Positions 1 to 64,000 of a DNA stretch of 64,000 nt are shown here, one piece after another. Below the pieces are notes generated by a model. It was not told the origin of the DNA and did not search any database. It was given only the letters and a program-made list of their open reading frames with translations. Made by a program: the position numbers and the translations under genes. The DNA is from Polytrichum commune (Eukaryota > Streptophyta > Polytrichopsida > Polytrichales > Polytrichaceae), in contig OX485805.1 in NCBI GenBank assembly GCA_950295325.1, positions 48,942,758-49,006,757 on the forward strand. The letters are read 5' to 3'. Each line of letters begins with the position of its first letter. Position 1 is the first letter of the stretch.

Positions 1-345
1 CATCCATCCTTCTTTCTAGTTGGAATTGTCTAATTCCAACTAAATTCATCCATTCATTCTTCTAGTTGGAATTGTCTAATTCCAACTAGATCCATCTATT
101 CATTAAGAGTTGTCTAACTCCAATGAATAACATTCATCTTTCCAATTCTGGAGCGGTCCAACTCCAATGCACCTCATCGAGAGTTGTCTAACTCATGTGC
201 ACATGTTCTCAATATGGAATGGTCTAATTCCAATGCACTATATGCGGAGCTGTCTAACTCCAGTGCACATGTTGTCAATCTGGAGTTGTCTAACTCCAAT
301 CCATCCATCTTCAACTAGGAGTTGTCTAGCTCCCATCATCCTCCG
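1..345. repeat. Diverged tandem array of short hairpins
   Basis: The core motif is a perfect small palindrome, GGAGTTGTCTAACTCC (GGAGTT, 4-base loop GTCT, AACTCC), or its sister GGAATTGTCTAATTCC. It recurs about eight times at irregular 35-50 base spacing, separated by variable ATCCATCC-type or CAATGCACAT-type linkers. Arm changes are often mirrored in both arms (GGAGTT/AACTCC versus GGAATT/AATTCC). The array runs off the left edge of the window. The reading frame across it is a by-product of the repeat and is not annotated as a gene. Confidence 0.8.
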
Positions 346-473
346 CTTACACACTGGCACATGTGGTTAGAATATTCAATTATCCATCAATATTGGTATT
401 TACCTTACAATGACACTACCGTCGATGACTAGGTACACCCAACCTCATCATCATGGTATACATTAAATGGCAC

Positions 474-629
474 ATTGTCAATTAGCCTTGTCGTTGAGGA
501 CGCCTCGTCGTCGTAGGATGGCAACTAGGTGTAGTTACTTTACAATATCATATTGTCAATTTGCCTCGTCGTTGAGGACGCCTCGTCATCGTAGGATGGT
601 AACTAGGTATAGTTACATTACATTATCCT
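474..629. repeat. Two-copy 78-bp tandem repeat
   Basis: The first unit starts at 474 and the second at 552, giving a period of 78 bases. Both contain ATTGTCAATT, CGTCGTTGAGGACGCCTCGTC and a GTAGGATGG block. They differ at about ten positions. No coding function is apparent. Confidence 0.85.
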
Positions 630-1925
630 TTTGTTGTTCATATCCCCGAGGGATGCACTCCATGAATTTGCAATACTTGCCCCAAGTGGATGCCCAAAAA
701 GGGTAATAATGGAACATATCCCATACATCGTACACTTTGGAGGGACATTGTTGAGGCAAGGTTTATAGGTATAGTTTGGGTTATAATGTGATGCTTCTAG
801 TTTGTAGAAATACAATAAGGTTTCCATATATGTTCCATATATGATTTGCACAATTTTTTTTCTTAATATGTACATTATTTTTTCATTACTTTTTAATATC
901 AATTGTAAATATACATATGGAGGGGGGTTCAAAAATATGCACTCACATGTACTGGTCCTCCACATTGAGTTAACCCCCCCCCCCCCGGAAATAGGATATT
1001 AGTCATGAGTGGGTGCACATATTTTGGATTCTATGACATACATTTGAGGCTATGTCTTGTACACCTGTATGAATGCTCTCGTTTTTCTTCCTTTTTGTGT
1101 ATGTAGGGTTATGGTAATTTGAAGATGATGCACGCACATTATTTTTAATCCTAATGAAGAATGCACCCTCTGAGTTCATATCATGCCCAAACCTTACCAA
1201 ATTTTAAGTAAATGAAGAACCCATACTCTTAAAAAAGTTTATGATATTTTCCTTCACAAAATTCAAAGTTTTCATATAGTCCAATTCATAAAGTTTTCAC
1301 TTTCACTTAAACCTTGCAAGGTACTTGTGTACTTGACCATGCTTGCACCCCACATACCTTATGATTCATACTCGTATCCTCAACAACAAGGACATAATGA
1401 TCAATTAACCCCTAAAAGCCAAGGTGGACAGACAGTCACTGCATCCCAACCATCCCAATGTACACATTTACGTTACAATCTTCTGACTTTGAACATGTGA
1501 ATGGCCGAAAGCTTTTGAAAACCATCTTACCTTTACAAAGATGTCCTCCTTATGGTCGAATCTACCATAAGAGGTGTTGATTTACTTCCAAAAGGAGTTG
1601 TTGAATTGGACTAAACTGAGAATATTTGGGAAGAATTCACTTTGGCCTTGATGGGGTTAAAGATGTTGGTTGGAAGGAGGTAGAGAACCTTAAAATGATG
1701 AAGTTAGTGAAAATATTAAAAGCAAGGAACAAGGAGAGTTTGAAGACCACTAACTAAGATCCAGAGTAAGATTGCAATTCGAATTTGATTTCGATCCCTT
1801 CTTCTCAGTAAATTAGTGAAATACCTTGACATTCCTCTCGTGTCTCATCAAGATGTACACTTGCTCGCATGGAAGTTGGCCCTATTTACACCATAATTTT
1901 TGTAATGCCACCCTCCATAATGTTA
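630..1925. other. Unassigned AT-rich DNA
   Basis: No convincing gene, RNA or repeat structure was found. A run of 13 C lies near 976-989. The short open frames on both strands lack family motifs and are treated as chance. Confidence 0.5.
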
Positions 1926-2140
1926 CTCCCTCTCTTATATCCCAATACCCTAGGGAACAGATGTGCTCAGTTTAGATCTTCTTCCTTTTTTTTCACATGT
2001 CCCTCCTATATATCATGGTTATTGCAATGTTGACCTTGTGTTATCCCATAATGTCACATGCTATGCTAACTCTTTATCATCACGCATCCATGTTAAGACT
2101 ACATACCTCCTTAACATCACGTGCACTTTGGTTGGCACAG
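1926..2140 (+). repeat. Dispersed repeat, copy 1 (related to 58391-58745)
   Basis: The segment starting CTCTCTTATATCCCAA, followed by an ACCCTAGGGAACA block and ending in ATCACGTGCACTTTGGTTG, matches in the same order a longer segment at 58391-58745. That segment has CTCTCTAACATCCCAA, CCTTAGGGAACA and ATCATGTGCACTTTGGTTG. Copy 1 lacks about 140 internal bases relative to copy 2. No terminal inverted repeats or coding capacity were seen, so the class is unknown. Confidence 0.65.
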
Positions 2141-2189
2141 GCGTGATATTAGCGAGGTTATAGTGTACTTCACTGGTGCCTGCACAGAT

Positions 2190-2520
2190 GCAGCCTTGCC
2201 GTTGGACCCCAGAAGATTGGGTGACCGACTATAACCCTAAAACCGGGAGAACCTACTGTAAATAAGCCGTTATTATGTATGTTCGATGCCGATAACCGTT
2301 CTTAGTCGATTCGGGTTTCCACCGACCATAACCGACGTTCATGCCGTGACGCCGGTGACGGTGACAAAGAACGGATACATCTTGCCGCCTTCAGACTGGG
2401 GCCGGATCCTCAACCGCCTAACCGCCCGCCCCTCGCCTCCAACCGCCTTAATCCATGGATATTTCCAGCTAGCTTCCGCACAAGATACGGGAGGCCGTTG
2501 AGTCCACGTTTCGATTTAAA
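2190..2520. other. CpG-dense patch with short exon-like frame
   Basis: By hand count there are about 29 CpG dinucleotides in 330 bases, far above the surrounding AT-rich DNA. At 2188-2270 a possible splice acceptor (TGCCTGCACAG) precedes a short frame, MQPCRWTPEDWVTDYNPKTG, which is weakly reminiscent of a WW domain (Trp, then NPKTG and an aromatic) but ends at a stop six residues later. A 71-codon frame (2286-2501) follows in a different frame. This could be an eroded first exon or promoter of a host gene, or part of a GC-rich transposon. No family assignment is made. Confidence 0.3.
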
Positions 2521-5076
2521 ACTGGTTAATTTGCAAACAGTTCAAAGCGCAACTCATGGAGGATTCAGTACCTATTTGAGTGTAATTGGACAGACATTGA
2601 ATCAACATGGAATGAAATGACCCACCACCTCTTTGAGGGTTTCTTGCAACACGTATTGGAAGAGTAGTTTGATATAGACTGCATCAAGGGCGTGACACTG
2701 CTGAATCCTCTGAATGAGGGTTAATCTGCAGTTCAAAGTCATTTCTACGGAAAAAGACCAATTAGACCGACTTTGAGAGAATTATATACACCAGCTGATC
2801 ACTTACTAGGAAACGTCATAGAATTGATCACTGTGGACGTCTCTTCCTCGAACCTCAGTCTCTATCTGGACGGTGTGAGCTTAGCCAGAAAGAAATATCC
2901 AAAAGCTTATAAGATATCGAGTTACAACTTGAAGGTGTAAGTGAGTGTCTTTGCGGGTCCTCCTCTGATTGCAGGTCAATGCAGTCTCAGAATTCCAAGC
3001 ATGGCAAGCATATATCAGCTGTAGTCTCTGAGATCCAGGAATGTCGTGTTTATGTAGAATTGCGTACTAGCTAGACAGCCCTTACAGGTGAGGAGAATTA
3101 GTGGGTCATGGTATCTATCTAGCAAGCTAGTTCTAATGGCAGCAATATTACTTAGTCCTCATTTTAGGCCGTTATATGGAGGAAGTGCAGAGTTATACTC
3201 CAGTCATATATACTAACAGCTAGATTCAGTCAATATAGATTCAGATAAGTCATTGGATGATCTATTCATACAGTACTAGTAATGCATGGGGTGAGACCAT
3301 GCATGGATCCTCCAGGTTGGTGCTAGACCAAGTCCTTGACTAAGTGAACAGAAACTGAAAGTTGTGTTTTTAAGAAAATTATGTTCACAACAAAATTGTG
3401 GGTCACTCCTCGGGCACTGTGACAAAATGAATGGCTGGCAAGTTCTTCTTATTGTTGGCACCTGAAGAAATTAGGGCTCGTGTCTTGTATCCTTGCAGAT
3501 TCTCCACATATTCTCTCACGTGTGGACATGATTTCTGCAGTTGTGCTAGAAATTTACGTGGCCAACCATTTTTGGTGCATCACTTCAGTGGGATATCTTT
3601 GATTTGTTCACATTCTCTAGAGCTTTTACAAATTTAACTAGCAGGGCATTAATTGCTGCAGCTTTGAGCAGGATTGTTAGTCAACATGGATTAGTTTCTG
3701 CAGCTCGGAAAGTTAATATCATACCATCATGGGGATGGGCACCCTAGTTGTGGATTGGGTACCCAATCTTAGGCTGGGTCATAATCCCTAATGTGCAGTG
3801 TGTTGGAGTGTTGTGGAATATGTCAGCAACAAATTTCAGTTTGAATCTGTAGGACTGAAGCCCCACTTGAGCAACATCAACATTCATGCAACTCGTGTTT
3901 TGGGAAATGTGCTTCGGACAATTTGAGCTCAAACATCGTCATACTGATACATATGGTTCACTGAGAAATATAAAGCTAATGAGAACTTTTCTAGATATTA
4001 AATTTCTTAAAAAGTTCTCTATTTTTCATTTATCTCTCTCAGCCAACCATATGCCTCTGCATGATGAGAATTTCAAACGTCTGCTTGTGGAACTGGAATG
4101 GAAGAATTTGATATCCGAGTGCTACTTTTCTGGTTTGTCTTTTGAGACAGAAGAACACTGGCACTTCTAGGACACCGATGGGAAAGGTTCGTTCGCCAAC
4201 AACCAGCCCTAGGGCATTTGTCATTCCACAGTTACATTATTTATGTCTGTAGTGCTTCTGGTATGACCATGTACACAGCTCTGCATTTGGTCCCCATTCG
4301 CATAGCAGCATAGTTACAATGATGCTAATTGTGCTAGTTGAAGTGTATAAGTCAAATTCTGTGCAGACTTAAGACTTTCTACCAACAGGGAACATCAACA
4401 GGTAAATTGACAATGTTCCACTCACAAATAAGCATCTCAGGAAGAATAAAGAAAAGGGAAAAACAGCTAATGATTTCTTAAGCATAGACCACTACACTGA
4501 ATTCCTGATTTTAATGGCTCGCTCGCACTATTCTCGAGAACAGTCATGGTCACACTTGTATTAGTTAACAAAATCCATGTATAATTTGAGATTCATTATT
4601 TAACACCGGCCATGGCCGTAATCATTAATGGCGAAATTAGGGTTAGTAGATAAATTCACTAGAGGCATAGACAGTTGTGCATTGTATAGATTTCCAAAAA
4701 TTCCACGTCTCATTTGAATTTGTGACCAGTAGCATTTGTGAATCCAATCTGCATTTATGTTGTCCTAGTTCGCATTTGTTCCTATAATTGGGATGGAGCG
4801 GCCTGTTGAGTGCCTGTGCTTCAGCGATGCATCCAGGACTACTTATGAGTGTGACTAATGACTTTGAACAGGTGTGCTTCTCCTCACTCACTCACTCACT
4901 TTTCATTGCGATTTTCAGGCCTTTCACAGAAGTATAACTTGCCAGTGAATTACAGGTGGACCGCGACCGTGAGAAACTTGTTCATCGAAAGTGGTGCAAA
5001 GTTGAACCAGATGTTTCCCAGCTAAATCTAACTTAAGTTATACTTTACTTGCACTGAGGTGATAAATTTTGACTTA
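2521..5076. other. Unassigned DNA with gene-relic appearance
   Basis: The composition is near-unique and no recognisable protein family was found. Short frames such as 3886-4170 carry SANHMPL, encoded by a sequence (TCTCTCAGCCAACCATA, from 4034) that recurs near 22490 and, inverted, near 37670. The motif has the look of a 3' splice acceptor followed by a common exon start. Nothing else is supportable. Confidence 0.3.
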
Positions 5077-5084
5077 CTCTCAGT
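5077..5084 (+). repeat. 8-bp target site duplication (left) of hAT copy A
   Basis: CTCTCAGT directly precedes the element and is repeated exactly at 6164-6171. An 8-bp duplication is the signature of hAT-superfamily integration. Confidence 0.9.
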
Positions 5085-6163
5085 CAGCGCTGATTTTTCA
5101 CAAAGTTTTTGCCCGTCCACGTCCAAAAACCTTGAATTGAAAGGCAAAAATAATTGCAACCTGTCCCAAAACCGGTAGTTTCTAAACCAACCCGTCCCAA
5201 AACTGGTTTGGAAATGAAAATACCCGTCCCACAATACATATAAATAAGTCTCTTACAATGTTGGAATTTTTTTTTAAAAAAAAAAAAAAAAAAAAACAAA
5301 AAGATGTTGACATGTGGCTCTTTGCACTTGGAAACAATAGGATCTTCACAAAATATGCCTTCAATGCGGGTCAGTTATCTGTCTTTTGTTGTCGATTCTC
5401 ATCTTTCCAGACACCCCATTCTAATTTCCTCTGCCACCATCATTTCTTTTTATTTCTTGTCCTTCAATCTCCCATTTCTTTCCCCACACTCTATCCTGAA
5501 GGTGTTTCCATCACCCGTCATCGCCCGTCCGTCACCACCCGCATTCCCTCCACAAGAGGGGTTTTTCTAGACAAAACCTAATCAAAAGTCATCTACGTGC
5601 TACTTTGAAGTAAGAGACTTTAGATGCTTTGATGCGCATTTCATGCGCAAATATTCCAATTGAAAACATCAATTGGAATGCAGTGATGCTTGTTTGGAGA
5701 AATATGAAGGATAGAAGAATTCATCCACTTCTTTGAAGGGTGAGTAGCTCTTTATTTTTAAAATTTTGAACATGTTTATATATACTAATTCTTATTCAAT
5801 TGCTAAGTTTACCTTCAATTATAATCTTTGACATTATGTAGAAAGGTTCTAAATTTTGTGGTTCATGAATTAATGTATGCAGGTGAATCAAGCACTTCAA
5901 GATGGATATTTTGATTGGGTATTAGTGGTTTGATTGCATTATGCGTATATTCACATGTCATATATGGCATAATGTAACTGATAATTATACCATTTATTTT
6001 TTTGGAAAAAATTATCAATTTTTTTAAATTTTTAGAACTTGTCTAAAGTGAATTTGACACGTCCAAAAACCGGTTCATTTTCTAAGAACCCATCCAGTGG
6101 AATGGTTTTTTATTATGAACATGTCCCTGGACATGTTGGGGACCTTGTGAAAAATCACCACTG
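5085..6163 (+). mobile_element. hAT-family transposon derivative, copy A
   Basis: The element is bounded by imperfect terminal inverted repeats: CAGCGCTGATTTTTCACAA at the left end and the complement of CAGTGGTGATTTTTCACAA at the right. The 8-bp duplication CTCTCAGT flanks it. The TIRs begin with CAG, as usual for hAT elements. Subterminal copies of GGACGGGTT/CCCGTCC-type motifs are present on both sides, as expected for transposase binding sites. A poly(A) run lies at 5276-5296. Only the last part of a transposase frame remains, so it is non-autonomous. It is the same family as 9067-10669, in the opposite orientation. Confidence 0.9.
5552..5736 (+). pseudogene. hAT transposase C-terminal relic, copy A
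   Basis: The + frame ends in ETLDALMRISCANIPIEN, then INWNAVMLVWRNMKDRR, then a stop at 5734-5736. This is the hAT C-terminal dimerisation region (the ERGFSKQNLIKSHLR and ETLDALMRIS blocks). The upstream half of the motif is preserved only as DNA, where TAG and TAA codons interrupt it. The copy at 9912-10235 keeps about twice as much. It has no function now. The family normally encodes a roughly 600-900-residue nuclear transposase, so more than 90 percent is missing. Confidence 0.8.
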
Positions 6164-6171
6164 CTCTCAGT
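6164..6171 (+). repeat. 8-bp target site duplication (right) of hAT copy A
   Basis: CTCTCAGT is identical to 5077-5084. Confidence 0.9.
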
Positions 6172-8900
6172 AACAATAAGTGCTGCCGACCGTCATGTAT
6201 GATTGAGAATATCTACATGACGGCTGGACCAATTCTTCTAAGAAGCTTCCCTTGACGGTTCTCATGAGAATATGGACAAAGCTGCTGTCGCAAATTCAAT
6301 ACACAATCGAAATCTGCAGAAAGCAGTTCAATTTCCGATTGTCTGTATCAGTAACGTATTTGTTCACCAACCCTACTTTTGTCACGGCCATTGTCGGCGT
6401 AGAATTTAGAAGTGTTCATGGATTTCACTTGAAACCATGGCAGCTTGCAGACCAATTTTTCTCTTGACAGTTCATTGCGTGCAAGTGTTTTCATCAGATC
6501 CACTGACTTAGCCAAGCAGCCATACAATGGCTTTACATCCAATAATCAACTGGGATCTTGCTTGTGCGGACTATCGTCAACTTCCTGACCTTGGATTCCA
6601 TCATCGATTGGTTCTGACCATAGTGCGAAGGCAGTGAAAAATGTGCTCCATGTGTGAGCCGGGAGTTTGCCATCTTAACCACAACTCCACCTGAGCATTT
6701 TTATAGCGAGCATCCTTCCATTCACTTTGATTCCTGAGTGCAAATTGAGCTGGAATTGATGCTGGAGCACTGCCTATGCTGTTGTCTGTCGGCGATGTTA
6801 GGACAAAAGTACGCAATATAAAATTTTGCAAGTGTTTGCGCTGGGAAGCAGCTGGCTGTGTCATGAAGCGTACTGCATGCGTTTCCTTGTAGTCAGACTA
6901 TTGTGTTCTTTTCTTACTAAAGGTATCCGCTTTACGTATCAAGGAGTCGAAGCACCTTTCCTGCGCTACGAAGTTTTCATCACGAACAAAAATGGTATGC
7001 ACATTACCTTACCTATTATGGAGTGTCTGTTTTGCAAGAGGGTTGAGAGTCATTCTGGTTATGAAGTTTCTGTTTTGCAAGAGGGTTGAGAATCATCGTG
7101 GTTATGAAGTTTCTGTTTTGGAAGTGGGTTGAGTGGCTAATTCGTTTCTTGAAACCCCCTCTTCTGGTAGGGTTTGCAGTGTTAGATCCAAAAGTTGGGA
7201 GTAGCCCAGTATAACTCTGCCACGGACTTCTCTTACATTAGTAATCTTCCTCATGGCCGCGTCTGAATCATCCTTATAGCAGTGGCTGTTTAGAACGAAC
7301 GAAGAGAAGTCACCATTTAGTGTCCTCTTTCGACTTAAAGCTCCTACATCTACAGAAGCAAACCGCACTTCGTATCTTGAGAGCAGGCGCAAGTTTTCCA
7401 GATTCATCGCATCGGGAGCTGCATACTCGTTCTGCTTCACAAACCACAGCTCGCGGCGCACCAGTTCTGCTCCTCATGAGCGATGACAAGCTGCCACAGC
7501 TGCACGCGCCTCAAGGTATGTGGGCCTTGTGCGGTCATTCTTAATCCGATGCCTATACTTGAGTTACAGTGTAAGGCAAGGGTCTTCTGATGAGATTGGA
7601 CTATGTCCTCAATATGTAGATAAACGTCCTAGATCCAATACTTAACAAACATGTTGATCATATAATTGGGAGGCCTATGTCAACATTTAAAGAGCGGAAT
7701 GGATCATCAATTTAGACTCTTATTACTCTTCCGATTCTGAAACTTTGAAAAGCCGACCTTAGTCATTCGCATTTGCTAACTGGATGCTAAGTGCGTTCAC
7801 CTTTGCAAGCAATTCCAACGGCACGGCCAGAAATCTGTGGAGTTAGAGGTGCCTATAAAAGACCATGTCAGTGTCGACATGTCCTCAAAACGCATATGCT
7901 ATGGACATTACAGCTAGCATCACAAATGTTAAGAGTAGCTGTTTGCAAGCACAGTCAAGACGGGGCTTACCACTGTAATCACTCGATAATGCTAAGGCAA
8001 GGTCTCAGGTCTGCAAGAAACCCTCTTGTATCCATTTGTTGTACCGACAAACGACCTTGGTGTTGAATGCAGTTCAATGCCATTTCGGTAGCGATTTGGG
8101 ATCATGTACGCTGTCGTCCCTGCATATCCAGCTGGAAGATCCTCAACAACTGATCACTATCTAGAGGAGCTAATTACTATCTATGATCAACTACCTTGCA
8201 GTTGCGACATGGGATGCCGCGTCTTGCACGTGTATGATGTATAATCAATGCCAAAATCCGCCGTTTCCAGAGCCTCCGGAATGCTAACGTCGTCCTTCCG
8301 CGTTGTAAATGAGCAGTGATCTGGACAATTCTGGTAAACAGCCGATCAGAAATTACCAAATATATGAGCTTCCTCTAAAACTTAAACACCGCCGCAACCT
8401 TCAGACTTTAGCGAGGAACTCAGGCGAGCCGTTATACCGGTATTCGTGATTCGCATGCAAAATTAAATATCGGTAGTTGCAACTGCTGAATCCTGATTTC
8501 TCTTGATTCTCCACGTTTTGTTGCCATTTGATCGTGGCGTGACACGGAGGTGTAACGGCGGCCTGTGCTCGCGGGAGTTTTATAATGTTCAGGTCGCTAT
8601 CTTTGATGGTCTTGACTCTTAAAGGTCCGGGATGGGTGGTCACCAGTGGTGAATTTTTGGCCAGAAGGTCCCGGGTTCGAATCTTTCTAATGCAGTTCTC
8701 TTCTTTAGGGTCTAACTTGACGGTCATCTAGCCAACATCAAAGTATTGTGAGGACAAGGCATTTTGTGGTGAACGCATTATAAATAAAAGTAATGGTTCC
8801 GCCTAGGACACGGAGTTTTATGGGCTAAAAAGAATCGTGTTTTGTGGTTTCTTGGATATTGTATTAGCATAACATTATTAAGTAGTGATAGTGTGTTTGT
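6172..8900. other. Moderately GC-rich unassigned region
   Basis: This stretch is less AT-rich than its surroundings and contains exon-like pieces but no recognisable family. At 7470-7515 the frame MSDDKLPQLHAPQ runs into a consensus donor (CAAG then GTATGT), which could be the end of a first exon; no matching downstream exon was found. Direct copies of a TGAAGTTTCTGTTTTG motif occur around 7060 and 7105. It is most likely an eroded genic segment between two hAT insertions. Confidence 0.3.
8630..8690 (+). repeat. tRNA-like SINE head (pol III promoter-like)
   Basis: GGTCCCGGGTTCGAATC (8667-8683) contains a near-consensus pol III B box (GGTTCGAATC). An A-box-like TGGTCACCAGTGG lies about 30 bases upstream. 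The bases after the B box cannot pair into a T stem, so this is not a functional tRNA gene. It resembles the 5' end of plant tRNA-derived SINEs. No tail or target duplication could be fixed. Confidence 0.45.
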
Positions 8901-8927
8901 TCATGTGGGTCCTGAAAATATAACCTA

Positions 8928-9047
8928 GGGATGCCTCAATCTAGTGCGAGACTTGGATTAAATATGACTAAGATTAAATTTAGTATGAATTTCCAAGTTT
9001 GAGTTTAAACTTAATCTAAGTCTTCTTACACTAGGTTGGGGCATCCC
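8928..9047. mobile_element. Small foldback MITE (about 120 bp)
   Basis: The left end GGGATGCCTCAATCTAGTG is inverted at the right end as CACTAGGTTGGGGCATCCC (18 of about 19 bases are near-matches). Both arms continue into TTGGATTAA/TTAATCTAA. The pairing may extend outwards a few more bases through CCTA/ATGG, so exact ends and target duplication are uncertain. There is no coding sequence. Confidence 0.7.
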
Positions 9048-9058
9048 ATGGTTTTACT

Positions 9059-9066
9059 CTCGTGAC
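9059..9066 (+). repeat. 8-bp target site duplication (left) of hAT copy B
   Basis: CTCGTGAC directly precedes the TIR and is repeated exactly at 10670-10677. Confidence 0.9.
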
Positions 9067-9094
9067 CAGGGGTGTTTTTTCACAAGGTCCCTAA

Positions 9095-9521
9095 GGGCAT
9101 CCCCAGGAGAGATAGTAAGCAACCCGCCAAAAATAATATATTATATGGTGTTTAGGGTGTTTGGGGAGCCCTCCATCTTGGGCGGGGCCGCTCATCTTGA
9201 GTCAGAGCCCACCAAAGCCTAGGCATACCCCCGGTATAATTAGGAAGCAATCAATAAGACAACGACACCTATTATCTGACATGGGATAAAGTAGGATATC
9301 GGAGTATTTGATATTAAAGTAATCTCTTGGCGGGCCGGAGGAGGGCCGCCATATGAACCATTTATGGCGTTGGAAGGCCTTTACTATACCCGGGCCGCTT
9401 CTAAATTATGCCGGACCGGACATTGGTGGGGATCAATTTATGCCGGTACCGCCACCTAAGAACCCGGGATGCCCCATTTTTGGCGTTGGCATGCCCTATG
9501 GCGAGGCTACTGGGGACGCCC
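9095..9521. mobile_element. Tourist/Harbinger-type MITE nested in hAT copy B
   Basis: The TIRs are GGGCATCCCCAG and GGGCGTCCCCAG (right end complemented), flanked by a 3-bp TAA duplication at 9092-9094 and 9522-9524. Removing it restores the hAT sequence: copy A reads GGTCCCCAACATGTCC where copy B is interrupted after GGTCCC. It is 427 bp and locally GC-rich with many CC/GG blocks. The short + frame at 9353-9547 is accidental. Confidence 0.88.
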
Positions 9522-9911
9522 TAACATGTCTAGGGACATGTTCATAAAAAAAAAACATTTCCAGTGGACAGGTTCTTAGAAAATGAACCGGTTTTGGGAC
9601 GTGTCAAATTCACTTTGGACGGGTTCTAAAAATAACATTTTTTAAATTAAAAAATGGTACAAATATCAATTACGTTATGTCATATATGACATGTGAATAT
9701 AAGTATAATGCAATCAAACCACTAATACCCAATCAAACTATCAATCTTGAAGTGTTTGATTCACCTGCATACATTAATTCATCAACCACAAAATTTAGAA
9801 CCTTTTTAACATAATGTCAAAGATTACAATTGAAGGTAAACTTAGTAATTGAATAAGAATTAGTATATATAAACATGTTAAAAAATTTAAAAATAAAGAG
9901 ATACTTACCCT

Positions 9912-10235
9912 TCAAAGAAGTGGATGAATTCTCCTATCCTTCATGTTTCTCCAAACAAGCATCACTGCATTCCAATCAATGTTTTCAACTGGAATATTTG
10001 CACATGAAATGCGCATCAAAGCATCCAAAGTTTCCAACTTCAAGCAGGTACGTAGATGACTTTTGATTAGGTTTTGTTTAAGAAAACCCCTCTCACATAT
10101 TGCAGTGCTCACTGGAATCACCATAACTCTCCTCCACAAGTTACTCAAACTAGGCCAATTGATTGACCACTCTGGAGAAAACACCTGTTGAAGTTCAAGA
10201 TTGCAGGAAGAGATTGTTCCAACGGCACTCTCCAA
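9912..10235 (-). pseudogene. hAT transposase C-terminal fragment, copy B
   Basis: An open frame of 107 codons ends with the hAT dimerisation domain: SLSNLWRRVMVIPVSTAICE, RGFLKQNLIKSHLR and LETLDALMRISCANIPVEN, then a WRNMKDRRIHPLL terminus. In intact family members this C-terminal segment drives dimerisation of the transposase, with one DDE glutamate lying upstream of it; here it is all that is left. The last residues match copy A almost exactly, so both derive from one parent with the same internal deletion. The start codon at 10235 is internal to the ancestral protein. Confidence 0.85.
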
Positions 10236-10669
10236 CTTCTTGAATTCGAGTTAGTTTCAAATGAACCGGTTGAGTTTGAGTGACTGAGTCTAGTTCAGTT
10301 TCTCTGAACTAGTCTGTGGACAAACAGACAAAATGGGGCAGTGGCAGGCTGGCAAATTGGTAATTATAATAGAAAAAGAAAAAATGAACGAAGATAGTAA
10401 GATACTATTGTTTCCAAGTGGCAAGTGCACCAATCACATGCCGACATCTTTTGGGTTATCTTTATCGATTTGTTTTTTCCTTTAACATTTTCATGGATGG
10501 GTTGGTTTAGAAATTACCGGTTTTGGGACGGGTTGTTTTTTCTTCAACCTTTCCATGGACGGGTTGGTTTTGAAATTACTGGTTTTGGGACGGGTTCCAA
10601 TTTTTTTTGCCTTTCAATTCAAGGTTTTGGGACGTGGACAGGTAAAAACTTTGTGAAAAAACAGCCCTG

Positions 10670-10677
10670 CTCGTGAC
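10670..10677 (+). repeat. 8-bp target site duplication (right) of hAT copy B
   Basis: CTCGTGAC is identical to 9059-9066. Confidence 0.9.
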
Positions 10678-10905
10678 CTAAGGTAGAGGGTGCTAGAACC
10701 AACACCCCATCCAAAACCAACACCTATAAATGCCTCCCAATTGCCAACACTTTACAACCTTGAACCGTACCCGGCGGTGTAGGAGTGTCTGGGCCCACGG
10801 AGTGACGGTTTTAGGTGCCATTAGTGGTGCCACCTCATAGCGGCCTCCATGACCTTCATGTACGGTATGTAACGGGCTCCACTCTATCTCGGGTTGGTTC
10901 AAGGT

Positions 10906-11062
10906 GGGATTAGGGTCACTTCACACACGAACCAAGGGCCATGACCACGGAATGGTGAGGACCCTTGACTATCATCCAAAGGCCGTACCAAGGGTAATGA
11001 GCTACCCACTTTGTGTGGGGTCGGGTCCTCAAACATAGTGTGAAGTGAGAATGGACCATGTT
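10906..11062 (-). repeat. Small CACTTCACAC-ended foldback repeat, copy 1
   Basis: GGTCACTTCACACACGAACC at the left is inverted as GTGTGAAGTGAGAATGGACC at the right. The same arrangement, reversed, occurs at 14150-14312 and 15165-15332, so this is a dispersed MITE-like family of about 150 bp. Confidence 0.6.
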
Positions 11063-11190
11063 AAGGGACTGTTGCATATTTTATTAGTGAGAAAAGAGGG
11101 GCAACCCTACTTCACTAGTTACATATCTTCATTCTCTCTTTTCTCACTTTTTTTTTTCGAGTTTTACATCGGTGAGGAAGGAAAGAGAGC

Positions 11191-12520
11191 ATGATAGATC
11201 ACATTGAGAGAAGAAGAATTCTTGTTGCATTAGCTTTATATTGGTATTTGCACATGATTGTGCAACATGTGCTTGATATGCAAGCATTGGCACTCAATGG
11301 AAAATGGGAAAATGCCTTGATTTTGAGCATTTGCTTTGAGGGTATGAAGATGAGCGATCGTAGTGTATGGGCATTTGAGATAAATATAGGATTTACGGAT
11401 AGGTTGTTATTGGGTTTATTCACGGAAAAAATGTTTAAATAAAGAACTCGTGTATGTCATAATACATTCAAGTTTTTTTGTGAGAGGTTAGGTCCGTATT
11501 TGCAGCGGAAGAATACACAAATGAGATAGACAATTTCAGTTGAAAGTATAATTGCAATGTCATTACAAAGGCTTAGGACTGGAAATACCTTGTGTACCGT
11601 AGGAGAGGTATATGGGGTGGCCGAAAGTACAATTTCATAAATAGTTCAAAATTTTTGTAGATTGGTTAGAGTACATTTGCAAAGGATTTTTGTGCAATTT
11701 CCAAGTCCAACTCGGTTTAGGGTTCTAGCCCAGGAATTTGAGGCTCTTCATGGAATTCCTCACATTATAGGAGCAATCGATGGATCTCACATTCCAATTC
11801 TTGTATCTGTAATTGGAGGATAAGATTACTATTGCAGAAAATCGTTTCATTCGGCTTTATTACAAGGTATAGTAGATATGAAATGTATATTTTCGGATTA
11901 TGAATTTCGATGGGCAGGAAGTATGCATGATTGGACATTGTTTCAATTGACAAAAATTGGAAGAGATTGCATTAAAGGTAAATTTTTATCTTAGAAGCTG
12001 ATTGGAAATTGTACATATTCAGTGTGATCGTGGATTTACAGTCCATTCAAAGGGTGTGTAGAAGGATTAGAAGGTTACAAAACAAATTGGAATTTTATTC
12101 AAAGTTCCACCCGCATGTGTGTAGAACGTGCTTTCGGAATCTTGAAAGGAAGTTGGAGAATCATTATGAGAAGATCCGATATACCATTACGACATATGAC
12201 TGATGTGGTAGCTACATGTATTGTACTACACAATATGTAAACTATTGGAAAAGAAAAATTTGATATAGAATTGATAGAATAAGCTGAAAGATAATTGAGT
12301 AGATATATAGATAATAGATCATTGAAAGAAGGATAAGAAATGAGGGCTGAATTAACACCTATAGGTGAGGTCAGAATTATTAGTATCACAAAAAATGATA
12401 CAAAAATAGCAGAAGTAGTTGATAGAGACACTGAATATTTTTTGATAAAATAAAATGAAAAATACGAAGATTTATTGATAGAAGCTACAAATATGCATAT
12501 AGCAATAACTAAATCTTTAT
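11191..12520 (+). pseudogene. PIF/Harbinger transposase (DDE_Tnp_4 type), broken
   Basis: An intact homologue is a nuclear DDE transposase that cuts the element ends with its Myb-like partner. Across several + frame segments the family blocks appear in order: a helix-turn-helix-like stretch with GEVYGVAESTIS (about 11600); HGIPHIIGAIDGSHIPI (11750-11800), holding the first catalytic Asp; DYEFRWAGSMHDWTLF (11900-11945), holding the second; and CVERAFGILKGSWRII (12120-12170), holding the catalytic Glu, followed by CIVLHNM near 12235. At least eight stops interrupt it (for example after ISVIGG near 11820 and TEKMFK near 11440), so it is dead. The opening frame MIDHIERRRILVALAL (11191) is the likely N-terminus. 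It converges with the minus-strand Myb frame, as in other PIF elements. Confidence 0.85.
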
Positions 12521-12543
12521 GGCAAATCAAACTTCAGAAGAAT

Positions 12544-13778
12544 TCAAACCTGGAATTCCAGGATATGGATACAGATTTTGATGTGAGCCTCTAAGTATAA
12601 CTGTAGTACTAAGGCTGTCATATGAGCATCCATATTTTTCAGATAATCTATTGTTTCTTGAAAAAATGCAATCAAATCTGAAGAATTACTAACTATATGT
12701 TCTAGAAACTCTTCCATTTTGTTTTGAAATTTCTTCTTTTTGTTCTTTGTAGCGTTTGCCGGTGAATTCTGTTGTGTGGTCTGCAAACTATGATGGTCAT
12801 CATCCTCTTGAGCACATGCTGGCATCTGATTGACCACACTTGCACGCTGTTCATTCCACATGTCCATCTGCTCATAGTACTGACACTTTCGTCTATTATG
12901 TCCTGAAATTTTATTAGAGCGTTTATCATTTTTGTATTCTATAAGCAAAACCTTGTATTTTTTCTTACATACTAATCATGTTCTTCCAAAATTACGCAGA
13001 GTGGATACCATACGAGCATGTAGTTTAATCCAAGCATTCATTCATGTTCCATATTACATCAACAATAGAAGTCAGTATAATGGGATACAGTAGAATACAA
13101 TATAATGGGAATAAGTACAATATGCTGGACACTCTATCAACTAGAAGAGAAGGACAAATACATCTATACCACCTACTAAGGATTTCACCCATAGCAAAGA
13201 GGTCCCGAGTTTGAAGCCCATCGCCATCGATTCTTCTAAGTCCTCAATGGGGGGAAAGAGGGGCCCGGGACAAAAGCCAAGGCCTTTAAAAATGTCCAAT
13301 TGGCCCAATTTGTATCTGAATTTTTATATTTTCATTCAATTTATGCTTTTGAAATTAACAACAATCAATCTAGTATACAAATACATATCTTGTTTACTTG
13401 CAGATTTGGCGAATTTCTCTTCCATTTCACCGCGAATGGCTATGAGAGTTTCAATCTTATAATCTCGCCATTTAATTAGAGCCTCTTCCTTACCTTCCGA
13501 ATCTCCCAAATCCACTTCATTCACTTTTGTTTTTTTTGTGCTCATTTTGATTTTGTAGCTACTGCCTTACCTCTCTTCTTCTTGCCAATATCATCATCTT
13601 TCCTAGAAGTATCTTTTGCTTCTTCTCTAATGCTCACATCTCTACTGCTCTCTACATTTTGCGGCATTTGTGTACCAATCAACTCTACATCTTCATCAGC
13701 AAACAATTGAAAATTGTTGAAATTTCTACTTCCTAACGAGGGACCATGCAATTCAAATTGTAGTTGACTCCATGACAT
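12544..13778 (-). pseudogene. PIF/Harbinger Myb/SANT-like partner gene, broken
   Basis: Three minus-strand blocks look like exons of the DNA-binding ORF that accompanies PIF transposases. (1) 13778-13542 is a Ser/Asp/Lys-rich N-terminus ending in a basic KKKRGKAVATKSK stretch, a possible nuclear signal. (2) 13545-13336 contains EALIKWRDYKIETLIAIRGE followed by MEEKFAKSASKQ, the first helix of the trihelix/SANT fold. (3) 12948-12544 contains HNRRKCQYYEQMDMW, the end of the SANT fold, followed by a Gln/Asn-rich linker and a KFQNKMEEFLEHIV helix. A middle exon carrying the CKKKW-type helix is not evident between 12950 and 13335. In intact elements the protein binds subterminal DNA and recruits the transposase. 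Confidence 0.65.
13150..13270 (+). repeat. SINE-like segment inside the Harbinger element
   Basis: GAGGTCCCGAGTTTGAAGCC (13199-13218) is a decayed pol III B box, preceded by an A-box-like TTTCACCCATAGC. It is followed by TTCTAAGTCCTCAATGGGG and a GGGGCCCGGG block, the usual layout of a plant tRNA-derived SINE body. Ends and target duplication are not visible. Confidence 0.4.
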
Positions 13779-14149
13779 CCAAGGAGAATTTTGGCTCCAT
13801 TATTGGGTTTGGGATCCACTCACATCTTGCGAAAATCCTGCCATTGAAGAAAAAAAAATTGCCAAAAAAATTTTGCTCAAAAAATTGTCTACTTCAATCG
13901 CACATACAACAGACTCTAACCACTTCAACTTCTCGGTATGTAGGAGAAACGGCCATATGCCTTTTTTTATCAACTATGTTCTGAAAAAATTAGTATTGGA
14001 AAAAAAAAATGTTGACAGCCATTTACAGCTGTTTCACTGCCATGGTATGCCGGAATTTGCGTCAGGCCTACCTCTTGGAGGTGCGCCTAACGCAAATTTT
14101 GGCAGACCATACACCCTTATCCATTGCCTACCATGTAGGGTTCCATGTA

Positions 14150-14312
14150 GACTTTTCATCCACGAACTTTTCTTTGGTCCTTTAGGCCTCCACCTCCTAG
14201 TGTGAAATCAACTTGACGGTCCCCACCTTTTCGACCAATGAGAGCTCTTCCTTTGCCGTGGTCATGGGCCTTCAACCTTGTGTGTGAAGTGGCCCTTAGG
14301 GTGGCTTGTCAA
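14150..14312 (+). repeat. Small CACTTCACAC-ended foldback repeat, copy 2
   Basis: CCGTGGTCATGGGCC and TTGTGTGTGAAGTGGCCC (14262-14300) are the inverse of 10911-10950. The left arm (TAGTGTGAAATC, near 14198) is weaker. It lies just inside the right half of the Harbinger element. Confidence 0.5.
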
Positions 14313-14369
14313 TGCCTATTCTAGTCATTCTATTCACAACGCCAAGGAGGTAGACCCACAAAGCACAAA

Positions 14370-14420
14370 AGGATCATTTCCCGGGATGCAAGGGGGTCGG
14401 TTCCCGGGATGCAAGGTGAT
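14370..14420. repeat. Two-copy 22-bp direct repeat
   Basis: TTCCCGGGATGCAAGG occurs twice, starting near 14378 and 14401. It is a short local duplication without other significance. Confidence 0.7.
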
Positions 14421-14787
14421 GGTTTTGTAAGCGAACCGGGAGGGATCATGGAGGTAGCCGTGTGGCTTTGCATACCATTACTACTTGGGCTTTGATGTAG
14501 TTTGGATCTAGTACCCAACTATGTTATGTTGGTTCTAGGCAATGAAGGTGGGGGTCCTCATCATATGCGAGGTTGCCATACACGGGGCCTATGGATTGGT
14601 ATAAGGAAGCTAGTAGTTTTGACTTTGAATATTCATCAAATATTCAATTGAGACTAAAAATATTATGTCTTTCTTGATACCTATGTTTAGCCCAAAGGCT
14701 AACATGAATATATATTTTATATATCAACCACATAGCCATATGTATGTGCAATAGCTTAAAGTGTTGGTTTAAGCACCCTCTACCTTA

Positions 14788-16429
14788 TATGAACAAAGTG
14801 CCCACTGCTTAATAATGTTATGAGGACCTTCATTTCTTGAGTAAATTGTAAGAAGTTCAAGCATAACTATAGGTGAACTTACCATTCTAGAGTGTTTATA
14901 AACTACGGAAATCAAGTGGTAATGCCACTAGCAGTTGTAATGCATTCAAATTGGACAATAATACATGAAAGCATATGTAGAATTCTCATTTCCATTAATT
15001 TAGAAGTGTTATGAAGCACCTCAAAATATTTTAACAATGACAATGGACCACTTTTCAATGGACAAAGACCACATTTTAGTTGTGAATATGTGTCATGTAA
15101 TTGGTTCAAGTGGCATTGCCCAATGGCATGATTAGGCAATTCATGTAGTGATAGATCATGTTTTGGTCCCTCAACTTGGTCATTTTCACTTCACACCAAG
15201 GCTAAGGGTCCTTGACCTTGTAAAATTGGATTTCTATTTTGTTTGGAATAGCCTCTAGATAAGTTTTAGTGGCCCTTGGAATTTCATGGTCACGGCCTTG
15301 GGTCCGTGTGTAAAGTGGCCTTTAGATTCTTTACCCGAAAAAAGAAACAAGAAAGAAAGAAAAATCATAGGGTCCCAACATCCTAGACATGAGAAGTTGC
15401 CATTAATCTCTTTGCTTTATTATCATCTAGAGCACTAAATTTCTAGAAGCATCAATATTTGACCAAATCATTGTCCATTGTAGTCGACAATACATTTGAA
15501 ATGATTTAATCTCAGCTCTTGGATTATAGGTGGAGACTTGTACCAAACTTAGTGGTTGGCAACCCTCACAAAGACTCTCCATCAACTTCAACAAGAGAAA
15601 TAATGGAATTTACCCTATCATCATCCGAATGGGATTCCAATATATGCACACTGTGAATCTCGAAGCATGAGAACAACCTCACAAAAACCAACATAATTTG
15701 TGATCTAATAATTAGTTTTTGGAACTTGCCAGAAACTTAATACCATTTAATATATGGAAATAGTATAATTTTCCATCAAATAAATCAAATCGTGTATATT
15801 TTGATTGGTTATTCATTGTTGCTTTGCCGATAATACTCTACCTTCTATTCAACAAGGAACGAAGTTTGATAAATATTACGTGATTTAGGAATGTTGAGGA
15901 AATGGTGTTGTATTATGGTACATGTACTATGGAGTCGGGAATGGCATACATCAGATCTGCAATACAAGCAAACTTCTCAAGAAATGAAAAACGTGATTGT
16001 AAATTAAGTTACTCAAGTTTCCCATGAATTGATATCCATTTGCTTCTTGGGTGATGGTATATTTTTGATGTAATCCAAGCTTGCCTAGAAAATTCAATAT
16101 CAACCTTCTTGGGAAACACATGACTTGGATGTAATAAAATCCAAGTTCCTCGGGGACCAATACAAAGTATTTCAGGGAATAAACAATTTTGACTGTAATG
16201 TAAGCAAGCTTGGATTGGAAAGATAGATTTGACATGTAATACATGGAAAGTGGGAATGATGAACAAAGTTACAAGGAATGAAAATCTTGCACATTGTAAA
16301 ATGGAGTTGGGAATGGAGTTAGAAATGATAGATCCTGGAAGATGGAAGTCTCATATGAAATGGATGCAGGCAAGATAAATTAATCATGGAAGACATCATA
16401 AAAATATTTTGATAGGCAATGTGCCCACT
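14788..16429. other. Unassigned AT-rich DNA with one foldback repeat
   Basis: Only one structured item was found, the repeat at 15165-15332. Short frames on the minus strand (for example 15951-16266) consist of common codons without family motifs. Confidence 0.5.
15165..15332 (+). repeat. Small CACTTCACAC-ended foldback repeat, copy 3
   Basis: TTTTCACTTCACACC at the left faces GTGTGTAAAGTGGCC at the right. The inner blocks AAGGGTCCTTGACC and CATGGTCACGGCC match copies 1 and 2. Confidence 0.6.
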
Positions 16430-16546
16430 CATAACATTATAAAGATCCATGACAGTGTTTTGTGGGACTGACGGTATTCCACGTAGTATTCCTAGACATT
16501 CTCCACATTCAATATATATTCACACATGGATCTTTATAATGTTATG
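16430..16546. mobile_element. 117-bp MITE with perfect 22-bp TIRs
   Basis: The left arm CATAACATTATAAAGATCC (continuing ATG) is perfectly inverted at the right end. The interior contains a GTGGGACTGAC block followed by GGTATTCCA that is also found at the right edge of the window (63975 onward), so this is a dispersed family. No longer target duplication is visible. A TA dinucleotide 2-3 bases inside each end would fit a TA-target element whose TIR starts at ACATTATAAAG. Confidence 0.85.
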
Positions 16547-19500
16547 TTAGAAGGCTTCCCAAACTTTTCTACTTTCTGTTTTGAATATTAAATTTTAGTC
16601 AATTTGATGCACACATGTTTGGTGTTTGCCTCATTCAACTTGCTCATTACATATGAGCGTACCTCACATCCATCCATGTTAAAAACATGTATCCTATATT
16701 TTTATGGTTTATTCATCTCCAACATGTTTCATTAGGCTATTTCCGGACCTTTGAAGTTGAATTCAACGCAAATTCAACTTTAAAAAGGAACTTCTAATCA
16801 TATGTACCAATCGAATATGTTATATTGATTGTGACAAGCATGTTGGACAAAAACTATCTATCATTGGTAGTACATGTCAAAGAAGTTTCTATACACTCAT
16901 AAATATAAATAGTATATGTACTCTATTTGACTTGTTTTGTACCTTTACATGGCACCCGTGGATATGAATTACTTACATATTTTTTCAACGGTACATTATG
17001 GAGCTCAAGGCCCGGGGGGTGGACTTAGTGTTAAAAGTTAGGTGTAACGTGTGTGCATCACCTCCAAATTAATACCCTTATATATACGGTTTTTCATTAT
17101 ATATTAAAGCCTAATGTATGTATGCATGTTCAAAGTAAATTAAAAAAAAGAAGAACCTAACATATGTATACAATGAAAAACATGGTCTAAAAAATAGGCT
17201 TGAATTTTTTTCACTTTAAAAGTATTTATTTATCATTTATAAAATCATTAAACGCTTTTTCATCCGTAGGATGTAACTCATAAAAGTTTTTTTTTCCTAC
17301 TATAAAAGTTATTGTAGCTAGTGCAATAATAATTTTTAAGTCTACCATGATATGATCTGTCAAGTCGTAAGTCCATAGTGACTCATGATCTTTTTGGTAC
17401 CAACACAATCCAATCTCCATATGAGATGGTCAATCCAACAAATCAATTGGTTCTCTATATTCAACCGGTCCCACTTGTTAACAAATTTTTTATGCATTCT
17501 ATAAACCCCTCCAAAACATATATGTATTCTTAGATAATATGTGTAAATTTAGAATAATATAATCTATAATTGAATTTATGCTTTAGACTTCCAATTCAAA
17601 TTCCGATGATTACATGAAGTGAATGTACAATGTCCTCACATATATACTAGGAATATGAGGAGTTGCTAGTAGGGCATAAACTGAATTACATTTTCTTTGA
17701 AAAAAAAAAATTTAGTAACATGTTATTCACTTGCACAAAAAGTATATGGGAAATTATGATTGCTTTCTAAAGGCTTGTTCATACACAACCACTGTTGTGG
17801 TTGGGTTGGGTTTGGCCCACTTTCAACCACAAATGTGATTGTGATGTTTTTTTTCCCATTTGTACATTACTATTCTCGTAGTTGAAGAGTGAATTTGACC
17901 TCAATGACTCTCCCTCTTGTTGGTGAAATCCATGGAGTAGAAACGAAGAATTCATGGACTCTAGTGGAATGATTGTTTAAGAGTACTTGCGTCTTACAAA
18001 TCATTTCACATGCTTTGGCCTTGAAGTTCTCTTCCAATGTTGCATAATAACTACAACTATCATCACATGTTGTAACCCTTGTTAGTTCCCTTTAACATAT
18101 TCACCGTTTTGCAACTGTAGCAAGTGTTACGAGCACTAACCTTCGCACATCCCAAACAAGCGCATGGTTAGCTCCTCATATCAACCTCCAAGCTAATAAC
18201 TTGGTTACCAAACCCTCCTATACATGCATGCGGGACTCTCCCCTTAGTAGATAGCCAATGGTTAGGTGTGGACTTCCATTCATGGAAGTTCAATCTTGAG
18301 TTGATCATTGTGTTGCCAGAGCAACACTAGAACAACCCAAAGCATGCTTAGCAACTTCGCCCCATGTTGGACCAACATCCGTGAAGGCCGCGTTGTTCTG
18401 CAGTGGGCGGGGTCGGTCGGCAAGGCCGCCTCCCCTTATAAGCCTCTAGGACTTTGGGCAGGGCCCCTACCCCACCATCAAGTAATATTTTGTCTCTCTT
18501 GTAAGTGTTGGGGCTAGGTAGACATTTTTCCCTTAGCGCATGGTTGGAGTCCCCCATTAGATTCAAACATCCATAACTTCATTGTTTGATCCCCGTTTAT
18601 ATCAAGAAACCACTTCATTGACATCTACCCTTTGCGTAGATACCAATAGACTCCTCATTTTCTCCATTTGGGCAAGTATTGAGGGATTTATGGTTGTTTT
18701 AACCTCGGCAATCTTGGGTGCCAACCCCAGGTCACGACAATCCCACTCAAACTGCTATATCTCCTAGCTCACATCTCCGATTGGAGAATTCTTAAGCATT
18801 CTAGAATCCGGACATCATAAGCTACTCAATGCTCATGGCCTTACCCTCATGATTCCTAGTCTACATGGGTGGAAGTCGTTCTCAACGCCTGTGACCTTCA
18901 CCCACACTAGGATCACTTGGGCCCTCTCACCTATGGCGCCACAAATCCTGGGTGTCATTCCGGGGTCTCCCTTGTGTCCATGGTGTTGCGGACACTCCTC
19001 ATGGAGAGGTGCGCAACATCACAACTATTCCCAACTATAATAGATGTGTCCATGTCGATTAAGTGCCCATTGGCAATCCATAGGGTACTAGAATTTTGAC
19101 CAGGTTGGAATTGAATTTTGATCAAGCTAGAATCAATAGTGCCATGACACATGCCATGATTTTGAGTGCCAAAGTGAGGAGAAATGAGCGGTTATGCCAT
19201 ACTTTAGACATTGGTATCACATTCAAGCTAATTTTTGGCTTAAAAAATTCATAGTATTTTCAATTTAAGGATCAAAATGATTGATTAATTTGCAGTCCTC
19301 TTGATTTCTATCAACTTGCATGGGGAAAAATTGCACTGAGTTATACTTCTCCATATCTAGCATAAAATCTCTTAAGAAAGTGGTTATGGATGCCTCTACT
19401 CTACACCTTGTAGTTGGACAAGGTAGATTAGTTGTTGTGTGACAATCGTCATCAATACACAATTTCCCTCTTTGTCCCCAAATAATAGAGTTGAAGAAAG

Positions 19501-19596
19501 TAAATTTTAACCAACAACCATTGATTTGGTGGATCTTGAATTTTGCCACCGAATGTAGACCACTGTTAATTGGACACTTTTCTCTTTGCGCCCACC
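16547..19596. other. Unassigned AT-rich DNA
   Basis: No gene or element ends were recognised. GC-richer pockets at 18380-18480 and 18850-19000 carry short open frames on both strands but no motif. A small direct A-rich run lies at 17701-17711. Confidence 0.5.
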
Positions 19597-20070
19597 CATA
19601 ACATTAAGTAGCAAGCCCAAATTGACCTTCTTGAAAGAGCATCAAACTAGCGTATGCATGTTTGATGCTCTTTTAAGAGCAAATGTAACACTAAGTTTGA
19701 GTTTTACTTAGGCTATTTTAAATCTATTTGGGTAGTTACTTTCAATGCTTAATATTAATGATGTCGGTTTCTAGGACAAAACTAATGCCAAGTGGTGATA
19801 AAGGTTCTAATCTAGGCTAAATTACGATCTAAACAAATTTAAATAGCGATAAAGCAACGAGAAAGTTGGTGAGGTCAAAAAGGTAGTTGCACTTTTTGAA
19901 AAAGTCTCCCGACACCCGCATTGGAAACCTCTTTGATACCTTTTCGAAGCTTCTATATTTGATTAATTATTCATTCATTCACCCTTGCTTTGCAAGCTTT
20001 TTTCTTCTTGTTGAGGTAAATTTGCGGGTATTCAAAGGGTACCCTCCTAGCATTGCTACTTAATGTTATG
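19597..20070. mobile_element. TIR element (474 bp) related to the CATAACATTA MITEs
   Basis: CATAACATTAAGTAGCAA at the left is perfectly inverted at the right (TTGCTACTTAATGTTATG). A nested palindrome, GAGCATCAAAC...GTTTGATGCTC, lies at 19638-19671. It shares the terminal CATAACATTA with the 16430 element but not its interior. No coding frame is present. Confidence 0.8.
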
Positions 20071-22850
20071 CTTCTCGTAGGATTTAAAAATGCAATTACT
20101 GCAAGACGATTAGCATTCTTGGAGCTCATAGAATGTGGAGCTTCATATATGTATGATATTCACTATCAAAGTGAAGATGTTTGTGCATAGTAAATGGTCA
20201 TAAACCCCCCCCCCCCAATTATGTTCATTATTGAGCTTGGAATGGTTAGCATATGTTGAGCATGTAGTCCAATCTCTTTGAGACACATGTTTTTGTGCGA
20301 GTGTTCATCCTAGGATCCACACATAACCATATGCTACTCAAATATAGGTGTCCAAATTACTAGTATTTTGGAATAACATTGATTCACCTTAGCCCCTAAA
20401 TCTTTGAGAGACCCAAAATGACCACTTTTTTAATGGTTTTGTTTCAAATGAGACCTTTAACTTCTTTGAATGAAGGTGAACTTTTTGCCAAAATGATTGA
20501 ATTTCATTTTGCATCCAACGCCCCAAATTTCATCGGAGTTGGACTAAACCTCAACCTTGTAGAAATTTTTGAAATCATCTAGCGACCCAAATTTTATTGG
20601 ATTTGGACTTAACCTCATGATACACTAGAAAATGTTCTAGATAGGAAAACAACACTCATGTGTACTTGGAAAGCTATGAGAAATTGTAAGCATTTAGTTT
20701 ATTTTATATTAATATTTCTATCGTTGTAATTGGAAGTTGGAGTTTTTGAAGTTACTTAAAAATGTTATGTAAAATTGGATGTAAAATGGAGTGCTACACA
20801 TTGCAAACGCTCTCAAAAAATCACATTTGATGCAAACATAAAGATTTCAAGCAAAGGTTCCCAATTTAGTTGGAAAACTTATGCAAAAATGTCATCCCAA
20901 TTAGGTCTCATCCCATCATCTATTTGATGATGTCAATAGGGTCAAAGTTTGTTTTGAATCATCTACCCCACCCATTACACCTTCACATATGAACTATTTT
21001 CTTATTCAGATTGCCACGTAGACAGTTGATTTTTTTGTAAAGCTCATACAAAGGCTGATATCAAAACTGTACAATTTGATGCTTAAAAACACCTACAAAT
21101 TGACTCCTAAATATTCTCTTTTAGAAACATTCATTTAAGGCCAATTTTGAGGAGAATGGAGCTTAGAGATTTAGGGGTTAGTTGAGAAATTTTAGCCTAT
21201 CATCTATATATGAGCATCTTATTGGTAGGCAAAAAAAGTAAAAGTTGCAGTGGGTACAAATATTGCAAAAGTAGAGGAGACTAAGCAAGAGGTGGACGTA
21301 TAGGTGGTAGGATCGATGGTGACAAAGGAAGAAATAAGTTACAAAGAGCAACAAGAGTGTTGCCCACTTCTCATAGGAGGGAGGTTGAAATAGTAACCGA
21401 TATCAAGTGGAGGATATATTTGAGATAGAATGGACTTAAGAGATTTTTGGCTAATCAAATGGATCTTATAGCATGCCCACACTTAATGGCGTGGGTGATC
21501 AGCAAACGGCTCCTACTAGCAGGGGCCGCTTTTAGTTTCAACTTGACCAATGATAACCATTGGATGTAACCAATGCTAGTAGTAACCGTTCATTGCTGGC
21601 CCGCACAAATAAGTGTGGATGGGTTTTAGAAAAACCGTCCAGACAATTGGTTTGCTTGCCCGCTTGAAAGACAAGAAGATGCATGGTCCACTGCTTGGTT
21701 GTGGCATCACTCTCAACTCTCTCCAACTGGGTCAATGAAATTACAAGGTTCTTTTCTTACCTCTGCCTCTTATACGGAACTTGAAATGTGACATGAAATG
21801 GTTTATCAATTGCAGATTTGTACCTACCAATACCTAGAAAAGACCACTCTACACACTCGAGGACTGGATCCATATAGAATGGTATATTTTCGGACACAAT
21901 GAGGATCATGTGGAAGGGTTGTAAAACAGAGTACCAAATGAGCTTCGAATTCACCAACTTCTAAGAAATATGAAACCACTCCAGTGTCTGTGTCAATTAC
22001 CCAAACCCCTAAGAAGTTGATAATTACTACAGAGAAGCGGAGCAACTTGACCTAGAGAGAATGGCATCGTTGAAGAGAGTTGGTTCGATGAATTCCTGGT
22101 GAATTCCTAAATAAATAAATGGCGAATCATCGCGCTACAGGACGTCCCCTCCACGAATATATAACATCGACAGAGACACTGAGACATGATCTTGAGTCGC
22201 GCGCAATCAGTTACTTCTTGGATCTCTTCTCCCATCAGTAACTGGGGGGGTCCTCTCCCCATAATCTTTGACGTAGCGAGGAACACATTCACTTGGCTGA
22301 TGATTAACTGGTGAATGCCGAGGTTGCGAGCCCTTGGACCTGTATACCGTTTGGCACGTTCGGTATATAATGCAGGCCATTGCAGTTGGCAAAGCCCTTC
22401 CTGTGCATTTAGTCATGGCGACATTCTTACCCACATGAGTTTATTCAAACTGAGTGGTTGCTTGTGAGAAACATGGTCAATCTATTGTCTCTCTCAGCCA
22501 ACCATACGATTTGGATAAAGGCCTCAAATTTGCGCTACTGATCTCTGAAGAAACGAGTACTGATTGACGAGCACCAAGCACCACTTGTAGGTGTTGCTGT
22601 AATGTCGATGCTGTTTTTACAATGTGTGATTCTATCCATAGTCTCCCCAAGCCATTGTTCTGAAGTAGTTTAGCTTGGTTTTTGGAACTCTGTAAATGCC
22701 GATGGGAGTGCACCAGGAATTTTTCGTTCTTTTAAATCAAAGTGATTGTTACCACTTATGGTGGTACCAAGCCTATTAGGATCTAGCTTTGGGATTTGGT
22801 GCTTATGACCTTGGAGGTTCTGCAGGGATCTTGCTCGGGGTTTTTGATGT
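20071..22850. other. Unassigned DNA
   Basis: A 13-C run lies at 20204-20217. Around 20520-20625 two CCAAATTT.ATnGGA.TTGGACT segments form a weak local duplication about 70 bases apart. Between 21500 and 22720 the minus strand has several overlapping frames without recognised domains. A second TCTCTCAGCCAACCATA motif lies near 22490. Confidence 0.4.
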
Positions 22851-22858
22851 CAAATGAA

Positions 22859-22938
22859 AATGGAGCTGAAAATGAAGAAGTTGGATGACCTCACTGCAGG
22901 AACCCTCCCACAACATCCGCCTGGTGGGTTGATATCGG
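22859..22938 (+). other. Exon-like fragment with consensus 5' splice donor
   Basis: A short + frame beginning MKMELKMKKLDDLTAGTLPQ continues with HPPGGLIS and meets a consensus donor (ATCG then GTAAGT) at 22938-22944. The amphipathic, Lys-rich opening and clean donor make it look like a real exon end. No neighbouring exon was found and no family is recognised. Confidence 0.25.
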
Positions 22939-22945
22939 TAAGTAT

Positions 22946-24559
22946 TGTTCAGTTTACATGATTAGCATTGTAGAAGAACTTAGAAGCTAGTTTATAGAAT
23001 AAAACTATCTGGAAGGTTTGTTACAAGGCCGAATGTTCACTTAGTGGATGAACGTACTCAAGAAGTCGTCTCTCCCGAAGATACAACCCTTGTGGTTGAT
23101 TTGTTTTCTTTACTTTTGTCTGTAGAGTTTCTATGCCTGTAAATTGCCGTTTCCTTGATAATAAAGTGTGAGAGTGGAGTCTAAGGATCATGGAGTATAT
23201 CAATGTTTAAATGTATCTGAGCTTGTCTGGTTTCTATGAAAATATAGTAAGTGCTTCACCAAGGCACTAATGGGTTTTATGGATCGGGGCTAATAAGTTT
23301 GAGCTGCATTTTTCTTTGACGATTGTCTTGAAGTTCGATACAACTTCGAAAGTATACAACTTCGAAAGTCTTTTCATTAAAGTAGACATACCTATTTCCG
23401 TTAGGTGTATATCGTATAAAAAAACAGAGCCATTCAGCATTAATGTATTCCCATCTTGTTCTTCATTTTTTACATGTTATTAGAGTAGAGCAATGACGAT
23501 GGTGGAGCAGATCCTGATACAAAAAATAAAAATAAAATATTAATGTCATCTTCAGATTCAAAACTAGCTTTATTTTGAGAAGGTATACATGTTGACTGAG
23601 ATATGAATTTCGAAAATGACCCGCCACTTGGTCAAACTCTTTGCAAGTATAATCGGGGGAAAACAGCTTTAGAGAGTGGATCAGTGCTTGCTATCTACAA
23701 AGTATACATGTCAGAGGCAGTTTTAAGGAGATTGCCATCCATGTACTGCTCAAAGACCACTGCCAAATCCAGCTGCATATTAGGTCTAAAAAAAAAATCT
23801 TGATGAGAATAGAGTGCAATAAGGGAATTGTATTGGGGAGGATGTAAGACAAATGACAGTGCTCAAGTTCAACTGCCTGTTTGATTCATTGTGCATACAT
23901 GTGTCTGAAAGTATGAGACGTCCTTCAAGAAGAGACTTAACAATGAAGCTGACAATTCAGTAATTAGTGAAATTAATTCGTCTCTGTAGCACCACGTTTT
24001 ACAGAAGCCTTACAAATAGAAAGTTGTTTATTACTAGGTAGCATCCACATGAAAACAATGCTCATCGATGAGAACATCCCCCAATAGCCTCTCAAATGAT
24101 CAATACAAGAATGAGTACTCACTGGAAAGGAATGAGTGAAAAATATATGTTGCTTCATGATGCATGAATAAGTTATCAGATTATGAACATATAGAAGTTG
24201 AAGCCCCTGAGATCTATCTGCAACAATAAGAACAAGTGTAGGTTGACAAAATTACTTGTCACGAACTATCCCTTGTGAAGTATTGTTGTCCTTGTAAACA
24301 CTCTCCAAATCATGTAAACAGTACTCGCATGAGGAGGATATCAGATGATGCAGCCAACGAGAAAGTTCTTGTTCCCATGAAAGTTCTTGGGGTAATATTG
24401 AGTAGTAGGGTTATGGCACAAGTGATGACTCCAGTGACCATCTCTAGATTGCTTAAGATTAGATTCTCAACGTATTACCTGCACATGCAATAGAATTCAT
24501 CAATTACATGTCATAAACAATGACATTTCTATCTATAAATTTCAGCATTATGAAAATAG
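22946..24559. other. Unassigned AT-rich DNA
   Basis: No genes or repeat ends were recognised. A short CAACTTCGAAAGT duplication occurs at 23340-23370. Confidence 0.5.
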
Positions 24560-24574
24560 CCTTGGACAGAATAT

Positions 24575-24698
24575 ATTTTTTTATTTTTTATTTTTTTTAT
24601 TTTTATTTGAGACAGAAGGCCAAACGGGCCAACGCCAAAATGAATACCACAAAAGAAAAAACACACGCCCTCACAGAGGGGAGACGGGGCCCCTCGGG
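24575..24698 (-). mobile_element. Short retroposon (SINE or 5'-truncated LINE) with 15-bp TSD
   Basis: The 15-bp sequence CCTTGGACAGAATAT flanks it exactly (24560-24574 and 24699-24713). The inserted 124 bases read on the minus strand as a GC-rich body (GGCCCGAGGGGCCCC, later GGCGTTGGCCCGTTTGGCC) ending in an A-rich tail of (A)nT units next to the left duplication. A tail plus a TSD of this length is diagnostic of LINE-mediated retroposition. There is no coding sequence. Confidence 0.88.
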
Positions 24699-24713
24699 CC
24701 TTGGACAGAATAT

Positions 24714-25365
24714 CAACAACAAATGCCAGCCATCAGTAGTTTGACAACCATCTTCTTATAACAGATGCATCAAATCATGGTGTAATGTAATAACAGATTC
24801 CGACGTGATATTTGTCGCGAGCTCCTTGAAGTCATATTCTCAACAATCCAACAACAAAACTCCCTGCAGCTGTTACAAAAGCTGATCATCGTCCAATCTC
24901 AAGGAGATTAGGGTGGATTAAGATTTGTTGTCAGCAATTGTCACAGAGTATCCAGATTGACGTAACACCTAATTTCAAGTGAAAGTGTGGAATATTCTTT
25001 ACAAACACATGGATGGGCTTGCTCAGGATAAAATTGAAGATGATGACTTGCCTACTAGCAGTCCTAAACAGCTGCAAAAGATTAATGCTTCATGATATAT
25101 ATTTACATCCAATTTTATCCTCCTGTTGCAAACCCACATTGATTGAGGAAGCCCAACATTATATAATTACACTTCCACTCAATGAGTGGGTAGAACCGAC
25201 CGCTACTTACAAATGAACCAGTTGAATTTGAATAATAACCGGTTGAAGCTCAAGACTTCATGAAAATTATCCATCGCTTTAATTTCTTTCTGTTACCTCC
25301 AACTTAATTATGCCTTTTCCTTGTGCGTGCCACTCTACAAAGTGTTGATATCTTACATTGAAGTG
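24714..25365. other. Unassigned AT-rich DNA
   Basis: Nothing recognisable. The 67-codon + frame at 25013 lacks motifs. Confidence 0.5.
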
Positions 25366-25385
25366 AATATATATATATATATATA
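25366..25385. repeat. (AT)n microsatellite
   Basis: A run of about ten AT units abuts the left end of the element at 25386. TA-rich DNA is a preferred target of TA-inserting elements. Confidence 0.9.
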
Positions 25386-25569
25386 AAGTTGAGGCAGCTA
25401 ATCTCGTTATCCCATCCTAAACCAATACTTATACCTGCTTTCTAATTACCAACCTCTCCCTATCTTAAACTAAATCTCATGTCAATTTTGTGGCCGGACC
25501 CGCAGAGTGACAGTTTTGGCAATTAGCTGGCACGCTATCCCATACAATAGGTATTAGGTTGGACATTGC

Positions 25570-27480
25570 TATTAACAGCCTTTGCACTAGGTGAAGTGTC
25601 TTATCCCGGATTTTTAAAATGAACATGGTGCCGACACTATTCATTCCACTACTATTGCCCAGTTGATTTGTCAGTTATGAGGTGGCGGTTTAAGATTTAG
25701 GCTAGAATGATACAAGTATTTAAGTGTCTCAGAATTCAATGTAAATTTCTTGGTTTTTATCTTTAGTTTGGCAGAGGTTATTTTTACTTTGATTAAGGCA
25801 TGTCCTTTGAGAAGAGATTCATACATTGATTAGAGGATGATCAAAAAGTGGATTAAAGTGCGAGAGTGATTAATGTATGTACTTTAAGGGTTCATTAAGA
25901 TGTTGATTAAGAAGTGATTGAGAGGTGAATTTACGTGCAAGGATGATCAAAGCTAGAATGATTAAAGATATACATATCATTTCTAGTTTCTGTGGTCAAG
26001 GTGAAGCGATCAAGGCCACAAAAATCATTTTCCCAATATTAAGCGATCTAGTATTATCATTTATTCGTGTTGGCTATTATTTATATTGGCATTCAATTTT
26101 TCTCATCGTATTTCTCATCACTTTTCTCATTCAGGTAATGTTATTTTCTTAGCCATCTTAATTTTATCCATAAGTAGATCTATGGTTTGGCATATATGGT
26201 TTTCATTTTAAGTGTATGTTGTATCTTGTATTCATATAAATATATTAAGATCTAATATTTTGTTCAATTATTGTATCACTATAGATTTGAGATTTATCTA
26301 ATTGATTATTTATTACATGATTAGGCTATATAGATGTTATATTGAAATTCTTAATAATTTATTATATGATTAAGCTGCATAAATATAATATTTAAGTTCT
26401 TAATCACTTATTGTATAACTAAACTACATAAATGCTAGATCTACATACATAATTATTTACTACATCTTTATCCCATATAAACATAAAATCTAGCTTTTTA
26501 ATGACTTGATACATTACTAATGTTTCATTTCCACCCGACTTTACCAAATAACCACAATATTTCCTTAAAACCGAATTAAACTCTCTCAATTATAGTGGAG
26601 GCATTTATATCGAAGTTGATTTAGGTTATATAATAAAGCATAAGGCACCTATGATGTAGTATGAGACACCTAAGATTTAACATGAAGACCCTATGCTTTA
26701 GCACATAGAGCCTACTCCTTAGCATACATAATTTTTGGTTATTTATGCCCCCTCCCCCACCTAACTTTATCAATTATCAAAGTTTTCCCTAAAGTCTAGG
26801 TAAAGCTCCCTCGCTTATAGGGGAGGCATCTGGCTATCCCAACGAACCTACAAGAACTTGCTCCAGAGATTTTTTAATATATTTTAGTTAAGTAGTTTTC
26901 ACACATGTTCATTGTTTTATCTACCACGCAATGATATGTTGGTTAGTTTTTTTCTCATCCCTAAATGTCTTACTATTTATTTATATTACCATCGGTTTTT
27001 TGTTAATGAAACTCTTTGTGCCCTCATAGCTAAGACTAAAAGCAACTAATTACAAGGGCCGGAGACGACATTTTTAAAGGTCTTACATTCTTGCCTCATG
27101 TCTAGGTACCGATGGGAGGGTGAGTGCTTGAGACTTCAAACCTCCACTTTTAAATCTTGACACATCGTTTGCCAACTAGGCTCGGGACTGGATAGTATCG
27201 ATGGTGTAAAGGTTTTATTTTGAAAACTAACTTTTTGGCTTAGCTAAAGTCAACTGAGGAGAGGACGTAAACTTCATATATGTTAGATCTGTGTCTATAA
27301 AACAAACATTTTATATGTATAGATCTATGTCACTAAGATTTTAACATACATATACAACAAATTTTACATTTTTAGAATCTCATGCATTGTTTGGGCCTTG
27401 AAGAAATATATATTAAATAAAATTAACACTAGAGAGTGCTCCCATTATTTGTATGTGCACATGTTTATTAATTTTCAATA
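25570..27480. other. AT-rich interior of the 25386 element
   Basis: No coding frame is recognised. Short near-repeats such as GATTAAAGTG/GATTAAGAAGTGATTGAG occur at 25790-25930. Confidence 0.4.
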
Positions 27481-27491
27481 ATGCCTTGAGT

Positions 27492-29500
27492 TCATTGCGT
27501 GCAGCCATGAGGGGGGTTTAATTACATGTAGAAGATTATGTTACAAATTTGGATGAACAAAACGATCAATTATTTGATCACATTCAAGGAGCCCAAAGGG
27601 CAATTGAACCATTTATTGATTTGGAAGAGGAAGAAAGTGAAGAGGGATATAATTTTGATCTACGTAGTGGCGATTATTTTACTGATTTTGTACAACTTCC
27701 CGAGCCAATCCCTCAATTTAACTCCTTAATAAGGGAAAACATCAATCATGATATGGGTGGAATTAAAGAGGGTGCTATGGCGTCTCCCAAGATGTTGGTT
27801 GCTCGAGGTCGCCGTCTTGGTGGTCAAAGGGCCCATGTAGTAGGAAGTTCAAGTGGTATCCAAATTCATAATATTGATGGATTACCCCCTGGTCCCAATG
27901 CATCTTGGGCTCAAGCGGCTCACACTCTTGCATAAGGATGGCATGTTTTTGGTGTTACCCCAATTCACAACACTCTTCGGGAACAAGGGGATATTCATGA
28001 AGGTGTTTATGTGAGCATTATGAATGGTACATGTTCTGAACGTACATATACAAAATTTAGGAAAAATGGAAATTAGATGGATGAAGATCTAAATGCAGCC
28101 ATGCTTGTAGTTGATGATGGGGCTCCTATAAAAACAGTGGCTAGGTTTTATGGAATTTCCACAACATCTTTACGTGACTATGTTACTGGGAAAACTATAG
28201 GTAGAAAACGTGGCAAATCAAGGGTGCTATCCTTTGAAGAGGAGAATGAACTTGTAAAGTAAATTCTTAAAATGCAAACATTAGATCATCTAATTAATTT
28301 GAGTCAATTCCGATTGAAGGTGGCTGAGATCACCCAAGACCGAGACACACCTTTTACAAAGGGCATTCCCGGTCCAGGGTGGGCAAAATGGTTTAAAGTA
28401 AGGAATCCAACCTTGACACTTAGAGTGGCACAAGGATTGGAGTAGTGCAGGGTGAAGGGTTTATACCCTAAGAATGTTGCATCTTTATATGATAATTTAT
28501 TGGATATGTACACAAGGCACAAATATCTGGACACTCACATTTGGAACTGTAATGAGTCCGAGGCCCAAACATGGAGGAATGGCGGGGGACGTATTTTGGC
28601 CAAAAGAGGGATACAAAGTGTGCATATTATCACTCCGGATGAGAGAGAATGATTGTTTGTATTGTCGTGCATCAATGCCTCCGGTTCTAGCATTCTTAAT
28701 TTTTATATATTTAAGGGTAGGTCATTAAGGCGGAACTTCATAATTAGGTGTGAAGAGGGAGCTTGTATGGCCATGCCAAAAAAATGTGGATGACGGGAAC
28801 ATTGTTCAACGAGTGGATTAACCACTTCTTACATCACGTTGGTCAAATGTATGGCATTTCTAATGAGAATCGGTATTTACTGATAATGGATGGGCACAAT
28901 TCTCATGTTACCCTGGATATTGCGCACACAGCCCAAAAAGTAGGTATAGATCTCCTTACCATTTCCAGCCACACATCTCATGCCACCCAGCCTTTGGACG
29001 TTAATATTTTCAAACCATTCAAAACGGCCTTTCAGAAAATATTGGGATTTTTGGACCCTTAGAAATAAGGATAAGGGTGCCGCGAAGGAAGACCAAACCC
29101 AATGGGTTTCGTTAGCCTTAAAGAAAACTATAACCCCAACAAACATTCAAAAAATGTTTATCGCGACAGGTATTTGGCCTTTAAATCAGACATCCATGAA
29201 TGACAAAATGAGACCTAACGAAGTGTTTGTTAATGCTCCAGATGTGGTTAATGAAGAAGAGGCAGATGATGAACATGTGGAGGACGTTATTGGAGAAATG
29301 GTACCACAAATTCAAAGAGGTCGAATTCAATATATGGTAGGATTGAGAGATGATGAGGGAAATACAATGCAAGGTATGCACGAGAAGGTGGAAATGGGGG
29401 GGGAAGATACTGACATGGTATGTAGAATTTCACAAGAGTTGGATGGAGTTGACCCAAATGCAGCATCAAGGTTGACATGAATTCTAGCCCTTCCACAAAC
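27492..29500 (+). pseudogene. pogo/Tigger-like transposase, broken
   Basis: Relatives are Tc1/pogo-type nuclear DDD transposases with two DNA-binding helix-turn-helix regions. An acidic N-terminal segment (27549-27935, with DEQNDQLFDHIQGAQ) is followed after stops by a Psq-type helix-turn-helix at 28077-28262 (APIKTVARFYGISTTSLRDY). A CENPB-like region follows (28300-28440, GIPGPGWAKWFKVRNPTL), then the catalytic core: HIWNCNESEAQT (28540), where the usual first Asp reads Asn; LLIMDGHNSHVTLD (28882) with the second Asp; and HATQPLDVNIFKPFK (28979) with the third. The C-terminal tail ATGIWPLNQTSMNDKMRP is also recognisable (29165). At least five stops or frameshifts separate these blocks. The TIRs of the original pogo element were not found. 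Confidence 0.85.
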
Positions 29501-29529
29501 AGTGTCGATTCCTCAACGGAATCGTGGCA

Positions 29530-30460
29530 CATTGTTTATAAATTATTCAAAATCTATAATTTTGACTAGTGATGAATACATTGTCACTTTAGAACAAAGG
29601 CAAGAGAGATGTGAGGAGGTATCAAGAAAAAATAAATAAAAAATAAAAAATTGACCTTGACATTAATAAAAATCGAAAGACAAAAAAAAAAAAAAAAAAA
29701 AGGCAGAGGAGAAAAAAGTGAGGGCCGATGAACGTGTGGAAGAACATGGAGTAATGTAGCCAACTAAATTATGCATTGAAGTTGGGGTAAAATTGCACGA
29801 GGCAATAAGGGCTAATAAACCTCTGATAGGGGGGCATATTGGGCCCCATGTTCTGGTACAATGCATCAACTGTTTAAGTTGAATAAAAAAATTTGCATGT
29901 GGAGAAGGACTATGGAAAAAAAAATCTAGTGAAAAATTATGTCCATTGCAAGAGCCAGTTTGAGTGCATTATGCCAGAGCCCCTCGTAGAGAGTGGCTAG
30001 CAACGGGGTCATCATTTCCAAGTTGAACTACAAGAGATGGTATACTAGATATGTTTGTATGTTTTTTTTAATTTCATTTTAAACAATTAGAATAAAAAAT
30101 GGCTATTAGAAATAACCATTTAAGACCCATCTACCTTAATGAAAGTCTAAACCCATTCTATATCTAAATGAGTAGTTGCGATTATCGTTTGTAGTAACTT
30201 AACCGTATTTTGTATTAATGGTGACCAATGGTGAAAACACAAGTTGGTATCCAAGGTCAAGGTTGTTGCCAAGGAATTAGGCCTACAAAGCCAAGGGGGT
30301 TGGTTCATGATATGAAGGGGGTTGGAATATGTCATGTAGGTATAGTGGTTAAAGTGTACGTAGGGCCCGGTTGGTAGACTTGGTAGATCGGGATCTTTGC
30401 ACGCATCCACCAGACTTGGCTCATGATTAGACTCAAGTTTATTTAAGGCTTTGCATGGTG
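29530..30460. other. AT-rich interior of the 25386 element, distal part
   Basis: It contains a poly(A) run at 29681-29700 and no recognised gene. Minus-strand frames here are accidental. Confidence 0.4.
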
Positions 30461-30467
30461 GGGCTTA

Positions 30468-31251
30468 GAGCAAGCCCAGTCGTTCCTGGATCTGCATCTG
30501 CAACTGCATTTGCATCCATGAATGAAAAGTGGCCTCCATCCAGAATGTAGATGCAGACCCAAGCAAAACTGCAACTCATTCTGCATTGCTTTCATCATAA
30601 TTTCCTCTAAAATGATTTGTAGTTTTTTGAAGTCATGAACTTCAACCGGTTAGTTCTCAAACTCATCTGTGCTTCATGCGTAATTAGTATTTTTTTTGGT
30701 TTACCCTAAACTATAACTGGTTATTTTCAAGCTCATCCATGCTTCATGCGAAACTATAATTATTTCCTGGGTTACCCTAAACCTCAACCGGTTATTTCTC
30801 AAACTCATTCGTAATGTGCACGTGAATATAATTATCTCCTGGTTTACCCTAAACCTCAACCGGTTATTTCTCAAACTCATCCATAATTTGCACGTAACTT
30901 GAATTATCTCCTGGTTTACCCTAAACCTCAACCGGTTATTTCTTAAACTCATCCCTAATTTTGCGCGTAACTATAATTATCTCCTGGTTTACCCTAAACC
31001 TTGTCATTCACTAGGACCCTACCATATTGAGCTGTCTTTAGTTAAAGCTTCCATGAAGTTGTTTGTCCTTAGTTGATAGCAGGCTCCCTGCATATCTCGA
31101 CAAAATGCAGGGAGTTCTGCACTTCCTATATTATTTTACATCCAATTTTAGCAAATAGCAAGGTGACTGGGCCAGTATCCTGCATCTATTTCCGCATCGC
31201 GGATGAAAAAACGCAAATGCAGATGCAGGTGGAGGGTCAGTGGGCTTGCCC
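30468..31251. mobile_element. Tourist-like MITE with TTA duplication and internal minisatellite
   Basis: GAGCAAGCCCAGT at the left matches, inverted, AGTGGGCTTGCCC at the right, and TTA flanks both ends (30465-30467, 31252-31254), the PIF/Harbinger target signature. Subterminal TGCATCTGCA-type motifs recur in inverted orientation near both ends. The centre holds five 71-72-bp tandem units. It is 784 bp and non-coding. Confidence 0.85.
30644..31001. repeat. Minisatellite, five units of 71-72 bp
   Basis: Units start at 30644, 30715, 30786, 30858 and 30930, each beginning AACCGGTTA (AACTGGTTA in the second) and ending with GGTTTACCCTAAACC. The last three units are most alike. The minus-strand frame with repeated MSLRNNRLRFRV is a by-product of the period being near a multiple of three. 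Confidence 0.92.
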
Positions 31252-31539
31252 TTAATGAGACTATAAGCTCGGTTCCCGGTATAAGGTAGGCCTAGTATGT
31301 ATTTAGTAAAGGTTGAGATTATATAATAAATAAGTTGGTCCTCGGGTTCCTCACTCACTTTACTCGCCCAACCTAGCTATTGGAATTAGCAAGCTACTAG
31401 TTCTGACTAAAATTTTATTTTATTTTTTTGAGGGTATTTTGGGTTGAAATGTTAATATGATCCACTATTTTTTTCCCCGTAACGTGGCTACATGTACACG
31501 AACTGGATTAAAGTGTTGGTTTAAGCACCCTCTACCTTA

Positions 31540-33280
31540 TATATTGGATCTTGAAGAGCGGTGCATTCAATATGGTCTTTGTGGTCAATGAAGTCTGGTG
31601 GGGTCGGCGCGCAGCCATCTCGGATCTAGGATGAGGGTGGGGAGAGGCGTGGGCCCTCTTTTGAGGAGCCCTTAGTGACAACGAGGGCCTACTGGAATGC
31701 CGCAGTGAATTTCGTGCCCAACCTGGGACAACATGAAAGATCTTGGGAGGTGGTGAGAATGAGGTGAAGATTCCTGGGAGTAAAATTATAGAGGTTGTTT
31801 CGCCCGAAATGTCCCTCCCAAAAGATTCAATGATTCATATGGACGTTGAGGAGACTTGCTCAGAAGTGGGCCAATGTGAGGGGGATGCAATAGGACAAGG
31901 CCAGAATTTAGGGTGTTGCAGTGCAGTGGAACTTGGAACTCTAGTGAATTGTTGAAACACCCATGAGGAGTTCACAAAGCGCCGGATAGATCATCGTTTG
32001 GGAGTGGGTTGGGGGGGGGGGGTGGATGAAGAGTCTGTTGCAGGAGTTGACCTTATGATGGTTACATGATTTTTTCTTGGTACATTGCTTTCTTTCCTTT
32101 GCACTTTCTTGATTTTGTACCCGAAATAATTGTCTAGCGAATCTACCACATCGAGAATCTCCATGTGGACGTGGAAGCACCCACAGGTAGTCCGGGCTCC
32201 AACATCCAACGACGCCCTCAAGCTCAGTGTTCATCATTGCGCAAGAGCGGCTTAGCACCTTCCCTCTAGCTAAGCATTGCGTCTTTGTATGTGAATTTCC
32301 GTCACAACCAGACTTGCAGCAACTTCTACAGCCGTGATATGTGAGAACCAGGTGAGAAATTTTGATATTACACCAACTCATAATAGCAATTTACGATGTA
32401 CCCATATTTATTCATCCATTCAGTATGCTGACAAACATTAGTTGCGCACATAGCTGCGTCCAAGGTGCCTGTTCCTTCAGGTTACGAATAAAAGAATTCA
32501 ACATCATTCTTGATATGGGCGTTACCAAAACATTCCACACGGCAGCGCTACCAGGACCAGTATGCCACATATCCCTGCTTCTACACTGATGAGTCCCCTG
32601 AATGTCACAGCCACGTAATTTTCATGACATGGTAGTTCTCACTACCAAAGTCTCAATATCATCTACATAAGTGGTCTCCGTTTGTTAACAGATTCAGGAG
32701 TCCTTCACGAAATAGGAGCTTCATTCCCGCTATCGTGTCCGCCATCGTTTGCGCCAGAAGACTCATTCTCACACGGAGTTGAAGTTACTCGTCGCATCTC
32801 CTACCTCCTCAGTTACGGACTCGGCTGCACTTCTCGCACCCGTCCTTGTCAGCAACACCATCTTATGCCACCCCTCATACATTGCGATTTCAATCTGCTC
32901 CTCTGTGGGCTCCTCCTTGAAAGTTTTCCATTGCTCAAACAAGCAACACACAAGATCTCTTTAGAAATTCGCAAGTACGGTAATGAATAGGACAACATCA
33001 TGAAAGCTACATCGCACATCACCTATTGAATCCACAGAGCTCGAGGAAGCACAGGCTGATACAATGGCACTCGAAGCATGCTCATGCATCATGATCAACC
33101 CCACAAATGGATGTCCATCCGACCAAGCAAATCCAGATGCCGAGTGAAGTTAGGTTCAACAGCTACGGAAGATCTTCTGTGTAGGTCAGCAATTGCAAGT
33201 GGGGTTAAGGAGGTCGAGGTTGGGAAATTGGGGGGGTTGGCGATGACATGGGCTGGGTGAGTAGAGCATCGGCGGTTTTG
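31540..33280. other. GC-richer unassigned region
   Basis: A G10 run lies at 32012-32021. The + frame 31743-31955 and a coherent acidic minus-strand frame at 32769-32951 (FEQWKTFKEEPTEEQIEIAM) look more protein-like than neighbouring frames but carry no recognised domain. These may be pieces of an eroded gene or retroelement. Confidence 0.3.
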
Positions 33281-33282
33281 TG

Positions 33283-33640
33283 TTCGGTCATACATGCAGA
33301 TGCCGTTTGCAGGCAATCGAGCAATTGGAAGTGGGTGTAGGCAGGTTGAAACGTTTATTGTTGGGTTGTGCATATCGTCGTCTTCTATTCGAGCTGGAGT
33401 GACAGGATTGCAGTTTTCTTAGAACGCTTAGTCCGACATGGCTATGGTTGTCTCTTGCAGGTTAAGGCACCTGAGGTGTCACCAGCCTTCTCACGAAACT
33501 CCGAGCAACACATGTGAATTTCTGTATAGTGAGTTTTCCAGGATTGCTTCTGAGCACTGCTTCACCGAGCATTCGTAGGAGTCTGCATAGACCTGGGCTC
33601 AGTCCCTGCCCCTGCATCTGGAAAGAGACTTGCCAGTACC
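33283..33640 (+). repeat. Duplicated exon-like block, copy 1
   Basis: It matches 34321-34660 over about 340 bases. Shared landmarks in order are GTGCATATCRTC, GAGTGACnGGATTGC, GACATGGCTA, GTTAAGnCACCTGAGGTG, AATTTCTrTAT, GAGCAnTGCTTCAC and CTGGGCTCAGTCCC. Both copies have a possible splice donor (GTGAGT) after the AATTTCTGTAT/AATTTCTATATG landmark. The open frames differ between copies. Confidence 0.75.
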
Positions 33641-33771
33641 GGGTTTGGCGTGATGGACTTCGGTGTCTGTTCACGCTTGGAAGGGTGTTCGAGAAACGAA
33701 CTCTTCCTGCAGGGGGCGATGTCGGGGAGAACAACAGATAGATCCTTGGTGCTTGTCCTGGTATTCCAGCT

Positions 33772-34158
33772 CATGCCCCGATCACACCAACTTCCCGTCA
33801 ACTTCCGGATGTGAAATAGTTGGGATGTCATGACGGCCGGATGCCAAGTTGTTTACACCAACATCCCGGTTTGGTCAACATTTTGGCATCTCAATGTGTA
33901 GCAACCGGAATAGAGTGACCGGCAAAGGCTAATATTGGAGGGGTTACCGTTTTGGTGGTGGGACCCACACATCCGGCGCGTTTTGGTGGTGGGACCCACA
34001 TGTCCCACGGACGTCCAAACGTGGATGTCAGATTATAGGTGGTGGCCATCTCCGGCGCCGTCATACATCATGGACAGTGATGGCCCACCATGAAAATCAT
34101 TATTAAAGACTTATTCATCTACTGAAAATGAACTTTCTGTTTGGTGTGATCGGGGCAT
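33772..34158. mobile_element. MITE (387 bp) lying between the duplicated blocks
   Basis: The TIR ATGCCCCGATCACACCAA at 33773 is perfectly inverted at 34141-34158. CAGCT occurs on both sides (33767-33771, 34159-34163), giving a likely 5-bp duplication; a shorter TCA reading is also possible. Inside, TTTTGGTGGTGGGACCCACA is repeated 31 bases apart (near 33951 and 33982). No coding frame is present. Confidence 0.78.
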
Positions 34159-34320
34159 CAGCTGATGGTCCTTGCGTTTTATTGTGGTGCATCCGACGAA
34201 ATTGTGGTTGGTGCTGTACATCTCTATGTTGGTGGGGTTGGCGACAGAGGCTCCTCAATGTGCAATACTTTCTCCAATAAATGAGATTCTGTATTTTTAA
34301 TGGTCTTTGTAATGTCCTAC

Positions 34321-34660
34321 ATCCTCACCCCGGGACATGCAGCAGGTTGATAGCCAGGGCGTTGAAAGTTTATTGTGAGGCAGTGCATATCATCTTCTTA
34401 TATTTGAGTAGGAGTGACCGGATTGCTGCTATCTGAGAATGCTTGCTCTGACATGGCTACGGTTCTGTCTTCAAGGTTAAGCCACCTGAGGTGCTTGCAG
34501 CCTCAAGAAGAAGCTCCGAGCCCCATAGCCCAATTTCTATATGGTGAGTTTGACAAGATTGTTTGTGAGCATTGCTTCACGCGGCATGCCGACGAGTTTG
34601 CATAGAACTGGGCTCAGTCCCCACCCCCGAATCTGAAAATGATGCGAACATATTGGGGAG
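34321..34660 (+). repeat. Duplicated exon-like block, copy 2
   Basis: This is the second copy of the block at 33283-33640. Here it contains an uninterrupted 63-codon + frame (34414-34605) including SRLSHLRCLQPQEEAPSPIA and FDKIVCEHCFTRHADEFA. The Cys-x2-Cys with nearby His suggests, without proof, a metal-binding fragment. A GTGAGT donor-like sequence lies at 34543. Confidence 0.6.
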
Positions 34661-34957
34661 GTCACTAGAAACATCACTGGCGTCAACAGGGTTGTCAATT
34701 ACAACAACAGAATCGAATAGTATGGTTGGATGGCTGTCTGTATAGTTGTAATCAGAAAACTGGCAGTGTAGGGAGTCTAATTCTTCTGTATGTTATCATG
34801 TTTGGGATCTGTACTGTCCACAGTAGACCAGAAGATTTGTTGAATGAAAGGATAACTCTTTCCTTCTTATACGACTTGGTAGCAATATGAAACTTTCTCA
34901 ATCACAAGTTTATTCTGTTTGCTGTGTTTATTGATACTTTGTTTTGATATCATGTAG

Positions 34958-35365
34958 CTGGATGGGGCCGTGTTATCCCTCGAAGCGGAAGTTGCAATGC
35001 TTGAAAGAGAAGTCAAGCGCCTAAAGGAGCAAAATAACTCGTTAAGTTTATTTAAAGCAAGAGAAGATTGCCGCTGTGAAACAGGTGCAGGAACTGGCCC
35101 CTTCAGTAAAGGCGGGTCTTCCGGGTACCGTCAAAAGCTTACGGACCATATCATTGGCCAAATCAAGAGTGCAATGGATTGTATGAATGACAATGATTGT
35201 GCGGACATAGTGGCGGATTTGTTGCAACTGGACTGTGATGTAGACAATATGCAGCAAAACTCCCGAATTGATACAAAATGTCACAAATCAGGATGGAATT
35301 GTATGCATGATTTGGAAATTGGATCTCATAAAGAATGCACTAAAAATAACCTATTGCTATTGTAA
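34958..35365 (+). CDS. Coiled-coil reading frame, possible last exon of an unknown gene
   Basis: The function is not recognised. A possible acceptor (ATCATGTAG then CTGGATGG, about 34950-34958) leads into an open frame to 35365, about 135 codons. The first 30 residues form a clear leucine heptad coiled coil (LSLEAEVAMLEREVKRLKEQ, Leu/Val at a/d positions). Next come a Gly-rich linker (TGAGTGPFSKGGSSG) and an acidic, Cys-containing helix region (MNDNDCADIVADLLQLDCD). Heptad zippers of this type often mediate dimerisation of transcription factors, but no basic DNA-binding region precedes it in frame. The upstream block ending at the 34543 donor is out of phase with this frame, so a joined gene model is not supported. 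It could be a true 3' exon or a relic. Confidence 0.4.
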   Translation: MDGAVLSLEAEVAMLEREVKRLKEQNNSLSLFKAREDCRCETGAGTGPFSKGGSSGYRQKLTDHIIGQIKSAMDCMNDNDCADIVADLLQLDCDVDNMQQNSRIDTKCHKSGWNCMHDLEIGSHKECTKNNLLLL

Positions 35366-37880
35366 TGGGATTTACACAGTGAATGGGGAATGTGGGTATG
35401 AAGTAAAGAAAACATGAAGGAAAAAGATGTGACATGTGGGGAAGTTGTACAAATTTAGATCCAAAAACAAAACAAATGCATAGCAAAAGATCACCCAACA
35501 ATGTATAAAATTTGAACCATGAATGTGTCAGAAATGTTTGCAAATTAGCACAAGAAAAAGAAAGAAATGTAGCAAAAATGTATGAATGTTGTGGGAAAGA
35601 GGCCCCTAAACACGGGAAAAAGTGGATGCAGAGCATTGGGAGGTTGTGAATAGCATGTCTTCAAACTAATACGATTGTGTTATGCATGGGCCTCATATTG
35701 CATTGCAAATTCGAACCAGGAGTGCATGAAAATTGGTTGAAAAGTAGAACTACACGACAATAGTATTCTTGGAATATATAAATATAGCGACAACGAGGTT
35801 GGAAAATGATTTAACAAATAAATGCAGTTTGTGAGAAAATGATTTGAGGGTTGAGCCTAAGATAGGGGAGTTGCAATGGCAAAAGGTCCAAATTCTACTT
35901 TTCCTTTGCTCCGTTCATGTGCAAGAAGTGTTTAGAATCAAGGTGAATGACGTATGAAATTGTAGTGAGAGTGCGGAAAACCAACATAACAAACTTGTGT
36001 GCTGTGTGGGAAGCTTGTTGGACAATTGTGTGAAAACTTGCCCTACTCAGTGCATGAAGTGGTCTTGGGATGCATCAAAAACGTTACAATTTCATTCTTG
36101 TTGAAGTTGTTGTTATCTTGTCACAAAAAAAAGATGTCAACAATGTTTCAATAACGTTGGAAACAGACAAATAACAACGGATTTGGAATGGGATTTGTGT
36201 CGGGTCTGTAACAAAGATTCCCATGTTGTTGGTTCATTTTTGCAACGGATTTGTTCAAAAATGGACACCAAAGAAGCCCATAAAAAACCTCATTTTCATT
36301 ACAAAAGCGTTCCAGAGATGTCCCAAACTGGCTCTAATTTGCTTTACTTCTAGTAGTGCCAAATCAGTGAACCCTAAGTTAGCTGAGCTACTGAAGGCCA
36401 CGGTTATCAATGGGGAGCTGATTGTTGGCATTTTCAACAACAATGTTCGAGATATGCTCCACGCAGCTTTCTGTGAACTTTGAAACTTAAAAAATTTCTT
36501 ATTGGTGAAAAATGCCGAGATTGTCCCACTTCACTTTACACCGGAGCTCGAGGGCCTAATGGACCAAGGAAGTTTGAATAGATGAAAATCCTATATGGAG
36601 TCCTGCATGGCATGCAATGGATAATATTTTATGATCTACCTGATTTTAAGTCAAGCCCACCTTATTGAGGTGGTTTTAAAAAAACTGAGAGATCATGACA
36701 CTTTGCAATCTCACAAGCCTTGATTTATTACAACGTATTGTGTAGAAGGCCCATATGAATGGGATGGTAATGTAATAGCAATCAGTTGAGAGCCTGGCCG
36801 CGTGTGTCTTTACACTACACTTGAAGGCCTCTGCCACACAAAATTCAATTTCACTTTTCCATGGTACACTGAAATTACCGATCGTTTTAGAGGAATTTAT
36901 AGAATATGCCCCAATTTAATGAAGGAAAACCGGAGGATGTCAACATGTAACCGGCTGGACTTGCAAACACTAGGATCTCAACCGATTATGCCCAAAAATC
37001 TTCCCGAACACTGCTCCAGAGCAAGCGACTCACGTCCCCAGGTGGTATTGCAGCGTCCGGGGTCCCCGCTGCCAACCTGCTCAAGGACGCCCAGAATGTC
37101 GAATCTGTGACATTCATCACCGGTCGGTCTCTTAGTTCATGCGAATGTGGGCTTAAGCTGTGTGAAGTGACGTTAACAGCACCAAACTCCAGTAGTGGAA
37201 GAATGATCGTGCTGGTGACAAAATCACTAAACCCTAAACCCTGCTACTTAGTCCCCCATTTTGAAAAACCAATCTCCATTCTTCACTTGAGCCAGGAGTG
37301 AGAATGTCAACTTTCTTGTGTATCTTCAACCACGGGCCGACTTGAAACAATAAATTAGCATGCAGGCACATGCAACTCAAAAAATTTAGTTCTCTTAGCA
37401 GTAGCGCAGATTCAAACAATTCTATATGGCAACTTGAAAGATCTGACCTAATGACATCATAACAAGTTCTCAGTATCATGATCTATGGTTTTTGATCATC
37501 TGGGAAGTGTTCATGTTGAAAGAATTATGATATTCAGATCATGCACAAGTAAGACATGTAAATTTAGTGGAAGCACTTGTTGTGCAGCAAAATCACAGAC
37601 GCTCACCTCGAAGCAGCTCATCCACACACTCGTGGAGGACTGGGCCTGCAACTAAACCCACAAGTGGGAGCATATGGTTGGCTGAGAGAGGGGTGAGAGT
37701 GTGGTAGAGTATGCACAAGCCCCGAAAATCTGGCAAATTCATGTTCGAATGATCGAACGGGTACCTCTGTAAGCACTCTGACTGCCCTCCCAGCCAACCA
37801 CATGTTCCTGCATGCTTGCGAGGGAAATAAAGCAATTACACTAAACAGATTGTCAAATCAGTTCTCCTGAGGCCGACGGC
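35366..37880. other. Unassigned DNA
   Basis: No element ends or recognised domains were found. An 86-codon + frame at 36223-36483 lacks motifs. Near 37670, inverted on the minus strand, is another TCTCTCAGCCAACCATA motif within a minus frame (37593-37835) reading PLSANHMLPLVGLVAGPV. Confidence 0.4.
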
Positions 37881-37894
37881 TTTATACATGGCTT

Positions 37895-38263
37895 TAAGGT
37901 AGGGGTGGCAATTTCCGTGCGGGTCCTAAAGTCGACCCCTATGTCGGAAGCACCTTTCTAGGTGCTTTTACATGGGTTTACAAAAGCACCTATCAAGGTG
38001 CTTTTACCGTTCACAGCGCTGCCAGCGGTCGGTTTTAGAAATCCACCCTGTGGATATACCACGTACCCTATGTGCAAGTGTTGGTCACTCTACAAGGTTT
38101 CCTTTAAAATTTTGTAGGAAATCATAAACATGCTGGAAATTTTTGATTTTTTCATAGTTGCTCTTGCACCAGCTTTGCGGAGCGCTCAAAATTTATAAAA
38201 CAATAGTTTCAGCATCCCAACTAGGCACATCTGAAATTTGGACGGAAATAGCCACCCCTACCT
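37895..38263. mobile_element. MITE with AGGTAGGGGTGGC ends
   Basis: AGGTAGGGGTGGC followed by ATTTCCGT at the left is inverted at the right (ACGGAAAT, GCCACCCCTACCT). The ends resemble those of the 10681 and 25386 elements (AGGTAGAGGGTGC). TA flanks both ends, but a longer flanking direct repeat TTATACAYGGCTT also exists (37882-37894 and 38263-38275). Internal AAGCACCTTTCTAGGTGCTTTT hairpins occur at 37949-38010. It is non-coding. Confidence 0.8.
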
Positions 38264-38275
38264 TATACACGGCTT

Positions 38276-38751
38276 GGTTGTGTCACTGAGGCGCTATGAA
38301 TGAGCCTCTTGATTTCGCGAGCATGGTGCATCCGGACCGTTGATCCACCAAGGTCCATCCAAGGGCCTCAATGATCCTAGGTGGCGGGGGGGGGGGGGGA
38401 GGGTGGGGGTGGTGCTTGTCACCAAGGCGGGGTGGGGCCGTGGGCTTCATGTCTTTTTTTCGGGGAGGCCGGCTTTAGGGTGGTGTCGGGCCTAGTGGCT
38501 AGGCAGCTCGGCGGGCTAGGCAGCTAGGTAGGCTAAGCCTACTTACTAAATAACTATTTGGTTACCCTTACTCTACTTATTAAATAACTAGTTGGTTACC
38601 CTTACTTGCTAAGTGGCAAGGGACGGCTAAGGCCGAATCACTTCTTTTACGTACTCACACATGAATTTACAACTTCAAAGCAATGTGGGTACTTCCAACT
38701 TCCCCCAACATTGTAAGGTAACCAGGTCTTAAATGGACATTTTCTTTTTTC
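38276..38751. other. Unassigned GC-variable DNA
   Basis: It includes a G-run at 38385-38400 and a 38-bp local direct repeat built on AATAACTAnTTGGTTACCCTTACT (38553 and 38591). No coding frame is present. Confidence 0.5.
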
Positions 38752-39096
38752 ACCCATATGAGCCCAAAATGGTTGCTCATATTTGTTTTATGTTTAGAAT
38801 TTATTTAGAATTGCATTCGAAGTGTTATTGAAACAATCAAAAGTATAAAAAGAGTGAGATTTGGTGTAATTTATGTTTTAGGCCTTAAGCCTATTTTGTG
38901 TGGTTAATTAGAAGCTTAATGACATTAGGGAGTGTTTTGGGTAAGTGTGTAGTGTTTGATGAAGCAACGGGAAGGGCCTTGGATTTAAATGTTTGAATTA
39001 GAACATGTTCTTGTTGGTTTAGGGGGTGAGGGTTTAGTGGATAGGATAAGGTCCTACTAAGTAGGAGAAGGTTAAGGGGTTTGTGGTCTTGGGTGT

Positions 39097-39172
39097 CCTC
39101 TCCTCCTCTCTCTCTCTCCTCTCTCTCTCTCTCACCTCTCTTCTTCTCCTCTCCTCTCTCCCCTTTCCTCTC
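39097..39172. repeat. CT-rich microsatellite in solo LTR 1
   Basis: CTCCTCTCTCTCTC-type pyrimidine tract. Equivalent tracts occur at 42075-42160 and 57190-57342 in LTRs 2 and 3. Confidence 0.9.
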
Positions 39173-39346
39173 AAGGAGGTTGAGCTCTTACAGCTTGGAA
39201 GAAGCGGGGATTAGGGGAAGATTTATTAGAAGTAATGGAATTAGTTAAGTGCATTAGGTGGAAGACTTATTAGGATTAGTGGAATTAGGTAGGTGCATTA
39301 GGTGGAAAACTTATTAGGATTTAGCGGAGTTAGATAGGGGACTGTG

Positions 39347-40080
39347 GGCATTAAGGTTGCAGCTGGGTTACCAAGGTTGCGGCTGGGCACTAAGGCTGTG
39401 GCTGGATTAATAGAGTAGTTGGGCATTAAGGTTGTAGCTGGGCAGTTGCAGCTGGGTTACCAAGGTTGCGGCTGGGCACTAAGTTACAGCTGGGTTACCA
39501 AGGTTGTTGCTGGATTAATAGAGCGGTTGGGCACTAAGGTTGCGGTTGGGCACTAAGAGCAGCTGGGCACTAAGAGCAACTGGGTTACTAAGGTTGCAGC
39601 GGGGCATTAAGATTGCGGCTGGGTACTAAGGTTGCGGCTGGGCACTAAGTTTGCAGCTAGATTAATAGAGCAGTTGGGTTACCAAGGTTGCAGCTAGATT
39701 AATAGAGCAGTTGGGTTACCAAGGTTGCAGCTAGATTAATAGAGCAGTTGGGTTACTAAGGCTGCGGCTGGGCACTAAGTTTGCAGTTGGATTAATATAG
39801 CAGCTGGGGCACTAAGGTTGCAGCTGGATTAATAGCGCAGCTGGGTTACTAAGGTTGCAGCGGGGCATTAAGGTTGCGGCTGGGTACTAAGGTTGCAACT
39901 GGGCACTGAGGTTGCAGCTGGATTAATAGAGCAGCTGGGTTACTAAGGTTGCAGTTGGGCACTAAGGTTGTGCAGCTGGATTAATAGAGCAGCTGGGCAC
40001 TAAGGCTGCAGCTGGATTAATAGAGCAGTTGGGCACTAAGGTTGCGGCTGGGTTACTAAGGTTGCAGCTGGGCACTAAAT
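39347..40080. repeat. Minisatellite in solo LTR 1
   Basis: Some 35 imperfect units of about 19-20 bases run through this block. The unit is GGTTGCAGCTGGGCACTAA, alternating with GGATTAATAGAGCAGCTGG variants, and higher-order blocks of about 40 bases are visible. The G-rich strand is the LTR sense strand. The motif is absent from the other LTR copies. Confidence 0.9.
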
Positions 40081-40463
40081 GGAATAGTGAGAGGGGGTAA
40101 CTAATAGGGCCACAATAGAGTAGGTAATAGTTAGTTACTTAGATTATCACATAATGTTGATTTAGATGATTATTTCCTTAGCAAGTAGGGGAACACTAGG
40201 CTTTAGATGGTGGAATTAATAGGTGAGCCTTGATGTGAGTGATTGTGGGGTCGCAGTAGGGTGTGTTAGGATTGGGATAATAGAGAAGAGCGTTTTTCAA
40301 CGCTTGTATTCATGTCATGGAATAAATTGTTGTGCAATGATTGATGGAAAATGTAATGAATTTTTATGAGTTGAGAAGAAGGAGTTATGTGAACATGAAT
40401 GTGATTCCCATTCCGTCACCCGGACTAGGATGCTAAGGGTGGGTGGTTTGGCCTCACAACCCA

Positions 40464-41729
40464 CTTGTACTAAGATACTAGGATGCCAAACATGCAATTA
40501 GTGCAAGATGATTAGCATATCCAAGCTCATGATTACAACATGACCAAGCAAGAAAATCCAAGGCCTGGAATCATGATTATCTTCAAGATGGTCATGTCCA
40601 TAGCTCGTGTAGTTGTAATCATTTGTTTTGTTGATGGTGTTGTGCTAGACCGTCGCGTAGGCTTGGACTGCCTAGAAGCAGGGTAAAAGTTTGGGTTGGT
40701 TGGCACTTCCACTCTGGAAAGGTCGAGAGGAGGAGCAGATGTGTTAAAAAAGCGAATTGGAGTGATGTGTTCTTTATGGCGGAGTTGAAAACCAACATTT
40801 TCAAATTTAAGGATATCCAAATGAGTGACGTTAGTGCCAAGTTTGACATGCCAGACATGCAGGATTGGAGGTCTTTCTTGATGAGCAGAGAATTTGTTGA
40901 CCCACTTGCGACGGATCCCTTAACACAACACTCAATGTCGTCTGGGCAAAAGAAGAACATCTCCACTTTAGGTGTTGTGAATTTGTAATAGTTCAAAACT
41001 CCAAAGTATGCCGGGGCCGGGGTGCTTTTGCCGTTGGTGACAATTTTGGCAGTGCATTTCTTCTTGGTGATCGCATACATGGCCCATGTTTTGGAAGAAT
41101 TATAAAGAACGCGAGAAATATGCCAGAGTTTTTCGTCCACTTTGGATTCTTGTACAACAATGACGTGGGAAAAATCAAGATCAGTATGTGAGGGTGGTAG
41201 AACCTCCACCATTGACGAAGAAGACTTCTTGACGATGGTAAATAGAGGTGAAGCATGAGGTTGTGTGGTTTTTTGAGTGACACGATGACGAGAGAAATTG
41301 ATGGTATCGGGACGGTAGGTCTCTTCATCGGCTCCAATGAAGGTGTCGAACTTGCGTTTCTACGATCCAAACACCTCAACACCCTCAAGGTGGGGATTAT
41401 GAGTGCAAAATTCCTCCCCGCCGGGCATGTAAAGGAAAATCTTTTATAACACAGTTGGGTCTCCAATTCGTTGAACACAACGCTAAGCACATCAAAGTTT
41501 GAGTTATTTTTTGCTTGGGCTATCACCGCCAACGTCACCTTGTAGGAAATGATGATATGCAATGACTTGGAGGAAAACTCGAATGTAGTTATCCACAATT
41601 GTCATGTATAGATCGCCACCCTTGTTGCCAGACGCTTTAAGCCATTTGTTGTGAATGGATTTGGCAAGGTTGTAATTCCGCATTTATGTGTACTCATCGG
41701 TTGTCATAATTTTCTCTTGTGCAATGGAG
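40464..41729 (-). pseudogene. Unknown protein relic between solo LTRs 1 and 2
   Basis: A coherent minus-strand frame runs from about 41440 to 40619 with one in-frame stop near 41365. Its blocks are YMPGGEEFCTHNPHLEGVEV (about 41430), KRKFDTFIGADEETYRPD (41360), then 41212-40619 with VDEKLWHISRVLYNSSKTWA, KKKCTAKIVTNG, YYKFTTPKVEMFFFCPDD and IECCVKGS. The protein has Cys pairs and alternating aromatic beta-like stretches but matches no family I can name. It is not gag, protease or polymerase by motif. The longer frame 40993-41598 is a shadow for most of its length, but may hold the true N-terminal part (VVFNELETQLCYKRFS) through a frameshift. It could be a host gene exon or an internal retroelement protein. 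Confidence 0.45.
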
Positions 41730-42307
41730 AAGCATATGAGCCCAAAATGGTTCCTCATATTTGTTTTATGTTTAAAATTTATTTAGAATTGCATTTGGAG
41801 TGTTATTGAAACAATCAAAAGTATAAAAAGAGTGAGGCTTGGTGTGGTTTATGTTTTAAGCCTTAAGCCTATTTTGTGTAGTTAATTAGAAGCTTAGTGA
41901 CATTAGGGAGTGTTTTGGTTAAGTGAGTAGTGTTTGAGGAAGCAAGGGGAAGGGCCTTGGATTTAAATGTTTGAATTAGAACATGTTCTTGTTGGTTTAT
42001 GGGATGAGGGTTTAGTGGATAGGATAAGGTCCTACTAAGTAGGAGAAGATTAAGGGGTTGTGGTTTGGGTGCACTCCCTCTCCTCTCCTCTTCTCTCCTA
42101 TCCTCCTCTCTTCTCTCTCTCTCTCTCTCTTTTCTCTTTTCTCTTTTCTCTTCTTCTTCTTGAGGATCTAGAGCTCTTAGAGCTAGGAAAATGTGTGAAT
42201 TAGGCAAAGAGATTGAGGGGAATTAGTGAAGTGAAGTAGGGAAATTAAGTAGGGGGTTTGGAAAATTAGTGGAATTAGAAAGGGCTTAGTGGGATTAATA
42301 AGGATTC

Positions 42308-42640
42308 GGTTGAGGTCAATGGCCAAGGTTCAAGGCTTCTGGTTGAGGCCACGGCCAAGGTCCAAGGCTTCGGGTTGAGGCAGACGGCCTAAGGTTAAAG
42401 GCTTCTGGTTGAGGGAGTTGCCAAGGTTCAAGGCTTCTGGTTGAGGCCACAGCCAAGGTCCAAGGCTTCGGGTTGAGGCAGATGGCCTAAGGTTAAAGGC
42501 TTCTGGTTGAGGGAGCTGCCAAGGTTCAAGGCTTCCGGTTGAGGCCACGGCCTAAGGTCCAAGGCTTCTGGTTGAGGCCACGGCCTAAGGTCCAAGGCTT
42601 CGGGTTGAGGCAACGGTCGAGGGCAAGGGATTCTGGGTGA
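42308..42640. repeat. Minisatellite in solo LTR 2
   Basis: Roughly eleven units of 28-32 bases of the type GGTTGAGGCCACGGCCAAGG followed by TCCAAGGCTTC. A higher-order period of about 120 bases alternates GGCAGACGGCCTAAGG and GGGAGTTGCCAAGG variants. It sits at the position occupied by an unrelated minisatellite in LTR 1. Confidence 0.9.
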
Positions 42641-42736
42641 AGGACTGAATGATATAAAGGGAGGAGCCATAGATTTACATTAGACTAGGTGCTAGTTGAT
42701 GAATTGGATTATGACCTAATAGTAATTAGATAGCTA

Positions 42737-42749
42737 GTTCATTAGCAAA
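42737..42749 (+). repeat. 13-bp target site duplication of the LINE (3' side)
   Basis: GTTCATTAGCAAA is identical to 54677-54689 and lies next to the TTTC-rich tail. Confidence 0.93.
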
Positions 42750-42904
42750 GAAAGAAAGAAACGAAAAATTACGCCCGTACATTGTACCGGCATGAATGTG
42801 AGCCCGTTATCCAAATGTTTAACACGGCGAGCCGTGTTGTCACAGAAGGAGTTATGCCTCTTGTGGGAGGTGGGCTCTGTTAGTTTGTAATGTTCGGTCC
42901 CGTT
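42750..42904 (-). other. LINE 3' UTR with TTTC simple-repeat tail
   Basis: On the sense strand it ends ATTTTTCGTTTCTTTCTTTC immediately before the target duplication. The reverse transcriptase probably primes from this tail. It is comparable with the short simple-repeat tails of I and some other non-L1 clades. Confidence 0.75.
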
Positions 42905-43049
42905 TTAGGGTGGTGCGACGGTATTTTGTTTATTGTCTAGTTTTCTTTTGTTAAGTACAAGGTATGTTAAGTATTTAATGGCATTTTGGTGTATGTTTTT
43001 CATGAGAGTTTTGACGCTAGTTTTTGGTATTTTGAGGTCTGTTAGCCTT

Positions 43050-43567
43050 GTGATGGATTGTTCGTGTATGGCGCCTCTTACGCCAGCTGTGATAGTTATG
43101 AGGGGGTTTGTTTTCCAGCCTTTGCTCCGTATAGCATTGATTAGTGGGTCGTATTTTGTATGTTTTTGTGTGAGTGCTTGTTCGGGGAATCTGTCATGGC
43201 AATATGTGAATTCAATGAATTGTATTGTGTGGGCGGGTGAGGGTATAAGGGGTGTTGAGGCTTGGTTTGGGGCTCCTAGTATACAAAGAATGTCTGGGCG
43301 TAGTCTTGCTTGGCATTGGCACTGTGCTTGTGGGCATGTGCATTCTAGGAGCCATTCTAGGACCGTTTGTTGTTGGTTTATGTTATTGAGGAATCCTGCA
43401 TTTGTTAATGTGTAGTATCTTGTGTGTTTGTTGGCTTGTAGTGTTTGAGTGATGAAGTGAACCGCGTTGTTGTGGCGGGCTATTCTTAGGCCTTTTAGAT
43501 AGGGGTGTTCGCACATTGATAGTAGATGGGGCCATGTGTCTCTATCATGTTTGTAGCATAGTGTGCA
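43050..43567 (-). other. CCHC knuckle and restriction-like endonuclease (RLE) domain of LINE ORF2
   Basis: Within the frame 44017-42905, Cys151, Cys154, His164 and Cys169 (NCTLCYKHDRDTWPHLLSMC) form a C-x2-C-x9-H-x4-C knuckle. After about 70 residues comes ARLRPDILCILGAP (Pro241-Asp242), then IQFIEFTYCHDRF (Glu269), then QKHTKYD (Lys285, Lys288) and LITITAGVRGA. The order CCHC, PD, acidic strand and KxxKY is that of the R2-type PD-(D/E)XK endonuclease that nicks target DNA. The position two after Glu269 is Thr rather than Lys, so in this copy the catalytic Lys would have to come from KxxKY or be lost. The family normally has either this domain or APE; here both are present. Confidence 0.65.
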
Positions 43568-43929
43568 ATTGGGGTTTCGGAATTTGAGGGGCCAAAAAAT
43601 GTTTTTTCTGTGGTTACCCATATATTGGGCATATCTGAATTTTAGTGTTTGGGTGATTTGAGCGTCTGTTATTTTTGTGTTTTTCCAAAAGTGGTTGGAG
43701 AGTTTTTGATTTATATGGTCGTTAGTTAACCATTTTTCTACATATGGGAATTTGTGTTGGGCATGTGTTTTTTCTCGGTTGGTGTGTTCTTTTAGTATGA
43801 ATTTGTGAACATTTCTGATAGCTCCATCGTGGGTGGCGGTTGGGCAACTTGCTAGCCAGTAAGGTGTGGCGTGTGCCAGGTGGATGTGTGGATGTGTGGG
43901 GTGTTGGTTGGTTTTTCTTGAAGGTTTCC

Positions 43930-44340
43930 TTCGTTGGCTAATATGTCCGCTTTTTCGTTTCCCACAATTCCTGTGTGGGCTCGTACTTTGTGGATGTGGA
44001 TGGAGTGTGGAGTCCAATAGATTTGGTGTATTATGGTTGCTATGAGGAGTTTATCGGGGTGGTGATGTTGCGAGGTTGGGCGTTGAATATGGTTGTTAAT
44101 TAAGTATATACTGTTAAGGCTATCTGTGAATATGTGTGTGTCCATTTGGGTAGTTTGTATGGTTTTGACCGCTATGAGTATGGCGTTGAGTTCTGCTCTG
44201 AGTATGTTTTGGTATCCCGGTAATCTCTCTGAGATTTGGATGTCTTGGTGGGGACTATATACTCCGGAGCCGGCCGTGTTGCCTATTATTTGGTCTTCCG
44301 AGTTTTTTGATGGGGGGATGAATGACCCGTCGGTGTACAT
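43930..44340 (-). other. RNase H domain of LINE ORF2
   Basis: YTDGSF (Asp4 of the frame at 44340), LRAELNAILIAVKTIQ (Glu50), HIFTDSLNSIYLI (Asp73) and KVRAHTGIVGNEKADILANE (His122, Asp132) give the full DEDD set plus the catalytic His loop of type I RNase H. It removes the RNA strand of the cDNA hybrid. The HxGxxGNExAD ending is the form found in I/R1-group and other LINEs, distinct from the archaeal-type RNase H of plant L1 elements. After it the frame changes into the C-terminal domain at about 43930. Confidence 0.9.
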
Positions 44341-44517
44341 GCATTGTTGTGGTTGGTATTTAGGGGGGTGTGGGTGTAGTATTTATTTGGTAAAGGCATT
44401 GGAGTGGTGGTTGTTGTTACGGGAGTATCTATTTTGGGAGCATTTTTCCATGTATTTGAGAATTTGATATGGTAGTTTGGTGCGGTGGGTTTGATGGGGT
44501 AGGTGTCAATGTGTGTG

Positions 44518-45264
44518 TTAGTGGTTAGTTTTAGTGCATGTGTGAGTGCGGGGGGGGGGGGGGGTTAGGTTCGGTGCTAAGTGTGTTTGGCTATGTATAC
44601 AAATTATTGAGACTAGGGACGGTTCTTCGTAGTGGTAGTATTTTGGCCATTCGGGCGTAGGGTTGTATTGTATTGTATGTGGAGGGATAGTGGCTAGTAT
44701 GTGTATGTCTCCCTTTGTTGAGATTGGGAATTGTTGTGGCGTCCAATCATTATGGTTGATTACGAGGATAGTTATTGTGTCTATGTCTTCCTTAGCTGCC
44801 ATACGGGCCCAATGGATGGCTTCTATCGTTGTGTTGTAGTCCGTGGGGTGTGCGAGGCCAATACCTTTCCATCTAGAAGATTGGGCATGACCCAAGGAGC
44901 CAAAGATTTTATCTCGGTTGTGTGGGGAGTAAAATTGTGTTAGTTGGGTGGGGCACGTGAGGGGGGATGAATAGTATGAGTGTGTGATGTTAAGTGATTC
45001 TATTAATGTCTTGGTGATTGTTGGGTGTATTGTATGGTGGAGGTTGTTTGGTAGTGTGTTTTTTGGTTTTTTCTTAGGAAGGATTGTGATGTATCTTTGT
45101 ATAAGCCATAGTACTTCTGTTTCGAAATTTTGGGGTGGGGGTTGGATTTCATTGATTAAGTGGGTATGGTTGTTATGTGAGAATTGATCCCAAAGCCATT
45201 GTAGTCTTTCAATGGTAAGGGTGGCCACGTAGTTGCATGTGGAGTCGTATATGTTGGCCTCCAA
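44518..45264 (-). other. Uncharacterised ORF2 domain between RT and RNase H, methyltransferase-like
   Basis: A 248-codon frame has features I read as PCIF1-like: SYYSSPLTCPTQL (residues 96-108), FYSPHNRDKIFGSLG (111-125), WKGIGLAHPTDY (132-143), TITILVINHNDW (163-174) and ILATIPPHTIQY (189-200). In PCIF1-type N6-adenosine methyltransferases the order is FxSPLN, FGS, NPPF, a hydrophobic strand with Trp, and IPPF-x-HxY. Here the NPPF site would be HPTD, lacking the catalytic Asn, so activity is doubtful. Similarity was judged by eye only. The frame is continuous with the downstream RNase H frame through three stops. A C-run (G-run on +, 44554-44567) lies just before the 3' end of this frame. 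Confidence 0.4.
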
Positions 45265-45335
45265 GGCTTGTATTTGGATGGTAGGTTGGGTCGTTTGTAT
45301 ATCTTTATCGGGGTTGCATTCGTGTATAGATAGTG

Positions 45336-47360
45336 TTAGATTGGTAATTCTTCGGGTGGGTGTACATATTTGTTGTCTTTTGTTTGTTTGTGGTTGAGAA
45401 AGTTGGTGTATGTTTGTATGTTTTGTTGTTTTGTTTGGGTTTGGTGGTATTGTGTTATGCGTAGTATGTTATGTTCAAGGAGGATGTTATCTGGGTGAAT
45501 TAGTTCTTCTTCTTTGCGCCATTGTTGGGAGATTCCTTGTGGTAGTTGCCATTGGCATAGGTACATTCGTTTTATGGCTTGTGCTCCCCATTTGTCTTTT
45601 CGGATGTTGGTTTTGTCATTGATTATTTTTTGGATGGGTTGCCCTAGTGTGGGTTGGGCAGTTATGGTGGGAGTGTTAGAAGCATGAGGGTCTTGAGGGA
45701 GGGACGTGGGTATTGTGACGGTTGGAGTAGGGAATAATATTGTGGCTTGTTGGAGGGCTTCTTTGATAAGTTTTGGGGCGTGTTTATATTTGGCTTTGAA
45801 TTCTTGGGGGGTGAAGATGGTTTTTGTGTCGGGGTTTTGGATTTGGGGTAGTGTGGTGATGCCGTATATGTAGAGTTTATTTAAATATTTTTGGATTTTG
45901 GTTATGGAATTTTCCGTGAGGTTGGCGTAGTTGGGATTAGTTGTCCAAGTTTGTTCTAATGGTGTCTTTCTAATGGGGAATGATCGTTTTGCGGAGGTGA
46001 CATGTATTTCATATTCCCTTTCGAGGAGAAATAGCGTTCGAGCTATGGGCGATCTTATGCATGCTTGTTGCTTGAGTTTAGGTAGGTGGAGTGAGCCGCC
46101 ATATTTGGCCATAATATGTTTTGTGAGTCCTTGGTAGATGATACCTAATTGACCGGGATCGTTAAGGGCTTGGATTAATTGTTGGCCTATGCATCTTACA
46201 TAGTCCGGTAGGAGGGAAGTTGCATTGATTCCAAAGTTTTCGTGAGGGAGGTGAATGAGGATATTGGCCGTGCTTTTGGGGATGTGACATATGTCTTTGG
46301 TTAACTTACTAATTATTTTGTCCAATTTTTTAATGTCAGGTTTGGAAAATGAGACTTCATAGTATGCGTATGCTATACGAGGTTTAATGACCGTGTTTAG
46401 GATTTTTATTTTTTGTATAAGGCTAGCTGGCGAGTTGGCTAACAATTGACTTTGTTGTTTGACTTTATTTAATGTTGTTTCTATTTGTAGATTCTATTTA
46501 AGTGATGGTGCCAATTATATACCTAGGTAGGTGTAGGATTCATTTTGGGTGAGGATGGAAGATTTTTGTGAATTGTACGTGATATTTTGGGATTGGATGT
46601 AGGCTTTGAAGGTATTAGGCTTGAGTTTACATTTATTAGGGCATCCGGTGATGGCGCATTTTGAGAGGTTGAGATCCATGTAGGACCATTCCGCATATTT
46701 TTGTAATTTGATGATTTGCGTTTGGATGTTTTGTATGTTGTCCGTGAGGATGGCTAAGTCATCGGCGTAGGCGGTGGTGGTGCACGTGGAATGGGAGGTA
46801 TTGAAGTGGTATCCTACATCATCTTTCTCTAGCCATCTTAGGAGTGGTTCAAGAAAGATAATAAATAAATATGGACTAAGGGTGTCTCCTTGTATCGTCC
46901 CTCTACTTATTCGTATTGGGGGAGTTGTCCTGAAGTGGCTTCTCGCAAAGGAGGTGGAGGAGTTTTCATAAATGTTGCCCACTATTTCCACCGCGTCTAG
47001 GGGGTAGCCTAGGTCTTCCATTAGGGTGAGGAGGCGGGCGTGGTCTATGGATCCAAATGCGTTTCGGAAATCGATGTAGGTTAAATATATGTCTTGTGTG
47101 ATAAGTTTGGCATCTTCTAAGGCCGCTATGATGGTTTGGATTTGGCGTGATGTATTTCGTTGTGGTCTAAAACCTTCTTGGCTAAAGTGGAGTAATCTAT
47201 GTTGCTCTCCGTAGTTCGTTAGTAATGTGGTTAGTGTGCTTGTGTAGAGTTTATAAATCGTGTTGGCTAATGCTATTGGTCTATAGTTGGCTAGATGAGT
47301 CGGGTCGTCTTTTTTGTGCAGTAATATTGTTTTACTATGTTTCCAGTGGTGCGGGATTGT
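45336..47360 (-). other. Reverse transcriptase domain and thumb of LINE ORF2
   Basis: Sense-strand motifs run in order. KKDDPTHLANYRPIALANTI and GFRPQRNTSRQI (RT1-RT2a, about 47300-47150) are followed by YLTYIDFRNAFGSIDH (motif A, Asp of DF, near 47060), RGTIQGDTLSPYLF (motif B, 46904-46863) and TAYADDLAIL (motif C with the YADD catalytic pair, 46769-46758). SYTYLGI follows near 46520, then a long thumb/connector (46445-45336, with KPRIAYAYYEVSF). The frame is open through motifs B and C. This catalyses target-primed reverse transcription. YADD rather than FADD and the long connector separate it from RTE elements. Confidence 0.92.
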
Positions 47361-48419
47361 CCTTTGTTTGTAACAGTGGGTAAAGAAGAGGAAAATGAGA
47401 TCGTGTCATTGCGGTGGGAGCGCTTTGAGTATGTCATTAGGGATGTTATCCGGGTCGGGGGCTTTTCCTCTTGTTAAGCGTTTGATGCAGCAATCGTATA
47501 TTTCTCTAGTAAATTGGTGGGTTATTTGTGTATTTAGGGGGCCTCTCTTATCTAGGATGAAGCCTTGTTGTAAGTGCCATGGATATTTGCGGACTGCGCA
47601 TGTGCATGTGTTTGGGTGGTCCGTGACGTCATCACATAAGGGGGTTTGTCTTTGAAATGATTGTTATTATGTTTGGTATATTTCTTGGGCTATGTCTTGG
47701 GGATTGACAATGATTTGTCCGTGTATATTCTGGAGGCAATCTAGAGAGTTGTTGGTTATCGGGTTAAATATCTTTTTGTGGATGGTTTTGGGTTTGCTAT
47801 TAAGTAGGGCTCTATATTTTGTAATGGCTATTTTACAGTTGGTAGATGTTTGTTTAGTGATGATTTTGTGGGCTTCGCTCTTGGCATTTTTACCGATTTT
47901 GGCGAGTTCTTCTACCCAAGTATGTAAGTCCGCGGGATTGATAGGTAAGGGTGGGATATTAGGTGTTTGGATTAATTGGAGGGATATGATGTCGGGTTCG
48001 TTGTGATGGTGAGTGAGGGGGTATTGACATGTGGCTCTTATGGCTTTACGAATGGTATGGTGTACTTTTAGTAGTCGTTTCCATTTCTTTTGTTGTGTTC
48101 TAGGGAGGAAGCCTCTTTGGTTTTTGATTCTATTAGGTAGAGGCGGGGTAGGTTTTGTCATACAAGTGTGTTCAATACATTGACTTAGGGAGTTGATGAT
48201 TGCTTGAAGTGTAATTTGTGCGTTCTCCCATTGTGTGTGTGTGAAGTGATCATGTTGGAGAATTTTTGTGAGGTCTTCTATTGCTAAGTTTTGTTTTTCT
48301 ATGAATGTGATTTGTAGGGTTTGGAGGCTTTTGGGGGGTATGGGATATGTGATACGGGGTTGGTTTGTGGGTGTATTGTGGTTTTTGATGATTATGCTAT
48401 TTGGGTTTAGTTGGAGTTG

Positions 48420-49507
48420 GACCGGGTAGTGGTCCGAGTTTTGGTTGAGGTTAGTTATTGTATGGCTTATGAGGTTCGGGTGTGGGAAGTGTTAGTGTAA
48501 AAACCGTTTGTGTGACTTGTGGATATGTAGTTGTGGCCTCCTTGTTTTGTGAGTGGTTTTGGGTTAGGGTTATTGGCTTGTGTGAAGCGGGCCTATTCTT
48601 GGTCGTTGTGGTTGGGAGGTGTAGGGATGCCATTATATATTCTACCTTTGAGTAAGATATCTCGATTGAAGTCTCCTCCTAATATTGTTTGGTGGTTAGT
48701 GTGTTGGGTCATGAGGGTAAGGATTTTATTTTGAATGTCCGGTATAATGTGTATGTCTTGTGGATGTGTTGGCATATACATATTTAATAGGAGTATTGGT
48801 GTTAATGGTTTGTTGTTGATTAGGATGGCTTGGAGGTATGGTGATATGTGATTCGGGGTTGGGATTTTGGCTATGTTTTCGTTTGTATATATTGATTTTG
48901 GTATCATGGTAAGTATGTCTCCTCTTGTTTGTGTGGGCCCGGAGTATCTATTATGCCTTTGTGTCATGTTGTTGGAATTGTTGTATATTAGTTTGTAGTT
49001 TTGTAGCCGGCGGTCTATATATGATGTGGATTTTGTTTTTGGGATTTTGGTTTCTTGGATAAGGATGATGTGAGGGTCTGGGTGTAATTTTCTTGTGAGC
49101 TCTTGGATACCGGGTAGGCTAATGCTAATGCATCCGGTGTTCCAGGTGATTATGTTTAAGGTTTGAGTTTGAAGGTTGTTTGGTCTTGTGTCGCTAGGTG
49201 GTGTGTGTTGGTTGTTTGTTGGTCGTGTGGTAGGGTGGTGTCCTATTATAGGTTGAGTGCATTTGGTTAGTTCTTGTAATATTTTTGTTGGGAGGTGAGG
49301 TAGTTCTATCCATAGGCTATTTAGAGTTATAGGTATTCCTCTGGCTATTTTGTCATTAATGTTGGAATATGCTTGTGTTATGGTTGTTGTGGTTGTGTAC
49401 ATGAGGGGATAGTTATTTATGTGTGTTGGTGTTGAGTATGTGTCTATGGGAAGTGCTTGAAGTCTCCTTAGGATGATTAGGTATCTTGGGTCTAGTTTTG
49501 TGGTCAT
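48420..49507 (-). other. APE-type endonuclease domain of LINE ORF2
   Basis: In the frame at 49507-48593: LNIITWNTGCIS (Asn123), HIILIQETKIPK (metal-binding Glu152), ILLLNMYMPTHP, and TILGGDFNRD (Asp279, Asn281). Beyond a frameshift, NSDHYPVQLQL lies at 48429-48437 with the catalytic Ser-Asp-His. All key exonuclease-endonuclease-phosphatase residues are therefore present. The enzyme nicks the first target strand in APE-bearing LINEs. Confidence 0.9.
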
Positions 49508-49785
49508 TAGTTGATTACAAACTTGTGGTAGTGGGCTATATACTATTATAAGTGCATATCGTATGTGGTGTGTTGGATATTGTGAGAGGAGTAGACTATG
49601 TGTTCGTAGGTGTGTTAGTGCTAGATTTTGGGGATTAGTGGTGGTATGTGAAAGATGAGGTTCGAATAGTTTTTCTAAGTGTGTGTATTGAGGTTTGAGT
49701 GTTAATGTGTTAATGTGTCGGGTAGGAAGTATTGTTTTTGTCTTTTTATATATGCTTGGGGGAGGTTCTTGAGTATGTTGTATAT

Positions 49786-49812
49786 TGGTCCCGGGTTAAG
49801 TTGGATGTCCCC
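49786..49812 (-). other. 2A-like ribosome-skipping motif in LINE ORF2
   Basis: GDIQLNPGP, preceded by the hydrophobic STFILLC, matches the 2A consensus (D-V/I-E-x-N-P-G-P) except for Gln in place of Glu. In known 2A sequences the ribosome fails to form the Gly-Pro bond, so the product would be split just upstream of the APE domain. It is followed by IYNILKNLPQAY. Similar motifs sit at the N-terminus of ORF2 in several animal and trypanosome non-LTR elements. Confidence 0.75.
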
Positions 49813-50871
49813 ACATAAGAGGATGAATGTAGAGTTATTCCATGTGTAATATTGTATGGGTTTGTTTTTAGGGGTTTTGAGGTGTAAGTGTGTTATGTAG
49901 CAAATGTTACCTATTTTGTCTACATTGTTGATTATTATGTGTGGGGTGGGAAGTTTGTTAGGGGGTGTGTATTGTGGGGTGGTGGTTGTATGGTTATTTA
50001 GTGTGAGGTTATAGTGGGGGACGGTGTTGGTAGCTTTGTGGGTTGTGTGCATTATATTTTGTGTGTGTATTGTGGAGTGTGTTGTGTTGTGGGGTATTGG
50101 TGATTTAGTGTGTGTGTGTGTTGTTGGGAGAAGGAGAATAATTGTGAGCATACATATATATCTAGTGGCGGGTAGCTTTTTGTGCATGTTTATGTATGAG
50201 GCGATTTCTCCTAACAAAGTTGCGGTCTTTTGATTATATGGGAGTGAAGTGGTACAACCTATGAGAGGGAGGAGCCATTTGTGATATCCTAGGAGACAAC
50301 TATTCATTATATGTGTGAGGTTAAGTATCATTAGTTTCCTTAGGTGGTGTTGGTTTATTGTTGATGAGTTGTGAGATTTTTCTTGTGTTTGGGGAGCGTA
50401 TGTAGCATGGTATGGAGGTTGTAGTTGGTTAGGGGTAAGGAGGAGACTTAGCCATAGTGTGAAGGTAAGGCTAAGTGTGTTAAATTTATTTGGGTGGTAT
50501 AGTATTTGTAGGTATTGGAGTGTTGGTGTATTATGGTATTGGGCTTTTATGGATTTATGGGGATGTTTTTGATAGTGGACATAATGGTTGTATTGGGTGG
50601 GCCCGTATAATAACCAAGTTGTGAATTTAAGGCTAATTGTTATTGAGTTTCTTAGGTGATAGTATGTGTGTAGTTGTAGTTTTATATATGTGTTGTGTAG
50701 TTTTCTTTGGAGATGAATGAAGAGGCTAGGCTTAATTGTTGGTAGATGTTTTGAGTGTCTTTGGAGATAGTGTGTGATAACAAAAGGATGAGTGCAAGCT
50801 CTTTATTATAAAAATATAAGAAAATATAGCATATGACATATACGATCCATTTGAGGTAGCCTATGGGTTGT

Positions 50872-53137
50872 CTATTCATGGAATGTGGGAGGTCCTTGGT
50901 GGTTCATTTGTGGATTTCCGTGGAAGCCCGGGGGGGCTTGGAGTGGGAGCGGTGGTGCGGTCGTGTTGAGGCCTTGAGGTATGGGAGGTGGAACATTCCT
51001 TTGGAGGAGCTCCGGGGCGGCGGCGGATAGTCTGTTGACTAATCCTTGCATCCGGATGTTTGATTGTTGGAACTCGTGCGCTATCGTTCCAAGGAGCGAT
51101 TGAAGGTGGGTTGTGTGATGGACGATAGTTGCCACCGTTGTTTCGAGTTGTTGATCCGTATGTGTGTTGATGGTGGTGGTCAGGGTGCCGAATTTCTCTT
51201 CGAGTTTATCCTCGAACTCCTTCATGGTTTTAGAGAGATACCTTTCGGTAACTAACGGGTTGGGGTTGGCCGCATTGGTCATTGCTTGGATTTTATCCGC
51301 GATGGCCTCTCGTGCGGGTGCGTGGGCAAGTCGGATTGCCGTGTCGTTGGGAAGCGCGCCGTCGATACTTCCGCGGTGTGGGATGAAGTCGACACGCCTC
51401 TCTAGTATGGATGTAGACTTGTGTAGCCACTCCGTGTAGACCGCGGCGTTTAGGCAATGGATGTGGCACCATCCCGCTTGCTTATCGGTATGTGGGTGAT
51501 TGTTGGCACCATAGTTGATGCCAACGATGTTGTCCGCCCCAAAGACTTGTTTAATGGCGCGCGTGATAGCGGTTTAAGTCTCCCTTTGTGGTAAGTTGTT
51601 GGCGACCAACGTTGTGCTAATTCTAAGCTCCGATGGGTGGCTAGCTCCTCTATCCCGGGTGAGACTCACTTGCAATTTCTCATGGTTAAAGATAATTCCT
51701 TCCTTTAACACTAGATCACGTGCCTCCTCCGTAGTAAGGGTAAGAAAAACGAAATTCTTCTCGAGCTCCGGCTTGGCGAGTCCCATGAACTCGTGTTGTT
51801 TGCCGGTGTAGTAGTTCTCCCGGACAATGGCCTCAAAGATGTCAAAAGCGTGCTCGTGTCGTAGTGAGTCACCTTTGAGGTGAAGTCGGAGATTACGAGC
51901 CTTGGTGGCAAGTTCGTAACCTTTTTCTACTTTACCGATGGCCCGCTCCCCGTCCTCCATTGTCATTACAAATGCGCGGTTTCTTTGGAGAAGTGCAATC
52001 CCATCTTGTTGTGGTTGTTGTAGATGGAGCTTAATGAATCCCGCCCAATGCTTGGTGACGGCGTTGAGGCCTATGTCAAGTGGGTTAGCGTACATTGTAC
52101 CTAGGAAGATATTCATTGTGCGAAGGCGCTCTAGGCAAGCTACACGTGCATCGTGTCTAGCTATACCTTTAAAACCATGATCAAAGCGGATAGTGACTTG
52201 AAAGCCCTCCGATAAACCGGTGGTGGGGTCTACCTTTTCGAATTTTGGGAGTTGGGTGAAGTGGAGATGATTACCCGGGACCGCATCCGGTCGTTCGTTG
52301 GGGTGGAGCATTTGTGGCACCCTTGGGAATGCTCTTCGGAGTGTTGTGAACTCTATGACTTCTTGTGGGGGGGTGCCTACTCTTGCAAATTCCTCCTTGG
52401 TGCGGTGTTCTCGAATGATTTCCTTGCCTCTATAGTTGGCGACGGCTTCGTGGATTGGGAATCCGAGCCACATTCGTGAGACTATATCAATGCTAGGAAT
52501 TGCTTCCTTGGGCCTCATGTTGTAAGATTTATTGGAATCGGAGTGTGTCTTGTGTCGTCCCTCTTCGTTTCGTCTCCTCTTGGCGCTATGGTTGTCGATT
52601 GTGGCCGCTATCCTTGGGGCTCTTGTGTGTGGTGGGTGTGGGAGTCATGTTGGCGAGGTTGATGTTGTCCAATCGTGATGTGGCCGCTTGGTTGAGTACC
52701 GCGACAAACTCATCATTTGACATAGAGAGTCGGAGGGAGCTCCCACCACGCTCGGGGGATACATCATCGAGCTACATATCAATGTCGTAATCGTGAGAAG
52801 GAGGGGGCTTATCTTGCTTAAGTAGCGGTTGCTTTGATGGAGTGGCAGCTTCTTCTTCTTCATCTTCGTCGTTGGTGTCTTCTAGGATGGCCCTTCTGCT
52901 CCTAGTCTTGTATTGTTGAGACCGGCCTCTGGTGCTCCCAGCCCCTGCACCTCTCGTGGCGGCTACTGGTCCCCTGTCACTTACTTGCATTTTGCTGGTA
53001 TCCAGCCGTGTCTCGGCCCCTGCTCCGGTGCGGCTTCTGGATCCTTCGGTGTTGGACCGTCCCCCTGCTTCGCCAGCTGAGCTCTCGACTCCTCCCCTCC
53101 CGACGATCTCCGAGGTTGCCTTCTTCGGGCCCTGCAT
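50872..53137 (-). pseudogene. LINE ORF1 protein (RNA-binding, two RRM-like folds), three lesions
   Basis: ORF1 coats element RNA and moves it to the nucleus. The first sensible Met (MQGPKKATSEIVGRGG) is at 53137. A Gly/Arg/Ser-rich N-terminus is followed by an acidic DTNDEDEEEE stretch, then a TAG at 52772 and a frameshift near 52615. The frame 52518-51574 carries an RRM-like fold (KNFVFLTLTTEEARDLVL). A TAA at 51574 interrupts the second RRM-like fold, TTLVANNLPQRE (RNP2-like) and QAGWCHIHCLNAAVYTEW (RNP1-like). The same frame then continues without further stops to 50872, through a coiled-coil region (TMKEFEDKLEEKFGTLTTTI) and a Pro-rich tail. Each half is open for over 130 codons, so the lesions look recent. 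Composition is balanced, unlike G-poor ORF2. Confidence 0.8.
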
Positions 53138-54676
53138 GGCGAGTTTGCTGTGTGGGTCGGTTGCCGCTTTAGTTGAGGGTGCCCTGCGCTCAGTTCTTGT
53201 GGGGGCCGTTCTGCAAGAGATTGCTATGAGAGAATGAGAGAGAGAGTGGGGTGTGTCGCTGTGTGGTGGACAGAGTGTGGGGGGAGGACCTACTGGGGGG
53301 GAGTGATTTGAGAGAGTGTGAGAGGGGTGAGGTGGGGAGTCTGATGGGAGAGAGTGATCTGGGGGGGTGGGATAGAGAGTGAAGTGTGGTGATGTTTGGT
53401 AATGAGAGTGTGATGAGGGATTCAGTGTGGAGGTGGGGTATTTGAAGGTTAGGTGGTGGGCGAGGGTGGTGTAATCTTTGGTGCGGGCCGGGGTCTGCTT
53501 GGCTGGGTGAGGGATCGGTGGGTTGTGCATCCAGGTGTGTTTCAGCTGATTTTGGGTTGGATTTACGGCGTTGTGTGGCAGGTTGCTTGTCTCTTGTCTG
53601 GGTGTGGGATGGTATTTGTGCATACCTGCTTTGTTTAGGGTGGCTTAGTGTGTTAGATCTCAGCGTGATTAGTGGTGGTTCTGCTGTGATTTTGTTGTTT
53701 CCGATTCGGGGGTCCTCTGTGTGTTGAGAGTGGTGGTGGTCTTGAGTGGGCGGGGGTATGCTGAGGTGGGGTTGTTTGGCTGTCTGTATGGGGATTGTTG
53801 GCGTAGCAGATCGATGGCTGTCCGTTTTGGTGGTATGTGCGGGGGGTTGGGGGTGATCCAATGTGGCAGGTTGCGAGGGAGCGCGTGTGAGGTGGTTATG
53901 GTCGGCCGCGGTCCTGTGAGTGTGTATGTCTGTGCGGCGATATGTGTTCGGAGCGGTTGCGGCCGTTTGGGAGGATGCAATCTGGGCTCGCGGAGGTAAG
54001 CTTTTTGAAAGTGTGATGTTGGGTATTTGGTGTTTCTTGATGGTGGTGTTGCTTGTGTGATAAGTGCAAGTCGTTTTTCTAACCACTGTGGTGTGGCATT
54101 GTGTGGGTGGCGGCGGCGTTTTTGTGGATCGAGGAGCTGGAGTGGTGCGAGGAGGGAGTGTTAGCTGGTAGATGAGTGATCGGAGAGGAGTGTATGGATC
54201 TTGGGGAGTGATTAGTGAGGGGCAGCCAGCTGGTGGGTGCGGTGCTGGAGGCGGGGTGGAGTGTAGACATCTTAGTGAGGAGGGGTAGATTGGAGAGTAG
54301 ATTGGAGGGTGGATTGTGGATGCAATTTTTGGTGTGAGTATTGTGTGGTGTGGGCATACCCACAAAGCATTGGTGCTTAGAAGCACCCATATTATGAGTA
54401 AAGAAAAAACCCTAAATGTTGTTGCTGCTCTTCTATCTTCCACTTGTCTCGGATCTGAGTATGCTTCTGTTGTCCTGTGCTTGGTTCTTGGTTGTCTCCG
54501 TCCGGTGTTGCTGTGGGTTGAGGTTGCCTCTGCAGTGTTGTTAGGGTTTCGGATTTGTTGGTGGCGCAGTCGCCATGGCTCCGCGGCGTTGTGTGTCTGG
54601 GTGCTGGCTTGATGTTGCTTGGCCGGGCTCGGCTCTGCCGGAGCTCTCATCTCCGGAGCTCGCTGTGCAACTAACC
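53138..54676 (-). other. LINE 5' leader (UTR), C/A-rich
   Basis: It is 1.5 kb, poor in G on the sense strand, and rich in CCCCA, CACA and CTCTC runs. It permits long accidental open frames: a 500-codon frame, 54692-53190, starts upstream of the element in LTR sequence. A short hydrophobic peptide FRVFSLLIIWVLLSTNALWV lies at about 54420, but no conserved motif supports coding. It probably contains the internal promoter. Confidence 0.5.
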
Positions 54677-54689
54677 GTTCATTAGCAAA
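54677..54689 (+). repeat. 13-bp target site duplication of the LINE (5' side)
   Basis: GTTCATTAGCAAA is identical to 42737-42749. Confidence 0.93.
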
Positions 54690-54970
54690 CAAGGTGACTA
54701 CAAGGCATTAGTAGGTGGAATTAGGGGGTGGAGTTGGAGTTGAGTTGTGTGGGATTGTAATTGGGGACGCCAATAGTGCCATTACGGAGAAGAGTGTTTC
54801 TTAACACTTGTAACCTTGTTATGGAATAAATTGGAGTGTCCAACATCGAGGTGAACTGCAATGGAAATTAATGACATTGGAATGATTTAGCTAGGTTAAT
54901 ATGATTGTGATCCCCACTCCCTCACCCGGACTAGGACGCTTAAGGGTGGGTGGTTTGGCCTCACAAAGCA

Positions 54971-56854
54971 ATATAAGAAAATGGCAATGTCAAAGATGAA
55001 ATGAAGAATAAAACCTGAAGTTATACAATTATAGACGCACCAACTCTATGAAGCCACCCCATTGTCGAAAGTGGAAGTGCTAGAAGGTTAGCCAGAGTTG
55101 AAGGTGTTTGAGACCGTCCTCAGAGGTGCAGTTAAACAAAGCCCACCAAGCCTTGATAGCAAGGTACCTCGTCTCTGCCTCTAGCATAGAGGAGGCATCG
55201 TGATACTTGCCCTCCAATTTGCAGAGGCACAGTCCCCACCTCCTCCTCGTACTCGCCTTTTCAACAAATTTGTCTTGGATTTCCTAAATGTTGAGGCCAA
55301 GTTTGGCGATGATAGTAATAGAGATAGTAATCCTAGCCATTGATTACACCTTGTGTGTTTGGAGATTCGAGCTTCATGCTTTGTTTTTATTTGGACTTCC
55401 ATATGAGCTCTTTTGTTTTATTTACATCAGTTTTTTGCAAATCCATCGTTCTACTTGTACTTTATTTTATGTTGTTTTTTTATTCTGTTTGTTGACGTAA
55501 GCCCTAATTTAATGCTAAATCATTTAGAAACTATACTACAAGATCATTCATAAGAAGTACATTCTTTCACACCTTTACATTCTATTTGTTGCATGGTTTA
55601 GATATAGTTATCATCTCCACAAAATTGGGAAATCTTTTCAACAAATTGAGCTCAAAAAATTTCCAAAATTCCATGGTCATAGGCACTCCTTCTATCAAAA
55701 TATGCCATCACAATTCAAATTATTCGCTCTCCAAACTCCACTCTCCGCTCCACGCTCACACTACTAAGTTTCCAGCATGTTGAACATTCTCTTGAGCTTT
55801 GATACTACAAAGTCCTTTAACATGGTTATTCAAATGAACAAGATCCCCTAACTCCTATAACCATCATCGATGCATGCTTATAATTACCCAGGATCACTCT
55901 TGTGCGTCACTTCTTGTCATTGGTGGCCTAACATGAGAGTTCAACGAAAGCAAAGTGATTTTCTACAATTAAGATCATCATCATCATCACAAATGCCCAC
56001 GAAGGACGATCCACATCATAGCAATATTGTTTGATCATTTTACACGGTAAAAAAATCATCCTTACAAGCATCCTTGCAATCATTGATCCTCCCCTACTGT
56101 TGTGGCTACTCCACCACATTCCTCCTCACCACAAATAATTTCAAGCTAATCTCCAAACCTCCATCCAAAAACTAACAGAGCAAACTCAGGAGCTAGTCAT
56201 ACAACTACCCATTTGAACCTAGTACTAGATTCCAACCCAAACAGGAGAGCCTTGAATTCGGAAACTCCTGAAGGTAATTCCCGATTTCAATCCTTGCATT
56301 AGCAACTGAGCATTTAGGCTCGTGGTTATCCAACTCCTGCATGCCTGCCTGCTTGCCCATCTGTCCCCTACTAATGTGAAGCAGATGAGATCGGAAGCCA
56401 TCGATTCAGTGTGTCTTAATGGCAGCCAAAACAAATCAATCTAACATATTTCTCGGTGTTGAGGTGTGTGGTGATGGAGATGAAGCAAATGATGGATCTG
56501 GAGGATAGGGGCATCCAAGGGGAGTCTCAGGGATTACAAGTTCAAGGATGGAGGTGGTAGCGAGGAAGCAAACGAAGGGACTCTTGGCCGAAAAATCTCC
56601 GTTAAACAAGGACGAATGAAATTTGATTGATCAATTTTCATATGAACAATGCTTGATGGGCAAATTGTATTGAGGATTTCAATTGATATCGTCATTTTCA
56701 ATTTGGGGTTGCGTTTTGAAGGGTTGTTTTGAGAGAGGTATGTTTTGAAGGGCCAAATCGCATTTTGAAGGGCATTGAGGACTTCAATTTAGAATGTTGG
56801 TATGTGCCAACTAGTTGCACCCTAAACTCCGTAATATCAACCTCCATAATGTCA
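54971..56854. other. Region between solo LTRs 2 and 3 with a small minus-strand protein relic
   Basis: On the minus strand, about 55288-55080, a clean 67-residue frame reads EIQDKFVEKASTRRRWGLCL, then KLEGKYHDASSMLEAETRYL and AIKAWWALFNCTSEDGLKHL before a stop. It is helical and amphipathic and may be a gag or host-protein fragment, but it is not recognised. The rest is AT-rich without structure. Confidence 0.35.
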
Positions 56855-57189
56855 CTCACTATGAGCCCAAAATGAGTGCTCATATTTGTTTTATGTTTAG
56901 AATTTAATTAGAATTGCAATTGGAGTGTTATTGAAACAATCAAAAGTATAAAAAGAGTGAGGCTTGGTGTGGATTTATGTTTAGGCCTTAAGCGATTTTG
57001 TGTGGTGAATTAGAAGCTTAGTGACATTAGGGAGTGTTTTGATTAGAGGAGTAGTGCTTGATGAGGCAAGGGGAAGTGCCTTTGATTTAAATGTTTGAAT
57101 TAGAACATGTTCTTGTTGGTTTAGGGGGTGAGGGTTTAGTGGATAGGATAAGGTCCTACTAAGTAGGAGAGGATTAGAAGGTTGTGGTC

Positions 57190-57299
57190 TTGGGTGCACC
57201 TTCCTTCACTCCTATCCTCTCACCCTCCTCCTCTCTCTCCCTCATTTCATTTCTCTCTTCTCTTCCTCTTCCTCCTCCTCTCTTCAATTTTTTTTTTTT

Positions 57300-57341
<42 letters not shown>

Positions 57342-57342
57342 A
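57190..57342. repeat. Pyrimidine tract and (CT)n microsatellite in solo LTR 3
   Basis: TCCTCCTCTCTC runs pass into T18 and about 16 CT units. This is the longest of the equivalent tracts in the LTR family. Confidence 0.92.
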
Positions 57343-57479
57343 GGAAGTTGAGCTCTTAGAGCTCGGGAAAAAATGTGGAATTAGGTAGGGGACTTAGTGG
57401 GATTAGTGGAATTAGGTAGGTGAATTAGGGGGAGGCCTTGGAGAAGCTCTCTTTTGTTCATTTTCTGGTTTTTGTGGTT

Positions 57480-57730
57480 GAAGGTGGAGAAGCTTAGTTA
57501 GAAGTAGCCGCAGCTAAGGAGCTGGGTTTATTTAATTAGAAGTAAGGAGCTGGGTTTATGAAGGAGTTGGGTTTATTTAGTTAGAAGTAGGTAGCTGGGT
57601 TTATGAAGGAGTTGGGTTTATGAAGGAGCTGGGTTTATTTAGTTAGAAGTAAGGAACTGGGTTTATGAAGGAGCTGGGCTTATTTAGTTAGAAGTAGCCG
57701 CAGCTAAGAGCTGGGTTTATTAGTTAATTA
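57480..57730. repeat. Minisatellite in solo LTR 3
   Basis: Units built on GAAGGAGCTGGGTTTAT and TTAGTTAGAAGTAAGGAG (17-37 bases) repeat about eight times. The sequence is unrelated to the minisatellites of LTRs 1 and 2 but at the same relative position. Confidence 0.85.
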
Positions 57731-58390
57731 GTGCCTACTAGCCTAAGTAGCCTCCCAGTTAATTAGTCTTTGGTTAGTTCAAGCTACACCCTACCTTAGA
57801 TTGTTGGTTAAGTGTGTGGCTACATGGTGGCATTAAGATACAAAGTTGGTGCTAAGCTACGGGGTTGACATTAAACGTGGAGTTGACACTAAGTTGCGGA
57901 GCGGGCATCAAGTGCGGGGTTGCTATCAAGCTGAGGAGTTGGCCATTAATTCATGGATTCAACAAGTGAAAGTTTTGCTAAGACCAAAAGCTCAAGAGGA
58001 ATATCGGCAAGGGCATGTGTGGCAAAGACTATGACTTGGGAGCTTGAGTCGGCTAAGGGAGTAATCATACACGATACTAGTGGTATCGAGGCATCATTGT
58101 CTCAAGCAAAGTGTGAAGCTAAGAAATTTTCAAAATAAATGAAAATCATTAAAAAGGAGGAGTAGTGAGCTAGTCGCTCTCACATGGAGAGTGGAACACG
58201 CTCTAAAAGGTGAGTAGGAGGAAGGGTGCTTGTGAACTCTTGGAAGAAGTTAATAAAGACTAGCACGACTAGTGCATTGATGGAGAGGTGAAGTTGAAAT
58301 TCATGTTTCTACGATTCTCGACATAAGACATGTGATTCTCAAACCCATACCCGGACTAAGACGCTTAAGGGTGGTGGATTTGGCCTCACA

Positions 58391-58745
58391 CTCACTCTCT
58401 AACATCCCAAAACCTTAGGGAACATATATTCTTAGTTCAAATCTCATTCCTTATTGTCACATTTCTCTCCCTTGTGTCACAGGTTTTGCCATTAATGCAA
58501 ACCATCAAAGAAGTCAACCCACACCCTTGCATTGTGCCATGTATCAATTGTACCATATGCTTTGTGTATGTGTGCAACTTTGGAAGATTATTTGTGTCCC
58601 ATCTTTGAAGTCATCAATTTCAACATTACAATGTTGCACGTTGTTTTATTCCTTAATGTCACATCCTACATTAATTCTCTATTGTCATGCATTCATGTTA
58701 ACACTACAAAACTCCGTATTATCATGTGCACTTTGGTTGCCATAC
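58391..58745 (+). repeat. Dispersed repeat, copy 2 (related to 1926-2140)
   Basis: Its blocks AACATCCCAAAACC, TTAGGGAACATAT, ATGTTAACACTACA and ATCATGTGCACTTTGG are in the same order as in copy 1. It starts exactly at the CTCAC duplication of solo LTR 3, so the LTR inserted at or in this repeat. Confidence 0.65.
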
Positions 58746-59600
58746 TATTACAGTGTTCTATCATCCTTTCAAATCTAGGCCCACCTACTAACCTCTCCAT
58801 CTTCGAAAAGCGGTCCTCAAAACCTTTGGTGACCGGCACTTGTAGATCAAAGATTCTTAGTGGACGCATGGAAGTCTAGCGATTGTGTCCATGGGCCACC
58901 ACATTCTAGCATACCACTAGAATGTTGTTGGATGGAGGCATGCTCTCAAATACATGTGAACACCGCCGACCCACTATTTTCTAGAATCTAGTGGGCGAGC
59001 GGCCTACATGGAAACTATCCCTAAGTACTCTTTTTAGGGGCACATTGGAGCTGCTAGCCTCGTATATTCTGGTTGGGTCTAGAGCTCATGCCTTTTGGGC
59101 AGGCCTTAGCCAACTGAGCCATGACACCATCATGGGGTAAAGGGGGGGGGGGGTCCAAGGCAAGGGCCCACGATCCAGCGCCCCCGGGAAATCTTGCAAA
59201 AAAGAAAACTTTTTTTTTTATAAATCTTGACCAATAGTTGTTTTTCGTCCCACCTTAATTTTTAATTTTAAAAAAAAGCCCTTGCATACTTGAAGGTTGT
59301 TTGCCCCCAAATCCCATACTAAGTGCACTTCACCTTGAAGGCCCAAAATTCAATATATATGTTCCCTTCCCCTTACTAAATAAGTAATTGACTAGGATTT
59401 CATTACCAAAGTGAAACCAAAAGCATGTAAATGATAGTTAATAAAGCATGTAATGAACTTGGAAGTAAAATTTTTACAAAATCCTCATTAGCATTGAGGT
59501 TATAATGTATGTCACTTACCATTTGAAAGGGTATTTTGTCATTCTCAAATGAAACTTATATTTGTGTGCTATTTTTAGTTTGTTTAGTTTATAATACCTT
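58746..59600. other. Unassigned DNA including a SINE-like head
   Basis: A G12 run (59143-59154) and A/T runs lie here. Only the pol III-like box listed separately is structured. Confidence 0.4.
59060..59135 (-). repeat. tRNA-like SINE head on minus strand
   Basis: TGGCTCAGTTGG (59121-59110) is a perfect pol III A box. About 35 bases downstream, GAGCTCTAGACCC is a degraded B box. No tRNA cloverleaf can be drawn with confidence. The tail and target duplication are not evident. Confidence 0.45.
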
Positions 59601-59659
59601 AGTTAATGCCTTCTACTTTCACAAGTATTCATATGTATTTGAACTTATTAAGCTTGATT

Positions 59660-60170
59660 AAGGTTGTAATAAATAGCACACGTCCATTTTCAACTCCTAT
59701 CCAAGATGGTGGTTTTGCAAGGCTTAAATCCTTCGTTTTTTATTGGAGTTGGAAACAAATCGTTTTAGCCAATAAAAGACGGACCAAATTTGAAATATAG
59801 CTCCCCAAAGTTAGGCACATATCAAGGTCAAGATTCTTTTACCTTGGCTTATTGAACTCTATTAAAAAATGCTAGTTTCAAAACGGAGTACAATGGCCAA
59901 GGTTAAAAAAAACACTTTGGTGTAAGGTGACATGTGAATAATCTTGAGGACCTTGGTTTCAAGCTTGGCTCTTCTTCGTTAGGTTTAAACCATCCGTTTT
60001 CAACTTTGATCGATAATGGATGTTTTGAGCCTTACAAAACTGCCATCTTGGTTCGGAGTTGAAAACATATGATTCTACCCAATAAAAGAGGGACCAACCT
60101 TGAAACCAGGCTCCTCAAGACGAGGCACATGCCAAGGCCAAAATTCTTTTACCTTGGCCCACGAGAATTT
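59660..60170 (+). repeat. Local direct duplication, offset about 312 bp
   Basis: CCAATAAAAGACGGACCAA followed by GGCACATATCAAGGTCAAGATTC (59769-59840) recurs as CCAATAAAAGAGGGACCAA and GGCACATGCCAAGGCCAAAATTC (60081-60150). Both end in TTTTACCTTGGC. The preceding blocks (CATTTTCAACTC, GATGGTGGTTTTG) also match. No coding is seen. Confidence 0.8.
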
Positions 60171-60369
60171 GTTTTGAAACCAATATTTTCAAATGTGTGT
60201 GGCCTCCACATGATCAAAGTAGTACATTTACCATGATCCTAAACTATTTGGACAAAGATGGTGGACTTCAAGGCCTGGTGATTAGCCTACAACCGAAGCC
60301 CACTACAACATTTACGGTATTTAGTTTCATGTATTGTTTGGAGTTATGCACTGCTATAACTAAATCTGA

Positions 60370-60500
60370 TTGTGAATGCACGTTCTTACCAAGTAAAGAT
60401 GTTAATACTCTATAATGTCCAGGCAACAAATCTAACCTTTGTTGGTAAAATACGAACCCTAATAGTTATAGTATTGCATAATACGACATAATAAGTGGCA
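60370..60500 (-). repeat. Relative of the 62431 MITE, reversed
   Basis: Reverse complemented, it reads TTACCAACAAAGGTTAGA, then TTGGACATTATAGAG-like and ACATCTTTACTTGGTAA, matching 62488-62555. Its TIRs are too decayed to set ends. Confidence 0.6.
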
Positions 60501-60885
60501 CTAATGTGCATGCCTTCCACAGGTAAGCAGTTCCAAGGGACGGAGCATATAGCACTCCTGAACATTAACTCATTTTGCTATGCAACTCACAGGGACCAGT
60601 GCAATCTGCTGCTGAATGCTCAATCAAACCAAACACTAGAATTTGAGAATCTAGTGCTGATGTGTGCAATTAGGTTGCAACTTGCCTCTTTACCCATGCA
60701 AATTACCCCTGGTCAAAATCAGATTACAAAAACTTACGACTTCATTTGTTCATTTATATAGCAACCACAAAAGAAGAAGAAGAAGGAAAAAAAAAACAAC
60801 AAAACAACAAAAGAAAATTGTGTATTTTGTTACTGCATTATTAAATGTTCAAAATAGTGTGGGGAGATTGCACATATTAGTGTAG
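60501..60885. other. Unassigned DNA
   Basis: An 88-codon + frame (60495-60761) and an A-rich tract at 60775-60800 are present. No motif. Confidence 0.4.
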
Positions 60886-60890
60886 CCATG

Positions 60891-61918
60891 TGTGAGCCCA
60901 AAACGGTGCCCACATGTGTGTTTAACATCAAATGTTATTGGGAATTGTTCTTTTTATTGTGATTACTTTTTAAAAAACTAAAAAGAGTGTAACCCGTGGG
61001 TTTGGTGTGTTTTTGTGTTAACAAGGGATTTACGTCACTTGTGTGTTGAGAGAGGGTTAGTGTTAATTAGATTTAGTTAAAAGGATTGTAGTTAGTACTT
61101 TTGTTATTAGGAAGGGGAATGGGAGCTTGAGGCTTAAAGTTGGGTTATGTGCCCGAATAGGGCTTAGAGGCTGCCCACATTGGGACCGGGGGCTGGTGGA
61201 ATTGGGTGGTAGTTTTGTTAGAATGGGGGAGGTAGGCCTTACAATTCGGGCAACGCTGGATCTTCGGAGGGATCACTGCGAGGCATCCAGGAGCGGCTCT
61301 CACCACAGATTCTCTCTCTCTCAAATTCGGAGGAGGAGGGGGCCGACTGCCGGGAGACAGAGGGGGTAGAGTCTGAATGCCGAAGCAGCTGAATGTGTGA
61401 AGGCTACGAAGTAGCTGAATGTTGAAGGTTGTGAAGCAGGCCGAAGGCAAGGCCGAGCTGGCTGAATGCAGGGTCGCCGAACCAGTGAGGACAACTCAAT
61501 ACCAAGCCTGGAGTACCGAGAAGGAGGGGCAGAGATTTAACGGGGGGAATTGCTAGGAGAATTTAGGCTAAGTTAGATTGTAGGCTAGTTAAGTGGGCTT
61601 AATATGGAGTGTTAAACTAGAGAATTATCTCAATTAGGGAGTGAAGGCCACAAGGTGTTAGAAGGTGGAATTAGGGGAGGTTGAACTTGCAGTCGAGTTG
61701 TGTGGGTTTGAATTAGAGTGTGCTAATAGTGCTATCATAGAGAAGAGTGTTCTTTAACACTTGTAATCTTATCGTGGAATGAATTGGTGTGCCAAGATTG
61801 ATGTGGAATGTAAGGGAGTTTAATGACGTAAAAAGAATTGGAGTTATGTGAACATGAATGTGATCCCCATGCCCTCACCCGGACTAGGACGCATAAGGGT
61901 GGGTGGTTTGGCCTCACA
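60891..61918 (+). mobile_element. Solo LTR 4
   Basis: It starts TGTGAGCCCAAAACGG and ends GGTTTGGCCTCACA. CCATG flanks it exactly (60886-60890, 61919-61923). At 1,028 bp it is the shortest and most diverged in its 5' half but shares the 3' 200 bases (GAGAAGAGTGTTCTTTAACAC, ACCCGGACTAGGACGC). It keeps the canonical TG start. A short imperfect repeat of GAAGCAGCTGAATGTGTGAA lies at 61380-61470, at the minisatellite position of the other copies. Confidence 0.92.
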
Positions 61919-61923
61919 CCATG

Positions 61924-62430
61924 GACACGTGTAGATTCTTATAGGCCACCCACACATACGGGTGGTGGGCAACAATGAACAGGCGAACTCCGTTCACTGC
62001 CACTAGTAAGTGTGAGCAGAAATTCTCTTGTTGGGAGCAAAATGGCAGCATACTAAAAGCAAAACCAATGGACGGCTATAATGATCATTCATTACATCCA
62101 GTCAATGTTGCTGGTGAAAAGCTTATGTAAAGTGGACCCATGCTGGTGGGAGGCGTCCACTGGTCCTTCCACCAACAGGTGTGGGCAGGCTATTAGTGAA
62201 TTGATCAGTGATTCAGTTGACATGATTGTCATCATGAAGGGAACTGCTCAATCAGTCAGACACAATTGGAGGCTGTAGTGACATTTGTCGAGTGTGCACG
62301 AACTACTGTTTGATAGTAGCTTGACATTTTTTTTGGATGTATTAGAGACTTTTGGGCTGTCTCTGTAGTGAATAGGGTATTTGGTCCCCTTCAAATGTTC
62401 TTTGTAAAGATCGCGTAATATATTGTATTT
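61924..62430. other. Unassigned DNA
   Basis: Short ORFs only; no structure recognised. Confidence 0.5.
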
Positions 62431-62607
62431 TGTCACTTACTATTTGAAATTACACAACGCTATAACAGTTTACTCTACATCTCATTTCTTACCAACAAAG
62501 GTCGAACTGGTTGTTTGGACATTATAGAACATTTACATCTTTATTTGGTAAAAATACACTAATATTAGAAAGATGTAGGAGTGTGTAACTCCGAATAGTA
62601 AGTGACA
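62431..62607. mobile_element. MITE (177 bp)
   Basis: TGTCACTTACTATTTG then TTACACA at the left is inverted at the right (TGTGTAA, CGAATAGTAAGTGACA). Flanking TATTT/AAATA may extend the TIR, and no clear target duplication is seen. It is related to 60370-60500. A single TIR-like GTCACTTACCATTTGAAA also occurs at 59511. Confidence 0.8.
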
Positions 62608-63930
62608 CTAAATAACATACGTAGTGTATCTTCCTTTCTCATGAGCTCGTCAACATTTACTACCAATTTATGTTGGCCCCCTTTGATTCATTAGCACCAT
62701 GATCCTTCTCGGACTGATGGCAGAGAAGGAAAAAAATTAAAGAGAATCCTCCAATCACATGGTTTTAGTGTAATCTTTTGATTCCACATGCGGGTTCAAG
62801 TTCATTAGCAAGTGGCATTCCCTCCATGTCATTCACATGGATAAATGAACTGAAAATTAGTAGGAGATTGTTATGTTTTGTGTGAGTCTACTTCTATTGC
62901 CCCTATCAATAAATAAATCCACTAGGCCTATTTTGAAATCTCTCTATTGGCTTGAATGCATGTATTTAAATTGACTTGACCATGACTAACAACTGTGATA
63001 CATCTAAATTTTATGAAAGATGTGTGAATCCTAAGTGATGACTTGAAGTTTATGTTGCTGAAATATGATGAAAAAAATCAAATATCTATTTTTTGAAGTT
63101 AATTATATAAAAATATACATTAAGCAATGAAATACAATACAAAAACTCCTATAATATTTATCATTACCAACTTTGCATATTTCATTGAAGGATCTTATCA
63201 TAAAACCTCATCGTAGAATCCCATGAATATGTTGTAATTTTTGACTTGGACTTAGTTCACTTTCACTGAAATATGTGTTACAACACTTAGCTCATGGATT
63301 TTGTAACACATTGTGTTGGGGGAATCTTGAATGGAGGTTATAAATATGACATAGTTAAGCGACCCTCTCCCGAGGAGATATCTAAGAAACGCGGTTCATT
63401 CATGGAATTTTACACCTCTACACAAAAGGGTGACTCCCCATTTGTGTATGTTGATTGACAAAACCTTGCCATTGCAAATGGCAATCTCCAAAAGAAAAAG
63501 AAGAACAAAGGCACGGAAATGGTGATTTTTCTTGCCAGTAATTTTTCCATTATAGTTTTGAGACAAACAAATATTTGAATAAACATAATTTGCCAAAAAA
63601 AAATTACATGGTCACTGAGAACCAAAATAGAAAGCGATGTACCCTTAATGTAACTCTCTAGAGTGCACGTGGTACTAACAATATTTTTAAAATGGATGAA
63701 ATGGACATATCATAGACTCATAGTATTATTAAAATATAGGGAATGAGTGTCACACACTATGCAAGTAATGCCATGAATAGGAATCTTACTAGGATGATGA
63801 CCACTACTTTGTCTACTAGTGTATTGAAGTTATCCTCAAAAGATTAGAAGAGAGCTCAGGGGTGAAACATAAGTAAAAAATCTTGAGTTTCAATGTATTT
63901 CTATTCTCGTATGTATATAGCAACTAGATT
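62608..63930. other. Unassigned AT-rich DNA
   Basis: No gene or element was recognised. Minus frames at 63396-63625 span an A-run and lack motifs. Confidence 0.5.
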
Positions 63931-63934
63931 GTCT

Positions 63935-64000
63935 CTCATAATATTATTCAGATCCATAACAATGTTATGTGGGACTGACAGTATTCCATGGAAATTTTTC
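63935..64000 (+). mobile_element. Partial MITE related to 16430-16546, cut by window end
   Basis: CATAATATTATTCAGATCC followed by a CATAACAATGTTATGTGGGAC block and TGACAGTATTCCA aligns with the left 70 bases of the 117-bp MITE (CATAACATTATAAAGATCC, GTGGGACTGACGGTATTCCA). The right end lies outside the window. Confidence 0.7.

What the first reader, a model, noticed from the sequence alone, without database searches (positions are those of the whole stretch)
42750..54676. Nearly full-length plant LINE with two different endonucleases (APE and R2-type RLE) plus RNase H
On the minus strand one element carries APE residues (Asn, Glu, GDFN, SDH), a YADD reverse transcriptase, a DEDD RNase H, and then a CCHC knuckle followed by PD, acidic strand and KxxKY, the layout of the R2-type restriction-like endonuclease. 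Non-LTR elements normally carry one endonuclease; the reported exception I know is Dualen/RandI from Chlamydomonas. An element with this plan in plant DNA, at 11.9 kb with 13-bp TSD and a TTTC tail, would be an unusual lineage. Domain calls are from motifs read by eye.
Basis: partly seen in the sequence, partly recalled or inferred. Interest (0 to 1): 0.85.

Follow-up and report, generated by a model that had tools for sequence, protein, structure and literature searches.

The report
Moss-like plant LINE with two endonucleases
This is a dead copy of a very abundant plant jumping gene whose large protein carries two different DNA-cutting domains plus, unexpectedly, a domain related to an mRNA-cap methyltransferase; the one group known to me that combines the two cutters comes from green algae.

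Summary
Window 42750-54676 (minus strand) is a near-full-length, inactivated LINE with a 13-bp target-site duplication (TSD) and a TTTC tail. It belongs to a large family in the same 408-Mb genome, probably a moss. In 6 of 10 long relatives read, one open ORF2 of 2,372-2,924 codons holds a 2A-like NPGP motif, APE endonuclease, reverse transcriptase, PCIF1-like domain, RNase H, CCHC knuckle and R2-type restriction-like endonuclease (RLE) motifs. Two relatives 90-96% identical per domain show omega 0.036-0.088 in all five domains tested, so both endonucleases are maintained. The RLE signature is in 9 of 9 aligned copies, in 0 of 180,000 shuffles and in 0 of 4 host L1 loci; one literature feature (GXW) is missing. 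The RLE fold is not shown. Best filing: Dualen/RandI-like LINE, new variant. Dualen has both endonucleases (papers seen); grouping by RT tree could not be tested for lack of Dualen sequences. One land-plant review seen lists only L1 and RTE LINEs.

The parts
42750..54676 (-). whole LINE copy, 11,927 bp, inactivated
   Evidence: flanking 13-bp TSD; tblastn with ORF1/ORF2 of L014 covers it
54677..54689 (-). 5' TSD copy TTTGCTAATGAAC
42737..42749 (-). 3' TSD copy TTTGCTAATGAAC
50875..52713 (-). ORF1 (in-frame TGA at 52645-52647 and TAA at 51574-51576); no Pfam family; RRM-like repeats guessed by eye
   Evidence: Pfam without a match over the cut-off (two window frames; L014)
49786..49812 (-). 2A-like motif GDIQLNPGP (E of canonical DxExNPGP is Q here)
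48425..49160 (-). APE endonuclease (TWN, QETK, GDFN, NSDH), broken by a stop and a frameshift; boundaries approximate
   Evidence: Pfam PF03372 E 3.3e-6; frames; motifs
46518..47663 (-). reverse transcriptase (AYADDL), with one stop inside
   Evidence: Pfam PF00078 E 4.3e-17; frames; tree
44578..45294 (-). PCIF1-like domain with NPPF replaced by HPTD
   Evidence: Pfam PF12237; alignment; family profile hits only PCIF1 in the PDB
43936..44343 (-). RNase H, D-E-D-H-D
   Evidence: Pfam PF00075 E 1.2e-16
43151..43567 (-). CCHC knuckle plus restriction-like endonuclease signature (CCHC, RHN, CxCx4CxC, PD, E, KxxKY)
42908..43828 (-). C-terminal region of ORF2 used as RLE query
42763..42877 (-). structured 3' UTR (two hairpins inside GAGCCC/GGGCUC plus a third hairpin)
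   Evidence: 29 predicted pairs, 7 with both-side changes, over 11 copies
42750..42766 (-). TTTC-type tail (approximate start)
   Evidence: similar tails on 16 of 17 family-1 loci, this copy included

Best explanation
A Dualen/RandI-like non-LTR retrotransposon lineage, strongly amplified in a moss-like plant genome. ORF2 carries APE, RT, a PCIF1-derived domain (probably a pseudo-methyltransferase), RNase H and an R2-type RLE. Shown: domain order, motifs of all domains in one open frame in 6 of 10 long loci, selection on five domains, TSD, tail, structured 3' UTR. Inferred: the RT binds the folded 3' UTR and copies it by target-primed reverse transcription at a nick made by one endonuclease (most likely APE, since the 3' flanks look unrelated to each other); the RLE cuts or resolves the second strand; RNase H strips the template RNA; the 2A-like motif releases an upstream peptide from part of the product; the PCIF1-like domain, whose catalytic NPPF is gone, most likely binds RNA (perhaps the capped 5' end of the element's own mRNA) rather than methylating it.
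For: One open frame with 2A, APE, RT, PCIF-like, RNase H, RHN, PD and KxxKY motifs in L013, L014, L024, L025, L026, L027 (6 of 10); Pfam finds an APE-type model, RVT_1, PCIF1_WW and RNase_H in that order in L013, L014, L015 and L024. RLE motifs in 9 of 9 aligned copies down to 42% identity, in 0 of 180,000 shuffles, and in 7 of 7 family loci against 0 of 4 host L1 loci. The top PDB hit of the RLE profile is R2Bm at the matching CCHC-RHN segment (E 0.31, weak). RT is nearest R2 (4e-32), farther from L1 (3e-17 at best), the opposite of a host L1 (9e-48 for L1, 1e-22 for R2). PCIF1 profile: 6irx 4e-4 and 6irv 0.045 are the only two hits at E<=10. L025 vs L027 omega: RLE 0.082, PCIF 0.088, RNase H 0.036, RT 0.052, APE 0.067. 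3' UTR covariation. Tails followed by differing flanks, judged by eye.
Against: No fold support for the RLE or the PCIF1-like domain: single-sequence models have pLDDT 33.7 and 34.5. No Pfam match for the RLE frame, nor any RLE-type family in the six ORF2s scanned. phmmer of the window RLE put R2Bm only second, E 0.97, behind an unrelated protein at 0.41. GXW, listed for LINE RLEs in PMC5678591, is not met (GVR, GAR or GGR). No Dualen sequence could be put in the RT tree, which is unresolved among R2, L1 and this clade and flags long branches. Pfam finds no APE in L025 or L027 at E<=0.1, although the APE motifs are there. PCIF1_WW is under its cut-off in L013-L015. The cysteine protease that I recall for Dualen was not found by Pfam.
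Confidence: 0.8

Rival explanations
1. The C-terminus is only the usual LINE CCHC linker (as in plant L1), not a nuclease, and the PD and KxxKY motifs are chance.
For: Host L1s also have the CCHC; homology to R2 beyond the CCHC-RHN segment was not detected; no Pfam match; no usable structure; GXW missing.
Against: PD, E, first K and KY invariant in R2-like order in copies only 42% identical; 0 of 180,000 shuffles; the full signature is absent from 4 of 4 host L1 loci that do have the CCHC; omega 0.082 in L025 vs L027.
Confidence: 0.1
2. Two different LINEs nested or fused in this one locus, giving a false two-endonuclease plan.
For: The window copy is broken into several frames.
Against: Single uninterrupted ORF2s with the same order at loci on C1, C4 and C5, and one TSD around the whole copy.
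Confidence: 0.02
3. The PCIF1-like domain is a working N6-adenosine methyltransferase with an unusual catalytic tetrad, and the element marks its own RNA.
For: Domain conserved and selected (omega 0.088, L025 vs L027); the HP[HY][NT] tetrad is itself conserved in 20 of 20 sampled loci.
Against: 0 of 20 sampled and 0 of 11 aligned copies keep NPPF; its first Asn, recalled as essential in PCIF1, is replaced in all 31.
Confidence: 0.12
4. One of the two endonucleases is a DNA-binding relic without catalytic role.
For: One endonuclease suffices in other LINEs (established knowledge).
Against: Catalytic residues of both are conserved and both domains are under purifying selection.
Confidence: 0.2

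Closest known systems
Dualen / RandI (Chlamydomonas and relatives)
   Same: APE and RLE in one LINE; RNase H also reported for it (passages in PMC4640811 and PMC3636483). Tables of PMC3747384 give a Chlamydomonas SINE tied to RandI-2 (RandI-3) a (CTTT)n tail.
   Different: Host here is probably a moss, not an alga. PCIF1-like domain and 2A-like motif found here; whether algal Dualen has them is unknown to me. The cysteine protease recalled for Dualen was not detected.
R2 and other RLE LINEs
   Same: C-terminal CCHC, RH, PD, acidic residue, KxxKY; RT nearest R2 among solved structures.
   Different: Extra APE, RNase H, PCIF1-like domain; 3' flanks differ between copies; no GXW.
Plant L1 LINEs (for example L031-L034 in the same genome)
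   Same: APE-RT-CCHC plan.
   Different: Separate RT clade, no RLE signature; A tails in L1 (PMC9033089 passage) versus TTTC here.
PCIF1 (cap m6Am methyltransferase)
   Same: Homologous domain by Pfam and by profile search, shared SP..C and FGS.G motifs (alignments).
   Different: NPPF replaced; embedded in a retrotransposon polyprotein.

Membership tests
Dualen/RandI | APE plus RLE in the same element | tested here: met
   RLE by motif, not by fold
Dualen/RandI | RT and RNase H in the element | tested here: met
Dualen/RandI | RT groups with Dualen sequences | not testable with these tools
   no Dualen sequence available; the tree shows only a clade apart from L1 and R2
Dualen/RandI | cysteine protease domain (recalled from Kojima and Fujiwara 2005, paper not held) | tested here: inconclusive
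   no Pfam protease in ORF2 of L013, L014, L015, L024, L025, L027; a diverged one could be missed
LINE-type RLE (R2-like), features from PMC5678591 | CCHC knuckle CX2-3CX7-8HX4C before the nuclease | tested here: met
   CX2CX9HX4C, one residue longer than stated
LINE-type RLE (R2-like), features from PMC5678591 | RH at the start of the first helix | tested here: met
   RHN invariant in 9 of 9 rows; that it starts a helix is not shown
LINE-type RLE (R2-like), features from PMC5678591 | PD, D/E and KX2KY catalytic residues | tested here: met
   9 of 9 rows
LINE-type RLE (R2-like), features from PMC5678591 | GXW after the fourth strand | tested here: not met
   GVR, GAR or GGR at the place I align by eye
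LINE-type RLE (R2-like), features from PMC5678591 | alpha-beta restriction-endonuclease fold | tested here: inconclusive
   single-sequence model pLDDT 33.7
Plant L1 | RT in the L1 clade | tested here: not met
   separate clades, support 100/99 (this family) and 97/99 (L1)
PCIF1 methyltransferase | sequence homology to the catalytic domain | tested here: met
   PF12237 above cut-off in window, L024, L025, L027; below it in L013-L015; profile search
PCIF1 methyltransferase | catalytic NPPF | tested here: not met
   0 of 31 copies looked at (11, 20)
2A/StopGo | D(V/I)ExNPGP core | tested here: met
   GD(I/V)xxNPGP in 11 of 11 long loci including the window; canonical E in 5 of 11 (L014, L016, L024, L027, L028), so met only in those; in frame with ORF2 in 6 of 10 relatives and with its APE part in L028
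2A/StopGo | recoding activity | not tested
   needs in-vitro translation

The most novel reading that the evidence does not exclude
A land-plant LINE lineage has turned a cap-adenosine methyltransferase into a working part of its replication machine (cap reader or altered RNA-modifying enzyme), while using two separate nucleases for the two cuts of integration and 2A recoding to make its protein. PCIF1-type chemistry or recognition would then act in cis on the RNA being reverse transcribed.
Probability: 0.2. Interest if true: 0.9.

Novelty: new variant of a known kind. Interest (0 to 1): 0.72.

Why it matters
APE LINEs are thought to have arisen by replacing an RLE with an APE, and Dualen is cited as the link (PMC4640811 passage). 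A highly amplified dual-endonuclease lineage with intact copies in a land plant would let one test what each nuclease does, and would extend such elements beyond algae. The review seen (PMC9033089, passages) lists only L1 and RTE LINEs in land plants. A PCIF1-like domain inside a LINE is, to my knowledge, undescribed: the two searches with PCIF1 (20 of 5,595 listed, 8 of 2,943 listed) showed no such paper. Only listings and abstract starts were read, and most subscription journals are not held.

Tried and rejected
Single-sequence AlphaFold models of the RLE region and the PCIF1-like domain were too poor to use (pLDDT 33.7 and 34.5), so no fold search was run. Relatives sought in viral contigs (RLE, PCIF and RT alignments) and genome contigs (RT): none confirmed. 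phmmer of the single window PCIF region against the PDB gave nothing at E<=1; only the family profile did. phmmer of the window RLE alone gave R2Bm at 0.97, ranked second behind an unrelated ribosomal-type protein at 0.41. A host PCIF1 gene was not seen: of 697 first-look candidates 150 were scored, best 55.6 bits, and that one (L029) proved to be a LINE fragment with RNase H; an unscored host gene is not excluded. The SKA1 family search was a stray check on a weak ORF1 hit; its 4 matches on C3 do not bear on the LINE. The rRNA search to name the species failed and was not repeated. omega values between more distant copies have dS mostly above 1 and were not used; I rely on L025 vs L027 (dS 0.44-0.61). 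The fifth host L1 locus, L035, was left out of the control because its open frame stops short of the C-terminus; it is in the tree. L036 was fetched as a possible RT reference but left out of the tree because its frame is broken.
Full report
What was checked. The window lies at G000:C3:48942758-49006757 of a 407.8-Mb assembly in 64 contigs; contigs C1-C7 hold 406.1 Mb of it (contig lengths, summed). A light-harvesting protein from that genome matches, after one multi-domain record (9vfj) whose organism I did not check, the chains 8htu and 7xqp best. A passage in PMC12965295 gives 7xqp as moss P. patens, and a legend in PMC10005731 gives 8htu as PpPSI-L. The host is therefore a green plant and probably a moss; the species is not identified.

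The element. The 13-bp TSD is exact, at 42737-42749 and 54677-54689. tblastn with ORF1 and ORF2 of L014 covers the copy from ORF1 to the C-terminus in several frames, so the window copy is inactive. Of the 16 other family-1 loci fetched (L002-L017), 6 are about 97% identical to it over the 3' 2.6 kb, two about 95.5% (one over only 1.3 kb), and the rest 65-90% over the pieces aligned.

The family. The RLE region as query gave 129 scored matches, E<=7e-156 and 73-100% identity, out of 6,905 first-look candidates; the scored set is capped, so counts are lower bounds. Ten long loci were read: L013-L017 and L024-L028. Motifs for 2A, APE, RT, PCIF-like, RNase H and RLE all lie in one open frame in 6 of 10 (L013 2,372, L014 2,422, L024 2,919, L025 2,924, L026 2,663, L027 2,625 codons). 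L014 lacks about 49 residues after YADD, and L025 and L026 are near-copies of each other. In L015 (2,305) and L016 (2,123) everything but the 2A is in one frame; L017 is split inside APE, and L028 by one stop between APE and RT. Pfam on L013, L014, L015 and L024 finds an APE-type model, RVT_1, PCIF1_WW and RNase_H in that order. In L025 and L027 Pfam gives no APE hit at E<=0.1, though GDFN and NSDH are at the right place. PCIF1_WW is under its cut-off in L013-L015 and over it in the window copy, L024, L025 and L027.

Is the C-terminus an R2-type RLE? PMC5678591 (passages) describes the LINE RLE: CCHC knuckle, RH at the first helix, PD-(D/E)XK variant with catalytic K as first K of KX2KY, and GXW. 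Nine aligned copies from two branches, the other eight 42-77% identical to the window copy, keep CCHC, RHN, PD, E and KxxKY without exception; GXW is replaced by GVR, GAR or GGR. The ordered pattern is in 9 of 9 copies and 0 of 180,000 shuffles, in 7 of 7 family loci and 0 of 4 host L1 loci tested, which do have a CCHC. The pattern was written after seeing the family, so the shuffles measure order, not discovery. The profile's best PDB hit is R2Bm at the CCHC-RHN segment, E 0.31, and the single window sequence has R2Bm second at 0.97; alone these are not significant. No Pfam family matches the RLE frame, and the structure model failed.

Reverse transcriptase. PDB search with the L015 RT: R2 4e-32, L1 3e-17 at best; a host L1 does the reverse. 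IQ-TREE of 19 RTs, with two group II intron proteins: this family 100/99, L1 97/99, R2 97/97, the order among the three unresolved and long branches flagged. No Dualen, I or R1 sequence was available.

The unexpected domain. Between the RT-linker and RNase H lies a region matched by PF12237. A profile of 11 copies hits only two of 177,635 PDB sequences at E<=10, and both are PCIF1 (4e-4 and 0.045). The 6irv alignment puts NPP against hPt-like residues. In the 11 rows the tetrad is HPTD, FPTD, HPPN, HPHN or HPHT; in 20 further loci (L045 and L046 differ by one base) it is HPHN, HPHT or HPYN. NPPF: 0 of 31. That NPPF is catalytic in PCIF1 is recalled. The replacement is itself conserved, so the domain probably has a job; binding RNA is my inference.

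Selection. L025 vs L027 (dS 0.44-0.61): omega RLE 0.082, PCIF-like 0.088, RNase H 0.036, RT 0.052, APE 0.067. Other pairs are also below 0.5 where computable, but dS is mostly above 1 and some are saturated.

Other anatomy. GD(I/V)xxNPGP lies upstream of APE in the window copy and all ten long loci (11 of 11); the canonical E is in 5 of 11. PMC12846837 reports no natural StopGo use by plant viruses (abstract passage); [quoted passage not shown] The 3' UTR of 11 family-1 copies, the window copy included as L001, folds with 29 pairs, 7 with changes on both sides; 2 pairs are broken or gapped in one copy each. Sixteen of 17 family-1 loci (the window copy among them; L011 was not caught by the search motif) show a TTTC-type tail followed by flanks that differ by eye; no such tail was seen in the stretch printed for L024-L028. 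ORF1 has no Pfam family over its cut-off.

Comparison with what is known. Dualen/RandI is the known LINE group with both endonucleases, and the core-Reinhardtinia algae compared in PMC8226300 contain it (passage). PMC9033089 passages list L1 and RTE as the land-plant LINEs. Searches for Dualen, RandI or dual endonucleases (30 of 87 listed; 25 of 4,214; 28, 40 of 95, mostly unrelated texts; 8 of 8; 12 of 69) listed nothing on such an element in land plants. The founding Dualen paper is not held. I therefore file this as Dualen-like, new variant, and not as a proven member.

Noticed in passing
L013 and L017 (2A region): Two NPGP motifs (GDIQPNPGP and GDIHPNPGP), in L017 about 154 codons apart; blastn matches the 2A region twice, so it looks duplicated in this subfamily.
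   Followed up: partly
G000:C5:1751760-1846160: Fourteen equal-scoring, whole-domain LHC-type antenna gene matches within about 95 kb.
   Followed up: no
L036 (plasmid record NZ_CP104070.1): An unannotated stretch of a listed Alicyclobacillus plasmid encodes a LINE-like reverse transcriptase in broken frames (tblastn E 5e-12); it may be eukaryotic contamination.
   Followed up: no
window 42543-42563 and 42576-42596: A repeated CTTGGACCTTAGGCCGTGGCC unit (minus strand) about 140 bases beyond the 3' TSD.
   Followed up: no
G000, PF12237 matches: PCIF1-like LINE domains show several subfamily-specific tetrads, and no host PCIF1 gene was seen among the 150 scored matches, so the source of the domain is unknown.
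   Followed up: partly
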